Assembly (NCBI GenBank): GCA_900319795.1
Contig: ONPU01000011.1
Coordinates: 1-53,810 of the forward strand
Direction of reading: 5' to 3'
Source: an uncultured Eubacteriales bacterium
GTDB lineage: Bacteria; Bacillota; Clostridia; Lachnospirales; Lachnospiraceae
DNA: 53,810 bases
A program made the position numbers and the translations under genes. Positions 1-53,810 of the stretch are shown here, in pieces. Positions within the stretch are counted from its first letter, which is position 1. Each line of letters opens with the position of its first letter. The notes beneath the pieces are model-generated. The model had not been told where the DNA came from, did not search any database, and worked only from the letters and a program-made list of their open reading frames with translations.

Positions 1-33
1 TCTACTCTCTTGTCAAGCTTCTTTTGCAAAAAA

Positions 34-69
34 AAGGACCCCTATATCATTTCTGATATAGAGATCCTT
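34..69 (-). terminator. Rho-independent terminator of the SPFH gene
   Basis: On the minus strand an imperfect stem (8-bp core CTATATCA/TGATATAG, loop about 4 nt, outer arm AAGGA/TCCTT) is followed by a run of eight T. It lies about 65 bases after the SPFH stop codon and ends the minus-strand operon. Confidence 0.85.
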
Positions 70-133
70 GATTGTCATCTTAACTTAATGACATTGGGCT
101 TAATGCCCCGCCATATTGAATAAACTGAGTTTT

Positions 134-1396
134 TCAGCCCCATTTCGTGCCGCAGTTCGGGCAGAATTTCGGAGGATTCTCCGGATCCGGAGCCATAAAG
201 CCGCAGTTTCCGCATGCTTTGGCAGCCGCTGCCTGCGGTCTCGGAGATCCGCAGTTCGTGCAGAAATTGCCGGAGTTGACCGCGCCGCAGCTGCATGTCC
301 AGGATGCGCCGGCCGGCTGTGCCGGAGCGGCAGCCGCCATCTGTGCCTGGCCCTGCTGCATAAGGCCCGCGATATTGTTCTGGCCGCCGAGGCCGCCCAT
401 CATGCCAAGGCCCGCAAAACCGGTAACAGCGCCTGCGGAATTGGCGGCAGCCGTCTGCATCGCTTCCGTCTGTCCGAGTCCCATCGCCGCGCCGAGCATG
501 GACGGATCCGTATAGCCCTTGGTCTCCTGATATTTCTCGATTTTCTTCTTGCTGTTTTCATCAGCATCCATCATGCCGATCGCGATCTTGAAGATCGAGA
601 TGCCTCTGGCCTCTTCCCAGTCTGCGTCAAGGATCGCGTCCACGTCCTTGGTCAGTTGAAGTTCATTTGCCGCGATATCGGTATAAGGAATGCGAAGCTT
701 GGACAGCTGTCCGACGCCCTGACGGATGGCTGCGATCGCTTCCGTCTTGATCTGCGGTTCAATATCTTCACGCGTGATCATTCCGTTGCCGTCCGCGCCG
801 GCCTTCTGGGCACCAAGTACCGAGAAGAATCTGGCCGGATCCGTGACCTGGATGGAATAGACGCCGTTGCCCATCAGGGTTGTCGCGATATGCCATACCG
901 GCTGGCCGGTCGTGATATCTCTTTCCCAGTGATCGAATGTAATGTTGCCGGAGCCCCACTTGAAGCCCTGGATTTCGCCGAGGTTGATGTAGAACACTCT
1001 CTGGGTGTTCGTTCTCTGGCCGCCGGCGAGGAACTGCTGACCGATGGACTCAGCAAGTGCCTTAAGGCCCTTATTGCCGCCGCTCATCAGAGACGGAGCT
1101 GTTGAAGCGTCATATGTATATCTGCCCGGTTCCGCGCAGAATTCCACGATACGGCCATTTTCCACAAGGATCATGCACTGGTTCTCCTGAACGTCAATGC
1201 CGGAGCCCGATGAGATAATATTCTCATCTCCTCTGTTTTTGGAGCCCTTCGTGACGATCTTATTGCCGCGTTTCATAATCACGCCGTTGGACATATCCCC
1301 GCTTTCGAAATAGTCTACCCACGATGCGGAAAGAGTTGTGTCAATCGCGCCTCCGAGTGCTCCGAGCGCTGATGCCGCTACCTTAAGTAATCCCAT
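134..1396 (-). CDS. SPFH-domain protein with C-terminal zinc ribbons (YdjI-like)
   Basis: A 420-residue protein. The N-terminal two thirds is an SPFH/band-7-type domain of the YdjI 'virion core' group (residues about 30-300), followed by an Ala/Gly/Met-rich linker (about 305-365). The C-terminal end carries two zinc ribbons with paired CxCG/CxxC knuckles (CSCGAVNSGNFCTNCG and CGNCGF...CPNCG). There is no transmembrane segment, so it is probably a peripheral membrane scaffold. The start has AAAGGAG 10 bases upstream. It is the last gene after the zinc-ribbon and TPM genes, the same order as B. subtilis ydjG-ydjH-ydjI, which works with PspA in membrane stress. The family call is strong; the stress role is inferred from that operon. 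Confidence 0.85.
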   Translation of the reverse strand: MGLLKVAASALGALGGAIDTTLSASWVDYFESGDMSNGVIMKRGNKIVTKGSKNRGDENIISSGSGIDVQENQCMILVENGRIVEFCAEPGRYTYDASTAPSLMSGGNKGLKALAESIGQQFLAGGQRTNTQRVFYINLGEIQGFKWGSGNITFDHWERDITTGQPVWHIATTLMGNGVYSIQVTDPARFFSVLGAQKAGADGNGMITREDIEPQIKTEAIAAIRQGVGQLSKLRIPYTDIAANELQLTKDVDAILDADWEEARGISIFKIAIGMMDADENSKKKIEKYQETKGYTDPSMLGAAMGLGQTEAMQTAAANSAGAVTGFAGLGMMGGLGGQNNIAGLMQQGQAQMAAAAPAQPAGASWTCSCGAVNSGNFCTNCGSPRPQAAAAKACGNCGFMAPDPENPPKFCPNCGTKWG

Positions 1397-1510
1397 AACT
1401 TATATTCTCCTTTCTATTGTGAATATGAAGTACAAGTTTGTATTTCACAACCGGCCGGATCTTATGTCACGACAGGATTATGAACTTGAAAATGATACCG
1501 CTGAACTTTA

Positions 1511-2674
1511 TCAGAAATGGCCGCCTCCTCCAGAGAAGCTTCCGCCGCCTCCCGAAAAACCGCCGCCGGAGTGCGTCCCTCCGGTAAAACCTCCTCCGCC
1601 GGAGCTTCCGCCGCTGTCCCTGTGAATGGTACGGCGGGTTGTGTGTGTGCCCAGGAATCTGGAATCGTGACGCACCGTGTGATAGTGATTCACCCTCAGC
1701 CTCGGCGTATTCGCTTTGGACGGCTGTGAACGGTTGTGTTTCGAAGTCATGAACAGCATCGAAAGCAGGGACAGAATCGAACTGAGAATCAGCGACAGCG
1801 GGGTCGGAATGAGCTTGTAAATGATTTCGTCCAGCTTTTTCGTATCATCGACGAATTTCATTCCGGCGCCGTAATAGTCTCCGTTGCGGGCCTTGCTCAT
1901 TGTGTCGTCATAGACTTCTTTATGGAATTTGACGTACTTCTCATCCGCGTATTTGCCGTGTCCCATGGTCCAGAGCACGCGGTTTCCCATATCGATGATA
2001 AAGAAGAGCGCGTCCTCCTTGAAACCGTTGTCCATATAGAACTGTTCAACGTATTTCATGGTGGTCTCCATCCCGTAGCTGGCATCCATCGGGACGTCTC
2101 TCGAGGTTACGATCGCGATGTCGGCGTCTTTCTTCGCCGCAACGGCCGCAATTCCCTTCTCCAGTTCCTCTTTCTCCGCTTCGGTGAAAAGACCCGCAAA
2201 ATCGTAAACTCTCTTTCCGTCGGAGATGTCCACGCGCGGAATCGTAAAGACCTGACCGGTATTCGATACATACGTATCGTCTCCGTCCTTATTCTCCGCT
2301 TCGGCCTCGGCAGCGTCGTAAATGAACATATTCGTTTCCGACTCGGGCGTCACAGCGGAAGAATCCACTTCGAGTCCGGCTTCTTCAACAGCCTCTGCCA
2401 GATTTTCTTCCGCGCTCTCTTCCGGCGCTTCCGCTTCCACTTCCGGAGCGTTTTCCCCGGCTTCCGCGTCTTCCGCTACGGTCTCGGCGATCTCCTCATC
2501 GGGGACCATCTCCTCTTCGGAGTTCTCCTCCCCATTTGTCTCCTCATCCGCGAAGACATAGTCGTCCAGAACGATTTCTCCTCCGTCGTCCGCGAATACG
2601 GAAAACGGTACCAGAAGAGTCAGCGCGAGTACGAAGATCAGGAGGCTGTTTATCCATCTTCTCTTTCTCATCAT
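1511..2674 (-). CDS. TPM-domain membrane protein with acidic N-terminal region (YdjH-like)
   Basis: 387 residues. A signal peptide or anchor (residues 1-28) is followed by a strongly acidic low-complexity stretch (about 30-120), a TPM domain (about 145-275, with VYDFAGLFTEAEKEEL and the DADIAIVTSRDV strand), a hydrophobic segment near 290-310 and a Gly/Ser-rich tail ending GGGGHF. TPM domains face the outside of the cell and have been linked to acid phosphatase-like or assembly roles in membrane protein quality control. The ATG overlaps the stop of the upstream zinc-ribbon gene by 4 bases (ATGA), which implies translational coupling. The acidic spacer is longer than usual for the family. Confidence 0.85.
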   Translation of the reverse strand: MMRKRRWINSLLIFVLALTLLVPFSVFADDGGEIVLDDYVFADEETNGEENSEEEMVPDEEIAETVAEDAEAGENAPEVEAEAPEESAEENLAEAVEEAGLEVDSSAVTPESETNMFIYDAAEAEAENKDGDDTYVSNTGQVFTIPRVDISDGKRVYDFAGLFTEAEKEELEKGIAAVAAKKDADIAIVTSRDVPMDASYGMETTMKYVEQFYMDNGFKEDALFFIIDMGNRVLWTMGHGKYADEKYVKFHKEVYDDTMSKARNGDYYGAGMKFVDDTKKLDEIIYKLIPTPLSLILSSILSLLSMLFMTSKHNRSQPSKANTPRLRVNHYHTVRHDSRFLGTHTTRRTIHRDSGGSSGGGGFTGGTHSGGGFSGGGGSFSGGGGHF

Positions 2675-3783
2675 ACCACCCCCAGTACTCTCAGAATCAG
2701 AAACAGGATCTGTGTGGCAAGCAATACTCCGCCTCCGATTTCGACAATCCGGATCGGATCCTTCGGAATCTCGCCCACCATCTTGCCGGTCTGGCCGTTC
2801 ATGCCGAACATGTACTCCTTCCCTTTATAGTTGGTATAAAGAACCCATACGGGAAGCATGGCCTGCTCGACCTTCTGATTGGACCAGTCGTATCTCTCGG
2901 AGCGGATCATCTTCGTAGTAAATTTACCGGCATGGTCGGCAACCTCTTCCGAAAGAACCTCCTTCGCGCGCGCTTTCGCACGCGGCTCATTTTCAGACGG
3001 AGATTCATCCCACTGCTGGGTATAAAAACCGCTCAGATACGCCGGATTGAACTTCTTCATCTTGTTGAAGTCGAACGGCTCGACGGAATCCATGAGGACG
3101 TTGTCCATCTCTTTCATGGCGTCCGCGGGAATTCTCGAGAAATGTCCGCCGCCTTCTTCGTGGACTTCGTAAGAACTGGTTTCCGTGATTTCCTGGTCGC
3201 CCGTCATATAAGAACGTATTTTTTCGCCATGAATATCCATGGCGGCAGTTCCGTCAAACGTATAGAGCCAGTAAGGGACATACATGCCCTTGATCTTCTC
3301 GATCGTGGACTCTTTCGTGAACAGTCTCGGCGTCAGGAACGACTGGCCGCAGAGTTCCTTGTATTTCTCAACGACTTCTTTCCGTTCCACCTCAAAGGGG
3401 AGCACATAGTCCGGCTTGAACTCACCGCTGACATTTCCCGTCAGAGTAACGGCTCTGCCGCAGTAAACACAGGTTGTGGCCACTGTTTTTTTGGACGTGA
3501 TCATTTCAGCGCCGCAATGGGGGCACTGATAAACGACAAGATCAGAAGTCGACACAGAATCATCCGTGGCCTTGGCATTTTCTCCCGCCGCGGCAGCCTC
3601 GATTCCCTCGCCTTCATTTCCCGCCTGAGCTATGACCTGATCCTCTTTTCCCTCTTCCTCCGTCTGGAAATCATATTCCGAAGGATCGAAATCGGACCCG
3701 CAGTACTCGCAGTGAAGCTTTCCGCGCTTCGGATCAAAATACAGCTCGGCACCGCATTGCTTACAATTGTATTTCTTTGCCAT
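2671..3783 (-). CDS. TFIIB-type zinc-ribbon membrane protein (YdjG-like)
   Basis: 370 residues. The N-terminus has a zinc ribbon (YNCKQCGAELYF ... LHCEYCGSDF, residues 4-31), a linker, then a second ribbon (QCPHCGAEM ... CVYCGRAV, about 91-115). A cytoplasmic domain of about 200 residues follows, with a single C-terminal hydrophobic helix (about 345-368). This matches the YdjG family, which recruits PspA-type proteins to the membrane in B. subtilis. It is the first gene of the three-gene module and has its own promoter at 3918-3946. No pspA lies in the module, unlike the Bacillus operon. The ATG has GAAAGGAG just upstream. Confidence 0.82.
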   Translation of the reverse strand: MAKKYNCKQCGAELYFDPKRGKLHCEYCGSDFDPSEYDFQTEEEGKEDQVIAQAGNEGEGIEAAAAGENAKATDDSVSTSDLVVYQCPHCGAEMITSKKTVATTCVYCGRAVTLTGNVSGEFKPDYVLPFEVERKEVVEKYKELCGQSFLTPRLFTKESTIEKIKGMYVPYWLYTFDGTAAMDIHGEKIRSYMTGDQEITETSSYEVHEEGGGHFSRIPADAMKEMDNVLMDSVEPFDFNKMKKFNPAYLSGFYTQQWDESPSENEPRAKARAKEVLSEEVADHAGKFTTKMIRSERYDWSNQKVEQAMLPVWVLYTNYKGKEYMFGMNGQTGKMVGEIPKDPIRIVEIGGGVLLATQILFLILRVLGVV

Positions 3784-3917
3784 GCCTCTCCTTTCCGCTT
3801 TTTATGCCCTTCTTTTAAATGAATTCTCTTCACGCTGTTTCCCGAAGACTTTCTTTTTAAAAGAGAGGTTCCTAAATTGCGACAAATAGAGCAAGTTTAA
3901 CTATGATTTCTTTAAAT

Positions 3918-3946
3918 ACTATACCATCTGCGATTTCCGTTCGCAA
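3918..3946 (-). promoter_or_regulatory. SigA-type promoter of the zinc-ribbon/TPM/SPFH operon
   Basis: The minus strand reads TTGCGA, 17 bases, then TATAGT, with TG one base upstream of the -10 (extended -10). The start site would fall near 3911, leaving a 5' leader of about 130 bases before the 3783 start codon. No second -35/-10 pair of the SigW type was recognised. Confidence 0.6.
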
Positions 3947-3963
3947 GAACTGAACAAAAAGAA

Positions 3964-3987
3964 GGAACAGCTCATAAGAGCTGTTCC
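3964..3987 (-). terminator. Terminator of the M16C peptidase gene
   Basis: A perfect 10-bp stem (GGAACAGCTC/GAGCTGTTCC) with a 4-base loop is followed on the minus strand by TTCTTTTTG. The hairpin includes the stop codon of the peptidase gene. Confidence 0.85.
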
Positions 3988-6929
3988 ACGTTGTCAAATA
4001 ATTCCTTATGCTTTTCGACCATGGCCTCGGAGCCGATCACGCAGATACCGCCCTGTTCGAAGGCTTTCCGGACCGCGCCGGCGAGCGCCTTGAGATCGTC
4101 GGCGGAAGCACAAAGGATCTCGTCACGTCTTGCCTGTCTCTCCTCATCCGTCTGTCCGCTCAGGTAATTCCGAAGGGAAACTATCCCGAAGACCGAAGGC
4201 GTCAAAGGCGTGTCGATCCCGCTGATCGTTCCGATCACGTATTTGGTCATCTCCTTCTCATCCGGCGCGAAATGTTCCAGGTAATCCGGGATTTCCCTGT
4301 AAATATCGAGCGTTCTTTTAAGGTGTGGATCCCTGTAGGACACCATCACCGCGCTCCCGCATTTTTTCAGCGACGCTCCGCAGCCGTACGCGCCTCCGCG
4401 CACGCGGATGTTCTGCCACAGGTACTCATAGCTCATCAGCGAACGATAAATCATCATGGCGCCGTTATAGGAAGCGCCGCTTCCGCGCCAGTCGCCCGCG
4501 TATGCCGCGAACTGGACCTGTCCCGAAGTCTTGAAGGCTTCATTCAGCGTGCCATACGGTTTCAGAATGAACGGTTCCTGTTCACACGGAGCATCCGGGA
4601 AGCCGTCAAAACCGGCAGCAAATTCATTTTTAAAATGATCCCGCTCCTCCTCTTCACAGGTCATGCTCACAGTAAGACCCGAAAGCCGCGCAAGTCCGGC
4701 ACACAGCGTTTTCAGTTTTTCCGAAATCTCGGCGCCGCGCTCCTCAAAGTGTTCGTCCAGATCTTTGACGAAGCGGTAGAACGCGATTCCTCCGGTCTTG
4801 TCCCCGAAAGCGGACTGCGGAAGGAAATAGGCCTCGGCTCTCAGCGAAGCCGCCGCATTTCCCGCATGCATCAGGACTGCCTGCAGCTGGGAGACGGTCT
4901 GGGAAATGATTTCCTTCACCCTCTTCCGATCCTCAAAACGCGAAGTCAGAAGCGCCTCTTTGATCAGCTCCAGCGCCCTGTTCGTCTTGGCGTAAAGCTG
5001 TTTGGAACGGATCAGCAGATAGGCTTTATAGTCGTCCTCCGGCCCGGGTGTTTCCGATACAAGGATGCCGGCGCTTATGCCTCCGGTTTCACTGTTGATC
5101 TCATTGTTGAGCTCCATGTAACTGAAATGTTCCGTATCCAGGTTGAAAAGCATGCCCTTCAGAAGGCCGAGCCACGGAATATCCTCCTCATTGAGATGCA
5201 GCGCGTCAAAGAGGAGCTCCGTATAGCCGATCCCGTTGGACGGCGCGTAGTGGAACAGAACCGGGATTTCATGTCTGCCCTGATCTCCGCCCGCAACTTC
5301 GACGGAATCTTCGATATTGGAGAGCTGCACGATTTCCTTCCGGATATCCTCTCTCATGAGAACCGGAATGGAAGCAAGCGCCTCTTCCGTCTCCTCCGTA
5401 TCCTGCCATGCAAGGAGCGCATTGGTCTCTTCAACGATTTTGCTCCGTGCATCCTCGGTAAGCGAGGCCCTCAGCTTTTCCAGCTTTTCGGCAAGCTCAC
5501 TGTCCCTCTGCTCCTGAAGGCCCTGCACCGGTTTCAGGATCACAAGGGCGCGGTGGGTATTTTCAAGAAGAGCCGAACGGATCAGATTTTCAAAATATCC
5601 GGTCTCCATCTCATCCCGCAGTTCTTCAAAGGCCTTCAGCTGCTTCATGTCCACAAACGGCTTCGTGTCGTCATAGAGCCACGAATCCATGATATTGAGT
5701 CCGTAGAACAGTCCCTTCGGATACTGGGCAAAGTCGGCTTCGCGGAACTGGAATTCAAGGGAATTGAGGCCGGCGTGAAGCGCTTTCCGGCTGATCCCCT
5801 TCTTAGACTGTTCCTTTAACACATCGAGGATGATCTGGCGGAAGCGTTCCGCGTCCTCCTCATCGGCATTTTTGGCAGTGACCGTAAAATAGGGCTGCAA
5901 AATGCCGTCATTGTACTGTCCGTATACATCCATACCCACGCCGGCGTCCAGAAGAGCCTGTCTGACAGGCGCGCCCGGAGCCGAAAACAGCGCGTAATCC
6001 AGTACCTGGAACGCGATCTTCTCCTTGACGTTGAGCGGGTCGCCGCAGACGGCATTCCAGGTCAGATGGGTCTTTCCGGACGGATCTTCATCCGGCGCGA
6101 TCGGATAAGACCGCGTGACAATCCGTTCTTCCTCAAACGCGGGCTGCTTTTTAAGCGACGAATCGACCGCAAGCAGATCGTAATCCGACAGATATTCCCG
6201 GTCAATGAAGCCGAGGCATTCGGCCATGTCCATATCTCCATAGAGGAAGATATAGCTGTTTGACGGATGATAATACTGTCTGTGGAAATCGAGATACTGC
6301 TCATATGTCAGCTGCGGAATGACGTTCGGATCTCCTCCGGACTCCACGCCGTACGAAGTATCCGGGAACAGAGCGTTCATCGTTTCGCGCTCAAGGACGT
6401 CATCCGCGGATGAGAAGGCGCCTTTCATTTCATTGTAAACCACGCCGTTGATGACCAGCGGTCCTTCGGTGTCCTTCAGCTCGTAATGCCAGCCTTCCTG
6501 ACGGAAAATATTTTCCTCATGATAAATATTGGGATGGAAAACCGCGTCCAGATAGACATGCATCAGGTTAAGGAAATCCTGTTTATTCGTACTCGCGACC
6601 GGATAGACGGTTTTGTCCGGATAGGTCATCGCGTTTAAAAATGTGTTGAGCGACCCTTTGACCAGCTCGACAAACGGGTCCTTCAGCGGAAAATGTTCCG
6701 ACCCGCAGAGAACCGTATGCTCGATGATATGCGCCACACCCGTTGAATCCGCGGGCGGGGTCCTGAACGCGATGCTGAAGACCTTATTGTCGTCTTCGCA
6801 CGGAAGAAGCACGACCCGTGCTCCGCTCTTTTTGTGCCTCAGAAGCATCCCTTCCATATGAACATCCGGGAGCTGTTCATCGAGGATCAGTTCATACTGC
6901 GGGATCATTTCCATCAATTTCTGTTCCAT
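3972..6929 (-). CDS. M16C-family zinc metallopeptidase (presequence protease-like, insulinase superfamily)
   Basis: 985 residues from the chosen start, the usual length of the PreP/Cym1 branch of M16. The inverted zinc motif HxxEH is present (HIIEH, residues 67-71), followed by LCGSEHFPLKDPF and LNTFLNAMTYPDKTVYPVAS, characteristic of M16C. The two halves form a peptide-degrading chamber, and bacterial members degrade short unfolded peptides in the cytoplasm. An in-frame ATG at 6977 overlaps the preceding gene's stop by 4 bases, but the ATG at 6929 has AAAGGA at ideal spacing and begins where family homology begins, so 6929 is preferred. No signal peptide is seen. Confidence 0.9.
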   Translation of the reverse strand: MEQKLMEMIPQYELILDEQLPDVHMEGMLLRHKKSGARVVLLPCEDDNKVFSIAFRTPPADSTGVAHIIEHTVLCGSEHFPLKDPFVELVKGSLNTFLNAMTYPDKTVYPVASTNKQDFLNLMHVYLDAVFHPNIYHEENIFRQEGWHYELKDTEGPLVINGVVYNEMKGAFSSADDVLERETMNALFPDTSYGVESGGDPNVIPQLTYEQYLDFHRQYYHPSNSYIFLYGDMDMAECLGFIDREYLSDYDLLAVDSSLKKQPAFEEERIVTRSYPIAPDEDPSGKTHLTWNAVCGDPLNVKEKIAFQVLDYALFSAPGAPVRQALLDAGVGMDVYGQYNDGILQPYFTVTAKNADEEDAERFRQIILDVLKEQSKKGISRKALHAGLNSLEFQFREADFAQYPKGLFYGLNIMDSWLYDDTKPFVDMKQLKAFEELRDEMETGYFENLIRSALLENTHRALVILKPVQGLQEQRDSELAEKLEKLRASLTEDARSKIVEETNALLAWQDTEETEEALASIPVLMREDIRKEIVQLSNIEDSVEVAGGDQGRHEIPVLFHYAPSNGIGYTELLFDALHLNEEDIPWLGLLKGMLFNLDTEHFSYMELNNEINSETGGISAGILVSETPGPEDDYKAYLLIRSKQLYAKTNRALELIKEALLTSRFEDRKRVKEIISQTVSQLQAVLMHAGNAAASLRAEAYFLPQSAFGDKTGGIAFYRFVKDLDEHFEERGAEISEKLKTLCAGLARLSGLTVSMTCEEEERDHFKNEFAAGFDGFPDAPCEQEPFILKPYGTLNEAFKTSGQVQFAAYAGDWRGSGASYNGAMMIYRSLMSYEYLWQNIRVRGGAYGCGASLKKCGSAVMVSYRDPHLKRTLDIYREIPDYLEHFAPDEKEMTKYVIGTISGIDTPLTPSVFGIVSLRNYLSGQTDEERQARRDEILCASADDLKALAGAVRKAFEQGGICVIGSEAMVEKHKELFDNVEQLL

Positions 6930-6973
6930 TTGCAAAATCCTTTCTTTGTAATAAGACGGGATCAAGATAGCCG

Positions 6974-7765
6974 TCATAGATCCGGGTTATACCAAAGTGT
7001 CCAGTTGTCCGTCCGCGACACCGCTTCGTAGCCGTTCGCGCTCAGATTTTTGTCTGCCTTCGCTTCGTCGAAAACCATGATATAGTTTACTTTTTTCGCG
7101 CGGAAATGGCCACCGAAGTCGCCCCCTTCCGCCGTCATGCTGCCGTCCAGTATCATCATCCTTCTGAACAGCCTCGGATTCTCCTCCGAAAGCTTTTCCA
7201 TGTTCAGATTCCTTCCCACATAGAGTCGGATGGAAGGATCCACCTGACGGATTCTGGACATCACACCGATCGGGCCGGCGAACACCGCCTGATCGTTTCC
7301 GCTCTCCTGCCGGTTCCTGTTTATCGCATTGAGGACCTGCAGCGTCGGCAGGGTGACCTTCTCAAAACTGGGACTTCTCCTCCAGTTTTCAGAGGTATAG
7401 ACGGTCTTTCCTCCGAAGATCAGAACCGCTGTAAGCACAACAAAACCGGCAAACCGCGCCGCTTTCCCCGGCAGGGACGAGACAAGATCCGTTGCGGCAA
7501 GCGCGATGAGCACCGTATAGGGAATCAGCCATAAAAAACGCCAGTAGACTTGTCCGTCCCGAAAGAACGGTTTTAAAATGAGGTACACAATCGGCAAAAG
7601 AAACGCGGCAAGCATCAGCAGGGAATACGATACAAGGACGACCCTGCCGGCCGACTGCCTTCTGATGATCAGATAAAAAACGGCAGCCAGCATCAGCGGC
7701 AGATAGAAACTGCTGCCGTATACCATCCGGACCGTATTGATGATCTGTTCAAATGCCTGTGCCAA
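6974..7765 (-). CDS. Membrane protein, C-terminal partner of a split DUF6077-type protein (copy 1)
   Basis: 263 residues with four or five hydrophobic segments in the first 130 residues, then a soluble C-terminal domain (about 135-263). It begins at a TTG codon preceded by AAAGGAG. It follows the DUF6077-type gene by 44 bases in a different frame. The protein at 13893-14630 is a paralogue by eye: both have a short membrane part containing a W-L-P segment and end with a hydrophobic strand (VNYIMVFDE here, PDYIVCAKD there) followed by a final W/Y-rich strand. Such C-terminal domains in integral membrane glycosyltransferase-like proteins often face outward. Function is not known; a role in envelope glycan or lipid modification is inferred. 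Confidence 0.65.
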   Translation of the reverse strand: MAQAFEQIINTVRMVYGSSFYLPLMLAAVFYLIIRRQSAGRVVLVSYSLLMLAAFLLPIVYLILKPFFRDGQVYWRFLWLIPYTVLIALAATDLVSSLPGKAARFAGFVVLTAVLIFGGKTVYTSENWRRSPSFEKVTLPTLQVLNAINRNRQESGNDQAVFAGPIGVMSRIRQVDPSIRLYVGRNLNMEKLSEENPRLFRRMMILDGSMTAEGGDFGGHFRAKKVNYIMVFDEAKADKNLSANGYEAVSRTDNWTLWYNPDL

Positions 7766-7809
7766 TTGTTCTCCTTTGCGGTGTCATTTTTATAATATGT
7801 TCCTGATCA

Positions 7810-8910
7810 TTACCTTATTTTCAAATACACCAGAGCGCAGATGGCCGGGATCACAAATGCGGGAAGACATTTTACAAAATAACTCCCGCTCTTTTTCATG
7901 AATGAAACAAGAAGCAGAAAGAGTCCCGCAGCCATAGCCGCAAGCACGGCTCCCATCGCGGTCTGAAGTGACGCGGCGGAAAGCAGCGCGGTAAGCATTA
8001 TCACATCCGCAGACTGCAGCTTCTCGACACGGATGAGCCGCAGCCCGAAAGCGATGATCAAGGGAAGAATGAGGCCGACGATCTGGGCCTTGCCCTGCCA
8101 GCTTCTGAGCATCACAAATGACCCGGACGTAAAGGTCGAAAAGCCGGAAAACGCGGAGATTACGAAACAGAACACCATAAAGATCCCGCACTTCCTGCGG
8201 TCGTCTCCAAACAGTTCTCTCGCGATCATCAAAAATGCCGTAAAAAACAGTACCGTAAACACCGGCGGAAGAATACTGTGACAGATCGTCACAGCGCGGA
8301 TTCCGCTGATTTTTGACAGAAACGCATAAAACGCGAACTGCGGAGCCGCGACCAGGCGGTTCATTCCGTCCGTTTCAAGATTCTTCAAAACAGCACCGGT
8401 TCCACCGTTGTAAACCATCAGAGTATTGGTATAAACCGAAGTGGCAGCGGTCCCGATATAGGAATAGTCATCGTCATCCAGATGCATCATGAAAAAGGTG
8501 ACAAGCGAATGGCCGAGAATGAGAACTGACGGAAGAATCACATTCGGATTCACAAACAGTTCCTTTGCCTCCTTAAGGGGATTGATTCGTTCCCTGATCA
8601 GGATTCTGAGCGAATACACGGCCGCCGCGAGAAGAATCACAAGGTAGATCGCTATGAGAAGATCAAGGGACGTATGCATCAGGGTGCAGACCAGCGCCGG
8701 CAGGTAAAAAAGGCCGTAAAGAACCACCCATCCCGCCGCGTAACGGAACAGCAGCGCATACGCTCCCCCGTCCTTATTCCTGATCAATCCGCTCCCCAGA
8801 ATATACGGAACCACCGTTATCATGAGCAGCAGAATCAGTGCTCCTGCCAAACCCCATTCCTCCCCGTCAATCTCCAAATCTCCGCTGTAAACTGACATTC
8901 TAACAGACAT
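7810..8910 (-). CDS. DUF6077-type polytopic membrane protein (copy 1)
   Basis: 366 residues with about nine hydrophobic segments. The central motif LDDDDYSYIGTAATSVYTN and the following extracytoplasmic loop are what I associate with DUF6077, a family resembling GT-C membrane glycosyltransferases; the acidic run would then be the metal or donor-lipid site. A second ATG lies at 8898. Neither start has a Shine-Dalgarno sequence, and the predicted -10 (TATAAC, 8925-8920) puts the transcript start within a few bases of the first ATG, so translation may be leaderless. The 7-kb-distant gene at 14649-15695 is a paralogue (RSWQGKA here aligns with AGWTGNA there). Exact substrate unknown. Confidence 0.65.
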   Translation of the reverse strand: MSVRMSVYSGDLEIDGEEWGLAGALILLLMITVVPYILGSGLIRNKDGGAYALLFRYAAGWVVLYGLFYLPALVCTLMHTSLDLLIAIYLVILLAAAVYSLRILIRERINPLKEAKELFVNPNVILPSVLILGHSLVTFFMMHLDDDDYSYIGTAATSVYTNTLMVYNGGTGAVLKNLETDGMNRLVAAPQFAFYAFLSKISGIRAVTICHSILPPVFTVLFFTAFLMIARELFGDDRRKCGIFMVFCFVISAFSGFSTFTSGSFVMLRSWQGKAQIVGLILPLIIAFGLRLIRVEKLQSADVIMLTALLSAASLQTAMGAVLAAMAAGLFLLLVSFMKKSGSYFVKCLPAFVIPAICALVYLKIR

Positions 8911-8923
8911 TTTATGTCTGTTA
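8901..8923. promoter_or_regulatory. Perfect inverted repeat IR1 (candidate operator)
   Basis: Arms TAACAGACAT and ATGTCTGTTA are separated by TTT. It overlaps both the -10 element and the first start codon of the minus-strand DUF6077-type gene, where a bound protein would block transcription. A second copy of the same motif lies at 8984-9006. Confidence 0.55.
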
Positions 8924-8970
8924 TACCACGAAACAACGAGGCATGCACGAATGCTTGCATTCGTATATGC
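8922..8970 (-). repeat. 49-bp dispersed palindromic repeat, copy A, with extended -10
   Basis: On the minus strand: a 30-bp palindrome (8970-8941; core ACGAATGC AA GCATTCGT, outer arms GCAT..), a 7-base spacer, then TTTCGTGGTATA (8933-8922), whose TGGTATAAC is an extended -10. Copy B at 30139-30187 matches at about 44 of 49 positions by eye. In both copies the -10 points into the neighbouring gene. Confidence 0.75.
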
Positions 8971-8982
8971 CGACTGTACGAG

Positions 8983-9007
8983 ATAACAGACGCTTTGCGT
9001 CTGTTAT
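8983..9007. promoter_or_regulatory. Perfect inverted repeat IR2 (candidate operator)
   Basis: Arms ATAACAGACGC and GCGTCTGTTAT with a TTT centre. It has the same TAACAGAC..TTT..GTCTGTTA plan as IR1, centre-to-centre distance about 83 bases. It lies in the divergent region between the DUF6077-type operon and the acyltransferase gene. No T-run follows, so it is not a good terminator. Confidence 0.55.
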
Positions 9008-9063
9008 ATCATAAAATAAAGGGATTCACAAATAGCAAGAGGCTCACGCAGCCCCTTTTTATA

Positions 9064-9072
9064 TGCTATAAT
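9064..9072 (+). promoter_or_regulatory. Extended -10 promoter of the acyltransferase gene (leaderless arrangement)
   Basis: TGCTATAAT is a consensus extended -10. Only seven bases separate the -10 from the ATG at 9080, so transcription would start at or next to the start codon. There is no Shine-Dalgarno sequence, and no good -35 is seen. Confidence 0.55.
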
Positions 9073-9079
9073 TGAGCAG

Positions 9080-10132
9080 ATGAACAATTCAAAAGTCAGA
9101 AAAGAATATCTGGATATGCTGAACGTCACGGCCGCCTGCGCAGTCGTCTTTCTTCATGCCAACGCCTGCTTCTGGGATTACAGCCTTGATAGCTGGTGGC
9201 TTTCCGCGAACCTGATCGAATCCCTTTGCTACTTCGCCGTTCCGGTTTTCTTCATGATCAGTGCCGTTGTCTCCATCGACTACCCGGCGCGCTGCTCGAC
9301 CCCCGCGTTTCTGAAAAAACGCGTAATCCGGATCCTGGTGCCGTTTCTCATCTGGAGCCTCATCGGCCTTATCTTCAAGATCCTCATCGGCGCCGTAAAC
9401 CTCACGGACCTCACGCCCGCCGATATCGTAAAAGGAATTTTCAGCTTCCGCTTCATGCAGATCTACTGGTTTCTGCCCGGTATCTTCTGCCTCTACCTCA
9501 GCATCCCGCTCTTTGCCGCGGTTCCCGACGAGAAAAAGAAGGACCTGTTCACGTATCTCGCCCTCATCGGCTTCATCCTGAACGCGGCGGTGCCGTTTCT
9601 TAAAACCATCAGCGGCACTTCTTTCAAATGGCCCTTCACCATCGCCGCGGCTGCCGATGCTCTCCTCTACATTCCGATCGCGTATCTGATCGACCGTGTT
9701 CCTCTGAAAATGAAACACGCCGCCTGGATCTACACCGGCGCCGTATTAAGCCTTCTCATCCATTTCGGAGGCACCTGGTTTCTTTCTGCTTCCGCAAATG
9801 AAACCTCTTCTGTCCTGAAAGGCTACTATACCCTTCCCGCCGTTCTCTACTCTTCCGGAATCTTTCTGTTCTTCAGGAGAAATGAGACCCGGCTGCTTGG
9901 CACTCCATTGAAAAAACTTACAGATTTCCTTAGAAATGATACATTCAGTCTCTATCTCGTTCACTACTATGTCCTGCATATCTTAAGAGCCGTATTGTAC
10001 AAACGTCTCCTCGGTATTCCGGATACATCTCTTCTATACAGGCTGAGCGCTCCTCTTATTACAATTCCGCTGTCTGTGCTGTTTATCCGTCTGTTCCGAA
10101 AACTCCCCAAAGGAAAGCTGCTTCTTCCCTGA
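9080..10132 (+). CDS. Acyltransferase family 3 (OafA/WecH-type) membrane O-acyltransferase
   Basis: 350 residues, about ten transmembrane helices. The start is typical of the family: KEYLDMLNVTAACAVVFLHANACFW, where a basic/aromatic stretch precedes helix 1 and the catalytic-type His lies in VFLHA. It also has the conserved RxxR-like segment KKRVIRILVPFLIWS and a C-terminal LVHYYVLHIL helix. These enzymes transfer acetyl or other acyl groups across the membrane onto cell-wall glycans or exopolysaccharide. It is a single plus-strand gene between minus-strand operons and shares a divergent control region with the DUF6077-type pair, which suggests joint work on a surface glycan. The acceptor is unknown. 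Confidence 0.88.
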   Translation: MNNSKVRKEYLDMLNVTAACAVVFLHANACFWDYSLDSWWLSANLIESLCYFAVPVFFMISAVVSIDYPARCSTPAFLKKRVIRILVPFLIWSLIGLIFKILIGAVNLTDLTPADIVKGIFSFRFMQIYWFLPGIFCLYLSIPLFAAVPDEKKKDLFTYLALIGFILNAAVPFLKTISGTSFKWPFTIAAAADALLYIPIAYLIDRVPLKMKHAAWIYTGAVLSLLIHFGGTWFLSASANETSSVLKGYYTLPAVLYSSGIFLFFRRNETRLLGTPLKKLTDFLRNDTFSLYLVHYYVLHILRAVLYKRLLGIPDTSLLYRLSAPLITIPLSVLFIRLFRKLPKGKLLLP

Positions 10133-10180
10133 CTGCGTTTCTTGCGGTCCGAATATCCTGAGTCTCGATCAGAGCAAAAA

Positions 10181-10206
10181 AGCTGCCGTACTTTCGTACG
10201 GCAGCT
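10181..10206. terminator. Bidirectional terminator between acyltransferase and PFOR genes
   Basis: A perfect 11-bp stem (AGCTGCCGTAC/GTACGGCAGCT) with loop TTTC has a T-run on the plus side (CGATTTTT) and six T on the minus side. It serves the convergent genes ending at 10132 and 10224. Confidence 0.95.
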
Positions 10207-10223
10207 CGATTTTTGTTTCTCAA

Positions 10224-13200
10224 TTATTCAGCGGGCTTATAGAAGTCAACCAGTTTGTTCAGTCTGTCGAATCTTTCCTTCGCTTCCGCTTCGGACTTCG
10301 TGAAGAGTTTCTCAGCACGTTCCGGATTTGCTCTCATCAGTGAGCTGTAACGTACTTCGCCCATGATGAAGTCACGATAGGATTCCGTCGGAGCCTTGGC
10401 ATCCAGAGTGAACGGATTCTTGCCTTCTTCAACAAGTGCCGGATTGTAGCGATAGGTTGCCCAATATCCATGCTTTGCTGCAAGAGCTTCTTCTTCGATG
10501 GACTTGCCCATACCCTTGCGGATACCGTGGTTGATGCACGGTGCGTACGCAATGATGAGGGACGGACCATTGTAAGCTTCCGCTTCCGCGATCGCGCGAA
10601 CTGCTTGGTTGTAGTCAGCACCGATGTTGATGCTTGCCACATAGACATAGCCGTATGTCATCGCGATCCCGGCGAGATCCTTCTTCTTGGTCTCCTTGCC
10701 GGCTGCCGCGAACTGAGCGACCGCACCGGTCGGAGTAGCCTTGGAGGACTGTCCGCCTGTGTTGGAGTAAACTTCGGTATCGAAGACCATGACATTGACA
10801 TCATGTCCGCTGGCCAGAACGTGATCCAGACCGCCGAAGCCGATATCGTATGCCCAGCCGTCACCACCGAAGATCCACTGGCTCTTCTTGGCCAGGAAGT
10901 CCTTCTTCGCGACGATATCCTTCGCGCGCTCATCATCGCAGCCTGCAAGAGCGGCAAGAAGAGCATCGGAAGCTGCGCCGTTTTCAGCACCGCAGTTGAA
11001 GGTATCGAGGAACTTCTGTCCCTCTTCCGCCGCAATACCGGCAGCGACAAGTTCTTCGACTTTCTTCTTCAGACCGCCGCGGATAGCCTTCTGAGCGAGT
11101 TCCATACCATAGCCAAACTCAGCATTGTCTTCGAACAGGGAGTTATCCCATGCCGGGCCTTTGCCTTCGAAGTTCGTGGTATACGGTGTGGACGGTGCGC
11201 TGTTGCCCCAGATTGAAGAGCAGCCTGTCGCGTTGGCAATGTACATTCTGTCGCCGAAGAGCTGAGTGATCAGCTTCGCGTACGGAGTCTCGCCGCAGCC
11301 CGGGCACGCGCCTGAGAACTCAAGCAGCGGCTTCTTGAACTGGCTTCCCTTTACCGTATTGATCTTGTACTTTTCGATAACGTCCTGCTTCTCCGGTGTC
11401 ACCACAGCCGCGTCGAATACCGGCTGGTCGATCGGTGTGCCTTCTGCTGCCGGAACCATTGTAAGAGCCTTCGCGCCCTTCTTGCCCGGGCAGACATCCG
11501 CGCAGGAGCCGCAGCCTGTGCAGTCCAGAGCTGAAACCGCGATGAGCATCTTCTTGTCCGGGAACTGAAGCAGCGGAAGTGTCTTTGTTCCTTCCGGAAG
11601 TGTTGCCACTTCTTCGTCTGTCAGAGCGAACGGACGAACGACGCCGTGCGGGCAGACATAAGAGCAGCGTGCGCACTGGATGCAGTTGTCCGGATTCCAC
11701 TGAGGAACCATAACCGCGATACCGCGCTTCTCGAAAGCAGCTGTGCCGGACGGTGTTGTGCCGTCTACATATTCCTTGAACGCGGAAACCGGGAGGCTGT
11801 TGCCTTCCTGTGCGGAAACAGCGTTCTGGATGTTGTTGACGAAACGAACCTGAGCGGAATCGCCTTCATGTACCTTGAATTCAAGGCCTTCGTCGACGCA
11901 TTCAGACCATTCAGCCGGAACGTCAAACTTGCGGACCTGCTTTGCGCCTTCTTCGATCGCTGCCCAGTTCTTCTCGACGATATCCTGACCCTTGCGGCCG
12001 TATGTCTTCTGAGCGGCATCCTTCATCAGCTGGATTGCGTGCTCTTCCGGAATGATGTTCGCGAGCTTGAAGAACGCGGACTGAAGAATCGTGTTAATTC
12101 TTGTCGGGCCCATGCCTGTCGCGATACCGATCTTGACGCCGTCGATGACGTAGAAGTTGATCTTGTGATCAGCGATGAACTTCTTCATCTGACCCGGAAG
12201 GTGGGATGCGATCTCGTCATCCGACCACGGGCAGTTCAGAAGGAATGTTCCGCCGTCTACGATCTCCTGAACCATATTGAACTTGGTCACGTAAGCCGGG
12301 TTGTGGCATGCCACAAAGTCAGCCTTGCGGATGAGATAAGTCGACTTGATCGGCTTCTTGCCGAAACGAAGGTGGCTCATCGTTACGCCGCCGGACTTCT
12401 TGGAGTCATAGTCAAAGTATGCCTGCGCATACATATCAGTGTTGTCGCCGATGATCTTGATGGAGTTCTTGTTCGCACCGACAGTTCCGTCAGCACCGAT
12501 TCCCCAGAACTTGCAGTTGATCGTGCCTTCCGGTGTGGAGACGATCGGATCTCCGACAGGAAGTGAAAGGCCGGTCACGTCATCCACGATACCGATCGTG
12601 AAGGTCTTCTTGTCAACATTTTCGAAGACTGCCTTGATCTGAGCCGGAGAAGTATCCTTGGAGCCCAGGCCGTAGCGTCCGCCGTTGATCTTGACATCTT
12701 TGAACTTGCTGTCATGAAGAGCGTTGACAACATCGAGATAAAGCGGTTCGCCGGCAGCGCCCGGTTCCTTTGTTCTGTCGAGAACATTGATCACCTTGAC
12801 GGTATCCGGAATCGCGTTGATCAGCGCTTCGTTGGAGAACGGACGATAGAGACGGACTTTGACGACACCGATCTTGGCGCCTTCATTCTTGATGAGGTAG
12901 TCGATGGTCTCTTCGATTGTTTCGCAGGCTGAACCCATGGCGATGATTACGGATTCCGCATCCGGAGCGCCGTAGTAATTGAAGAGCTTGTAATCCGTAC
13001 CGATCTTGGCGTTGACCTTGTCCATGTATTCCTGGACGATCGCCGGCATGGCGTTGTAGTACGGGTTGGAAGCTTCACGTGCCTGGAAGAAGATATCCGG
13101 GTTCTGAGCGGATCCTCTCTCACACGGATGATTCGGATTCAGAGCATGATCACGGAAACGCTGAAGAGCTTCCTGGTCGACCATATCCGCCAGATCTTCA

Positions 13201-13766
13201 TAATCCCATGTTTCGATCTTCTGAATTTCGTGAGATGTACGGAAACCGTCAAAGAAATTGATGAAAGGAATGCTGCCCTTAAGAGCGGCAAGATGCGCTA
13301 CCGGTGTCAGGTCCATGACTTCCTGTACGGAGGATCCGCAGAGCATGGCACAGCCGGTCTGACGACATGCATAAACGTCGGAGTGATCGCCGAAGATGCT
13401 GAGTGCGTGGCTGGCAACCGCACGCGCGGAAACATCAAACACGCCCGGGAGCTGTTCGCCGGCTACTTTGTAAAGGTTCGGGATCATCAGAAGAAGACCC
13501 TGGGAAGCTGTAAACGTCGTGGTCATTGCGCCCGCGGCCAGAGAGCCGTGGAAAGCACCGGATGCGCCCGCTTCGGACTGCATTTCGGTAACCTGAACCT
13601 CTTGGCCGAAGATATTCTTACGGCCTTCTGTTGCCCATTCATCGACATGCTCCGGCATGACTGATGACGGTGTGATCGGATAGATGGTCGCTACTTCGGT
13701 AAATGCGTACGACGCATGAGCCGCAGCTTCGTTGCCATCCATGGTGAGCATTTTTCTTTTCGCCAT
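10224..13766 (-). CDS. nifJ: Pyruvate:ferredoxin (flavodoxin) oxidoreductase
   Basis: 1180 residues, a single-chain homodimer-type PFOR. Pyruvate + CoA + oxidised ferredoxin gives acetyl-CoA + CO2 + reduced ferredoxin in the cytoplasm. Domains in order: pyrimidine-binding domain I (YPITPSS near residue 31), domain II, gamma domain, 2[4Fe-4S] ferredoxin domain (CIQCARCSYVCP and CTGCGSCADVCP), and the TPP/Mg domain with CPGCGETPYAK and GGDGWAYDIGFGG. Upstream in-frame codons exist to 13787, but AGGAGG precedes the ATG at 13766, where the family begins (MAKRKMLTMDGNEA). It is monocistronic with its own promoter and a strong terminator. It is the main source of reduced ferredoxin, likely feeding the low-potential enzymes elsewhere in the window. 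Confidence 0.97.
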   Translation of the reverse strand: MAKRKMLTMDGNEAAAHASYAFTEVATIYPITPSSVMPEHVDEWATEGRKNIFGQEVQVTEMQSEAGASGAFHGSLAAGAMTTTFTASQGLLLMIPNLYKVAGEQLPGVFDVSARAVASHALSIFGDHSDVYACRQTGCAMLCGSSVQEVMDLTPVAHLAALKGSIPFINFFDGFRTSHEIQKIETWDYEDLADMVDQEALQRFRDHALNPNHPCERGSAQNPDIFFQAREASNPYYNAMPAIVQEYMDKVNAKIGTDYKLFNYYGAPDAESVIIAMGSACETIEETIDYLIKNEGAKIGVVKVRLYRPFSNEALINAIPDTVKVINVLDRTKEPGAAGEPLYLDVVNALHDSKFKDVKINGGRYGLGSKDTSPAQIKAVFENVDKKTFTIGIVDDVTGLSLPVGDPIVSTPEGTINCKFWGIGADGTVGANKNSIKIIGDNTDMYAQAYFDYDSKKSGGVTMSHLRFGKKPIKSTYLIRKADFVACHNPAYVTKFNMVQEIVDGGTFLLNCPWSDDEIASHLPGQMKKFIADHKINFYVIDGVKIGIATGMGPTRINTILQSAFFKLANIIPEEHAIQLMKDAAQKTYGRKGQDIVEKNWAAIEEGAKQVRKFDVPAEWSECVDEGLEFKVHEGDSAQVRFVNNIQNAVSAQEGNSLPVSAFKEYVDGTTPSGTAAFEKRGIAVMVPQWNPDNCIQCARCSYVCPHGVVRPFALTDEEVATLPEGTKTLPLLQFPDKKMLIAVSALDCTGCGSCADVCPGKKGAKALTMVPAAEGTPIDQPVFDAAVVTPEKQDVIEKYKINTVKGSQFKKPLLEFSGACPGCGETPYAKLITQLFGDRMYIANATGCSSIWGNSAPSTPYTTNFEGKGPAWDNSLFEDNAEFGYGMELAQKAIRGGLKKKVEELVAAGIAAEEGQKFLDTFNCGAENGAASDALLAALAGCDDERAKDIVAKKDFLAKKSQWIFGGDGWAYDIGFGGLDHVLASGHDVNVMVFDTEVYSNTGGQSSKATPTGAVAQFAAAGKETKKKDLAGIAMTYGYVYVASINIGADYNQAVRAIAEAEAYNGPSLIIAYAPCINHGIRKGMGKSIEEEALAAKHGYWATYRYNPALVEEGKNPFTLDAKAPTESYRDFIMGEVRYSSLMRANPERAEKLFTKSEAEAKERFDRLNKLVDFYKPAE

Positions 13767-13835
13767 GTTTTTTGTTTCCTCCTGCATTATTTATTGAAAA
13801 AGTATAATAAAGGTTCACTTTTTCACACTGTTTTT

Positions 13836-13865
13836 AGTATAACACCGTTAAGACCCGAATGTCCA
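13836..13865 (-). promoter_or_regulatory. Promoter of nifJ
   Basis: The minus strand reads TGGACA, 18 bases, TATACT. The predicted start is near 13829, about 63 bases before the start codon. Confidence 0.5.
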
Positions 13866-13892
13866 TGTGTCACACGATTGTTTTTATTTTTA

Positions 13893-14630
13893 TTATAGAG
13901 ACCGGTAGATCAGATAATGGTCCGTGCAGGCGATTGCCTTCCATCCGCTGTCGTCAAGCACATCAGGCATTTTCCCGTCTTTGGCGCACACGATATAATC
14001 CGGTTTCCCGTCTTTCAGGGCCTTCTTCAGTTCAGCCGGCCGGCTCAGGTCCCGGTCCGTACGGAACAGATCCGAAGTGACGATGCGGGCCGTATACTCC
14101 GCGCACTCGTCCTGCATCCCCGCGTCCTCGAACGCGGCGGAATAGCCGCTCTTCTTCTTGTGAACCTCCAGATAGCTGCAGATCGTAAGAAGTTCCGTAT
14201 CCGCTTTATGATAGTTTTCGGGAAGCGTCAGTTTCAGATAGGCCGAAGGTCTCGGAACGCCGAAATATGCCGCGAACGCGATCACCGCGATAAACGGCAG
14301 GACCTTGAGTACCGAAAACGGCAGTTTCGATGCCAGAGCGCCCGCTCCCGCGGGAATCACGATCAGAACCGGCAGCATCCAGAGATATGGGAGAAAACCG
14401 CTCAGCTGCCCTTCTTCCCCTTTGAAGAGGATTCCTATAAAAAAGGGATTGAAAACCGTAACGAGAAGAATCACTGCCGGCCATATAAAAACCGCTCTCC
14501 CCTTCCGGCCGCCGCAAAAGGCAAGGAGCACCATGGATACCGCCCATGCGATGATATAGTGCGTACTGCCCTCATACATCCCGATGAGCTGAACCAGATA
14601 TTGAATACCATTGTTAAGAATACCGTGCAT
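13893..14630 (-). CDS. Membrane protein, C-terminal partner of a split DUF6077-type protein (copy 2)
   Basis: 245 residues with four hydrophobic segments in the first 130 residues (one segment reads PYLWMLPVLIVIPAG) and a soluble C-terminal domain. It is a paralogue of the protein at 6974-7765: same position after a DUF6077-type gene, same architecture, similar terminal strands (PDYIVCAKDGKMPDVL, then HYLIYRSL). AGAGGAT precedes the ATG. It lies 18 bases after the DUF6077-type gene and probably functions as a complex with it. Molecular function unknown. Confidence 0.6.
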   Translation of the reverse strand: MHGILNNGIQYLVQLIGMYEGSTHYIIAWAVSMVLLAFCGGRKGRAVFIWPAVILLVTVFNPFFIGILFKGEEGQLSGFLPYLWMLPVLIVIPAGAGALASKLPFSVLKVLPFIAVIAFAAYFGVPRPSAYLKLTLPENYHKADTELLTICSYLEVHKKKSGYSAAFEDAGMQDECAEYTARIVTSDLFRTDRDLSRPAELKKALKDGKPDYIVCAKDGKMPDVLDDSGWKAIACTDHYLIYRSL

Positions 14631-14648
14631 ATCGATCCTCTTTTCTTT

Positions 14649-15695
14649 TTACGCCATCGGTATAACCGGAAGAATCAGACACAGCACAAGCGCCGTGACC
14701 GGCACCACGATCCAAAGGATAATTCTGAAAATGTAGAGCAGATCCTTTGCGCGTACCGCAATCGGAATAATCCCGGCCGCCAGGAAAAGCGGGAAAATGA
14801 AAACCGCCTGCGGCGAAAATGAAATCGCCGAAAGGCCGGCAAAGAACAGCAGGATATGCAGCCTGATGTTCTCGGGTTCCTCATAGAGAGCCAGCAAAAG
14901 CAGAAGCACCGTCGGTATAAGGCATGAGGCAAATGCCGCGTTGCCCGTCCATCCGGCCATGAGCACCAGCCCCGAAGGCGTGGCGGCTCTCTGGAAGAAA
15001 ACGGACAGTACGAGAAATGCCGTCAGAGCGCCTCCCGCAAGCGCGCGGTTCTCGTCAAACAGTCTCATGAAAATGCGATATGCTGCCATCGAAGAAACGA
15101 TCGCGATCAGAGCGGACCGGATCAGCCGCATCATGATCATCGGATGAATGCCGCCGATCTTACACCAGAACAGATCGCTCAGGTAGTACCGGCGAAGCAG
15201 ATCCTCCGGAAGAATCGCCACGATTTTCGATCCGGATCCCGGTTCATAGAGGCTGATGGAATTGTGAAACAGATCCTGCGTCATCTGTCCGATCACAAGC
15301 CCCGGATCGGCAGCCGAAGGCAGGATGATCACAAGAATGAGAAACAGCACGCCGAAAAAGACCGCGATCATCGTGGCCGGCGGGAAACCGATCTTCCGGA
15401 TTCCGTATGAAATCCCCTCAAAAAAGCGCTTGGAGCGGAACATCAGGGAAAAAGAACTAAGAAGGCAAAGGACTGCCGCCCAGATATAACAGAATGTCGT
15501 AAGCGGCATTTCCGTTAACGTGGCGGTAAAGCCCAAAACCTCCAGAAGACCTGTGTAAATCAGGAAACCCGCGCATACCTGTTCCGCCGTGGAACGTCTG
15601 GATACGTTCCACGACACGGGCAGAAGGGCCCCCAAAAGGTCAAAAATCAGCAGTTCTCCGAAGAGAATAAGCGCAAATAAGATATAAGCCGGCAT
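14649..15695 (-). CDS. DUF6077-like polytopic membrane protein (copy 2)
   Basis: 348 residues, about nine transmembrane helices. It resembles copy 1 at 7810-8910: the stretch around LSDLFWCKIGGIHPMIMMRL matches a similar helix-loop there, and SGLVLMAGWTGNA corresponds to SGSFVMLRSWQGKA. The acidic run DDDDYSYIG of copy 1 is here reduced to SAADPGLVIG, so the two copies probably differ in activity. A TTG at 15710 overlaps the stop of the ABC-F gene, but the ATG at 15695 has GAAGG at good spacing and is preferred. It is cotranscribed with the ABC-F gene and its small partner. Confidence 0.55.
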   Translation of the reverse strand: MPAYILFALILFGELLIFDLLGALLPVSWNVSRRSTAEQVCAGFLIYTGLLEVLGFTATLTEMPLTTFCYIWAAVLCLLSSFSLMFRSKRFFEGISYGIRKIGFPPATMIAVFFGVLFLILVIILPSAADPGLVIGQMTQDLFHNSISLYEPGSGSKIVAILPEDLLRRYYLSDLFWCKIGGIHPMIMMRLIRSALIAIVSSMAAYRIFMRLFDENRALAGGALTAFLVLSVFFQRAATPSGLVLMAGWTGNAAFASCLIPTVLLLLLALYEEPENIRLHILLFFAGLSAISFSPQAVFIFPLFLAAGIIPIAVRAKDLLYIFRIILWIVVPVTALVLCLILPVIPMA

Positions 15696-15706
15696 CACAA
15701 ATACCT

Positions 15707-17338
15707 TCAATCCTCATCTTCCTGAGCAACATAAACCTGGCGCTTCTTCGCCATCGCGTCGCTCGCGAGATACTCATCATAGGTCCCGACCTTGTCGATG
15801 AGCGTTCCGTCCGGCAAAAATTCCATAATCCGGTTCGCCGTACTTTCGACAATCTGATGGTCGCGGGTCGTAAAGAGAATCACGCCGGGGAACTTCGTCA
15901 TTCCGTTGTTCAGCGCCGTAATCGCCTCCATATCCAGATGGTTGGTCGGCTCGTCAAAGATCAGGACATTCGCTCCGGAAATCATCATTTTCGAAAGCAT
16001 GCACCGAACCTTCTCTCCTCCCGAAAGGACACGGACGCGCTTGACTCCGTCCTCGCCTTTAAAGAGCATTCTTCCGAGGAAGCTGCGCACATAGGTCGTG
16101 TCTTTGTTCTCGGAATACTGCGTAAGCCAGTCCGCGATGGTCAGATCGTTGTCAAATTCATCGCTGTAGTCCTTCGGAAAGATTTCCTGAGAGGTTGTGA
16201 CGCCCCATTTGTAATATCCTTCATCCGGTTCCATTCTTCCGGAAATAATTTCGAAAAGTGTGGTCTTCGCGCGTTCATTTCCCCCGACAAACGCGATTTT
16301 ATCATTGCGTCCGACCGTGAAATTGAGGTCCTTGAAAACCACTTCACCGTCAATGGTCTTGGAAAGATGTTCCACAAAAAGAACGTCATTTCCGATCTCG
16401 CGGTCCGGACGGAAGTCGATGTACGGATATTTTCTGCTCGAAGGAACCATCTGCTCAAGCTCAATCTTCTCGAGAGCTCTCTTTCTGGATGTCGCCTGCT
16501 TGGACTTGGACGCGTTGGCCGAGAACCGGGCGATGAACTCCTTCAGTTCCTTGATCTGCTCTTCCTTCTTCCTGTTCTGTTCTTTCATCTGTCTGACAAG
16601 GAGCTGGGAAGACTCGAACCAGAAGTCGTAGTTTCCGGCAAAAAGACGGATCTTTCCGTAATCGATGTCCGCTGTCTGCGTGCAGACCTTATTCAGGAAA
16701 TAGCGGTCATGCGAAACGACAATGACCGTATTCGGGAAAGCGATCAGGAATTCTTCCAGCCAGTCGATGGCCTCCAGATCGAGGTGGTTGGTCGGTTCGT
16801 CCAGAAGCAGGATGTCCGGATTTCCGAAAAGAGCCTGCGCCAGAAGCACCTTGACTTTTTCCGGGCCGTCCAGAGACGCCATCTGTTTATGATGAAGCTC
16901 CTCACTGATTCCGAGCCCATTCAGAAGGCTTTCGGCATCCGCTTCGGCTTCCCAGCCGTTCATCTCGGCGAATTCCGCTTCCAGTTCGGAGGCCCTGATA
17001 CCGTCTTCGTCCGAAAAATCCTCTTTCAGATAAATGGCGTCCTTTTCCTTCATGATTTCATAAAGACGCGGATTTCCCAGAATGACGGTGTCCAGAACGT
17101 CGTAGTCATCATATTTAAAATGATCCTGTTCGAGGAAGGAAATTCTGGATCCCGGAGTCACCGCGATGTGGCCGCTCGAAGTATCCAGTTTCCCCGCGAG
17201 GATTTTCAGAAACGTGGACTTCCCGGCGCCGTTGGCACCGATGAGGCCGTAGCAGTTTCCTTCCGTAAATTTGATGTTGACGTCTTCAAAAAGCGCCTTT
17301 TTTCCGACTCTGTAGCTGACATTAATCGCTTCGATCAT
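15707..17338 (-). CDS. ABC-F family ATPase (YbiT-like ribosome-associated or translation factor)
   Basis: 543 residues with two ABC domains and no membrane segment. NBD1 has Walker A GANGAGKST, a signature region and Walker B DILLLDEPTNHLD. The NBD1-NBD2 linker is charged (about 240-310). NBD2 has an LSGGEKVRCMLSKMM signature and VLIFDEPTNHLDMEA, but its Walker A reads VGGNERAKTTLF (Lys 358), lacking the usual GxGK spacing; I recall the same type of change in YbiT-group proteins. ABC-F proteins act on ribosomes rather than as transporters. The ATG at 17338 with AAAGGAG is preferred over an upstream in-frame codon at 17368. It is the first gene of an operon with the copy-2 DUF6077-like pair. 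Confidence 0.9.
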   Translation of the reverse strand: MIEAINVSYRVGKKALFEDVNIKFTEGNCYGLIGANGAGKSTFLKILAGKLDTSSGHIAVTPGSRISFLEQDHFKYDDYDVLDTVILGNPRLYEIMKEKDAIYLKEDFSDEDGIRASELEAEFAEMNGWEAEADAESLLNGLGISEELHHKQMASLDGPEKVKVLLAQALFGNPDILLLDEPTNHLDLEAIDWLEEFLIAFPNTVIVVSHDRYFLNKVCTQTADIDYGKIRLFAGNYDFWFESSQLLVRQMKEQNRKKEEQIKELKEFIARFSANASKSKQATSRKRALEKIELEQMVPSSRKYPYIDFRPDREIGNDVLFVEHLSKTIDGEVVFKDLNFTVGRNDKIAFVGGNERAKTTLFEIISGRMEPDEGYYKWGVTTSQEIFPKDYSDEFDNDLTIADWLTQYSENKDTTYVRSFLGRMLFKGEDGVKRVRVLSGGEKVRCMLSKMMISGANVLIFDEPTNHLDMEAITALNNGMTKFPGVILFTTRDHQIVESTANRIMEFLPDGTLIDKVGTYDEYLASDAMAKKRQVYVAQEDED

Positions 17339-17361
17339 AAATACTCCTTTGTTAATAGATC

Positions 17362-17390
17362 TTGCCACATATCCTTATATTCGCTATACT
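17362..17390 (+). promoter_or_regulatory. Promoter of the 45-residue membrane protein gene
   Basis: TTGCCA, 17 bases, TATACT: five of six matches in each hexamer. The predicted start is near 17397, about 39 bases before the ATG at 17436. It fires away from the ABC-F gene. Confidence 0.6.
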
Positions 17391-17435
17391 TTTCTCAAAT
17401 AACCGACTTCAGTATACTCATAAGGAGAAACCTTC

Positions 17436-17573
17436 ATGTTTAAAAAAAAGACAAGCGAGGCCATCCAGAACATCATCATCAGCGTCACCGCCCTGGCGTT
17501 CATTGCCATTCTCGCGGCGGGAAGCATGATCAGTAATGCGAGGTCCTCAAAAGCTGCTTCCAAATCAAAATAA
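17436..17573 (+). CDS. Small single-pass membrane protein of 45 residues
   Basis: A complete small gene: AAGGAG eight bases before the ATG, a promoter 17362-17390, and a stop TAA at 17571. The product starts MFKKKTSEAIQN, continues with one hydrophobic helix (about residues 13-32) and ends in a basic Ser/Lys/Ala tail (RSSKAASKSK). It is the only plus-strand gene in a block of minus-strand genes and overlaps the last 9 bases of the convergent gene at 17565. Charges on both sides of the helix make the orientation uncertain. I do not recognise the family. Confidence 0.6.
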   Translation: MFKKKTSEAIQNIIISVTALAFIAILAAGSMISNARSSKAASKSK

Positions 17574-18653
17574 AAAGAAGTAAAACAACAGAAAAACAAC
17601 AAAAATCAGATCCGCTATGATCACGGTCCATATCACTTTCCGTACGTCAAAGAGCGGTTCTTTTTTGCGTTTTACAACTCTTCTGACTTCCTCTTCGGCC
17701 GCCGCCTCCGCTTCGGCGATTTTTCTCCGCTTCTCTTTCCGGACCTCGATTTCCTCCTCGTTCGGAATCGCCCACGAAGGAATCTTTTTTTCTTTGCTGA
17801 CGCCCAGGAGCTCGTCGATCTCATCGCGTGTGATTTCGTGAATCCCGATCCCGCATTCATCGGCAAGGCGGTCCACTTTCTCGATGCTCTCGCCGCTTTC
17901 GGCCGTCAGAATATGGAGCATGATGAGACGGAACGTCTCGTCATACCACTCTTCCAGTTCCTTCGGATCCATGGACGCGATCCGTTCCGGCACTTCTCCG
18001 TCATCCTCGCCGCGGGGCCTTAAGTTGACATTGTTGAGCAGGAATTCGATCCTGCTGTAAAGTCCCGTATGCTCCGGACTCAGGTTGTCCGGAAGCCTTT
18101 CGATCTCGGATCCCAGATTGACAAGAAGCTCTCTCTTCCGCTCCAGAGACGGAGCCATCAGTTCCGACCGGTATTCCGTTACAGCGGACATCCAGGAATC
18201 ATCCTTGTCCCCGATCAGGTCCGAAGCAGGATCAAACGGCAGCAGATAGATAAATTCCTTTTCATGAGAATATCTGAGTTCATAATTGAGAACCTTCAGA
18301 ATCTCCCGGACCTTCGACAGAAGTTCGGTATAGATGCGGATGTCGAATCCGTAATCCTCTCCCTCTTCGCGATTGAAAGTCCTTCTGGCAAGTTCTGCGA
18401 TGTTCAGGACATACTGCAAATAGGTGAGCACCTCTATGGCAGACGGGTCATCGCTCCGCAAAATGCCGTCAATATTGAGGCTTGTGCGCATCTCATCCGT
18501 ATCCGCACAGGCCTCATTGGCTTTCCATTTTGCAAAAGCGCCTCTGTCTACATATGTTTCGAGAGAATATTCCTTATAGCCAAATGAAATCACATGGCTC
18601 TGGAAAATCATCTCGACCTGAATCATCGAATCATGAAAATCGTAATCCGTCAT
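17565..18653 (-). CDS. Uncharacterised tail-anchored protein
   Basis: 362 residues, not recognised. It is largely acidic and alpha-helical (residues 1-290), followed by a basic, coiled-coil-like stretch (about 300-335, EVRKEKRRKIAEAEAAAEEEV) and a single C-terminal hydrophobic helix (about 344-361). That pattern suggests a cytoplasmic domain anchored by its tail. Its ATG shares one base with the stop of the M18 aminopeptidase gene (TAATG), so the two are translationally coupled and probably functionally linked. The 3' end overlaps the convergent small gene by 9 bases. Confidence 0.7.
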   Translation of the reverse strand: MTDYDFHDSMIQVEMIFQSHVISFGYKEYSLETYVDRGAFAKWKANEACADTDEMRTSLNIDGILRSDDPSAIEVLTYLQYVLNIAELARRTFNREEGEDYGFDIRIYTELLSKVREILKVLNYELRYSHEKEFIYLLPFDPASDLIGDKDDSWMSAVTEYRSELMAPSLERKRELLVNLGSEIERLPDNLSPEHTGLYSRIEFLLNNVNLRPRGEDDGEVPERIASMDPKELEEWYDETFRLIMLHILTAESGESIEKVDRLADECGIGIHEITRDEIDELLGVSKEKKIPSWAIPNEEEIEVRKEKRRKIAEAEAAAEEEVRRVVKRKKEPLFDVRKVIWTVIIADLIFVVFLLFYFFLF

Positions 18654-20077
18654 TAAAAATCAACCTTTTCAAAAAACGTCCTGTACGCCCGGAACGATTC
18701 ATAGAGATCCGCCTTGCTGGATCCTTCGTACGGAGCATGCATATTGAGGATCGGCGAGCCGCAGTCTATGACATTCATCCCGTATCGAGCCAGAATATAC
18801 GCGATTGTCCCGCCGCCGCCGGCATCGACTTTTCCGATCTCGGCCGTCTGCGTCAGGATATCCGCTTCTCCGAAGATCTTTCTCAGATAGGCGATATATT
18901 CCGCGTTCGCGTCATTGGATCCGGATTTTCCGCGGGCGCCGACATATTTGTTGAAAACAAGTCCTCCGCCGAGAAATGCCGCGTTTTTCTTCTCAAACTG
19001 GGATGCGTAGAGCGGGTCGAAAGCTGCGCTGACATCCGCCGAAAGCATCGCGCTCCGGGCAAGGGCGCGGCGAAGCTTCAGTTCACTGTAATCGCCCATC
19101 AGGTTCATCAGCTCGGCAAGAGAATTCTCAAAGAAATGAGATTTCATGCCTGTAGCGCCGACAGAACCGATTTCTTCCTTATCAACCAGAAGGCAGCACA
19201 ATGTCCTTTCCGGTTTTTCAACATCCATAATCGCCCTGAGGGACGGATAAGAGCAGATCCGGTCATCCTGTCCGTAGGCAAGAATCATGCTCCTGTCGAA
19301 GCCGGCTTCCCTTGCTTTTCCGGCAGGGACGATCTCGAGTTCGGCAGATTCGAAGTCTTCCTCTTCGATTCCGTATTCATTTTCAAGAATGGATAAGATC
19401 GCGTTTTTGACAGCGTCCTTCTCCGACTCTTCTTTCCCTTCGCTTCCGGCTTTTTGTTCCGCCGTAATCACGATCGGGCTGGACCCGATCACAAGATCAA
19501 GACTCTCACCTTCCACGGCCTTTGCCGCTTTTTTCTCCATCTGTTCCTGAGCGAGGTGGATCAGAATGTCGGAGATAAAGAATACCGGATCGTCCTCGTC
19601 TTCGCCAAGGGCAAGTTCGATGCATGTTCCGTCCTTCTTCACCACGACTCCGTGAAGAGCGAGCGGTCTCGCGACGTACTGGTATTTCTTGATTCCGCCG
19701 TAGTAATGAGTATCCAGGTATGCGATGCCGCTGTCTTCATACAGCGGGTTCTGCTTGACGTCCAGGCGCGGAGCATCGATATGGGCTCCGATGATATTGA
19801 GTCCCTCTTCCATGCTCTTTTCACCGACTCTGAAAACAGCAATGGATTTGTTCATCCAGACGCTGTAGATGCCCTCTCCCGGAAGAGGCTTTCTGCCTTC
19901 GCGGATCAATGTCTCCAGTTCGGTAAAGCCGGCCTTGTCAAGCATGTTGACCGCTTCGGTGACACATTCGCGTTCCGTCTTTCCGCTGTCGAGGAAATGC
20001 ATGTATTCCTTTGCGAATTCATCGCATTCCTTCTGCATCTTCAGGTCATAGGTTGCCCATGCGTTCAGTCTTCTCAT
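18653..20077 (-). CDS. M18 family metallo-aminopeptidase
   Basis: 474 residues, the usual M18 length. It begins with the family's NAWATYD and has the metal-binding blocks NIIGAHIDAPRLDVKQNP (His/Asp), LLVDKEEIGSVGATGM (paired Glu), RSMILAYGQDDRICSYPSLRAI and the late CGSPILNMHAPYEGSSKADLY (His). M18 enzymes are dodecameric, cytoplasmic dizinc aminopeptidases that prefer acidic or hydrophobic N-termini. AGGAAGGA lies upstream of the start at a somewhat long spacing. It is the first gene of a two-gene operon with a tail-anchored unknown. Confidence 0.93.
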   Translation of the reverse strand: MRRLNAWATYDLKMQKECDEFAKEYMHFLDSGKTERECVTEAVNMLDKAGFTELETLIREGRKPLPGEGIYSVWMNKSIAVFRVGEKSMEEGLNIIGAHIDAPRLDVKQNPLYEDSGIAYLDTHYYGGIKKYQYVARPLALHGVVVKKDGTCIELALGEDEDDPVFFISDILIHLAQEQMEKKAAKAVEGESLDLVIGSSPIVITAEQKAGSEGKEESEKDAVKNAILSILENEYGIEEEDFESAELEIVPAGKAREAGFDRSMILAYGQDDRICSYPSLRAIMDVEKPERTLCCLLVDKEEIGSVGATGMKSHFFENSLAELMNLMGDYSELKLRRALARSAMLSADVSAAFDPLYASQFEKKNAAFLGGGLVFNKYVGARGKSGSNDANAEYIAYLRKIFGEADILTQTAEIGKVDAGGGGTIAYILARYGMNVIDCGSPILNMHAPYEGSSKADLYESFRAYRTFFEKVDF

Positions 20078-20117
20078 CTTGAAATATAATTCCTTCCTAT
20101 TGTGTTTTTACTGTCAT

Positions 20118-20145
20118 CAGGCAGCCTGATCAAACGGGCTGCCTG
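20118..20145. other. Inverted repeat between paraslipin and aminopeptidase genes
   Basis: A 9-bp stem CAGGCAGCC/GGCTGCCTG with a 10-base loop. No T-run follows on either strand. It may assist termination of the SPFH gene or form part of the aminopeptidase leader. Confidence 0.35.
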
Positions 20146-20168
20146 CGATATCCCATAACATGGAAATG

Positions 20169-20203
20169 ACAGTGAGCGTTTATCCCTCATAAGCGCTCAC
20201 TGT
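20169..20203 (-). terminator. Probable terminator or 3' hairpin of the paraslipin gene
   Basis: A 10-bp stem ACAGTGAGCG/CGCTCACTGT with about 15 bases of loop, about 30 bases after the SPFH stop. The following minus-strand tail is only moderately T-rich, so termination may be weak. Confidence 0.5.
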
Positions 20204-20230
20204 GATCATTTGTCAAAGTCGGATCTGATA

Positions 20231-21301
20231 TTATCCGTTCACGTCGTCTCTGTCAGCCATCCGGCGGCTGTAATGAGTGATCTCGGCGTTGATCCTGTTA
20301 GTTGTTGCCGCAGCGTCAACACCGCCGCGTCCGTTACTGTCATCGCAGCAGTCATCCGCACCGGCCTTCGCCACCTGTCTCGGAGTGTGATCAATCGGAG
20401 TGGCGTCACCGATTCCGAGTGATTCACTGACAAGTCCCAGTGAAGAAACCGCGGCGCTGATATCCGAAGGCATATAGATCTTCGTTGCGCGGCCGTCGGC
20501 CACATCCTTCAGCGCTTCCAGTCCTTTGAGCTTCAGAACCGGCTCTGAAACCTGTGCTTCGTTGAGCTTTCTGAGACCTTCCGCCTCTGCTTCGTAAACC
20601 AGTTCGATCGAACGGGCACGGCCTTCGGCAAGAGCGATCTGAGCATCTCTTTCAGCTTCGGCTGTCAGGATCTTCGCCTTCTTATCACCTTCGGCGCGGG
20701 ACACGACAGCTTCCTGGTGAGCCTGAGCTTCCAGCACGGTCTGACGTCTTTCACGCTCAGCTCTCATCTGCTTCGTCATGACCTCTTCGATTTCTTTCGG
20801 AGGTGTGATATTCTTCAGCTCGACACGGGTCACCTTGATGCCCCAGGGATCCGTGGCCTGATCCAGAATCGCTTCCATCTTTCTGTTGATTTCGTCACGG
20901 CTGGTCAGGGTCTGGTCGAGTTCCAGTTCACCGATGATATTACGAAGCGTTGTAGCGGAGAGATTCTGAAGACCGGAAATCGGGCTTTCCACTCCGTATG
21001 TATAGAGGCGCGGATCAAAAACCCGTGCGAAAACGACAGAGTCAATGGAAATGGTAACATTGTCCTTCGTGATCACAGGCTGCGGCGGGAAATCCAGAAC
21101 CTGTTCCTTCAGGGATACTTTCTTCGCCACGCGTTCAAAGAACGGCACCTTGAAATGAAGACCGGCATCCCAGACACACTTGAATTTTCCGAGTGTTTCA
21201 ATGACATACGCCTGTGCCTGCGGAACCACTCTGATATTCTGAACGATCAGAATAAACAGAATGATAAAAACAATCAAAGCAAAAATAATCATTCCTCCCA
21301 T
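20231..21301 (-). CDS. SPFH/band-7 membrane protein (paraslipin, QmcA/HflK-like)
   Basis: 356 residues. An N-terminal membrane helix (3-22) is followed by the band-7 domain (about 25-190, with VVPQAQAYVIETLGKF and GIKVTRVELKNITPP), a long Ala/Glu-rich coiled coil (about 190-250) and a less conserved tail rich in D/N/A/T. This is typical of bacterial paraslipins that organise membrane microdomains. No NfeD partner gene lies next to it. It is a single gene between the L,D-transpeptidase and the aminopeptidase operon. The tail contains an unusual run of Asp, Cys and Asn (ADDCCDDSNGRGG). Confidence 0.88.
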   Translation of the reverse strand: MGGMIIFALIVFIILFILIVQNIRVVPQAQAYVIETLGKFKCVWDAGLHFKVPFFERVAKKVSLKEQVLDFPPQPVITKDNVTISIDSVVFARVFDPRLYTYGVESPISGLQNLSATTLRNIIGELELDQTLTSRDEINRKMEAILDQATDPWGIKVTRVELKNITPPKEIEEVMTKQMRAERERRQTVLEAQAHQEAVVSRAEGDKKAKILTAEAERDAQIALAEGRARSIELVYEAEAEGLRKLNEAQVSEPVLKLKGLEALKDVADGRATKIYMPSDISAAVSSLGLVSESLGIGDATPIDHTPRQVAKAGADDCCDDSNGRGGVDAAATTNRINAEITHYSRRMADRDDVNG

Positions 21302-21340
21302 AGTGCACCTCCTTTAATCTTCTTTCCAAGAATAATACAG

Positions 21341-23017
21341 TTACTCCGAATCGTCAATCCATTCCGCTTCCTCTTCCTCGCTCACGGAATAGTCTTCTCC
21401 GCCTTCATCATAGCTTTCGTCGTAGGACTCTTCGTTATCATAGTTCTCTGTATTTTCGTCGTAATACTCCTCGTCCGAATACTCTTCGTCCCAGTCTTCG
21501 TCCTCTTCTTCGTAATCGGGCTCTTCTCCGGGCTTCAGCGTATAGGTCTCATTCTGAGGATCCGGCACTCTGTTGTCACGGTCATAGATGATTACCGGGA
21601 TACCGATCCGGACGTTTTCATAAAGCACGGAGACCGCATCCAACGGCGTATTGACACAGCCGTGGCTTCCGTTATACAGATAGACATCGCCGCCGTAATC
21701 CCCGTCGTCTCTCCAGGACGCGTCGTGGATGAGAATTCCTCCTTCCGTCAGCCAGAGAGCGAATTTTGCCCTTGCCGAACCGTAACTGCCCTTCATTTTG
21801 TGATCCGTCTTCTTATCCAGAATCTGCATCACGCCGGTCGGAGTCGCCCTTTCCTTCGTGGGTTCACCGCTGCAGATCGGTGTATCCAGGAACAGCTGTC
21901 CCTCTTTGTAGTACCACATATGCTGCTGGTCCAGGCTGATTTCGATATAGGTGCTTCCGAAGTCATTTCCCGCCTCCGCGTTTCTGGTCAGCGCGTATCT
22001 GTCCCATACGCAGACCACGGTCTGACTTTTCCCGCTCTGGAGAGCTTTCAGGATCAGAGGAGCCGTTTCGGCAGTGTTCAGAATATATCCGTAATTATCA
22101 TAATTACCGCCGCCAACTGTCAGCGTATCGCCTTCTGTGGTCGTGAACTGACGGGTGGTTTTAAAGGTATTGTATTGCGTCGCAAGTCCTTCGGTATAAC
22201 TCTTTACGGAATCTTCATTCACAGTCACGCTGCCTTCACCGAATTCCATCCAGTCGAGGAATGTCTCCTTTGTCAGGTCCACATAGGTATCACCTTCCAT
22301 ACTGACCGTGATGACCATTTCTTCATAGCCTTTGATGAAATCCAGCTGGGCAGTAAGCTTGGGGTCATCCGCATAAAGGGATGCTTTTTTATAGCAGTTC
22401 AGCTCTGACAGGTCGATCTCGGAAGCACCTTCATTGACTGCGTTTTTAGCCGCTTCGAAAACCTTCTCTTCCTCAAGCCTGTTTCCGTCAACAGCGTCAA
22501 TGATTGTGTAGCCGTTTTCTGCCCGCGTAATATACGCGTCGACAGGATCCTGAATCCCCTCACCGGAAATCGCTTTCAGAGAATGCACGCATTCCGCCAG
22601 CTTCTCTTCGTTGAACTCAAATCCCTGATCCGTTACGAGCTCATGTGTCGTATAGGGAGCCATAAAGTACAGCGAGTAATCCTGGTTTTCGATCAGGGAC
22701 GAGAACGTATCGCCTGTAGTGAAGCGGTAGTCTACCGCCTCATAGGGAATCTGTTCATCCTGCCCGCCGAGTTCATGGATCGTCAGCACTCTGCCGGCAT
22801 ACGTGCTCTTGAATTTCTCTTCAGCCTGCTCGGCAGTCATACCGCTGTAGTCGATACCGTTCACCGTTGTATTCGGCAGGAAAAACCCTTTTGACTTTTC
22901 CAGACCGTACGCATACAATCCCGTCGCGCCCGCCAAAATAACAAGAAGGAGCAGAATAAACACTCTCGCCGCTCTGCTTCCTCTTCTCCTTTTCCTTCTT
23001 CTCCTCTTCCCGGCCAT
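21341..23017 (-). CDS. L,D-transpeptidase with PG-binding domains and acidic tail
   Basis: 558 residues. A very basic N-terminus (MAGKRRRRKRRRGSR) precedes a membrane anchor (about 18-40). Two peptidoglycan-binding type 4 domains (about 50-330) come before the YkuD catalytic domain (about 345-475) with HDASWRDD and the active-site motif SHGCVN (Cys 454). It forms 3-3 cross-links in peptidoglycan outside the membrane. The last 55 residues are almost wholly Asp, Glu, Ser, Asn and Tyr; I regard this acidic tail as an addition to the family. Single gene, with tRNA-Pro upstream on the other strand. Confidence 0.93.
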   Translation of the reverse strand: MAGKRRRRKRRRGSRAARVFILLLLVILAGATGLYAYGLEKSKGFFLPNTTVNGIDYSGMTAEQAEEKFKSTYAGRVLTIHELGGQDEQIPYEAVDYRFTTGDTFSSLIENQDYSLYFMAPYTTHELVTDQGFEFNEEKLAECVHSLKAISGEGIQDPVDAYITRAENGYTIIDAVDGNRLEEEKVFEAAKNAVNEGASEIDLSELNCYKKASLYADDPKLTAQLDFIKGYEEMVITVSMEGDTYVDLTKETFLDWMEFGEGSVTVNEDSVKSYTEGLATQYNTFKTTRQFTTTEGDTLTVGGGNYDNYGYILNTAETAPLILKALQSGKSQTVVCVWDRYALTRNAEAGNDFGSTYIEISLDQQHMWYYKEGQLFLDTPICSGEPTKERATPTGVMQILDKKTDHKMKGSYGSARAKFALWLTEGGILIHDASWRDDGDYGGDVYLYNGSHGCVNTPLDAVSVLYENVRIGIPVIIYDRDNRVPDPQNETYTLKPGEEPDYEEEDEDWDEEYSDEEYYDENTENYDNEESYDESYDEGGEDYSVSEEEEAEWIDDSE

Positions 23018-23051
23018 TTGATTCCCTCATTAATAGAAATAAGAATTATTG

Positions 23052-23080
23052 TTGACAAATCTCTTCAAAAACACGATAAT
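23052..23080 (+). promoter_or_regulatory. Promoter of tRNA-Pro
   Basis: TTGACA, 17 bases, GATAAT, then 11 bases to the first tRNA base. A near-consensus SigA promoter. Confidence 0.8.
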
Positions 23081-23091
23081 AAAGCATTGTA

Positions 23092-23165
23092 CGGGGTATG
23101 GCGTAGCTTGGTAGCGCGCACGGCTGGGGGCCGTGAGGTCGCGAGTTCGAATCTCGCTGCCCCGA
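23092..23165 (+). tRNA. tRNA-Pro (anticodon GGG)
   Basis: 74 bases fold as a cloverleaf: acceptor CGGGGTA/TGCCCCG, D-arm GCGT..GCGC, anticodon stem CACGG/CCGTG around loop CTGGGGG (anticodon GGG), and T-arm GCGAG/CTCGC with TTCGAAT. The discriminator is A. The 3' CCA is not encoded. It is a lone tRNA with its own promoter and terminator. Confidence 0.95.
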
Positions 23166-23178
23166 CTTTTTTTCTCAA

Positions 23179-23206
23179 AAGATATCTCCGAAATCCGGAG
23201 ATATCT
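23179..23206. terminator. Terminator of tRNA-Pro (also facing the efflux operon)
   Basis: A 12-bp stem AAGATATCTCCG/CGGAGATATCTT with loop AAAT is followed on the plus strand by TTTTT. The minus strand has a shorter TTTT, then A-rich sequence; it could also end the permease operon that stops at 23243. Confidence 0.85.
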
Positions 23207-23242
23207 TTTTTATTTCTGTAAATGCCTTGCGGCGTCCGACTC

Positions 23243-24493
23243 TTATTCCGTCCTCAGGGCGTCGATCGGATTCAGCTTGGCCGCGTTCATCGCCGGCAGC
23301 AGACCGAAGACAATACCGATCCCCATCGAGAATCCTACCGCGATGATACTGGCAGGGATGCTCACCGCCGACGGCGTTCCCATCACATTGGAAACAACCC
23401 GCGACAGGACAATGCCGGAAATAACACCGATCAGCCCTCCAAGGCTTGTAAGAACCGCTGCCTCCGTCAGGAACTGAGCGGCGATTTTCTTCTTCTTCGC
23501 TCCGAGCGCCTTCTTAAGGCCGATCTCTCTTGTACGCTCTGTCACGGATACCAGCATGATGTTCATAACGCCGATACCGCCGACGAGAAGCGAGATAGCC
23601 GCAATCCAGATCAGCTGCTTATTGGTCGCGTTTGCCAGATTCTGCATGTCTCTCGCATTTTTCAGAATATCATCCGCCTCGTATTTGAATTTGGATTTTC
23701 CGCTGATCTGCAGCGCGGTCAGCGCTTTCTCCGTATTCTTTCCCGCTTTTGTCATATCGTCCGTGGATGTGGCCTTGACTTTGACTGTCTGAGGCTCATC
23801 ATAGCGGGCAACGATCGGCCATGTCTCTGTCGGAATCATCACGGTACCCGCGGAAGAATCCTGGAAGTTATAATAGTCGGAAACCGATTTGATCTGGAGA
23901 CGCGCGTTCGTTCTTTTCTGAACAACGCCAATGATCACGAACGGCTCCTTGTTGATTTCAAGGACCTTTCCTACAGGGCTTGTATTTGAAAATAAAAACT
24001 CTGCGGCAGAATCATCAATGAGGGCGCACTTATGGAAATTCTTTCCGTCCGCGGCGTCAATGGCCCTTCCCGAAGTGACGACATAGTCATTGACGGAGAG
24101 GTAGTACTGGTCGATCCCGAGAAGCTCTCCGTTAAACTGCTTGTTATTGTAAAATGTATTCTCGGAATAACTTCTCGAGCGATAAAGCGTAACAGCCTCC
24201 ACACCATCCAGTGTCTCGAGATTCTTTCTGGTCTGTTCCGAAATGACGCTCACGCCTTTCGGAACGCCGGAATACTGCAGATCGTATTCCCCGCCGTTCT
24301 GTTTCAGCTGTACCGTCACCACATTGTTCCCGGAGCCGATCAGATTTTCCTTGATCTGTTCGTTTGTGCCTTTAATCGTGGATACAATCGCTATAATCGA
24401 AGCAATTCCGATGATGATTCCGAGCATTGTAAGCAGCGATCTCAGCTTATGGCTCCATATTCCCTGAAAAGCCAGTGAGATATTCTCAATCAT
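23243..24493 (-). CDS. MacB-type ABC transporter permease (FtsX domain)
   Basis: 416 residues with four transmembrane helices, one near the N-terminus (LRSLLTMLGIIIGIASIIAIVST) and three in the C-terminal FtsX domain. A large extracytoplasmic domain (about 45-285) lies between. It matches the MacB/YknZ permease type, which drives mechanotransmission rather than classical substrate translocation, here in a monoderm cell. It lies two bases after the adaptor gene, last in the four-gene efflux operon with an ATPase (26679-27392). Substrate unknown; likely a peptide, lipid or antibiotic-like molecule. Confidence 0.9.
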   Translation of the reverse strand: MIENISLAFQGIWSHKLRSLLTMLGIIIGIASIIAIVSTIKGTNEQIKENLIGSGNNVVTVQLKQNGGEYDLQYSGVPKGVSVISEQTRKNLETLDGVEAVTLYRSRSYSENTFYNNKQFNGELLGIDQYYLSVNDYVVTSGRAIDAADGKNFHKCALIDDSAAEFLFSNTSPVGKVLEINKEPFVIIGVVQKRTNARLQIKSVSDYYNFQDSSAGTVMIPTETWPIVARYDEPQTVKVKATSTDDMTKAGKNTEKALTALQISGKSKFKYEADDILKNARDMQNLANATNKQLIWIAAISLLVGGIGVMNIMLVSVTERTREIGLKKALGAKKKKIAAQFLTEAAVLTSLGGLIGVISGIVLSRVVSNVMGTPSAVSIPASIIAVGFSMGIGIVFGLLPAMNAAKLNPIDALRTE

Positions 24494-24495
24494 CT

Positions 24496-26682
24496 TTATT
24501 CCTCATAGAGTTTCTCATAGTCCGAGATTTCGGTCTCCGCTCCCTCCGCAATATCCGCTCCGTATGGGAACGCCACATGGTCGTCCAGCGTGACGCCCGC
24601 AAGAACTTCAATTACGGAACTCTCCGGAGTCCTTCCTGTTTTCAGATAGGTCTTTGTCAGCTTCCCGTCCTCTCCGCGTTTATAGACATAACTGCCCGCC
24701 GCGTCTTTCAGGACGAACATTTTATCCAGAATCAGACTGTCTTCGATGCTGGAGTCACCGTATTTGACGCTGACATAATCCCCTTCACGAAGCTCCGCGT
24801 CCTCTCCGACATAGACGATCGCCGAATAGGATGTCACGTTCGGATTTCCTCCGAACCATCCCGTGTCTCCCGAGTTGTCCGGATAGTCCGATACGGAAAT
24901 AACCTCGCCGTCATAGCTCGCGGATCCGGAAGAAAAGCTGGTTACTTTCGCCTTGTCGCCCTTTTTCAGCGAGTCCAGTTCCAGTTCACTCACAGCTACG
25001 TTGACCTTATAACCTCCGCCGCCGGAGACAATGACGACAGGATCGTTATTCTGATAAGCGTCTTCCGGATTCCGGACCGTTTTGACCACGCCGTTGATCT
25101 TGGCCCGTGAGCAGCCGTCGCCCGCTTCCTCTTTCGCCTGTCTGAAACTCAGTTCGCTCTGTCTGACGGTCAGATCCAGGTCGCGTACTTCCTTCACCTT
25201 ATCCTTTCTCATTTCATCCAGTTCTTTCGCGGTATAGTGTCCTTCCGGATCAATATCCGAATCGCCTCCCATTCCTTCTGAAGCGGATGAAAGGGTCATT
25301 TCCTCATCTTCTTCATCGTAGTCTTCGGAATCGTCTTCGAGGTCGCCGTCGTCTTCTTCATCCAGAAGATCCGCTTCCTCGTCATCGAGATCGTCCTCTG
25401 AAACATCGTCCGAGAAGCTTGTTCCTTCCTCATCAGAGGGCACTGTATCCTCTGCTGCCAGATCCGGATTAAACAGACGCACCGCTACATCCTGCCCCGA
25501 ACGAATCAGGTGAAGGCCGAATCTCGTCAGGATTTTGCCCTCTCTGTTGTCGGATTCATGCACTTCAAGAATCGCCCAGATTTCATTCGGACAGCCGGTA
25601 AGATCCACATAGTGTTCATCGTCTCCGGGGATAATCATATCGGAAGATTCAATTTCCGCTTCACTTCCCGAAATGTCTGTAACGGGTTCATCACCCTCTT
25701 CCACAGGTTCTTCCCCTGACTCGGTATCTTCATGGTCAGGTTCTTCGGTCGGAATCTCCTCTTCGGGCGGATCTTCGGCATCCGGTGTTTCTTCCAGTCC
25801 CTCTACATACTCTTCTGTACCGCCTTCCAGTCCGGTTTCCGTACTGCCTTCCTCAACGCCTTCCTCATCCGGAATCTCCTGCGCCGTTTCCAGCTCGTCC
25901 GCCATGACCGTATAGGGCAGAATTCCGAAAGAACGCAAAGCGGACGCAGCCACTTCCGCGCCTTCTGCAGTTCCGGTCTCATCAGCGGTTTCCTCGGTTC
26001 CACTCTCATCAGCAATTTCCTCAGTCCCGGTTTCGTCAGTGCTTTCTTCCGCTTCTTCCCATCCGTCCGGACGGAACATCAGAAGCAGTTCTTCACTGGT
26101 AAAGGCATCCCGCTCGCTCCAAAGATAGATATAGGGATCATTCATCTTCCCGCTGCCCATGAGGCGGACAGGCGTTTCTTCGGGATCGAGATCCGGAGAC
26201 TCCTCTTCCTGTACCGGCTCTTTTTCTGTCGGTTCTTCCACATCGCCCGCGTCGTCGTAGTCGCTCTCGGAGGAAGGACTCATCCTGTTCAGCAGATCCA
26301 GATCGTCTTTCGCTCGTTGAAGGGCGAGTTTCTGCTGTTCAAGCTCATTTTCGGCCCTTTCCAGCTGGATCTCGGTAAGCGTCGTGTCGTAGCGGAAAAG
26401 CACATCGCCTTTTTTGACCTGCTTTCCCTCCTCCGCCAGCATTTCCGTCACTTTCTGTGTACCGCTTACGTAGACCGTCTGCATTCTGTCCAGAGAAACA
26501 GAACCATACACAACGGAATCTTCAATAAAGTAGTCCGCCGGATAGCTCACGTCACTGACAGAATAGACTCTGACCGGCCGCATATTTGTTGTTTTATAAA
26601 ATTTAAGGCCTCCGTATATACCGCCGCAGATCAACGACAGAATCACTACAGCGATAATCAGCCTCTTAATGCCGTTTTTCAT
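24496..26682 (-). CDS. MacA/HlyD-type efflux adaptor with a very large acidic insertion
   Basis: 728 residues, about twice the normal 350-400. A signal anchor (7-28) is followed by the first half of the lipoyl domain (about 60-100) and the first coiled-coil helix (about 103-133). An acidic region of about 350 residues interrupts here, rich in E/D/T/S/G and containing a 9-residue repeat. Then come the second coiled-coil helix (about 490-540), the second lipoyl half and the beta-barrel (about 545-690). The insertion therefore sits at the tip of the alpha-hairpin. The ATG overlaps the ATPase stop by 4 bases. The presence of the insertion is direct; a spacer role is a guess. Confidence 0.85.
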   Translation of the reverse strand: MKNGIKRLIIAVVILSLICGGIYGGLKFYKTTNMRPVRVYSVSDVSYPADYFIEDSVVYGSVSLDRMQTVYVSGTQKVTEMLAEEGKQVKKGDVLFRYDTTLTEIQLERAENELEQQKLALQRAKDDLDLLNRMSPSSESDYDDAGDVEEPTEKEPVQEEESPDLDPEETPVRLMGSGKMNDPYIYLWSERDAFTSEELLLMFRPDGWEEAEESTDETGTEEIADESGTEETADETGTAEGAEVAASALRSFGILPYTVMADELETAQEIPDEEGVEEGSTETGLEGGTEEYVEGLEETPDAEDPPEEEIPTEEPDHEDTESGEEPVEEGDEPVTDISGSEAEIESSDMIIPGDDEHYVDLTGCPNEIWAILEVHESDNREGKILTRFGLHLIRSGQDVAVRLFNPDLAAEDTVPSDEEGTSFSDDVSEDDLDDEEADLLDEEDDGDLEDDSEDYDEEDEEMTLSSASEGMGGDSDIDPEGHYTAKELDEMRKDKVKEVRDLDLTVRQSELSFRQAKEEAGDGCSRAKINGVVKTVRNPEDAYQNNDPVVIVSGGGGYKVNVAVSELELDSLKKGDKAKVTSFSSGSASYDGEVISVSDYPDNSGDTGWFGGNPNVTSYSAIVYVGEDAELREGDYVSVKYGDSSIEDSLILDKMFVLKDAAGSYVYKRGEDGKLTKTYLKTGRTPESSVIEVLAGVTLDDHVAFPYGADIAEGAETEISDYEKLYEE
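25971..26051. repeat. 27-bp tandem repeat, three copies, in the adaptor insertion
   Basis: Three degenerate 27-bp units encode a 9-residue acidic repeat of the type ADETGTEEI, ADESGTEET, ADETGTAEG in the adaptor encoded at 24496-26682. It is translated in frame and could vary in copy number between strains. Confidence 0.7.
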
Positions 26683-27392
26683 ACATCTTCCTCTTTTTCC
26701 GGTGCTTCTTCCTGTGCCTGCGGTTCATTTCCGGTAAGCACACCGTCAAAAATATGGTAGACTTTTTCCGCATGCGCAGCGATATTGGCATCGTGAGTAA
26801 TCATCAGAACCGTAGCCCCGTTCTGATGCAGTTCATGAAACAGTTCCATTACCTGTTTTCCCGAAGCCGAATCCAGCGCGCCTGTCGGTTCATCAGCCAG
26901 AAGGAGCTTCGGATTTCCCACGATCGCTCTCGCGATAGCCACTCTCTGGCACTGCCCGCCCGAAAGCTGATCCGGGGTATGATACATGCGGTCTTCGAGG
27001 CCTACCACCTTCAAAGCTTCAGCAGCCTTCTTTCTTCTGGCTGTTTTTCTCATTCCCGAAAATACGAGCGGAAGCGCTACATTGTCAAGAGCGGTCATAC
27101 GCGGCAGGAGGTTGAAGGACTGAAATACAAATCCAATATCCCTGTTGCGTATCTCAGCGAGTTTGTTGTCGCTGCATTTTCCGATGTTGGCGTCGCCGAG
27201 CAGATATGTGCCGCTCGTCGGAACATCCAGACAGCCGATAATGTTCATCAAAGTGGATTTTCCGGATCCGGACGGTCCCATGATCGCGATATAATCCCCT
27301 TCTTCCACATCCAGGTTGATATCCTTCAGCACATGAAGGACAGATCTCCCCATCGGATAGTCCTTATAAATATTGCGCATCTGAAGTATCAT
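26679..27392 (-). CDS. MacB/LolD-type ABC transporter ATPase
   Basis: 237 residues. Walker A GPSGSGKST (about 40-48), Q-loop FVFQSFNLLPRMTALDN, signature LSGGQCQRVAIARAI, Walker B LLLADEPTGALD and H-loop THD. This is the MacB/LolD/YknY group, working with FtsX-type permeases. It overlaps the lipoprotein gene upstream and the adaptor gene downstream by 4 bases each, so these three are translationally coupled. The extra C-terminal tail (about 222-237) is acidic. Confidence 0.95.
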   Translation of the reverse strand: MILQMRNIYKDYPMGRSVLHVLKDINLDVEEGDYIAIMGPSGSGKSTLMNIIGCLDVPTSGTYLLGDANIGKCSDNKLAEIRNRDIGFVFQSFNLLPRMTALDNVALPLVFSGMRKTARRKKAAEALKVVGLEDRMYHTPDQLSGGQCQRVAIARAIVGNPKLLLADEPTGALDSASGKQVMELFHELHQNGATVLMITHDANIAAHAEKVYHIFDGVLTGNEPQAQEEAPEKEEDV

Positions 27393-28834
27393 CCGACAAC
27401 CTCCCCGATGATTTCATCATCCGCGGAATCAAAATCGATCGCGTCGAAGTCTTCACCCGAATCGTCAAAGTCCTCTTCAAAGTCCTCGTCATAATCGCTT
27501 TCGTCAAGTCCCTCGTCGGACTCATCAAATTCAGACATGTCCTCACCTTCTTCAGACTCGTCGCCCGCTGACTGATTCGAGCCGTTTGTCTGATCTTCAA
27601 GGGAATCGACATATTCCCGGAACGCTTCGGCGTCATTTTCCACAACGGGCATTCCTTCCTTCAGATTCTCTGTAGGAGAAGCGATGAAATCTTCCATCGT
27701 CAGTCCGTCGAGAATATAGTACGCGTCCCTTTCCTCGTCATAATCATCCAGTGTAACCGGACGTTTCTCAAGGACACCGTTCTTTTCCGCCCATACCCAC
27801 GGAGAGGTCTCGGCATCACAGATGAATGAAGCGTTGAGAATCACGGCGCCTTCTTCCACATCTTCTTCAGCCGCGCTCATATAGACATGCTGCCCGATCA
27901 TCAGGCCTTCCAGAGAATCGATGCTCACATAGAAGACATACGAAGAAGTCGTAGTCATCTCACCGTCAGCGCTTTCCCCGCCGTACTCGTCTTCGCCTGT
28001 ATTTTTCTGAGGCGTTTTATTTTCGATATCGCTCACCGTTCCGTACCAGACCGCATCTTCATCCGTACGCGAATGAATCACCATCGGCATCTCGAGATAG
28101 ATATCCTTGATATTGGTTTCGTTGATCGTGCCCTTGATCCTGTAGTTTCCGGTTTCCACCAGTTTAATAAAGGTCTCGCCTGTGCTCCCGTCGGATTCGT
28201 CCGAAAGAACTGCGTCATCCGACTCGTCTTCGCTCAGATCAAATGCTTCAGATGTAATGGAAGTATCAGCAGTACCTACTTTCTCGATCCGCCCCTCGAA
28301 CGGAGCCTTGACGTCCAGATCCTTTGTGGAGTTCTCCAACTTTTTGATTTCATTTTCTTTCAGGCCGAGGTTGAACTCTTCCTCGCGGATATCCGTATCT
28401 ACAGACTGGATCTTCAGCGTATATTCCAGCTGATTCTCTTCCTTCACCTTCTGTTTGTCCGCTTCCAGAAGCTCTTTTTCTTCCTTTTTCGACTCTATGG
28501 AATTCTTCAGTTCCTCCAGTTCCAGCTGTGCCTTGAGAAGGCTGTCCTTGGCCTGCTGCGCGTCATATGTAAAAAGAACGTCACCCTCTTTGACAATATC
28601 GCCTTTTTTGACATTGACCTTGGCAACTCTTCTGCTGGCATCTTTTTTGATATTGGCTTCATTGCCGGTACTGACGATTCCCACAAAAATCTGCTGCTGT
28701 GTCGTACCGAACATTCCGTTTACGGCAGATACCGACTGAACCGGAACCGCGTCCGAGGAAGTTTTACCGCACCCTGTAAATATCGAGAAAACCATCATTG
28801 CTGAAACACATACGGCGGTTATTCTTTTCTTCAT
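27389..28834 (-). CDS. Lipoprotein MacA-like efflux adaptor (second adaptor of the operon)
   Basis: 481 residues. A signal peptide with lipobox FTGC (Cys 22) makes it a lipoprotein on the outer face of the membrane. The family parts are a lipoyl half (about 60-95, KKGDIVKEGDVLFTYDAQQAK), an alpha-hairpin coiled coil (about 95-170), the second lipoyl half with DVKAPFEGRIEKV, then a beta-barrel. The C-terminal 75 residues are a low-complexity Asp/Glu/Ser tail. AAGGGG lies 6 bases before the ATG. It is the first gene of the four-gene efflux operon; having two adaptors for one ATPase and one permease is unusual. Confidence 0.87.
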   Translation of the reverse strand: MKKRITAVCVSAMMVFSIFTGCGKTSSDAVPVQSVSAVNGMFGTTQQQIFVGIVSTGNEANIKKDASRRVAKVNVKKGDIVKEGDVLFTYDAQQAKDSLLKAQLELEELKNSIESKKEEKELLEADKQKVKEENQLEYTLKIQSVDTDIREEEFNLGLKENEIKKLENSTKDLDVKAPFEGRIEKVGTADTSITSEAFDLSEDESDDAVLSDESDGSTGETFIKLVETGNYRIKGTINETNIKDIYLEMPMVIHSRTDEDAVWYGTVSDIENKTPQKNTGEDEYGGESADGEMTTTSSYVFYVSIDSLEGLMIGQHVYMSAAEEDVEEGAVILNASFICDAETSPWVWAEKNGVLEKRPVTLDDYDEERDAYYILDGLTMEDFIASPTENLKEGMPVVENDAEAFREYVDSLEDQTNGSNQSAGDESEEGEDMSEFDESDEGLDESDYDEDFEEDFDDSGEDFDAIDFDSADDEIIGEVVG

Positions 28835-28875
28835 ACTCTGCCCCTTATATCTCCTGAAAATACATAATCCGTAAT

Positions 28876-28904
28876 ATTATATACCCACTGACCGTGTTTG
28901 TGAA
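28876..28904 (-). promoter_or_regulatory. Promoter of the efflux operon
   Basis: The minus strand reads TTCACA, 17 bases, TATAAT. The predicted start is near 28869, about 35 bases before the start codon. No obvious operator overlaps it. Confidence 0.6.
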
Positions 28905-29016
28905 TCATTTATCGCCCATGGCCGGGCGGCCTTTTGACTATTAACGCATACAGATATGACGTTTTTGTGAAAATGGGATTTTCTTCACTTAAGACTCCGA
29001 TATGGCAAAAAAATAA

Positions 29017-29047
29017 CACAGGACATTCCCGAAAGGCCTGTCCTGTG
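29017..29047 (-). terminator. Terminator of the DegV gene
   Basis: An 8-bp stem CACAGGAC/GTCCTGTG with about 15 bases of loop is followed on the minus strand by TTATTTTTTTG. Confidence 0.8.
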
Positions 29048-29088
29048 ATCGCTGTTCTTTATATCTGTTCGTAAAATGGATCCGCCGC

Positions 29089-29976
29089 TCATGAAGGGTA
29101 CTGAACGCCGCCCGGGAGCACTTTCGTGCAGGTCAGAGCGAGCGACCCCTTTCCGATATGGCAAGCGATACTGATCGGAAGCTGATCTACATGGACCTGG
29201 AAGCCCGGGAACCGCTCCTCCGCTTCTTTTTCGAATTCTTCCGCCGCTTCGAAATTCTGGGTATGAGCCAGTCCGACCCATGCGCCCGGCGTTGATGTCG
29301 CTATTCCGCCGAATTCCTTCTCAATTCCTTCAGCGACGGCGTCAAGCATGATCTTCTTGGCCTGTTTGATCCCCCGGCACTTTGAGAACGTATCAAGCTT
29401 CTCACCCTGAATCTGGAGAATCGGCTTGATATTCAGAACCCCGGCGATCATGGCAGCAGCAGGCGTAATCCGTCCGCCCTTTTTCAGATACTTCAAAGTA
29501 TCTACCATAATATAGATATGGGAATCAAATCTGGTATCCTCGAGAATCTTCTTGATCTCGGCCGCTTCCGCTCCGTTTTCCGCCAGCGCTTTCGCGTCCA
29601 GAGCGGACTGGCGCTGCGTAACGGAAATTCTCTGATTATTGACGACCTGTACTTTTCCGCCGAAATCCTGTGCCAGCATCATCGCGCTCTGGCAGCTTCC
29701 CGAAAGGCCGCTGGACATCGGAATATGAATAATAGAGTCATATTCCTCAAGGGTCTTCTTCCACAGATCGACAATCTCTCCCACCGATGGCTGGGAAGTC
29801 ACGATCTCCGCCCCCTGTTCCTGCTTCGCATAGAAAAACTCATCTGTTAAATCCAGATGTTCCTTGTATTCCTTCCCGTCGATAATGACAGGCATGGGAA
29901 GAAGGATGATGCCGTGTTCACGGGCATCTTCTGGGAGCATTCCGCTGTTTGTATCTGTAATAATAGCTGTTTTCAT
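29089..29976 (-). CDS. DegV family fatty-acid-binding protein
   Basis: 295 residues, the whole DegV fold: IITDTNSGMLPED at the N-terminus (TDT/S motif), TSQPSVGEI, HIPMSSGLSGSCQSA in the fatty-acid carboxylate site, and KYLKKGGRITPAAAMIAGVLNIKPIL. In Firmicutes these proteins (FakB-like) carry a fatty acid to the FakA kinase for phospholipid synthesis. No fakA is present here. It is a single gene with a poor Shine-Dalgarno sequence (GGGTTGA) before the ATG, divergent from hicB. Confidence 0.92.
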   Translation of the reverse strand: MKTAIITDTNSGMLPEDAREHGIILLPMPVIIDGKEYKEHLDLTDEFFYAKQEQGAEIVTSQPSVGEIVDLWKKTLEEYDSIIHIPMSSGLSGSCQSAMMLAQDFGGKVQVVNNQRISVTQRQSALDAKALAENGAEAAEIKKILEDTRFDSHIYIMVDTLKYLKKGGRITPAAAMIAGVLNIKPILQIQGEKLDTFSKCRGIKQAKKIMLDAVAEGIEKEFGGIATSTPGAWVGLAHTQNFEAAEEFEKEAEERFPGFQVHVDQLPISIACHIGKGSLALTCTKVLPGGVQYPS

Positions 29977-30138
29977 CTGTTCAACCCGGTCGTTTTAAGG
30001 TATAAAAATGCTGATTAATCAATCACAGATTTTACCATAAGGGATATCGAATCACAAGAGACCTGGTAAATGTTTTCTTCCGTTAACCGGTATTCTTTTT
30101 CTGAAACGCTCGAAAAAGTCTGTAATCACATAAAGTCG

Positions 30139-30187
30139 GCATTTACGAATGCAAGCATTCGTGCATGCTTAATGGTTTCGTGGTATA
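30139..30187 (+). repeat. 49-bp dispersed palindromic repeat, copy B, with extended -10
   Basis: A 30-bp palindrome (30139-30168), 7-base spacer, then TTTCGTGGTATA (30176-30187). It is the same element as the minus-strand copy at 8922-8970, with one difference in the palindrome, four in the spacer and none in the promoter part. Confidence 0.75.
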
Positions 30188-30189
30188 CT
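30181..30189 (+). promoter_or_regulatory. Extended -10 of the HicB-like gene
   Basis: TGGTATACT, carried by repeat copy B. The start would be near 30196, about 50 bases before the ATG at 30248. Confidence 0.5.
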
Positions 30190-30247
30190 TTTCTAAATCA
30201 GAGCTGTATCAAAAGGCTTCATGATTAATACAACGGAGTGTAAAAAC

Positions 30248-30526
30248 ATGAGATTTATTTATCCTGCTATCATTACGAAATATGACGACGGACATTACGA
30301 GGCAGACTTTCCCGACCTGAAACTCTGCCATGCGGAAGGAGCTTCGGAAATGGAGGTTCTTCGCGAGGCAAAGGCAGCCGCGTACGACTGGATTGATCTG
30401 GAACTTCAGGAAGACGAACCGGATCTTCCTCCCGCCTCCGATCCCGAAGACCTGCATCCGGGCAGCAACGCTTTTGTCCGCAATATCCTTGTGATCTACC
30501 GCATGCATGAGGGGTGGGATGAATAA
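30248..30526 (+). CDS. HicB family antitoxin-like protein (orphan)
   Basis: 92 residues. It shows the HicB partial RNase H fold: FIYPAIITKYDDGHYEADFPDL, then CHAEGASEMEVLREAKAAAYDWI and the late PPASDP segment. HicB normally neutralises the HicA mRNA interferase encoded just upstream, and many HicB proteins also repress their own promoter through a C-terminal DNA-binding domain. Here no HicA ORF is next to it and no clear C-terminal HTH or ribbon-helix-helix was recognised. An in-frame ATG at 30221 exists, but GGAG precedes 30248. It is followed 14 bases later by a CYTH-domain gene. Confidence 0.82.
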   Translation: MRFIYPAIITKYDDGHYEADFPDLKLCHAEGASEMEVLREAKAAAYDWIDLELQEDEPDLPPASDPEDLHPGSNAFVRNILVIYRMHEGWDE

Positions 30527-30540
30527 AGGAAAGGAACGGT

Positions 30541-31041
30541 ATGGAAATAGAAAGAAAATGGATCGTCGACAGATGGCCTGACGGCCTGAGTGAAGACAGA
30601 GAATACTTTATGCGGCAGGGGTATCTCACCGTTCATCCGACCGTCCGTATCCGTGAAGAAGCGCTGAGCGGCGGAGAAACAGCCTATATCCTGTGCCTGA
30701 AAAGCGGCAGCGGCCTGGCCCGCAGCGAAACCGAAATCCGCATCACCCCTGAAGAGTTCCGCGAGATCGAAGAAATGATCGGTCTTCCGCTGATTCCGAA
30801 ACTCCGGAAGAACTACCTTCTTTCCGACGGACATGTACTCGAGGTCAATCTCGTGGACGAAGGAACTCCGACGGAATATATGTACGCTGAAATTGAATTC
30901 GATTCCGTGGAGGAAGCCAGATCCTTTGACCCTGCCAGCGCCGGTCTTTTGGAATACCTGTCACATGAAGTCACGGAAGAACCTCAGCAGACCATGGGCG
31001 CCTACTGGCTTATGACCCGCAAAAAAGGAGCCGACACATAA
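30541..31041 (+). CDS. CYTH-domain protein (triphosphate tunnel metalloenzyme)
   Basis: 166 residues. The diagnostic ExExK motif is at the very N-terminus (EIERK, residues 2-6), followed by the basic and acidic strands of the tunnel: GYLTVHPTVRIREE, ARSETEIRI, KLRKNYLL, LEVNLVDEG and YAEIEFDSVEEA. Bacterial single-domain CYTH proteins act on triphosphates (tripolyphosphatase, thiamine triphosphatase or adenylate cyclase activity); which one cannot be decided here. AAAGGAA precedes the ATG. Cotranscribed with the HicB-like gene; terminator at 31021-31058. Confidence 0.9.
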   Translation: MEIERKWIVDRWPDGLSEDREYFMRQGYLTVHPTVRIREEALSGGETAYILCLKSGSGLARSETEIRITPEEFREIEEMIGLPLIPKLRKNYLLSDGHVLEVNLVDEGTPTEYMYAEIEFDSVEEARSFDPASAGLLEYLSHEVTEEPQQTMGAYWLMTRKKGADT

Positions 31042-31058
31042 GTACCGGCTCCTTTTTT
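31021..31058. terminator. Bidirectional terminator between CYTH and BIG2 genes
   Basis: A 13-bp stem AAAAAAGGAGCCG/CGGCTCCTTTTTT encloses the CYTH stop codon in its loop. A-tract and T-tract on the two sides make it work for both convergent genes. Confidence 0.93.
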
Positions 31059-31061
31059 GAC

Positions 31062-32426
31062 TCAGGCGATGTCATACCCGAGAATATCTCCGTCATCCAT
31101 ATCTACATATACGCAGGTAAAGCGCGTCTCAGAATCATCACTGATCTTGAGGACTCCGCTCTGATCCTCTTTCAGGTCACACGGCCACATGAAGTCAGGA
31201 TCCAGTTTCACCTTCCAGGCGAGCGACCCGCTCTTTTTAATCTTGTAAAGATCGTCGTCCTGCGCCCCGATGATATACATGCTCTCTTCTTCGTCCATAA
31301 AGATCATGGGCGTACCGTCAAGGCCGATCTTCGCTCGTGTCAGCCTCTTGCCGGTCTGCTTATCCAGACGGACATAATTGGTCATGCCTATGACATAGAC
31401 ATAATCCTTGCCGACAGAGATTTTCACGTAATGGTGCTCTCCTGCCAGCCCGCCTTCCGCGTCATATGTCCAGACCTCGTCGCCGTTCTCGTCATAGCCG
31501 ACGACCGTATTCATCTCATAGTCGTCCTCTGTCTCGGTGACAAGCTTGACCTTCTTCACAAGGGGATTCTCTTTTACTTTGAGCTTGCAGACGGACTTGT
31601 ACTTTCCGGCTGTAACCGTGATGTTGGTTTTTCCGGCCTTCAGCGCGGTAATCTTTCCCTTCTGACTGACGGTAGCCACTTCCGGATTGGAAGATGTCCA
31701 TTCGGCCTTTTCATCAATTCCCTGTTTCAGAAGAACCAGCTTTTTCTTGGTCCTGGCTTTCATCGTCAGCTTCGATTTCTCGATTTTCAGCAAAGGACGC
31801 TCTCTTAAGCTCACTTTGCAGACGGCTTTCTTTTTATTGGCCGTCGCCGTAATCTTGACAGTCTTTCCGGTCTTGAGTACCGTAATGACTCCGTTCTCGT
31901 CTACGGTCGCGTACTTCGTATTCGAAGACTTCCATTTCACTTTTTTAGAGCGTCCGACCACCTTCGCCTTCAGCTTTCTCCTGGATTTCTTGGAATCCGG
32001 ATAAAGGGTCAGAGTCTTCTTATTCAGCTTCAGGGAAGTCTTTTTGACAGTGATTTTACACTTTTTCGTAATCTTGTTCGCTTTGACCGTCACGGTCACT
32101 TTTCCGGGCGCAATCGCCTTGACCGTCTTTTTCTTTTTGTTCAGCTTGACGATTCCGTCTTTGGAAAGCTTCCAGCTGATTTTCGTAGAGGCTCCGGTCA
32201 TTTCAATCGGAAACTCATACTTTTCCCCGGTATACAGCGTCAGCTTTTTCTTCCCGATCGATAAAGACGGGGTCTTGGACGTTTCTTCCGGCGCCGGCGT
32301 CACAGCATCCGTCGTCTCTGCAGGCTGGACTTCCGAGGCACTGACCCCGCGGGCCCCGAAAATCAGGGCAAACATGATAAGCAGTATTAAAATAGAAGAT
32401 TTCCTGACGGATCCGGTCTTTCTCAT
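31062..32426 (-). CDS. Secreted BIG2 (Ig-like) surface protein with beta-propeller-like C-terminus
   Basis: 454 residues. A signal peptide (about 1-31, ending GVSASE) is followed by a Thr/Pro/Glu linker and three bacterial Ig-like group 2 domains (about 55-290). Their repeating strands end in VTVTVKANKITKKCKITVK, ATVDENGVITVLKTGKTVKITATAN and ATVSQKGKITALKAGKTNITVTAG. The C-terminal part (about 300-454) has GDEVWTYDAEGG and VYVIGMTNYVRLDKQTG strands like a PQQ-type propeller fragment. The Ig part is very Lys-rich and basic, the C-terminal part acidic. No LPXTG motif or membrane helix is seen at the end. An in-frame start at 32495 exists; 32426 has GGAAGGG and the signal peptide. Confidence 0.82.
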   Translation of the reverse strand: MRKTGSVRKSSILILLIMFALIFGARGVSASEVQPAETTDAVTPAPEETSKTPSLSIGKKKLTLYTGEKYEFPIEMTGASTKISWKLSKDGIVKLNKKKKTVKAIAPGKVTVTVKANKITKKCKITVKKTSLKLNKKTLTLYPDSKKSRRKLKAKVVGRSKKVKWKSSNTKYATVDENGVITVLKTGKTVKITATANKKKAVCKVSLRERPLLKIEKSKLTMKARTKKKLVLLKQGIDEKAEWTSSNPEVATVSQKGKITALKAGKTNITVTAGKYKSVCKLKVKENPLVKKVKLVTETEDDYEMNTVVGYDENGDEVWTYDAEGGLAGEHHYVKISVGKDYVYVIGMTNYVRLDKQTGKRLTRAKIGLDGTPMIFMDEEESMYIIGAQDDDLYKIKKSGSLAWKVKLDPDFMWPCDLKEDQSGVLKISDDSETRFTCVYVDMDDGDILGYDIA

Positions 32427-32491
32427 ATTGTTTCTTCCCTTCCGTAACACCTTCACATTCGGTTCACCGGTAAACATGTTTTTGGCTAACG

Positions 32492-32887
32492 TCATTTTCT
32501 TTTAAACAAAGAGATAATCCCATGGATGATTCCCCTGATCACACTGAACACTAAGAACATCAGCAGGAATCCCTGGATACCCGATACGATGTCCGCCGCT
32601 TCCATGTTGCCGTTTCCGGAATATCCCTGTCCGATCTCGATCGCAAAAGTGAGAACCAGAATCACTGTAAACACATAGAGCCAGGTAATCACCATCGTAT
32701 GCCCCGACTTGGATAACGATAAAAACAACGGATGGATCAGAAGAACCAGAAGCATTCCTAGAGCTCCGATCACAAGAAAATGAAGCTGTTTATCATTGAG
32801 AAACAGCTCATTTTTATCGTTAAGGCTCAATATATACGTATGAGCGGAGGTTATCAGATTGATGATCCTGTAAATAAAATCGTGCAA
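32492..32887 (-). CDS. VanZ-like membrane protein
   Basis: 131 residues with three or four transmembrane helices. It carries the VanZ-family pattern: DKQLHFLVIGALG, later AIEIGQGYSGNGNMEAADIVSGIQG. VanZ-like proteins are found in envelope contexts, some conferring low teicoplanin resistance; the molecular role is unclear. The start is a TTG with AGGAG 7 bases upstream. A 13-codon leader ORF ends just before it (32891-32932). It is followed by the BIG2 surface protein, likely in the same transcript. Confidence 0.72.
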   Translation of the reverse strand: MHDFIYRIINLITSAHTYILSLNDKNELFLNDKQLHFLVIGALGMLLVLLIHPLFLSLSKSGHTMVITWLYVFTVILVLTFAIEIGQGYSGNGNMEAADIVSGIQGFLLMFLVFSVIRGIIHGIISLFKRK

Positions 32888-32890
32888 ATA

Positions 32891-32932
32891 TCATTCTCCT
32901 GTTAATGTAAGAACAGCTGCCAGTCTTTTCAT
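32891..32932 (-). CDS. Possible 13-residue leader peptide upstream of the VanZ-like gene
   Basis: ATG preceded by AGAGAAG, encoding MKRLAAVLTLTGE, with the stop three bases before the TTG start of the VanZ-like gene. The last codons of the leader contain the downstream gene's Shine-Dalgarno (AGGAG). This arrangement would couple their translation. It could also be chance. Confidence 0.3.
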   Translation of the reverse strand: MKRLAAVLTLTGE

Positions 32933-33020
32933 TTTTCTTCTCTTTCATTGAGCATATCATAATGCTTTTCAAATGCAACTCATAATTATATAACAGTTGG
33001 CTGAAAAATAAAATGTGTTT

Positions 33021-33131
33021 TTAAGCTGCTTCCTCCAGCTGTTCCAGGTAATCCTGTTCGGACGCAAAGAGTCTGTAGCCTCCCTCAACATATCCCATAT
33101 AGCCGCTTTCCGTTACATATCCTTTCATCAT
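33021..33131 (-). CDS. Small acidic protein, 36 residues (tiny ORF A)
   Basis: Starts with ATGATG after AAAGGAG at ideal spacing and ends TAA. The product is Tyr/Gly/Glu-rich: MMKGYVTESGYMGYVEGG at the start, an aromatic centre RLFASEQDY, and an acidic end LEQLEEAA. No membrane helix, no Cys. It lies 64 bases after tiny ORF B on the same strand. I do not recognise a named family, though the codon pattern and ribosome site look real. Confidence 0.6.
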   Translation of the reverse strand: MMKGYVTESGYMGYVEGGYRLFASEQDYLEQLEEAA

Positions 33132-33195
33132 TTCGTACTCCTTTCAAACCCCTTATATGTCTGTTTCCATGAACCTGTCTTCTTCCTGCGCTCAA

Positions 33196-33300
33196 TCATG
33201 CCGCTTTTCCGGCTTTTTCGTCTTCCACATAGAATTCACCGGTCTTCTCATCGTAGATCTCAATGTATTCGCCGAAATCATCATATTCCACATGTACCAT
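33196..33300 (-). CDS. Small acidic protein, 34 residues (tiny ORF B)
   Basis: ATG preceded by GGGGAGG, stop TGA. The product begins MVHVEYDDFGEYIEIYDEKT and ends in DEKAGKAA; it is strongly acidic and alternates hydrophobic and charged residues like a single beta-hairpin (EYIEIYDEKTGEFYVE). It is the first of two tiny genes after the terminator of the symporter gene. Function unknown. Confidence 0.6.
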   Translation of the reverse strand: MVHVEYDDFGEYIEIYDEKTGEFYVEDEKAGKAA

Positions 33301-33373
33301 TCGATAATCCTCCCCATCTTTTTAAGAACTGTTGTCTGTTCCGTTCCCCTTATATCTGTAAGTATAAAAAAAG

Positions 33374-33395
33374 GGTGTCCGCAAAAGCGGACACC
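33374..33395 (-). terminator. Terminator of the alanine/glycine symporter gene
   Basis: A perfect 9-bp stem GGTGTCCGC/GCGGACACC with loop of 4 is followed on the minus strand by CTTTTTTTATAC. Confidence 0.93.
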
Positions 33396-33459
33396 TCCTG
33401 AAATCTTTTAAAAATATTCTTTTTTCCGGTTTGACAAAAGTTCCGAACAGCAGGACTGT

Positions 33460-34878
33460 TTATCCGAGGACGCCCTTCTTCGCGTTCTTCAGCGTAGGAA
33501 TCTCCGTATTGTCCTTATCATCAAGGTGAGATCCGGAATACTTCTTGGTCTCAGACGCGATGACTGCCGAAAGAAGAAGTACGGCAATGATATTCGGAAT
33601 GGCCATAAGTCCGTTCAGAAGATCGGCCAGGTTCCAGATCAGATTCAGTTCCGCCACCGATCCGGCGAAAATTCCGACGATCCAGAGAATCTTGTAAACG
33701 ATGATCACCTTCTCTCCGAAGAGATAGACAGCACAGCGTTCGCCGTAATAGTACCAGCCGAGAATCGTGGAGAACGCAAATGTAATAAGCCCGATGACAA
33801 GTACCGGCGTTCCGATGACGGGAATCGTCGAAAAGGCCATCGTCGTAAGTTCCGAACCGTTTCCGGACAGACCGTCAATCGAAGGATGTTTGATAATGCA
33901 GGAAACAAGTACAAGGCCCGTCATCAGGCAGACCACAACCGTGTCCCAGAACGTGCCCGTCATCGATACGAGCGCCTGTCTCTTCGGATTTCTCGTCTGA
34001 GCAGCCGATGCTACCAGCGGAGCGGAGCCCATACCGGATTCATTGGAGAACAATCCGCGGGCAAATCCGTATCTGCACGCAACGGCGATTGTGCTTCCCA
34101 CGAAACCGCCGGTTGCCGCTTTTGTCGTAAAAGCGGAAGAAACGATAGTTACCACCGTCTCGCCGAGGACATCCGCGTTCTGGATCAGAATAAACAGGCA
34201 GCCGAGTACATAGAATACCGCCATAAACGGAACAAGCTTCTCGGATACGCTTGTTATGGACTTGATTCCTCCGATGATGACCAGACCCACGATCACGCAG
34301 AGCACGACAGCCGTCACATAAGTAATGATCCGGCCGGAGGACTCACTCGTGGCAAAGTTCTGACGGATATTCGCCACAACCGCGTTCGCCTGAACAGAAC
34401 ATCCGATTCCGAACGCGCAGACCGCTGCCAGAAGGGCGAAGATAATGCCGAGCCATTTTTTATGAAGACCGCGGTCGAGCGCGTACATCGCTCCGCCGAG
34501 CATGGATCCGTCTTCACTCTTGACGCGGTATTTCACGGCGATCAGAGTCTCAGCGTATTTCGTTGCGATACCGAAAATACCGGTCATCCACATCCAGAGA
34601 ACGGAACCCGGGCCGCCCATTGCGATCGCGGTCCCGACGCCGATGATATTGCCGGTTCCGATCGTGGAAGAAAGCGCGGTTGTCAGAGCGCCGAACTGAG
34701 AGACGTCTCCCTCCGAGTCCGGATCCTTCGTGACGGACAGTTTAATCGCCCTGAAAATATCCTTCTGAATAAAACCCGTACGGACGGTCATGTAGAGATG
34801 GGTGCCGAAAAGCATGATAATAAGAGGCCATCCCCATAAGAAGCTGTCTACTGTTTCGATAATCGATGAAAAACTCAT
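33460..34878 (-). CDS. Sodium:alanine/glycine symporter (AGCS family)
   Basis: 472 residues, about eleven transmembrane helices. It has the AGCS signatures GALTTALSSTIGTGNIIGVGTAIAMGGPG and FSNESGMGSAPLVASAAQT, and GWYYYGERC near the C-terminus. It imports alanine or glycine with sodium. The ATG at 34878 has GAAGGGGG; upstream in-frame codons reach 34908 but lack a ribosome site. The leader of about 100 bases can fold (34897-34938). Monocistronic, terminator at 33374-33395. Confidence 0.95.
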   Translation of the reverse strand: MSFSSIIETVDSFLWGWPLIIMLFGTHLYMTVRTGFIQKDIFRAIKLSVTKDPDSEGDVSQFGALTTALSSTIGTGNIIGVGTAIAMGGPGSVLWMWMTGIFGIATKYAETLIAVKYRVKSEDGSMLGGAMYALDRGLHKKWLGIIFALLAAVCAFGIGCSVQANAVVANIRQNFATSESSGRIITYVTAVVLCVIVGLVIIGGIKSITSVSEKLVPFMAVFYVLGCLFILIQNADVLGETVVTIVSSAFTTKAATGGFVGSTIAVACRYGFARGLFSNESGMGSAPLVASAAQTRNPKRQALVSMTGTFWDTVVVCLMTGLVLVSCIIKHPSIDGLSGNGSELTTMAFSTIPVIGTPVLVIGLITFAFSTILGWYYYGERCAVYLFGEKVIIVYKILWIVGIFAGSVAELNLIWNLADLLNGLMAIPNIIAVLLLSAVIASETKKYSGSHLDDKDNTEIPTLKNAKKGVLG

Positions 34879-34896
34879 AAAACCCCCTTCTTTAAA

Positions 34897-34938
34897 GTCC
34901 GCCGTCACCTCCGGTCCATCGGCTGATCCGGCACGGAC
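34897..34938 (-). promoter_or_regulatory. Nested inverted repeats in the symporter leader
   Basis: On the minus strand GTCCG (34938-34934) pairs with CGGAC (34901-34897), enclosing CCGG..CCGG (34931-34928 and 34914-34911). The distal arm lies just ahead of the ribosome site GAAGGGGG, so folding could affect translation. It does not match a glycine riboswitch that I know. Confidence 0.35.
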
Positions 34939-35016
34939 ATATTTTCCAGGAACACCTTTCTTGAAGCACTCCCCGAATTAAGACTCTCCCATATTATCAT
35001 CTTTGAATTAATTTGT

Positions 35017-35036
35017 CACTCTAAAACGTTAAAGTG
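35017..35036. promoter_or_regulatory. Palindrome in the divergent symporter/TPR region
   Basis: Arms CACTNTAA and TTANAGTG flank AACG. It lies at a likely -35 region for the minus-strand symporter (GTGACA.. followed by GATAAT/TAATAT about 17 bases on). Candidate operator. Confidence 0.4.
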
Positions 35037-35138
35037 ATGCAGAATGAACGTCCTTTTTCTTTATGTTGACTTCGGCGAACTCCTTCCATTAAGATACTTT
35101 GAAGTAAAAGAACTTCACGAAGATCGGGATAACAGATT

Positions 35139-35978
35139 ATGGACGATGTTAAAAAAACAATTGAAGCCAAAGATTACGCGGAACCGCGCTGCCCTCTTTC
35201 CGGGGAAACCTACGGCTCTCATCCGGAGTATATCCCCGTTCCGCAGATACGGATCATCGACAAGATGAACGAATACATGAGCCGGCGCGATTACGAAGGG
35301 GCCGAACGCCATCTGAACTACTGGCTCCGTGAAGCCCTTCTCGGCATGGATCAGCGGGGTGAACTCATGATCCGCGGGGAGCTGATCGGTCATTACAGAA
35401 AAACAGGCAACAGGGAAGCCGCTCTCAAGGAAGTCGACGAAGTGTTAAGGCTCCTTCGGGAAATGAATTACGAGAAAAGCCTCAGCGCCGGAACCGCTTA
35501 CGTCAACGCGGCGACTGCCTGCAACGCGTTCGGGGAAAATGAGCGCTCGCTCGAACTCTTCGAAAAAGCGCGTTCCGTCTATGAGTCCTCTTCCCGGACC
35601 GATCCGGAACTTCTGGGCGGGCTGTACAACAACATGGGGCTGCTCTATACATCCCTCTCCCGCTACGACGACGCTTTCAGGCTCTACGATCTGGCTATGG
35701 AAATGATGCGGAAATGTCCGGGCGGCGAACTGGAGATAGCCATCACCTGCCTGAACCGGGCAGATGCCCTCTCGGCCAAATACGGGACGGAAGCTGCCGA
35801 AAAGGACATCTACGATCTGCTTGACAAAGCGCTGGATCTTCTGAAAAACACCGAAGCTCCAAAAGACGGCTACTATGCTTTCGTTCTTGAAAAATGCGCC
35901 CCCACATTCGAGTACTACGGGTACTTTACGGATGCGGAGGAACTGAAACAGGAAGCGGAACAGATTTACAAAGGATAA
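35139..35978 (+). CDS. Tetratricopeptide-repeat protein
   Basis: 279 residues. Helical repeats from about residue 50 to 275: GQYN-free TPR units such as YVNAATACNAFGENERSLELFEKARSVYE, GGLYNNMGLLYTSLSRYDDAFRLYDLAMEM and AITCLNRADALSAK. The N-terminal 45 residues are non-repeat and carry a Cys/Pro segment (RCPLSGETYGSHPEY). It is a protein-interaction scaffold, cytoplasmic. It lies 4 bases before the DUF4037 gene and heads the RNR activase operon; I know TPR/DUF4037 neighbours in other Clostridia, but their task is not established. The Shine-Dalgarno is weak; TTGACT at 35064 may be part of the promoter. Confidence 0.82.
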   Translation: MDDVKKTIEAKDYAEPRCPLSGETYGSHPEYIPVPQIRIIDKMNEYMSRRDYEGAERHLNYWLREALLGMDQRGELMIRGELIGHYRKTGNREAALKEVDEVLRLLREMNYEKSLSAGTAYVNAATACNAFGENERSLELFEKARSVYESSSRTDPELLGGLYNNMGLLYTSLSRYDDAFRLYDLAMEMMRKCPGGELEIAITCLNRADALSAKYGTEAAEKDIYDLLDKALDLLKNTEAPKDGYYAFVLEKCAPTFEYYGYFTDAEELKQEAEQIYKG

Positions 35979-35982
35979 GACG

Positions 35983-36927
35983 ATGAACGGACTCACACTG
36001 TCTGCAGCATATTTTGAAGAATTCGGAAGGCCGATGCTCGAGCAGAATTTCCCGGATCTTCTGCCGCATCTTGCGGCAGGCCTTTGCGGAAGCGGCTCGG
36101 AATGCTTCGGTTTCGATGATGAAGTCTCCCGGGATCACGATTTCGAACCCGGATTTCTGATTTTTCTTCCCGGCGAAGAAACCGTCAGCCGCCATGAGGC
36201 CTTTCTTCTTGAGCGCGCTTACGCGAAACTGCCCAAAGAATTCATGGGAATCCGAAGGAATGCCCTCTCCCCTGTAGGCGGGGCACGGCACGGTGTGGTC
36301 AGGCTCTCGGATTTCTTCGAGGAAAAAACCGGCAGAGCGGACGGCTCTCCCGAAGGCAGCGAATGGTTTCTCATTCCCGAACAGTCCCTGGCGGAAGCGG
36401 TCAACGGACGCGTCTATTTCGACAACGAAGGGACACTGACCCGTTTTCGCGAACGACTCGCGTTCTATCCGGAGGACATTTTCAGAAAAAAACTGGCGGG
36501 AGAACTTCTCCTCATGGCCCAGGCGGGTCAGTACAATTTCCTCCGCTGCCTGAAGCACGGGGAAACAGCCGCCGCGCAGCTGGCTGTCAATGAATTCGTG
36601 CTGCACACGATTTCCGCGATCTTCCTGCTGAACCGCTCGTACCGTCCTTATTATAAATGGTGCTTCCGCGCGCTCCGCGCCCTGCCTCTTCTTTCTCTTG
36701 AGGCAGAGCTTCTGGAATATCTCCTGACCGGAGGAAATGATCCGGAGAACGCGGAAGAAAAATACAGGGTCATCGAGGGCATCGCGGCCGACCTGATTGA
36801 CGTTCTGATAGAACGGGGCCTCACGCGCGCCAACTGCGGCGACCTCGAAAAACACGCTTATTCCGTCAACGATTCCATCGAAGACGGCGCACTCAGAAAT
36901 CTGCACATACTGGCGGGGGTTCACTGA
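35983..36927 (+). CDS. DUF4037-type nucleotidyltransferase-like protein
   Basis: 314 residues. Near the N-terminus GLCGSGSECFGFDDE followed by SRDHDFEPGF gives the hG[GS]...DxD pattern of a nucleotidyltransferase fold, which is how DUF4037 is understood. The rest is helical (LLMAQAGQYNFLRCLKHGE, AAQLAVNEFVLHTISAIFLLN, YRPYYKWCFRALRAL), like an accessory helical bundle of HEPN/KNTase-type proteins. Substrate unknown. AAAGGA precedes the ATG and the gene sits between the TPR and radical-SAM genes with gaps of 4 and 6 bases, so all three are cotranscribed. Confidence 0.75.
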   Translation: MNGLTLSAAYFEEFGRPMLEQNFPDLLPHLAAGLCGSGSECFGFDDEVSRDHDFEPGFLIFLPGEETVSRHEAFLLERAYAKLPKEFMGIRRNALSPVGGARHGVVRLSDFFEEKTGRADGSPEGSEWFLIPEQSLAEAVNGRVYFDNEGTLTRFRERLAFYPEDIFRKKLAGELLLMAQAGQYNFLRCLKHGETAAAQLAVNEFVLHTISAIFLLNRSYRPYYKWCFRALRALPLLSLEAELLEYLLTGGNDPENAEEKYRVIEGIAADLIDVLIERGLTRANCGDLEKHAYSVNDSIEDGALRNLHILAGVH

Positions 36928-36933
36928 AGAACA

Positions 36934-37650
36934 ATGAATATTCACGGATTACAGAAAATGACGCTCCTGGATTTTCCGGGCCATGTCGCCTGCACGGTCT
37001 TCCTTGCGGGCTGCGACCTGCGCTGCCCGTTCTGCCATAACTTCGATCTGGCTTGCGGAAAGTCGGACTTCGTCATGAGCGAAGAAGAACTGATGGATTT
37101 CCTTAAAAAACGGAAAGGGCTGCTCGAAGGCGTTGCCTTTACCGGCGGAGAGCCATGTCTCTATAAAGACCTCCCGGATCTCATCCGCCGGATCCGCGAT
37201 CTCGGATTCGCGGTCAAACTGGATACGAACGGCTGTCATCCCGCTCTCCTTTCGGACATCATCCGTGAAGGACTGATTGAGTACGCCGCTATGGACATCA
37301 AAAACTCTCCGGGCAAATATGCCCGGACCTCGGGCCTTCAGGAACTGGATCTTGCGCCGGTCATGGAAAGCATCTCCATCCTCAGGGAAAGCGGGATCGA
37401 CTATGAGTTTAGGACGACGGTTGTCCGGGAGTTTCATGAGGCGTCTGATTTCGAGGAAATCGGGGCGATGATCCGCGGGGCGAAACACTATTTTCTTCAG
37501 AGTTTTACCGACCGCGATACTGTTCCCTATGAAGGTTTTCACGCCCCCTCCACCGGGGAAATGCTTGAATTTGCGGGCATTGTAAGGCCATTTGTCGAAG
37601 AAGTCCGGCTCCGCGGCGTCGAAAATGTCCCGGATTCAGAGGCCTTCTAA
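36934..37650 (+). CDS. nrdG: Anaerobic ribonucleotide reductase activating protein (radical SAM)
   Basis: 238 residues. The radical-SAM cluster motif CDLRCPFC (CxxxCxxC) lies near residues 27-34, followed by GVAFTGGEPCLYKDLPDLIRRI (GGE SAM-binding motif) and DIKNSPGKYARTSG. It installs the glycyl radical on NrdD using S-adenosylmethionine and reduced flavodoxin or ferredoxin. This is the longer NrdG2-like type rather than the short E. coli form (about 154 residues). It lies upstream of nrdD on the same strand, with a separate nrdD promoter between them. Confidence 0.92.
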   Translation: MNIHGLQKMTLLDFPGHVACTVFLAGCDLRCPFCHNFDLACGKSDFVMSEEELMDFLKKRKGLLEGVAFTGGEPCLYKDLPDLIRRIRDLGFAVKLDTNGCHPALLSDIIREGLIEYAAMDIKNSPGKYARTSGLQELDLAPVMESISILRESGIDYEFRTTVVREFHEASDFEEIGAMIRGAKHYFLQSFTDRDTVPYEGFHAPSTGEMLEFAGIVRPFVEEVRLRGVENVPDSEAF

Positions 37651-37696
37651 GAGCTCATTTACATACAAGATCTTGTTCCCGAAAAAATACTCTCCA

Positions 37697-37706
37697 CTAT
37701 ATATTG
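37697..37706 (+). promoter_or_regulatory. Candidate NrdR box overlapping the nrdD -35
   Basis: CTATATATTG matches the core of the NrdR consensus CwATATaTwg-type palindrome and overlaps TTGACA. A second, degenerate site may lie near 37729-37738 about three helical turns downstream. NrdR represses ribonucleotide reductase genes when dATP is high. Confidence 0.5.
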
Positions 37707-37732
37707 ACATCATTCTCCCCGGGTGATAGAGT
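37704..37732 (+). promoter_or_regulatory. Promoter of nrdD
   Basis: TTGACA, 17 bases, TAGAGT, with TG one base upstream of the -10 (extended). The predicted start is near 37739, about 60 bases before the ATG at 37800. Confidence 0.6.
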
Positions 37733-37799
37733 ATCTATGCACGCATTTGGGAGTCCGCCAGGTGCGATTCTTTATCTATATAATAAGGGGAGGTTCCAG

Positions 37800-40337
37800 A
37801 TGTACCAGGTTGTAAAAAGAGACGGGAAGGTCGTGGATTTCGACATCAAGAAAATCAGCGACGCGATCACACAGGCCTTCGAAGCTCGCGGGAGACAGTA
37901 TCATCCGACCGTGATCGATATGATCTCTCTGCATGTCACCGCCGATTTCGACGAGAAGATCCACGGCGATAAAATTGCCGTCGAAGACATTCAGGACAGC
38001 GTGGAAAAGGTCCTGTCGGAATCCGGCTATTCGGATGTGGCGAAAGCTTACATTCTCTACCGCAGACAGCGGGAAAAAGTCCGCAATATCAATTCCGCTC
38101 TTCTCAATTACAAAGAGCTCGTCAATGACTATCTGAAGATCAACGACTGGCGCGTAAAGGAAAACTCCACGGTCACTTATTCCGTGGGCGGCCTTATTCT
38201 GTCCAATTCCGGCGCCATCACAGCCAATTACTGGCTGAGCGAAGTCTATGACGACGAAATCGCCAACGCCCACAGAAGCGCGTCCATCCATCTGCATGAC
38301 CTCTCCATGCTGACCGGATACTGCGCGGGCTGGAGCTTAAAGCAGCTGATCAAGGAAGGACTGGGCGGCGTTCCCGGCAAGATCACTTCCTCTCCTGCCA
38401 GCCATCTGTCTACCCTTTGCAACCAGATGGTCAATTTCCTCGGCATCATGCAGAACGAATGGGCCGGGGCACAGGCATTTTCCTCTTTCGATACCTATCT
38501 GGCACCATTTGTCAAAGTTGACAACCTCTCCCAGAAAGAAGTCAAGCAGTGCGTCCAGTCCTTTATCTACGGCGTCAACACACCGAGCCGCTGGGGCACA
38601 CAGGCACCGTTCTCCAACATCACTTTGGACTGGACGGTTCCGAACGATCTGAAGAACCTTCCGGCCATTGTCGGCGGCAAGGAGCTTGATTTCACATACG
38701 GTGACTGCCAGAAGGAAATGGATATGGTCAACAAGGCCTTCATCGAAATCATGATCGAAGGCGACGCCAACGGACGCGGATTCCAGTATCCGATCCCGAC
38801 CTACTCCATTACCCGTGATTTCAGCTGGGAAGAGACGGAAAACAACAAGCTTCTCTTTGAAATGACCGCCAAATACGGCACCCCCTATTTCTCGAATTAT
38901 ATCAACTCCGATATGGAACCGAGCGATGTCCGTTCCATGTGCTGCCGTCTGCGCCTCGACCTGCGCGAACTGCGGAAAAAGTCCGGCGGTTTCTTCGGAT
39001 CGGGAGAATCCACGGGATCGATCGGCGTTGTAACCATCAACATCCCGCGTATCGCTTACCTTGCTGCGGATGAAAATGATTTCTACACCCGTCTCGACAA
39101 ACTGATGGATATCGCGGCACGTTCTCTCCACGTAAAGAGAGGCGTCATTACAAAGCTTATGGACCAGGGTCTCTATCCTTATACAAAGCGCTATCTGGGC
39201 ACATTTGAGAACCATTTCTCCACAATCGGCCTTATCGGCATGAACGAAGCCTGTCTGAACGCGAACTGGATCGGCTGCGACCTCACGAACGAGAAGGCAC
39301 AGCGCTTCACCAGAGACGTCCTGAACCATATGCGTGAGCGCCTGTCCGACTATCAGGAAGAATACGGCGATCTCTACAATCTCGAAGCGACTCCGGCCGA
39401 ATCCACGACCTATCGTTTCGCGAAGCATGACAAGGAACAGTATCCGGATATCATCACCGCGAACATGAACGGAACCCCGTACTATACGAATTCCTCTCAT
39501 CTTCCGGTCGGATATACCGAAGACGTCTTCTCCGCTCTGGATATCCAGGACGATCTGCAGACGCTCTATACGTCCGGCACCGTCTTCCACGCCTTCCTCG
39601 GCGAGAAGCTTCCGGACTGGAAAGCTGCCGCGACACTTGTCCGCAAGATCGCGGAGAATTACAAGCTTCCGTACTATACGATGTCTCCGACTTATTCCGT
39701 CTGCCGTGATCACGGATATCTGACAGGCGAACAGACGGTCTGCCCGATCTGCGGCGCGAAGACCGAGGTCTACAGCAGAATCACCGGCTATTACCGTCCG
39801 GTTCAGAACTGGAATGACGGAAAGGCACAGGAATACAAGGACAGGAAAGTCTACAATATCGGACGTTCCCATCTGACTCATATCGGACCCAACCCGGCTC
39901 CTTCTGATGAGCCCGTGGCGAGACCTTCCTACACGAAGACCTCTCCGCTGCGCGTGGAAGCTCCTCAGAAGGCACCGGTACCGTTTGTCCAGACGGCTCA
40001 GGCCGCTCCGGCTCCGGTACAGGAAGCACAGAAGGAAGTTGAAGTCGCAAAGGCTCCCGAAGCGGAGGTCAAGCGCGGACCGCAGCCTGTAAAGGATGCA
40101 AGTGAGCTTTCGAACATTCTTCTGTTCAAGACACCGACCTGCCCGAACTGCAAAGCCGCTGCTGCTCTGCTGGATCGCGCCGGTATCTCCTACACAGCGC
40201 TCAATGCTGATGAGGAGAAGGATCTGGTTGGCAGATTCGGCGTCCGCCAGGCTCCGACACTCGTGGTCATCGGTGATGACGGATTTGAAAAATTCCGCGG
40301 CGTCTCCGATATCAAGGGATGGCTGATGAAAAGATAA
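37800..40337 (+). CDS. nrdD: Class III ribonucleoside-triphosphate reductase with fused C-terminal redoxin
   Basis: 845 residues. An N-terminal ATP-cone (about 1-95, MYQVVKRDGKVVDFDIKKI) regulates activity. The NrdD barrel spans about 100-680, with the MCCRLRLD cysteine pair, a zinc site built from Cys 635, 648 and 651 (CPICG) and the glycyl radical loop RITGYYRPVQNWNDGKA (Gly 663). A Pro/Ala/Glu-rich linker (about 690-765) leads to a glutaredoxin/thioredoxin-fold domain (about 770-845) with active site CPNC (Cys 781 and 784) and QAPTLVVIG. Ordinary NrdD ends after the glycyl loop. The fusion suggests disulfide-based reduction rather than formate. AAGGGGAGG precedes the ATG. The next gene is a thioredoxin-reductase-like flavoprotein. 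Confidence 0.95.
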   Translation: MYQVVKRDGKVVDFDIKKISDAITQAFEARGRQYHPTVIDMISLHVTADFDEKIHGDKIAVEDIQDSVEKVLSESGYSDVAKAYILYRRQREKVRNINSALLNYKELVNDYLKINDWRVKENSTVTYSVGGLILSNSGAITANYWLSEVYDDEIANAHRSASIHLHDLSMLTGYCAGWSLKQLIKEGLGGVPGKITSSPASHLSTLCNQMVNFLGIMQNEWAGAQAFSSFDTYLAPFVKVDNLSQKEVKQCVQSFIYGVNTPSRWGTQAPFSNITLDWTVPNDLKNLPAIVGGKELDFTYGDCQKEMDMVNKAFIEIMIEGDANGRGFQYPIPTYSITRDFSWEETENNKLLFEMTAKYGTPYFSNYINSDMEPSDVRSMCCRLRLDLRELRKKSGGFFGSGESTGSIGVVTINIPRIAYLAADENDFYTRLDKLMDIAARSLHVKRGVITKLMDQGLYPYTKRYLGTFENHFSTIGLIGMNEACLNANWIGCDLTNEKAQRFTRDVLNHMRERLSDYQEEYGDLYNLEATPAESTTYRFAKHDKEQYPDIITANMNGTPYYTNSSHLPVGYTEDVFSALDIQDDLQTLYTSGTVFHAFLGEKLPDWKAAATLVRKIAENYKLPYYTMSPTYSVCRDHGYLTGEQTVCPICGAKTEVYSRITGYYRPVQNWNDGKAQEYKDRKVYNIGRSHLTHIGPNPAPSDEPVARPSYTKTSPLRVEAPQKAPVPFVQTAQAAPAPVQEAQKEVEVAKAPEAEVKRGPQPVKDASELSNILLFKTPTCPNCKAAAALLDRAGISYTALNADEEKDLVGRFGVRQAPTLVVIGDDGFEKFRGVSDIKGWLMKR

Positions 40338-40363
40338 CAGTTCACGCGAAAGGATCCGACACT

Positions 40364-41275
40364 ATGTATGATGTAATCGTGGTCGGCGGGGGCCCTGCCG
40401 GCATGACTGCGGCGCTCTACGCCCAGCGCAACGGCAAACAGGCCCTTGTAATTGAAAAAAACGGATTCGGTGGCCAGATTACCCATTCCCCGAAGGTTGA
40501 GAATTATCCCGGCATCCTGACGATGAGCGGCAACGAATTCGCCGACAAAATGCTGGACCAGATCCTGAAACAGGGTGCCGAGATCGAATTTGAAAATGTC
40601 ACCTCCGTTGAGTCGGAGGAACACTGCAAAAAAGTATACACCGAGGAAGGCTCCGTATATGAAACGAAGACAGTGATCCTTGCTACCGGCGTCAAACACC
40701 GGATGCTCGGTCTTCCCGGTGAAAATGAACTGGTCGGCGAAGGCATCTCCTTCTGCGCGGTCTGTGACGGCGATTTTTATAAAGGGCTGACTGTCTGTGT
40801 GGCAGGCGGCGGCAATTCCGCCCTGCAGGAAGCGATCCTGCTCTCCGAAAAATGCAAAGAAGTAATCATGCTTCAGGACCTCCCGCGTTTTACCGGAGAA
40901 GAAAAGCTGCAGGAAGTGCTCTTCTCCCGTCCGAATGTCCGCAGCTACACCGGCGTCCGGATCGAAGAACTTCTGGCTGTTGACGGCGCGCTTCAGGGCG
41001 TACGGATCAGCGGAGAAAACGGCACTCAGGATATCAGCTGTGACGGGCTCTTCGTCGCGATCGGCCTCATTCCCGAAAATGACGCGTTTAGAGGCCTGGC
41101 TGAACTCAACGACTACGGATACTTCAACTCCGACGAGCAGTGTCTTACAAAGACACCCGGAATCTATGCCGCCGGAGACTGCAGAAGCAAAAACGTGCGT
41201 CAGCTGACTACCGCGGTCGCTGACGGAGCTCAGGCGGCTCTTGCGGCTTGCCGATATATCGACACCGCCTGCTGA
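40364..41275 (+). CDS. Thioredoxin-reductase-like flavoprotein (lacks NADPH HRRxxxR motif)
   Basis: 303 residues. FAD-binding GGGPAG near the start, redox-active FCAVCDGDFY (CxxC), second Rossmann GGGNSALQEA, and the C-terminal GIYAAGDCRSKNVRQLTTAVADG that is strongly conserved in TrxR. The usual NADPH 2'-phosphate motif HRRxxxR is replaced by LQDLPRFTG. The electron donor is therefore probably NADH, or reduced ferredoxin as in pyridine-nucleotide-independent enzymes. The gene begins 26 bases after nrdD with GAAAGGAT before the ATG at 40364; an in-frame start at 40319 overlaps nrdD and is less likely. It should reduce the redoxin domain fused to NrdD. Confidence 0.9.
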   Translation: MYDVIVVGGGPAGMTAALYAQRNGKQALVIEKNGFGGQITHSPKVENYPGILTMSGNEFADKMLDQILKQGAEIEFENVTSVESEEHCKKVYTEEGSVYETKTVILATGVKHRMLGLPGENELVGEGISFCAVCDGDFYKGLTVCVAGGGNSALQEAILLSEKCKEVIMLQDLPRFTGEEKLQEVLFSRPNVRSYTGVRIEELLAVDGALQGVRISGENGTQDISCDGLFVAIGLIPENDAFRGLAELNDYGYFNSDEQCLTKTPGIYAAGDCRSKNVRQLTTAVADGAQAALAACRYIDTAC

Positions 41276-41291
41276 GCAATTAACTGTAAAG

Positions 41292-41329
41292 AAAAACTGA
41301 GCGCTGACTCTTGTCAGCGCTCAGTTTTT
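41292..41329. terminator. Strong bidirectional terminator after the RNR operon
   Basis: A 17-bp perfect stem AAAAACTGAGCGCTGAC/GTCAGCGCTCAGTTTTT with loop TCTT. It ends the plus-strand RNR operon and, at its 3' edge, overlaps the stop of the minus-strand phosphorylase gene. Confidence 0.96.
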
Positions 41330-42107
41330 AGTTCCGTGAGTCGTGAATCAGCTTTCTGACAGCCCCGACGCCTACCCGGACCGCCAGATCCGTGTCATGT
41401 GCCTGCGGATTCGAAAGCCCCTGTTTCGCGCGTTCCTGATTGGCGACAACGAGGAAGACGGACCCGCAGCGGACTTTCAGATAGCTTGCCACGGTAAAGA
41501 GCGCAGCCGATTCCATCTCCGATGCCAGCGTGCCCAGACGAATCCAGGCCTCCCATTTATTCTCCAGTTCATAGCTGACCGGTTTCGTCTCCGGAGAATG
41601 CTGCCCGTAGAAGGAATCCTTGCACTCCACGATGCCGGTATGGAACACTGCCTTCTGCTCTTTCGCGGAGCTCACGAGGGCATTGACAACATCCAGGTTC
41701 GCGACGGCAGGAAATTCGATCGGCGCATACTCTTTGCTGGTGCCTTCCATCCGGATCGCGCCTGTAGCGACCACAAGGTCACCTCCCATGATTTCCGTCT
41801 GCATGCCTCCGCAGGTACCCACTCTGACAAATGTATCCGCACCGGCCTGCACAAGTTCCTCCATGGCGATCGAGGCGGAAGGCCCTCCGATCCCGGTAGA
41901 CGTCACTGAGACCTTCTCACCGTCCAGATAGCCGGTATACGTCACAAATTCCCGGCTGTCCGCGACAAGGACCGGATCGTCAAAATATTTCGCGATTGCC
42001 TTGCAGCGTTTCGGGTCCCCCGGCAGGATCACATAGCGTCCGACCTCTCCGGGCGCGACCTGAATATGATAGAGTCTTCCGTCGTCGGAATAGACCATTT
42101 TCGCCAT
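41328..42107 (-). CDS. Nucleoside phosphorylase (uridine phosphorylase-like)
   Basis: 259 residues from ATG 42107. PNP_UDP_1 fold: [54 protein letters not shown], and [19 protein letters not shown] (the ribose-binding EMES motif). Catalyses reversible phosphorolysis of nucleosides such as uridine in the cytoplasm; exact base preference cannot be read. GGAGAAAG precedes the ATG. It lies 56 bases after the DUF3343 gene of the selenium-type operon and may be its last member or have its own promoter. Its stop codon falls inside the shared terminator. Confidence 0.9.
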
Positions 42108-42163
42108 CTTCTTTCTCCTTTCCAAGTCGATGCGGATCTCGAATTGCCTGACGCAATTCAGAA

Positions 42164-42400
42164 CTATATTTCCAGTTCTCTTATATGCTGTGCCTTAATG
42201 CCGGAAGAACGAAGCAGTTCCCGGAGGCCTTCTTCGTCATCCGGAGGCGCGCTCCACGCAAGACCGCAGCCGGCGCTGATCTCCTTCGGCAGAGGAATCA
42301 GACGGCCTTCAACTCCGTTGTTTTGGCAGTAATCCTCAAACGCCATAGCGTCATGCGTTGAAAAAAAGGCGACGATCAGCCGCCTTATTTTCTTCCTCAT
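42164..42400 (-). CDS. DUF3343 protein (copy 1, beside YedF)
   Basis: 78 residues. It has the DUF3343 shape: [17 protein letters not shown] at the N-terminus, then [27 protein letters not shown] with the family's conserved Cys (about residue 45). DUF3343 genes are found beside YedF and cysteine-desulfurase-like genes; a carrier role for reactive sulfur or selenium is suggested but not proven. The ATG overlaps the yedF stop by 4 bases (CCATGA). A paralogue lies at 44225-44488. Confidence 0.8.
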
Positions 42401-43014
42401 GGCCTTATGACCATGGAAGCATTCATCTGTGCTTCCACAATATCATACATATTGGAGATAATCCCCACCTGAAGTTTTTCCTTCAGTCCGTAAAAATCCA
42501 GACAGGTTCCGCAGGTCATGATCTGAGCCCCTGCTTCCTCGAGAGCCTTCAGGTCTTTGATGGTATCCGGATCTTCCGTAGTAAGATACGCGCCCGAATT
42601 GTAGCAGATCACTTTCTCCGGAACCTCATCCTGATTCGTCAGAGCAAAGATAAAGGCCTTCATCAGTTTCTTTCCGAGCTGCTCGTCTCCGTTACCCATT
42701 GTGTTCGAAGAAATGATCACGACCTTTCCTCCTTTCGGAGAAATGGTACAGCTGACCGCTTCCGCGGGAACCTCGGCATCTTTCGCGGCTCCGGCTTTGA
42801 CCTGCATTTTCACGGTATATTCCTTTTCCCCGTTCTGTTCGGAGGTGACAGTAAATCCGTTGTGCTCGCCAAGGCGGGTCAGGTTCTGCACTGCCGTATC
42901 ATTGTCGACTTTCACATACAGAATTCCGTCTTCAATAAACTCTTCGATTGCTTTCTTCGCGTTGATCACGGGAAGCGGACACGCCATTCCCATGCAGTCA
43001 ATTCTTCTTTCCAT
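42397..43014 (-). CDS. yedF: YedF family selenium/sulfur-transfer protein
   Basis: 205 residues. The N-terminal TusA-like domain (about 1-75) carries CMGMACPLPVINAKKAIEEF (CPxP motif). The C-terminal DsrE-like domain (about 95-205) has VVIISSNTMGNGDEQLGKKLMKAFIFAL and a Cys-containing loop AQIMTCGTCLDFYGL. This matches the selenium-metabolism YedF described with selenium-dependent molybdenum hydroxylases. It is fused in operon with DUF3343 downstream and the desulfurase-like gene upstream. Direct selenium use is inferred. Confidence 0.88.
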   Translation of the reverse strand: MERRIDCMGMACPLPVINAKKAIEEFIEDGILYVKVDNDTAVQNLTRLGEHNGFTVTSEQNGEKEYTVKMQVKAGAAKDAEVPAEAVSCTISPKGGKVVIISSNTMGNGDEQLGKKLMKAFIFALTNQDEVPEKVICYNSGAYLTTEDPDTIKDLKALEEAGAQIMTCGTCLDFYGLKEKLQVGIISNMYDIVEAQMNASMVIRP

Positions 43015-43060
43015 ATTGTTCTCCGTTCCTTCCGCAGTCTGTATCTGCGAAATAAATCAT

Positions 43061-44212
43061 TTATTCTAAATTTACCATTCCGGCAATTTCCCGGACGGCT
43101 TCCGCCGCTTTATCAGCATCGTCAACAGTATTGAAATAGCCGAAGCTGAAACGCACGGCTCCCTGACTGTCGGTGCCCAGCGCCTCGTGCATCAAAGGAG
43201 CGCAGTGCGCTCCGGATCTTACCGCGATCTCATACGTCATGGCCAGTTCATCCGAGACCAGAGCCGAATCCAGATCAGCAATATTCAGCGTGACGATCGG
43301 ACACCTGTCCGGAGCTGAAAAATCACCGTACACTATAACATTCGGAATTGCGGATACCGCTTTATAGAAGCGCCGGGCCAGCTCCGTTTCATGGGCATGA
43401 ATCGTATCGATGCCGCAGCTCAGGATATAATCCACGGCCGCGGAAAGGCCCGCGATCCCATGGCCGTTCAGCGTACCGGCTTCCAGTCTGGTCGGATATT
43501 CCGGCGGCTGTTCGGTCATAAATGATTGTACACCCGTCCCTCCGACTTTAAAAGGAGCAACTTCGATATCCCCGTTGATGCACAGCCCGCCCGTACCCTG
43601 AGGTCCCATCATGGACTTATGCCCTGTGAAACACAGGATGGAAATACCGGATTCCACCATGTCAATGGGGACTGTCCCCGCTGTCTGGGACGCGTCCACG
43701 ATCAAAAGCAGGCCATGTTCTTTCGCAATAGCGCCGATCCGGGAAAGATCCAGCATATTGCCTGTCAGGTTGGATGCGTGTGTACAGACAATGGCTTTTG
43801 TGTTCGGCTGAATCAGGCGTTCAAAGTCCGCGTAATCGACTGTGCCCCGGGCATCCGCCTGAACGAAGGAAAGCTCAGTTCCTCTCTCCGCGCGCAGCCT
43901 GTATAGAGGGCGCAGAACCGAATTATGTTCAAGCACGGTCGTAATGACATGGTCTCCTGCGCCTATGGTTCCGCTGATCGCGATGTTCAGGGCTTCCGTG
44001 GAATTATTTGTAAAAATGACCTGCTCCGATTTCGGGCATCCGAAAAATAAGGCCAGCTTCTGCCTTGTTTTGTAAATGAGGCGATTGGACTTCAAAGCTC
44101 CCTCGTGGGCCCCTCTGGAAGCATTTCCCAAAGAAGTCAGGGCATTCGTAACGGCACTCACAACCTCCGGAGGTTTGACCATGGTTGTAGCGGCATTATC
44201 AAGATAGATCAC
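43061..44212 (-). CDS. Cysteine desulfurase-family aminotransferase (class V)
   Basis: 383 residues, PLP enzyme of the family including EF2568-type proteins that co-occur with YedF. It starts at a GTG with GGAGGA 5-6 bases upstream (IYLDNAATTMVKPPEV). LVDASQTAGTVPIDM binds PLP, and SILCFTGHKSMMGPQGTGGLCI has the Schiff-base Lys (about residue 195). RSGAHCAPLMHEAL holds the mobile Cys-loop. It mobilises sulfur or selenium from cysteine or selenocysteine as a bound persulfide or selenide. It is flanked by DUF3343 and yedF in the same operon. Confidence 0.9.
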   Translation of the reverse strand: MIYLDNAATTMVKPPEVVSAVTNALTSLGNASRGAHEGALKSNRLIYKTRQKLALFFGCPKSEQVIFTNNSTEALNIAISGTIGAGDHVITTVLEHNSVLRPLYRLRAERGTELSFVQADARGTVDYADFERLIQPNTKAIVCTHASNLTGNMLDLSRIGAIAKEHGLLLIVDASQTAGTVPIDMVESGISILCFTGHKSMMGPQGTGGLCINGDIEVAPFKVGGTGVQSFMTEQPPEYPTRLEAGTLNGHGIAGLSAAVDYILSCGIDTIHAHETELARRFYKAVSAIPNVIVYGDFSAPDRCPIVTLNIADLDSALVSDELAMTYEIAVRSGAHCAPLMHEALGTDSQGAVRFSFGYFNTVDDADKAAEAVREIAGMVNLE

Positions 44213-44224
44213 AGTGTTCCTCCC

Positions 44225-44488
44225 TCAGCAATACTGGTCGCGCCTGGGCTGCAGCGGATTCTCCATGGATACGATGCTGTGATATACGGCATGTTCGCTT
44301 TGGATCACTTCCTTTGCCCGCTCGATCATATCCGGCGCGACAAGAAGCGACATACCGCAGCAGAGCGTTCCGCGGGCAGCGGCAGGAGCCGGTGCGATGC
44401 GGTTCATCACGCCGGCTCCGTCCAGCAGGTCATGGAGCATGAGCCCCTGCTCATAATTTTCAAACAGGATGTAATAGCGGGTGTTCAT
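44225..44488 (-). CDS. DUF3343 protein (copy 2, beside the reductase gene)
   Basis: 87 residues. YYILFENYEQGLMLHDLLDG then a loop ending GTLCCGMSLLVAP, with adjacent Cys residues at the place of the DUF3343 conserved Cys. The ATG overlaps the stop of the reductase gene by 4 bases, and the desulfurase-like gene starts 12 bases later, so it physically and translationally links the two. It differs from copy 1 in length and in the Cys pair. Confidence 0.72.
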   Translation of the reverse strand: MNTRYYILFENYEQGLMLHDLLDGAGVMNRIAPAPAAARGTLCCGMSLLVAPDMIERAKEVIQSEHAVYHSIVSMENPLQPRRDQYC

Positions 44489-45759
44489 CCGTTCAGCATT
44501 TCCACAAATGCTTCGATCCGGGTTCTCAACTGGCCCGCATCGGAATCTTCATAGTCTGTCTCAAGTGAAAGGACCGGGATGCCTTCCTTCTTCAGAGCTT
44601 CCGCTACACTCTTCTTCTCAATGTCATAGAGACCGCAGAATTTCAGACTGCAGTCAATCACGCCGTCCGCTTTGTATTCCTTCGCGAGGCGGATAATATC
44701 CTCAATACGGCCGGGATTCGGTGTGAAGCAGGCGCAGTTGTTCTTCATATAGCGCTCGGACAAAGCCATATAGAGATCATCAAGCGTCTCGCCGCTTTCG
44801 TCCACAAGGTTCTCGAAATAGCGTGTGCCGGTGCACATTTCTTCACAGACAACCGCGGCACCGCTTGTTTCGATGATATTGTGAAGCTTCCAGTTCGGAA
44901 CAGCCAGAGGAGTTCCGGTAAGAAGGATTCTCTTCGTTCCAGCGGGAACCACACTCACGCCGTCTTTAATCCTCTGCTCCAGTTCATCCGCAAGGCGGTT
45001 GCACATCTGGGCGCAGCGTTCGGGATCGTCAAAGAAGGAAATCTGTGTCATGAGAAGTGCGTCACGTCCGGAAATCGGAAGACATTCGCTCTTTCTGGCC
45101 TCATAGACCCTCTTCATGGCCTTTCTCTTCTCATTGACAATGCGGATCGCCTCTTTCAGTTTCTCAACACTCACTTTATTGCCGGTGATCTCCTCCACCT
45201 TCTGGGCAAAGTCCGCGATTTCTTCCTTCCATTTCACAATATCCTTCGGACGTTTCATCTGAGGTACGTCCATGATGTACATTGGCACATCCTGTCCGAG
45301 GATCTCATATGCTTTCTTCTTTCCGTCGCAGGTCGTCTCACCGACGTATACATCGGCAATTCTGAAGAACGGACATGTCCTGCCGAGGCGGGCGCCTACA
45401 GACGCTTTAATCAGCGGGCAGGTATTTTTCGGAAGAACAGCCTCTCCGCCGGGAACCCAGAACTGGGAACCGCCGCAAAGCCCCGTCACGATACCGTTGG
45501 CCGCGATGATCACTTCGTCGGGCACAAACACGCAGAAGGTTCCGAACACTTTCCGACCCTTCTTCTGTTCCTCGATCAGTTCCGCCGGACGAATCCCATG
45601 TACCTCCGAAATCACCAGATCCCAGAAATCCATAGCCTTCGGGCGGTTTTCCTGTGTCATGAACACGTCTCCCACCGCCACGGGCAGAACCTGACAGAGC
45701 ATATCGTGGCTCTCCAGATCCATTCCGAGGTTTTCCCACATTTTTACATAGTCTGCCAT
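44485..45759 (-). CDS. Double-cubane-type 2-hydroxyacyl-CoA dehydratase-family reductase (HgdB-like)
   Basis: 424 residues from ATG 45759 (AAAGGAGG upstream). It belongs to the HgdB/BcrB/DUF2284-like family: N-terminal substrate half with LPVAVGDVFMTQENRPKAMDFWDLVI, CGGSQFWVPGGEAVLPKNTCPLIKASVGA with cluster Cys, and the later CSLKFCGLYDIEKKSVAEALKKEGIPVLSLETDYED. Such proteins hold an unusual double [4Fe-4S] cluster and reduce small molecules with ATP-activated electrons. No second dehydratase subunit lies here, which fits the one-subunit 'double-cubane' group rather than a true acyl-CoA dehydratase. Substrate unknown. Confidence 0.83.
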   Translation of the reverse strand: MADYVKMWENLGMDLESHDMLCQVLPVAVGDVFMTQENRPKAMDFWDLVISEVHGIRPAELIEEQKKGRKVFGTFCVFVPDEVIIAANGIVTGLCGGSQFWVPGGEAVLPKNTCPLIKASVGARLGRTCPFFRIADVYVGETTCDGKKKAYEILGQDVPMYIMDVPQMKRPKDIVKWKEEIADFAQKVEEITGNKVSVEKLKEAIRIVNEKRKAMKRVYEARKSECLPISGRDALLMTQISFFDDPERCAQMCNRLADELEQRIKDGVSVVPAGTKRILLTGTPLAVPNWKLHNIIETSGAAVVCEEMCTGTRYFENLVDESGETLDDLYMALSERYMKNNCACFTPNPGRIEDIIRLAKEYKADGVIDCSLKFCGLYDIEKKSVAEALKKEGIPVLSLETDYEDSDAGQLRTRIEAFVEMLNG

Positions 45760-45842
45760 TTCCTTTTTTCCTCCTTTATCAACGACAGTCCGCATGCAAC
45801 GAACTGTGTCAGATACATGCTCCAAAACCCGTTTACGCCATT

Positions 45843-46616
45843 CTATAAAGCCAGCGCATAGAGCGCCGCTCCAAAAGCACCTGCGAAACGGGCTTCCGGC
45901 GCTGTCCGCACCTCCCGGTTGAACGCCTTTCCAAGTCTTTCACAGACAAACGGAAAATCACAAAGACCGCCTGTCAGGTAAAGCGGTCCCGCTTCCAGGG
46001 TCATCTTGCCTGCCTGTGTTTTCACTTTTTGGGCAATGGAATCGACAACGGCCCAGGCGATATTTTCCCTGGGCGTTCCCCGGCCGATGAGATTGATGAC
46101 CTCCGACTCCGCGAATACGGTGCAAAGAGAACTGATTCGTGTCTCGGCCCCCTGCTCCGCCATCGTACACAGACCGGCAGGCGTGACCGATAGCGTATTG
46201 GCCATCACCTCCAGAAACCGTCCGGTACCGGCGGAACACTTGTCGTTCATAGCGAAATCAGACACTGCGCCGTTTACAATGATAATCACTTTTGTATCCT
46301 GTCCGCCGATATCGATCACGTTCAGATGATCTGTTTTGAAAAGAGCCGCCGCCCCGCGGGCGTGACAGCTGATCTCCGTCACGGTTTTATCGGCAAATGG
46401 AACGGAAACACGCCCGTAACCCGTCGCTACAAAATGGACATTCTCTCCGATCTTCACTTTTTCCCGCAATTCAAGCCGGATCGCCTGCGCGGTTTCCACA
46501 CTGCTCCAACCGGTTGGTCTTAAATCCTGCCAGACCGGATCGCCATTTCCGTCAAGTACAACTGTTTTCGCGCAGGTGGAACCGATGTCGATCCCGACTC
46601 CGTATTCAACGCTCAT
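45843..46616 (-). CDS. ATP-dependent activase of the 2-hydroxyacyl-CoA dehydratase type (HgdC-like)
   Basis: 257 residues. ASKHA ATPase fold: GIDIGSTCAKTVVLDGNG (phosphate 1), IDIGGQDTKVIIIVNGA (phosphate 2), and the cluster Cys in NDKCSAGTGRFLEVMA. A homodimer bridges one [4Fe-4S] cluster and pumps an electron to the partner reductase with ATP. Order activase, reductase matches the known pairs. GAGGA is upstream of the ATG. It is the second gene after the ModE-type regulator. Confidence 0.92.
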   Translation of the reverse strand: MSVEYGVGIDIGSTCAKTVVLDGNGDPVWQDLRPTGWSSVETAQAIRLELREKVKIGENVHFVATGYGRVSVPFADKTVTEISCHARGAAALFKTDHLNVIDIGGQDTKVIIIVNGAVSDFAMNDKCSAGTGRFLEVMANTLSVTPAGLCTMAEQGAETRISSLCTVFAESEVINLIGRGTPRENIAWAVVDSIAQKVKTQAGKMTLEAGPLYLTGGLCDFPFVCERLGKAFNREVRTAPEARFAGAFGAALYALAL

Positions 46617-46635
46617 AAGGTAAGATCCTCATTTT

Positions 46636-47025
46636 TTATGAATCCTCATCATCAAAAGGCTCTGCCGGCATGAAGGTGTCGCGGTTCAGATTGAGAAGAG
46701 CGCTAGCCGTCTCCGCCAGTTTCCGCTCCATCTCCCGGTACACGCTGACCGCTCTTTCTCCTTGTGCCGTCAATGCCGAGCTTCCGCCGTTCTTTCCTCC
46801 GCTGATTCGGACGATCAGGCTGACGCCCATTTCCTTTTCCGCCCGGTTGATGATCTTCCATGCCTTGGTATAGGACATTTTCATCTCAGCCGCGGCGCCC
46901 TGAATGGATCCTGTCTCCGGAATCTTTTCAAGTAATTCGCAGATACCGGGGCCGAAAAAGCGTTCGTCGGAATGGATCGTCAGCTTGACCCTTGCCGTGA
47001 TATTCGTCCCCCTTTGTTCATTCAT
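46636..47025 (-). CDS. ModE-type winged-helix regulator
   Basis: 129 residues: only the N-terminal DNA-binding domain of ModE (LysR-type wHTH). RVKLTIHSDERFFGPGICELLEKIPETGSIQGAAAEMKMSYTKAWKIINRAEKEMG is the recognition part, followed by RISGGKNGGSSALTAQGERAV. No C-terminal TOBE molybdate-binding domain, so ligand sensing, if any, is separate. AAAGGAG lies 6 bases before the ATG at 47025. It heads the reductase/selenium-type operon, and its promoter carries an inverted repeat straddling the -10, consistent with self-control. Confidence 0.87.
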   Translation of the reverse strand: MNEQRGTNITARVKLTIHSDERFFGPGICELLEKIPETGSIQGAAAEMKMSYTKAWKIINRAEKEMGVSLIVRISGGKNGGSSALTAQGERAVSVYREMERKLAETASALLNLNRDTFMPAEPFDDEDS

Positions 47026-47058
47026 GAGCATCTCCTTTTCGTTATTTTTTCAAAAAAA

Positions 47059-47084
47059 TAACCATGGATATCATACCATGGTTA
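47059..47084 (-). promoter_or_regulatory. Inverted repeat: operator at the ModE-type promoter and terminator of the YunG-like gene
   Basis: Arms TAACCATGG and CCATGGTTA (9 bp, perfect) separated by 8 bases that hold the -10 of the operon promoter. On the minus strand the same hairpin is followed by TTTTTTT, 29 bases after the YunG-like stop, so it also looks like a terminator. Confidence 0.7.
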
Positions 47085-47099
47085 CTTAGTAAAAGTCAA
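47070..47099 (-). promoter_or_regulatory. Promoter of the ModE/activase/reductase operon
   Basis: The minus strand reads TTGACT, 18 bases, TATGAT, with TG one base before the -10 (extended). The start would be near 47063. Confidence 0.6.
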
Positions 47100-47112
47100 T
47101 TTTCTAACCTTA

Positions 47113-47553
47113 TTATGAAGAAGCTAACCGAATGTCGGAGAGCCGCTGCATCAGGCGTTCCTTCAGAATCTCATACCGCTGTTTCTTCTCGGTTTTCTGA
47201 AAATGAAACTCTCGTCGCTGTTCCGGGCAGTGTTCATAATCCAGCACCCGATTTCCGAACTGCTCACTGGTCAAATCAAATATGCAGTCCTCCACCACGT
47301 TGAAACAGTGAAAGTTTCCGTCTTCAAGCGGAACCCCGTAAACTTTTCCACCGAAGAGATCCTGCATAAGAAATGCTGTAACAGAACACTGCCCGTACGT
47401 CCTGTTCTCCAGGGACCAGTCCGCTCTCATTCTGGGCGCGCAGGTTTCGGCGCACCAGATGTCTTTCAGCAAATCATAATAGTCTCTCGGAGTAAGGCCC
47501 CGGGAATCCTTGACATCGGCTGTCTCCCAGCCGTAAAACCTGTAGTCCGCCAT
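47113..47553 (-). CDS. YunG-like protein
   Basis: 146 residues. It resembles the YunG family: WCAETCAPRMRADWSLENRTYGQCSVTAFLMQDLFGGKVYGVPLEDGNFHCFNVVEDCIFDLTSEQF, in which a GQCxVTA Cys and a later His form a possible papain- or transglutaminase-like pair. The role in any organism is not established. A Lys/Arg/Glu-rich helix ends the protein. No membrane segment. It follows the GH13 gene by 32 bases on the same strand and is ended by the hairpin at 47059-47084. Confidence 0.7.
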   Translation of the reverse strand: MADYRFYGWETADVKDSRGLTPRDYYDLLKDIWCAETCAPRMRADWSLENRTYGQCSVTAFLMQDLFGGKVYGVPLEDGNFHCFNVVEDCIFDLTSEQFGNRVLDYEHCPEQRREFHFQKTEKKQRYEILKERLMQRLSDIRLASS

Positions 47554-47585
47554 TTCGTTAAATCTCTTTCTGTATTTGATAAGGA

Positions 47586-49253
47586 TCAGCGAAAGCTCCT
47601 GGCCCAGTTGACGAGGGAATCCTGCCAGACATTTTCCATGACCTCCCGGCGCATGCGGTCCGTGACGGGGCCGTTCTTTGCCATCTTGTCGAGGATGACA
47701 GCCTGAAGCTGTTCCACAGTCATCTGGTCATACGGAATGTCAGGGATTTCAACCGGACACTTCTCTTCTGCCTTCTGAGCAGGCTTCTCGTCCGAATGTT
47801 TCTCTTCTGCTTTCTGAACAGGCTGATCGTCTGAACGTTTCTCTTCTTCCTTCCGGACAGGCTTCTCTACTGCTTTCCGGACAGGAATCTGAACCGGAAC
47901 CTCCGGCACTTCAGGCTTTTCCTCCCCTCCACAAGGAGCAAAAATATCACCGTCTGAGCCTTGAAGCGCGATCTCCAGACGTCCGCCCTCGCTGTTCAGT
48001 TTTTTCCCTGTGAGGAGTCCGATGTAGCAGCCGGCTGAAGCCTCCACGTTGATCCGTGTTTCTCCGTCACTGTTATTCACTGCCACTATCAGATTGCCGC
48101 GCGCGAAAGCATACTGCTCCGTCGTAAGGTGAAGCTGACGATAATCTCCCCTGACGAGATCGTCTTTATAGCGGGCGTGGATCTTTCCGAGCGCTGCTAT
48201 AAGCGCGGTACATGGATTCTGTTCGTAATCATCCGCATGATCGTTCAAATCAATGTACGGACGAAGGGAATCGTCCGAGAGCCGTTCCTTACGGCCTTCA
48301 ATACCGAATTCGCTCCCATAGTAAACCGAGGGGATTCCCGGCAATGTATAGAGCAGAATATGAACCGGCAGATAATGGGCTTTGTTCACAAGTTTCGTGA
48401 TAATCCGTTCCACATCGTGATTGTCAACAAAATTATACAGCTTGATGTGGGCGGGCACGAGGCCGTTGGTGCGCTGGACGGTATGCGCGATCTCAAAATA
48501 GTTGTGGTCATTGTGACCGCTGTAAAATGCCTTGTGCAGCGCGTAATTGGTCACGCTGTGCAGAGTGTTCTCATTGGCCCAGCGTGAATAATCACCGTGA
48601 ATGACCTCTCCCATGAGCCAGAATTCGGGCTTGACCTCGTCCGCGGTACGCCGCAGTGCTTTCATAAACTCAAAATCCAGCACGTCGGCGGCGTCGAGAC
48701 GAATGCCGTCGACATCGAACTCATTGACCCAGAAGCGGATGACGTCGCAGATATAGTCCCGGACCGCGGGATTTCTCTGGTTCAGCTTTACAAGCAGATT
48801 GTATCCGCCCCAGTTGTCATAGGAAAAGCCGTCGTTGTACTCGTTGTTTCCCCAGAAATTGACATTGCAGTACCAGTCACGATAGGCGGACGCTTCCCGA
48901 TGCTCCTGAATATCCTTAAACGCGAAAAAGTCACGGCCCGTATGGTTGAACACGCCGTCAAAGATGACCCTTAATCCTCCCTCGTGGCACGCGGCAACAA
49001 AGTTCTTCAGGTCTTCATTGGTACCGAGTCTGCTGTCCAGAAGACGGTAATCAGTGGTTTCATAGCCATGTCCGACAGACTGGAAAAGCGGGCCGATATA
49101 GAGGGCGGTGAAGCCCAGTTTTTTCAGATGTCCGATCCACGGAAGCAGCGTATTGAGCCGGTGGACCGGTTCTCCGTAGTCATTTGTTTTCGGCGCTCCG
49201 GTCAGTCCCAGCGGATAAATATGATAAAATACTGCTTCGTCATACCAAGCCAT
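47586..49253 (-). CDS. GH13 alpha-amylase family enzyme with repeat tail
   Basis: 555 residues. TIM barrel (about 1-390): region I IFDGVFNHTG, region II DGIRLDAADVL (nucleophile Asp), region III LMGEVIHGDYS (acid/base Glu), region IV FVDNHDVERI. No signal peptide, so it is cytoplasmic and probably acts on imported maltodextrin or glycogen (cyclomaltodextrinase/neopullulanase or alpha-glucosidase-like). After a short beta domain, the C-terminal 100 residues hold three 13-residue Lys/Glu repeats (about 455-500), then a small helical domain (IPYDQMTVEQLQAVILDKMAK). AAAGGAG lies upstream. Cotranscribed with the YunG-like gene. Confidence 0.9.
   Translation of the reverse strand: MAWYDEAVFYHIYPLGLTGAPKTNDYGEPVHRLNTLLPWIGHLKKLGFTALYIGPLFQSVGHGYETTDYRLLDSRLGTNEDLKNFVAACHEGGLRVIFDGVFNHTGRDFFAFKDIQEHREASAYRDWYCNVNFWGNNEYNDGFSYDNWGGYNLLVKLNQRNPAVRDYICDVIRFWVNEFDVDGIRLDAADVLDFEFMKALRRTADEVKPEFWLMGEVIHGDYSRWANENTLHSVTNYALHKAFYSGHNDHNYFEIAHTVQRTNGLVPAHIKLYNFVDNHDVERIITKLVNKAHYLPVHILLYTLPGIPSVYYGSEFGIEGRKERLSDDSLRPYIDLNDHADDYEQNPCTALIAALGKIHARYKDDLVRGDYRQLHLTTEQYAFARGNLIVAVNNSDGETRINVEASAGCYIGLLTGKKLNSEGGRLEIALQGSDGDIFAPCGGEEKPEVPEVPVQIPVRKAVEKPVRKEEEKRSDDQPVQKAEEKHSDEKPAQKAEEKCPVEIPDIPYDQMTVEQLQAVILDKMAKNGPVTDRMRREVMENVWQDSLVNWARSFR
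47761..47877. repeat. 39-bp tandem repeat, three copies, in the GH13 gene
   Basis: Units start at 47761, 47800 and 47839 (period 39) and encode 13-residue Lys/Glu-rich repeats such as KPAQKAEEKCPVE and QPVQKAEEKHSDE. Copy number may vary among strains. Confidence 0.8.
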
Positions 49254-49309
49254 ACAGTTTCTCTCCTTTATAATAAGTTCTCAGAATCTCTATATTTATG
49301 AGGATCCTG

Positions 49310-50149
49310 TCAAAAAGTACTCCCTGACAGCTCCCAGAACACCACAGCAGCGGCAGCGGCTACATTGAGAGAGTCCACACCGTGAGACATCGGAATCTTC
49401 ACCGTGTAATCACAGGCAGAAACCGTCTCATCCGGAAGGCCGTCTCCTTCACTTCCGAGAACCACGGCCAGCTTTTCCGCCTGCTTCAGAACCGGATCGC
49501 CGACGCTGATCGAATCCTCTTTCAATGCCATGGCGCAGGTGACAAAACCCTGGTTCTTCAGCTTTGCAAGCAGTTCCCGGGTATCCGGCGCGACCATCCA
49601 GGGAATCTGGAAAATGCAGCCCATACTGACCCTTACCGCTCTTCTGTAGAGAGGATCCGCGCTGTCATTTGAAAAAATAATCGCGTCCATTCCAAGAGCA
49701 GCCGCCGAACGGACGATGGCTCCCAGATTCGTCGGATTCATCACTCTGTCCAGTACGCAGATCTTTTTGAACCAGTCCGGAAGACGTTCCGGAAGACTCT
49801 GCGGCTTTCTTCTCATTGCCGCGAGCACGCCTCTGGTAAGCCGGTAGCCGGTGATCTGTTCCAGAACCGGCAGTCCGGCGGTATAAACGGGAGTCCCGTC
49901 TTTCGGAAGGATGTCCTGCACTTCCAGATATGCCGGATCATCTGTCTCCGTATTCCGCAGAAAACGTTCTTCCACAAGAAAAGAAACCGGCTCATAGCCG
50001 GCATCTATTGCCCTTCGAATCACTTTCGCGCTCTCGGCAATAAACAGTCCCGGATGAGGCTCATTGATTCTGTAAAGCTGATTTTCGTTTAACCTCGCGT
50101 AGATTTCCAGCTGAGAAGCGTGGAAATCATCGATCCTGATCAGATCCAT
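49310..50149 (-). CDS. SpoU/TrmH family RNA 2'-O-methyltransferase
   Basis: 279 residues. An N-terminal RNA-binding region of about 100 residues is followed by the SPOUT domain with VLDRVMNPTNLGAIVRSAAALGMDAIIF, LAVVLGSEGDGLPDETVSACDYTVKIPM and DSLNVAAAAAVVFWEL (knot). Methylates rRNA or tRNA ribose using SAM; target unknown. The start overlaps the CobW gene by 23 bases. TTGACA at its 3' end may belong to a promoter for the GH13 gene. Confidence 0.92.
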   Translation of the reverse strand: MDLIRIDDFHASQLEIYARLNENQLYRINEPHPGLFIAESAKVIRRAIDAGYEPVSFLVEERFLRNTETDDPAYLEVQDILPKDGTPVYTAGLPVLEQITGYRLTRGVLAAMRRKPQSLPERLPDWFKKICVLDRVMNPTNLGAIVRSAAALGMDAIIFSNDSADPLYRRAVRVSMGCIFQIPWMVAPDTRELLAKLKNQGFVTCAMALKEDSISVGDPVLKQAEKLAVVLGSEGDGLPDETVSACDYTVKIPMSHGVDSLNVAAAAAVVFWELSGSTF

Positions 50150-51128
50150 TATATACCTGTCCGTTGTGCCAGACTTTCTCTCTCAATTCTTTCGGGATCA
50201 CTCTGTCTGCAATCGCGTTTTGCTCCAGCTTTTCGCCGATTATGAGAAATACTTCCTGACCTCCTGCACACTCTTTTATCGTGCGTTCACTGTGGGCCGC
50301 GTTCATTTCATACCACGTCCCGTTTTCCTGATGAAAGCCCTTCATCCGGATGACCCTGCCGTACCTGCCTTCGTCGCTGAACAATTCTTCGGCAATACGT
50401 TCCAGTTCATTCAAAGGCAACGGGATATTGAGAAAGTACAGCGTACTGAAGCCGTTCTCATCCAGAATCCGAAGCTTCAGATGGTCAGCCGGGCAAATCC
50501 CGGCATTCATCATTTTTTCGAAGTCGGAATCTTCAAACTGATCCCAGTTTTTCGTGATCACATCCGCCTTAGAAAGGACCCTGTCACACTGAAATTCCCC
50601 CAGCGCGCGATTGATGTGTCCGATCGTCGCTGCTCTCCTTCCGGCGGGATATTCCTGGGTACGGCTCATGACAACCACACCCGCATTCGCGATCTGGGAC
50701 ACAAGGAAATAATCCGACTCACGGCTCATCTCATCCGGAAGTCCCGCATCGACGATTCCGATCACACTGCCCGCTTCGTACCAGCGGTCAACGGGATCCT
50801 CATGAAGTAGATCGAAGAATTCGTCCGCGTCAAAAATCCCTGAAGGCTCCACAATCACGCGGTCGAAACCGCGCATCGCCATGGAAATGAGTTTTGTCCG
50901 GAAACGGCGCACATGGCAGTCATAGTCGCATCCGCCCGCGATCATTTCCAGCTCGCAGCCGGCCTCTTCCAGTTCCTTAAGAAGAAGCATGTCGATGTTT
51001 ACCGCGCCGTAATCATTTTCCAAAATGGCAATTTTAAGGCCCAGATTCATCAGATGAGCAGCGTATTTTCGGATAAATGTAGTTTTCCCGGATCCCAGGA
51101 ATCCGGTGACAAGATCGATTTTAATCAT
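50127..51128 (-). CDS. CobW/COG0523 GTPase (metallochaperone family)
   Basis: 333 residues. GTPase G1 GFLGSGKTTFIRKY (about 9-22), then AILENDYGAVNIDMLLLKELEEAG, GGCDYDCHVRRF (Cys pair instead of the classical CxCC), VIVEPSGIFD and SKADVITKN (G4). The C-terminal CobW_C domain is short and lacks a long His tract. Such proteins load or traffic metals, often zinc. The promoter is at 51200-51228. It forms an operon with the SpoU-type gene (23-base overlap) and lies next to a ZIP transporter, supporting a metal role. Confidence 0.9.
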   Translation of the reverse strand: MIKIDLVTGFLGSGKTTFIRKYAAHLMNLGLKIAILENDYGAVNIDMLLLKELEEAGCELEMIAGGCDYDCHVRRFRTKLISMAMRGFDRVIVEPSGIFDADEFFDLLHEDPVDRWYEAGSVIGIVDAGLPDEMSRESDYFLVSQIANAGVVVMSRTQEYPAGRRAATIGHINRALGEFQCDRVLSKADVITKNWDQFEDSDFEKMMNAGICPADHLKLRILDENGFSTLYFLNIPLPLNELERIAEELFSDEGRYGRVIRMKGFHQENGTWYEMNAAHSERTIKECAGGQEVFLIIGEKLEQNAIADRVIPKELREKVWHNGQVYNGSDQDR

Positions 51129-51199
51129 CTTTTACGGCTTGCGGATTACTCTTCTACATTAAGATCCTTGCAAACATGGGTCAGGCCCTCGATTCCGTC

Positions 51200-51228
51200 A
51201 TTATACACCTTTACCTTTATTATTTCAC
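51200..51228 (-). promoter_or_regulatory. Promoter of the CobW/methyltransferase operon
   Basis: The minus strand reads GTGAAA, 17 bases, TATAAT (perfect -10). The start near 51193 leaves about 65 bases of leader. No clear Zur-type palindrome was seen. Confidence 0.5.
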
Positions 51229-51247
51229 TATATCTGCAAATATTGTC

Positions 51248-52030
51248 TTATCCCAGTGCTACGTCCAGAACCATCATCAAAACAAATCCCAGCGAAAACG
51301 CGATTGTCCCCCAATTGGAGTGCTTTCCCTCCGACATCTCCGGGATCAGTTCCTCGACAACCACGTACATCATTGCTCCGGCTGCGAATGCCAGCATATA
51401 GGGCATGACCGGGACTACCGCACCGGCTGCCAGCATCGTGATGACGGCGGCAATAGGCTCCACCACACCGGACAGAACACCGTAGAGGAACGTCATACCC
51501 TTGCTCATACCTTCGGCTCTGAGAGGCATGGAGACAATCGCGCCTTCCGGGAAGTTCTGAAGCGCGATACCCAGAGCGAGCGCCAATGCTCCTGCGCCGG
51601 TAACGCCCACATTTCCGGAGCGGAAACCGGCGTATACGACACCGACCGCCATTCCCTCGGGAATGTTGTGCAGAGTCACCGCGAGAATCAGCTTGGTTGT
51701 ACGCTTCAAGCCGGATTTGGGGCCTTCATCCTGATGATCCAGATGCATATGCGGCGTGACGATGTCGAGAAACAGTAAGAAGCCAACACCGATCAGAAAC
51801 CCGACAGCAGCCGGTACAAAAGACAGTTTTCCCATGTTCTCACTGCTCTCCAGCGCGGGCTGCAGCAGGCTCCAGAAGGAAGCGGCCACCATGACACCTG
51901 CCGCAAAACCGGTAAGAATCTTCTGAAGATTCTCCGATATTTCTTTTTTCAGAATAAAGACCATTGCAGCGCCAAGACTTGTCCCGAAAAATGGAATCAG
52001 GATTCCCATAATTGTTTCCGAATTAGTCAT
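51248..52030 (-). CDS. ZIP family metal transporter
   Basis: 260 residues, eight transmembrane helices. Loop between TM3 and TM4 with THMHLDHQDEG (His-rich); TM4 LILAVTLHNIPEGMAVGV and TM5 ALGIALQNFPEGAIVSMPL hold the HNxPEG and QNxPEG metal motifs. Probably takes up zinc or another divalent ion (ZupT-like). GGGAGG precedes the ATG. It starts 13 bases after the NhaC-type stop, so both are in one operon; the CobW gene is next downstream after a gap of about 120 bases. Confidence 0.93.
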   Translation of the reverse strand: MTNSETIMGILIPFFGTSLGAAMVFILKKEISENLQKILTGFAAGVMVAASFWSLLQPALESSENMGKLSFVPAAVGFLIGVGFLLFLDIVTPHMHLDHQDEGPKSGLKRTTKLILAVTLHNIPEGMAVGVVYAGFRSGNVGVTGAGALALALGIALQNFPEGAIVSMPLRAEGMSKGMTFLYGVLSGVVEPIAAVITMLAAGAVVPVMPYMLAFAAGAMMYVVVEELIPEMSEGKHSNWGTIAFSLGFVLMMVLDVALG

Positions 52031-52043
52031 TGACAGTCCTCCC

Positions 52044-53534
52044 TTACCTGGCTTTATTCAGGATCAGCAAAGCAGCGATCAGCAGAACTGCGCAGACAAC
52101 CAGCGCAATCCACGGTGTCAGGGTAAACCCGGAGATCAGATAGCCAATCGCACATACAGCCGCCACCAAAGTGGCGTAAGGCAGCTGTGTCTCCACATGC
52201 CGGATATGCTGACAGGAAGCGCCGGTAGATGCCAGAATCGTCGTGTCAGAAATCGGTGAGCAATGGTCCCCGTACACAGACCCTGCCAGGGTTGCCCCAA
52301 GGGTGGGCACCAACAGTCCGCCGGCGCCGTCAGTTGCACAGATCATCGTGACGATGGGAATCAGCATGCCGAATGTGCCCCAGGATGTGCCCATAGAAAA
52401 ACTCATGGCAGCCGCCACAACAAAGATCAGGAACGGCAGGAACCCCAGAGGCAGATTGGCTGTGCTGACGAAGCCGGAAATGAATTGTCCCGTACCGATC
52501 AGCTGACGGCACACGCCGCCGAGGCTCCAGGACAGAATCAGAATCAGCATCGGAGGCACGATATTGGAAATGCCGCCGACAATATTGTCCATGAACTCTT
52601 TTGGTGTCATCAGCCTGCGCGGAATGTACAGCAGAAAAGCGCATACAAGCCCTGCGAAAGCCCCTAATGTAAGGCCTGCCGTGGGATTATATCCAATAGC
52701 CTCAGAAAAGGGAGTGCCACTGAAAAAGCCGCCCACATAGGCCATCCCCATGATCGCGCATACGATCAGGACTGCGATCGGCAGCACCAGATCAATGACA
52801 CTGCCTTTCGTGTTTTCCTCATTTTTGGCTTCACCATTTTCTTCAGATGTGTTTTGCTGAGCCGCTTCCGACTCCGCGCGCTTCATTGGTCCAAAATCCT
52901 TTCCGGTCCAGCAGATAAAGAGCACCATCAAGATCGTCAGAATGGCATAAAGATTATAAGGAATCGTGGAAAGGAAAACATTGAATCCGTTTGTCTCACT
53001 GACTTCACTGGCCACTGCCACTGCCCAGCTGGACACAGGAGCAATGATGCACACCGGGGCTGCGGTGGCGTCAATCACGTAAGCCAGCTTTTCGCGGGAG
53101 ATGCCAAGTCTGTCGGTAATCGGGCGCATAACCGTACCGACCGTCAGGCAGTTGAATCCGTCATCAATAAAGATCAGAACGCCCAGAAGAGATGTAGCAA
53201 AACTGGCAGACCGCTTGGTATTGAGCCGTTTTCCCGCCCATCGTCCATAAGCCTCGCTGCCGCCTGACTTGGAGACCAGGCTTACTACTGCCCACAGCAG
53301 TGCCAGGAAGATGATCATGTAGGCATTGTCGGCAATCTTTGAATACATCATGTCAAATGTCGTCGCCACTGCCGATATAATGGTTCCGCCTCCCACAAAG
53401 CTGTAAATCAGCATTCCGGAGAACAGTCCTATAAACAAAGAAGAATAAACCTCTTTCGTAAGCAGTGCCAATACAATCGCAATAATAGGCGGCACAATGG
53501 ACAGCCACCCCGTCTCGATCATTGTAAATTCCAT
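52044..53534 (-). CDS. NhaC family sodium:proton antiporter
   Basis: 496 residues, about eleven to twelve transmembrane helices. LGVLIFIDDGFNCLTVGTVMRP and APVCIIAPVSSWAVAV, with later FSMGTSWGTFGMLIPI and GDHCSPISDTTILASTGA, are typical of the NhaC/YvgP superfamily. The soluble loop (about 225-255) is acidic and basic mixed. Exchanges sodium for protons or an organic substrate. CGGAGGAA precedes the ATG at 53534; promoter at 53579-53607. First gene of a two-gene operon with ZIP. Confidence 0.92.
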   Translation of the reverse strand: MEFTMIETGWLSIVPPIIAIVLALLTKEVYSSLFIGLFSGMLIYSFVGGGTIISAVATTFDMMYSKIADNAYMIIFLALLWAVVSLVSKSGGSEAYGRWAGKRLNTKRSASFATSLLGVLIFIDDGFNCLTVGTVMRPITDRLGISREKLAYVIDATAAPVCIIAPVSSWAVAVASEVSETNGFNVFLSTIPYNLYAILTILMVLFICWTGKDFGPMKRAESEAAQQNTSEENGEAKNEENTKGSVIDLVLPIAVLIVCAIMGMAYVGGFFSGTPFSEAIGYNPTAGLTLGAFAGLVCAFLLYIPRRLMTPKEFMDNIVGGISNIVPPMLILILSWSLGGVCRQLIGTGQFISGFVSTANLPLGFLPFLIFVVAAAMSFSMGTSWGTFGMLIPIVTMICATDGAGGLLVPTLGATLAGSVYGDHCSPISDTTILASTGASCQHIRHVETQLPYATLVAAVCAIGYLISGFTLTPWIALVVCAVLLIAALLILNKAR

Positions 53535-53578
53535 AGATTCCTCCGATCTATTCCATTTTTCACACTTGTCATATACGA

Positions 53579-53607
53579 ATTATACAGCAAGGCAGTCAAT
53601 CAGTAAA
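53579..53607 (-). promoter_or_regulatory. Promoter of the NhaC/ZIP operon
   Basis: The minus strand reads TTTACT, 17 bases, TATAAT. The start would be near 53572, about 38 bases before the ATG. Confidence 0.5.
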
Positions 53608-53810
53608 ACATATATGATCGCATCCTTGACACGCCGTTAGTTCTCATGATAGACCAGTATCATCACATTAATCAACTTGCACTAAAGAGGAGACAAGTTT
53701 GAAAAAAGAGACAGGCGGTTAGATATCGTAAAGAGGGCATAGCAAACAAACCCTCAAGGGGTCTTTGAAAAGTAAATATAGACACGACCTAATCAGGAAG
53801 CAGTGACGGG
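53608..53810. other. Non-coding window end, no gene recognised
   Basis: About 200 bases without an ORF of reasonable size. An AGGAG at about 53690 precedes a tiny TTG-started frame of seven codons, unlikely to be real. The last 80 bases (TTTGAAAAGTAAATATAGAC and neighbours) look AT-rich and unlike the surrounding coding DNA; they could be the edge of another element, but there is too little sequence to decide. Confidence 0.4.

Follow-up and report, generated by a model that had tools for sequence, protein, structure and literature searches.

The nrdD locus and its fusion gene

What reduces a class III ribonucleotide reductase (RNR) that carries a redoxin on its own C-terminus? The question is raised by a locus in contig ONPU01000011.1 of an uncultured member of the Lachnospiraceae (assembly GCA_900319795.1). 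The 53,810 nucleotides that were analysed are referred to here as the window, and all features described lie on its plus strand. A sequence-only reading of this DNA had proposed a self-contained path in which a flavoprotein reductase passes electrons to a tethered redoxin and on to NrdD, instead of formate.

The nrdD-redoxin fusion gene (37800..40337; ATG at 37800, stop at 40337) is one frame of 845 residues without an internal stop, as had been read, and its product matches NF006126 at 1153.5 bits and exceeds the cut-off of the NCBIfam class III RNR model TIGR02487. The domains follow in order: an ATP-cone (residues 3-92, 37806..38075; Pfam PF03477, E = 2.7e-22), the NRDD catalytic core with the glycyl-radical domain (residues 121-685, 38160..39854; PF13597, E = 8.8e-194), a Pro/Ala/Glu linker (39864..40106) that at 81 residues by HMM boundaries agrees with the ~80 first estimated, and an NrdH/glutaredoxin-like domain (residues 770-845, 40107..40334). 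The activase was also where it had been placed, upstream, as a 238-residue radical-SAM protein with a CxxxCxxC motif (nrdG2, 36934..37650; over cut-off for TIGR02495 NrdG2, E = 2.9e-64). Upstream of nrdD lies a 14-mer (37663..37676) that agrees at 12 of 14 positions with what we take to be the NrdR-box consensus; against that same presumed consensus, a 14-mer at 12/14 or better occurs at 72 of 110 fused loci and in 0 of 110 shuffled controls. An assembly error or frameshift could in principle create such a gene, but its probability here is negligible and we rule it out, as numerous assemblies obtained independently show the fusion as a single open frame, among them L030 (AP018533.1), a record whose title reads complete genome, and the single-contig genome G090.

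The redoxin domain

The C-terminal domain matches PF00462 (Glutaredoxin) over residues 773-823 (E = 1.6e-7; 31.8 bits against a cut-off of 22.9) and does not reach the curated cut-offs of the NCBIfam models for NrdH and Grx, and we assign it as NrdH/glutaredoxin-like only. Its best PDB matches are an NrdH (1r7h) and a Grx (2klx), and AlphaFold2 (AF2) predicts a thioredoxin fold of order beta-alpha-beta-alpha-beta-beta-alpha (pLDDT about 87-95). The redox motif CPNC, read correctly from the start at Cys781/Cys784 (residues 781-784, 40140..40151), is CPNC in 76 of 80 proteins with the domain, CPKC in three and CPRC in one, and Pro819 (40254..40256) occupies the position expected for the cis-Pro. 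The rest of the AF2 model is uneven: the ATP-cone and parts of the core are well predicted, the core averages a pLDDT of 65.7 with residues 366-406 below 50, and residues 704-769, in the linker region, are also below 50. Foldseek searches with the model returned mainly class III RNRs.

Among 40 aligned sequences only C781, P782, C784, P819 and T820 of the domain are invariant, and its dN/dS (about 0.37) is below that of the linker (0.87), a pattern of constraint that argues for redoxin-driven turnover, which we consider the best reading of the locus. The dN/dS of the core is 0.07, and the roughly fivefold faster evolution of the redoxin counts against that reading. It would also suit a redoxin that is a passive passenger, or that serves other targets with NrdD as a mere carrier, and in the metagenome-assembled genome (MAG) of the window the NrdD redoxin is the one match to exceed the Pfam cut-off, for PF00462 as for PF00085. 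We consider a passenger quite improbable, given that the CPxC motif and Pro819 are invariant in all 40 sequences, that the domain is more constrained than the linker, and that in phages it adjoins the core. The MAG is 82% complete, to which its want of other redoxins is most likely due, and a further thioredoxin match outside NrdD was found in 39 of 40 fused genomes, ruling out that the tethered domain is generally the only redoxin in the cell.

Active site and subtype

The NRDD domain, glycyl-radical motif, three zinc-site cysteines (C635, C648 and C651, invariant in 81/81 sequences) and linked NrdG place the protein among the class III RNRs. Gly663 (RITGYYRP, 39786..39788), assigned by homology as the glycyl-radical residue, is likewise invariant in 81/81 and is present at 111 of 112 fused loci, the remaining one having a gap. 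Cys175 (38322..38324; 81/81) aligns with the YC of Thermotoga maritima NrdD (4coi), where the counterpart is Cys125 according to an extract of PMC4493059. The finger-loop motif MCCR (M380, C381, C382, R383; 38937..38948) is invariant in 81/81, and Glu529 (39384..39386), aligned with T. maritima Glu495, is Glu at 112/112 fused loci, in 4/4 near unfused sequences and in 13/13 sister sequences. Invariance of Cys175, the finger-loop cysteines and the Glu across the clade argues for redoxin-driven turnover.

By the definitions in the same extract of PMC4493059, the third active-site Cys (C381/C382) with E529 makes this an NrdD2, and MCCR with a Phe in the finger loop (GGFFG) makes it, by motif alone, an NrdDh4. 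It differs from the thioredoxin-only class III type, which has Glu without Met, in that M380 precedes the Cys pair in 81/81 sequences. Such a Met stands before 83% of double-cysteine motifs in class III RNRs, and the enzymes that have it seem to be equipped for either formate or thioredoxin (PMC9669993, in part). We consider it likely that the window encodes a class III RNR of this type (double-cysteine, MCCR + Glu) to which a disulfide reductant of its own is joined.

The sequence-only reading drew a parallel with Methanosarcina, whose enzyme (that of M. barkeri) we take to be an NrdD3; in the NrdD3/NrdH system the redoxin is a separate protein and the reductase is ferredoxin-linked. Its premise, that some class III subclasses use redoxins instead of formate, agrees with Table 1 of PMC9176816, which gives thioredoxin for NrdD2 and glutaredoxin-like NrdH for NrdD3. 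The parallel stands for the use of an NrdH-like redoxin and fails for the subtype, as NrdD3 has QCCR/A with neither Met nor Glu (PMC9669993, in part) and the window NrdD has both residues. The closer relatives are the NrdD2/NrdDh4 enzymes, which share MCCR, the finger-loop Phe, the Glu equivalent to T. maritima Glu495, the ATP-cone and NrdG2, and to which the window adds the C-terminal redoxin. In Neisseria bacilliformis NrdD, turnover is likewise redoxin-driven through a finger-loop Cys, thioredoxin reducing a disulfide between that residue and a beta-A Cys (PMC9669993, in part), but the motif is SCCR without Met and the thioredoxin is separate. This earlier biochemistry, with the corresponding cysteines present in the window NrdD, argues for redoxin-driven turnover.

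Fusions of a redoxin to an RNR have precedents. Rozman Grinberg 2018 (PMC6187632, in part) lists a single grx::nrdD case, from Lachnospiraceae bacterium TWA4, a glutaredoxin domain fused to NrdD in the same bacterial family and possibly of the same protein family; the window fusion is a widespread variant of the kind listed once in that source. The source also describes a Grx fused to the class I subunit NrdB that works as an efficient reductant, which argues for redoxin-driven turnover here. That protein, the Grx-ATP-cone-NrdB of Facklamia ignava, differs in being class I, with an N-terminal, glutathione-driven Grx on the radical subunit. By analogy only, the double-cysteine C-terminal tail of class I RNRs also carries a dithiol that re-reduces the active site, on a flexible peptide rather than a folded redoxin.

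Distribution and gene linkage

Comparison of domain architectures, which the sequence-only reading had called for, found the same fusion in many genomes, at 112 of 130 distinct cellular loci with the window included; these loci are mostly best matches plus some picked for contrast, and the fraction should not be read as an unbiased rate. Full-length relatives at ≥70% identity occur in 46 of 291 sampled genomes of the window's class, 42 of the 46 in a frame of fused length. The linker spans 11-102 residues at the 112 fused loci (median 29). Among the matches listed, relatives at 47-54% identity have frames mostly near 700 residues, and the redoxin domain was absent from 13 that were fetched. 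Four cellular genomes of the same clade lack the fusion with the active site unchanged. In a first tree the four near unfused cellular NrdDs formed one group (0.909) and the 13 sister sequences, with the rooting applied there, did not form a monophyletic group; in a larger tree, several deep branches of which are poorly supported, five unfused cellular clade tips (one truncated) fell into two groups. A 988-residue frame in G550 proved to be an unfused NrdD of 737 residues from the first listed start codon.

At one unfused locus (L119) a small redoxin gene lies about 220 nt upstream of nrdD; as a two-gene form of the fusion it is a weak candidate, with a terminator-like hairpin and T-run, judged by eye, between the genes.

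Gene linkage distinguishes fused from unfused loci. A thioredoxin reductase (TrxR) gene lies within 250 bp downstream at 73 of 108 fused loci and at 0 of 17 unfused (Fisher p = 6e-10 on the 3-kb counts, the loci not being independent), arguing for redoxin-driven turnover. Against it stand 25 of the 108 fused loci with no TrxR found within 3 kb in the available sequence (at least 4 kb in 16 of the 25), and the fused loci from other classes, none of which (0/7) has a downstream TrxR in the roughly 1 kb or more at hand for each. Two Butyrivibrio loci (L022 and L024) carry the fusion with no TrxR in the available sequence. At 90 of 112 fused loci an nrdG on the same strand precedes nrdD by no more than 1.5 kb, and at the other 22 none was found there; at the 18 unfused loci nrdG is downstream in 13 and upstream in four.

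The adjoining reductase

In the window the TrxR-like flavoprotein gene (40364..41275; 303 residues) has its ATG 26 bases past the nrdD stop, as first read. The protein has an FAD site, the GGGxSA motif and a CxxC motif, CAVC (C131/C134, 40754..40765), both cysteines of which occur in 62/62 sequences; its top PDB match is 7jyp, and against TIGR01292 (TRX_reduct, NCBIfam) it scores 301.7 bits, under the cut-off of 343.45. The NADPH motif of thioredoxin reductase, HRRxxxR (PMC6262447, in part), is lacking, with QDL replacing HRR (40874..40882), and HRR occurs in only 14 of 83 operon TrxRs, QNL being a further form of the replaced motif.

The claim that the path is self-contained goes too far. The operon TrxR is the sole TIGR01292 match of at least 200 bits in 8 of 17 fused genomes that have one, and with additional thioredoxins in nearly all fused genomes this suggests that the reductase probably serves redoxins besides that of NrdD. 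Its dedication to NrdD is not clearly indicated, and the fused loci with no TrxR nearby point the same way.

Phage versions

The fusion also occurs on phage contigs, in five of which (L147-L150 and L153) the linker is reduced to between -1 and 8 residues. In phage L155 nrdD is unfused, and its start codon overlaps (ATGA) the stop codon of a separate CPNC redoxin gene, a better two-gene case than the cellular L119. The joint occurrence of redoxin and nrdD on phage contigs, the L155 overlap included, argues for redoxin-driven turnover; phages L152 and L156, with an unfused nrdD and no redoxin match in the flanks, argue against it, together with the four unfused cellular genomes, in that some lineages do without the tether. 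MT835493.1, the record of a named phage but marked UNVERIFIED, was discarded as phage evidence: it carries the full nrdG / nrdD-redoxin / trxR operon and probably represents bacterial DNA or the border of a prophage.

The position of the redoxin, immediately C-terminal to the zinc and glycyl-radical domain, with its first Cys 36 residues past the radical Gly in L153 (counted on sequence), would suit a redoxin that chiefly keeps zinc-site or active-site thiols of NrdD in the reduced state, so that NrdG can activate the enzyme or the oxidised enzyme can be repaired, turnover itself running on formate. Thioredoxin is known to activate the Escherichia coli class III enzyme (PMC4390871, in part). 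We nevertheless think this unlikely, as it leaves unexplained the fusion to a core whose third Cys and Glu are linked to redoxin-dependent turnover.

Formate or redoxin

The claim that the redoxin acts instead of formate was not borne out. Pyruvate formate-lyase (PFL) scored over cut-off in 18 of 40 genomes with a fused-length NrdD, 17 of 36 unfused sister genomes and one of four near unfused genomes; the similar shares with and without the fusion indicate that the fusion is not tied to a loss of formate production, and rule out as a general rule that the fusion replaces formate where PFL is missing. An MCCR + Glu enzyme is compatible with formate, and this, with PFL equally common, counts against redoxin-driven turnover. 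It is feasible, with a probability not far below even, that the enzyme is dual-fuelled, using formate through Met380 when it is present and the tethered redoxin otherwise, a view that overlaps redoxin-driven turnover. The residues for both reductants, the invariance of Met380 and the PFL of the 18 genomes are in its favor. PFL over cut-off was, however, not found in 22 of the 40, among them the MAG of the window, although formate has other sources, and the same residues in the unfused sister group mean that such a capacity is not specific to the fusion.

Proposed electron path and its meaning

Of the path from reductase to tethered redoxin to NrdD, the fusion, the gene order and the linked reductase stood; the exclusion of formate and a dedicated reductase were put too strongly. 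Observed directly are the architecture and its conservation, the constraint on catalytic residues and, for this class, the gene linkage; each electron-transfer step, the donor and the predominance of the redoxin over formate are inferred. In redoxin-driven turnover, which we continue to prefer, NrdG2 would place the glycyl radical on Gly663, and each turnover would oxidise Cys175 together with either C381 or C382 of the finger loop. This disulfide would then be reduced by the tethered CPNC redoxin, of the same chain or of the dimer partner, and for most turnover the redoxin would be used over formate. The adjoining flavoprotein (CAVC, FAD) would re-reduce the redoxin and would itself be fed, probably, by NADH rather than NADPH.

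More tentatively, it is possible that the MCCR + Glu RNRs of this clade are redoxin-run, the reductant being fixed on the enzyme as a folded equivalent to the dithiol tail at the C-terminus of class I RNRs and supplied from NADH by a TrxR lacking the NADPH motif, with the compact linker-free version of the phages needing only the host reductase.

The MCCR + Glu group is large, and inspection of the active site does not reveal which reductant is really used. With its reductant attached and all parts encoded in two adjacent genes, the enzyme lends itself to experiment, and the linker-free forms of the phages narrow down the positions that the redoxin can take. If the donor is NADH, many gut bacteria would make their DNA precursors anaerobically at the expense of the NADH pool and not of NADPH or formate. 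Common to related gut bacteria and phages, the fusion offers a direct route to the source of reducing power in a large group of such RNRs that is still poorly understood.

Architecture of the nrdD-redoxin Locus

The nrdD-redoxin gene (37800–40337, + strand) is a single uninterrupted frame of 845 residues, in which an ATP-cone (residues 3–92) and the NRDD core, including the glycyl-radical domain (residues 121–685), are followed by a Pro/Ala/Glu linker (704–769 at pLDDT < 50, a low-confidence prediction) and a small redoxin domain whose CPNC motif occupies residues 781–784. AF2 predicted large parts of the NrdD core poorly, and the redoxin domain as beta-alpha-beta-alpha-beta-beta-alpha with pLDDT ~87–95; the closest solved structures to this domain by sequence are NrdH (1r7h) and glutaredoxin (2klx). 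Upstream lies nrdG2 (36934–37650), and a thioredoxin-reductase-like flavoprotein gene (TrxR, 303 aa; 40364–41275) starts 26 bases 3′ of the fusion. The coordinates, cysteine numbers, linker length and gene spacing of the sequence-only reading all match the window. An NrdR-box-like 14-mer is present at 37663–37676 (at least 12/14 against the consensus), and such 14-mers occur at the same threshold in 72 of 110 regions upstream of fused loci vs. 0/110 shuffled regions, making NrdR regulation of the operon probable. On the minus strand at 42397–45825, a TusA/DsrE-like protein, a class-V aminotransferase and a 2-hydroxyglutaryl-CoA-dehydratase D-like protein are encoded in proximity, a group that recalls a sulfur or selenium handling cluster.

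Conservation and Origin of the Fusion

Searching GTDB genome contigs yielded at least 80 loci, best matches first, and in 79 of the 80 listed the fusion was in one frame, the remaining locus (L065) being interrupted by a contig end. The hosts were metagenome-assembled genomes and isolates, mostly with Clostridia-group labels, many of them from rumen or gut. Of 291 genomes sampled evenly across the window's class, 46 had a full-length match of at least 70% identity (a count that omits G049, G128, G139, G186, G200, and G256, which had only partial matches at that identity), with frames of 788–922 aa in 42 and of 702–717 aa in four; in the next identity group (47–54%) frames were mostly ~700 aa. 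With custom profiles the redoxin was detected at 112 of the 130 distinct cellular loci, window included. The 18 loci lacking it comprise 13 from the sister group of unfused relatives and three near relatives (unfused NrdDs of the same clade as the fusion), all picked for contrast, together with L107, a near relative from the class sample, and the truncated L065. Outside the window's class, a 299-genome sample of the phylum contained nine genomes with frames of 784–818 aa and one with a frame of 719 aa; the redoxin was detected by profile in all eight of the nine fused-length frames that were retrieved, and not in the 719-aa frame. Comparison of NrdD domain architectures thus shows that the fusion is real, conserved and no product of a frameshift or assembly error, one of the outcomes that the sequence-only reading had named as fatal to its proposal. 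All 138 fused tips of the tree fall within one 147-tip clade (support 1.0) that also includes nine unfused tips, one of them truncated; this topology, in which deep branch support is low, is most simply explained by one origin of the fusion followed by some losses.

Glutaredoxin fusions are known in all RNR components, and one grx::nrdD, of Lachnospiraceae bacterium TWA4, is named by Rozman Grinberg (2018; PMC6187632). We found no description of a conserved nrdD-redoxin family, its TrxR operon or phage forms in the open-access literature listings searched, nor any account of them in the available sections of PMC9669993, PMC9531940, and PMC3653736.

Constraint on the Redoxin Domain

Across 40 aligned proteins the only invariant redoxin-domain residues are C781, P782, C784, P819, and T820; these are the two redox cysteines and the presumed cis-Pro, together with adjacent residues. 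The redox motif in 80 proteins with the domain is CPNC (76), CPKC (3) or CPRC (1). Median dN/dS, from a custom Nei-Gojobori count over 871 non-independent pairs with cores at least 88% identical and excluding silent-site-saturated pairs (about half), was 0.07 for the core (449 pairs), 0.37 for the redoxin (405 pairs) and 0.87 for the linker (409 pairs), indicating that the redoxin domain is under selection, with constraint far weaker than that on the core.

The Linked Thioredoxin Reductase

Of the 108 fused loci whose downstream sequence spans 1 kb or more, 73 have a same-strand TrxR within 250 bp and 83 within 3 kb, vs. none of 17 unfused nrdD loci (Fisher p 6e-10 for the 3-kb counts, which overstates independence as the loci are related). 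In the available sequence of the other 25 fused loci no TrxR was found within 3 kb, 16 of them having at least 4 kb of downstream sequence. TrxR was also found at none of seven fused loci of the same phylum but other classes (L171–L176, L182; about 1 kb or more downstream), so the linkage may be a trait of the window's class and not of the fusion everywhere.

The HRR of the NADPH motif is kept in only 14 of the 83 linked TrxRs, and 64 have QNL, QDL or similar; the other 19, all 14 HRR types among them, form a separate group (support 0.98). Enzymes lacking HRRxxxR differ in donor, that of Thermoplasma working with NADH and not NADPH and that of Methanocaldococcus using F420 (PMC6262447), so NADH as donor of the operon TrxR is a prediction. 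In a scan of 24 fused genomes, the operon TrxR was the sole match of at least 200 bits in eight of the 17 that bear the operon, and further thioredoxin matches occurred in 39/40 fused genomes, so in several species this enzyme is probably also the general reductase of the cell. This tempers the "self-contained" electron path originally proposed.

Phage Versions

A scan of viral contigs, some of which may be host DNA, yielded 35 relatives. In 23, profiles placed redoxin and NrdD core in one frame, a count that includes apparent repeats (L140/L161, L141/L142, L168/L169) and L143, where only the final portion of the core was matched. Phage neighbors among 20 chosen flank proteins included a terminase large subunit (L158), primase and exonuclease (L141), RNA ligase (L154), exonuclease (L149), and a phage-type NrdG (L147). 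The L143 gene, on a contig of 134,923 bases, has five in-frame stops, every one TAG, and its source is probably a phage with recoded TAG. No TrxR was found in the available flanks (up to 3 kb) of any of the 35 loci. Five loci (L147–L150, L153) lack the ATP-cone and have linkers of −1 to 8 residues, with, by count, 36 residues from the radical Gly to the first redoxin Cys in L153, so that a long linker such as the window's is not required and the redoxin, if functional, can act adjoining the glycyl-radical domain. L155 is a two-gene version of the pair, in which the stop codon of a gene for a CPNC redoxin overlaps the start of an unfused nrdD (ATGA). In L152 and L156 nrdD is likewise unfused, and their flanks gave no redoxin match.

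Three viral NrdD-redoxin frames (L164, L168, L169) are 1384–1651 aa long and have a core broken into at least three pieces, as if each gene contained several inteins. Sister-group NrdD matches are split within one long frame in G430 (L178), G346 (L179), G354, G511, G534, G463, and G487, mostly around query residue 380, where the MCCR motif lies; the insert in L178 and L179 (~395 aa) is intein-like and at the active site.

Formate or Redoxin as Reductant

The window NrdD has M380-C381-C382-R383 in its finger loop, and its Glu529 corresponds in the alignment to Glu495 of T. maritima. Residue 303 is Cys in all 112 fused and all four near unfused proteins, and Phe in 13/13 sister genes. According to PMC4493059, NrdDh4 combines MCCR with Phe, and NrdD2, in the Wei scheme as retold there, a third Cys with Glu. 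PMC9669993 states that Met precedes the double cysteine in 83% of such class III sequences, for which formate or thioredoxin is apparently usable, and that thioredoxin-only use is likely where Glu is present without Met. By the latter criteria, Met, double Cys and Glu together make the window NrdD an ambiguous type as to reductant. Hence the active site cannot decide the earlier claim of redoxin in place of formate, and it is the attached redoxin that supplies the new evidence. One main alternative is that the enzyme uses both formate and redoxin, a reading that overlaps with redoxin-driven turnover.

Pyruvate formate-lyase (PFL; TIGR01255 over cut-off) was sought in 80 genomes of an initial list of 89. 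It was identified in 18 of 40 fused-length genomes (in G058 and G158 the fusion was judged from frame length alone), 17 of 36 unfused sister genomes and one of four near unfused genomes, and was not detected in the window's own 2.0 Mb, 82%-complete draft. The fusion does not follow PFL absence, which weighs against the simple account in which lack of formate led to use of a redoxin.

Beside the established anatomy, conservation, constraint and, in the window's class, gene linkage, we propose a mechanism in which the tethered redoxin would reduce the Cys175/finger-loop disulfide after each turnover and would be re-reduced by TrxR, probably with NADH. The other main alternative is a role for the redoxin in activation or repair. 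Redoxin-driven turnover with TrxR feeding the redoxin is our main reading and a probable one. More tentatively, and with some doubt, the MCCR + Glu NrdDs of this clade may be redoxin-run as a whole, drawing on NADH via a TrxR that lacks the NADPH motif, while the linker-free phage form would depend on the reductase of its host. The missing TrxR at loci of other classes slightly lowers our confidence in both.
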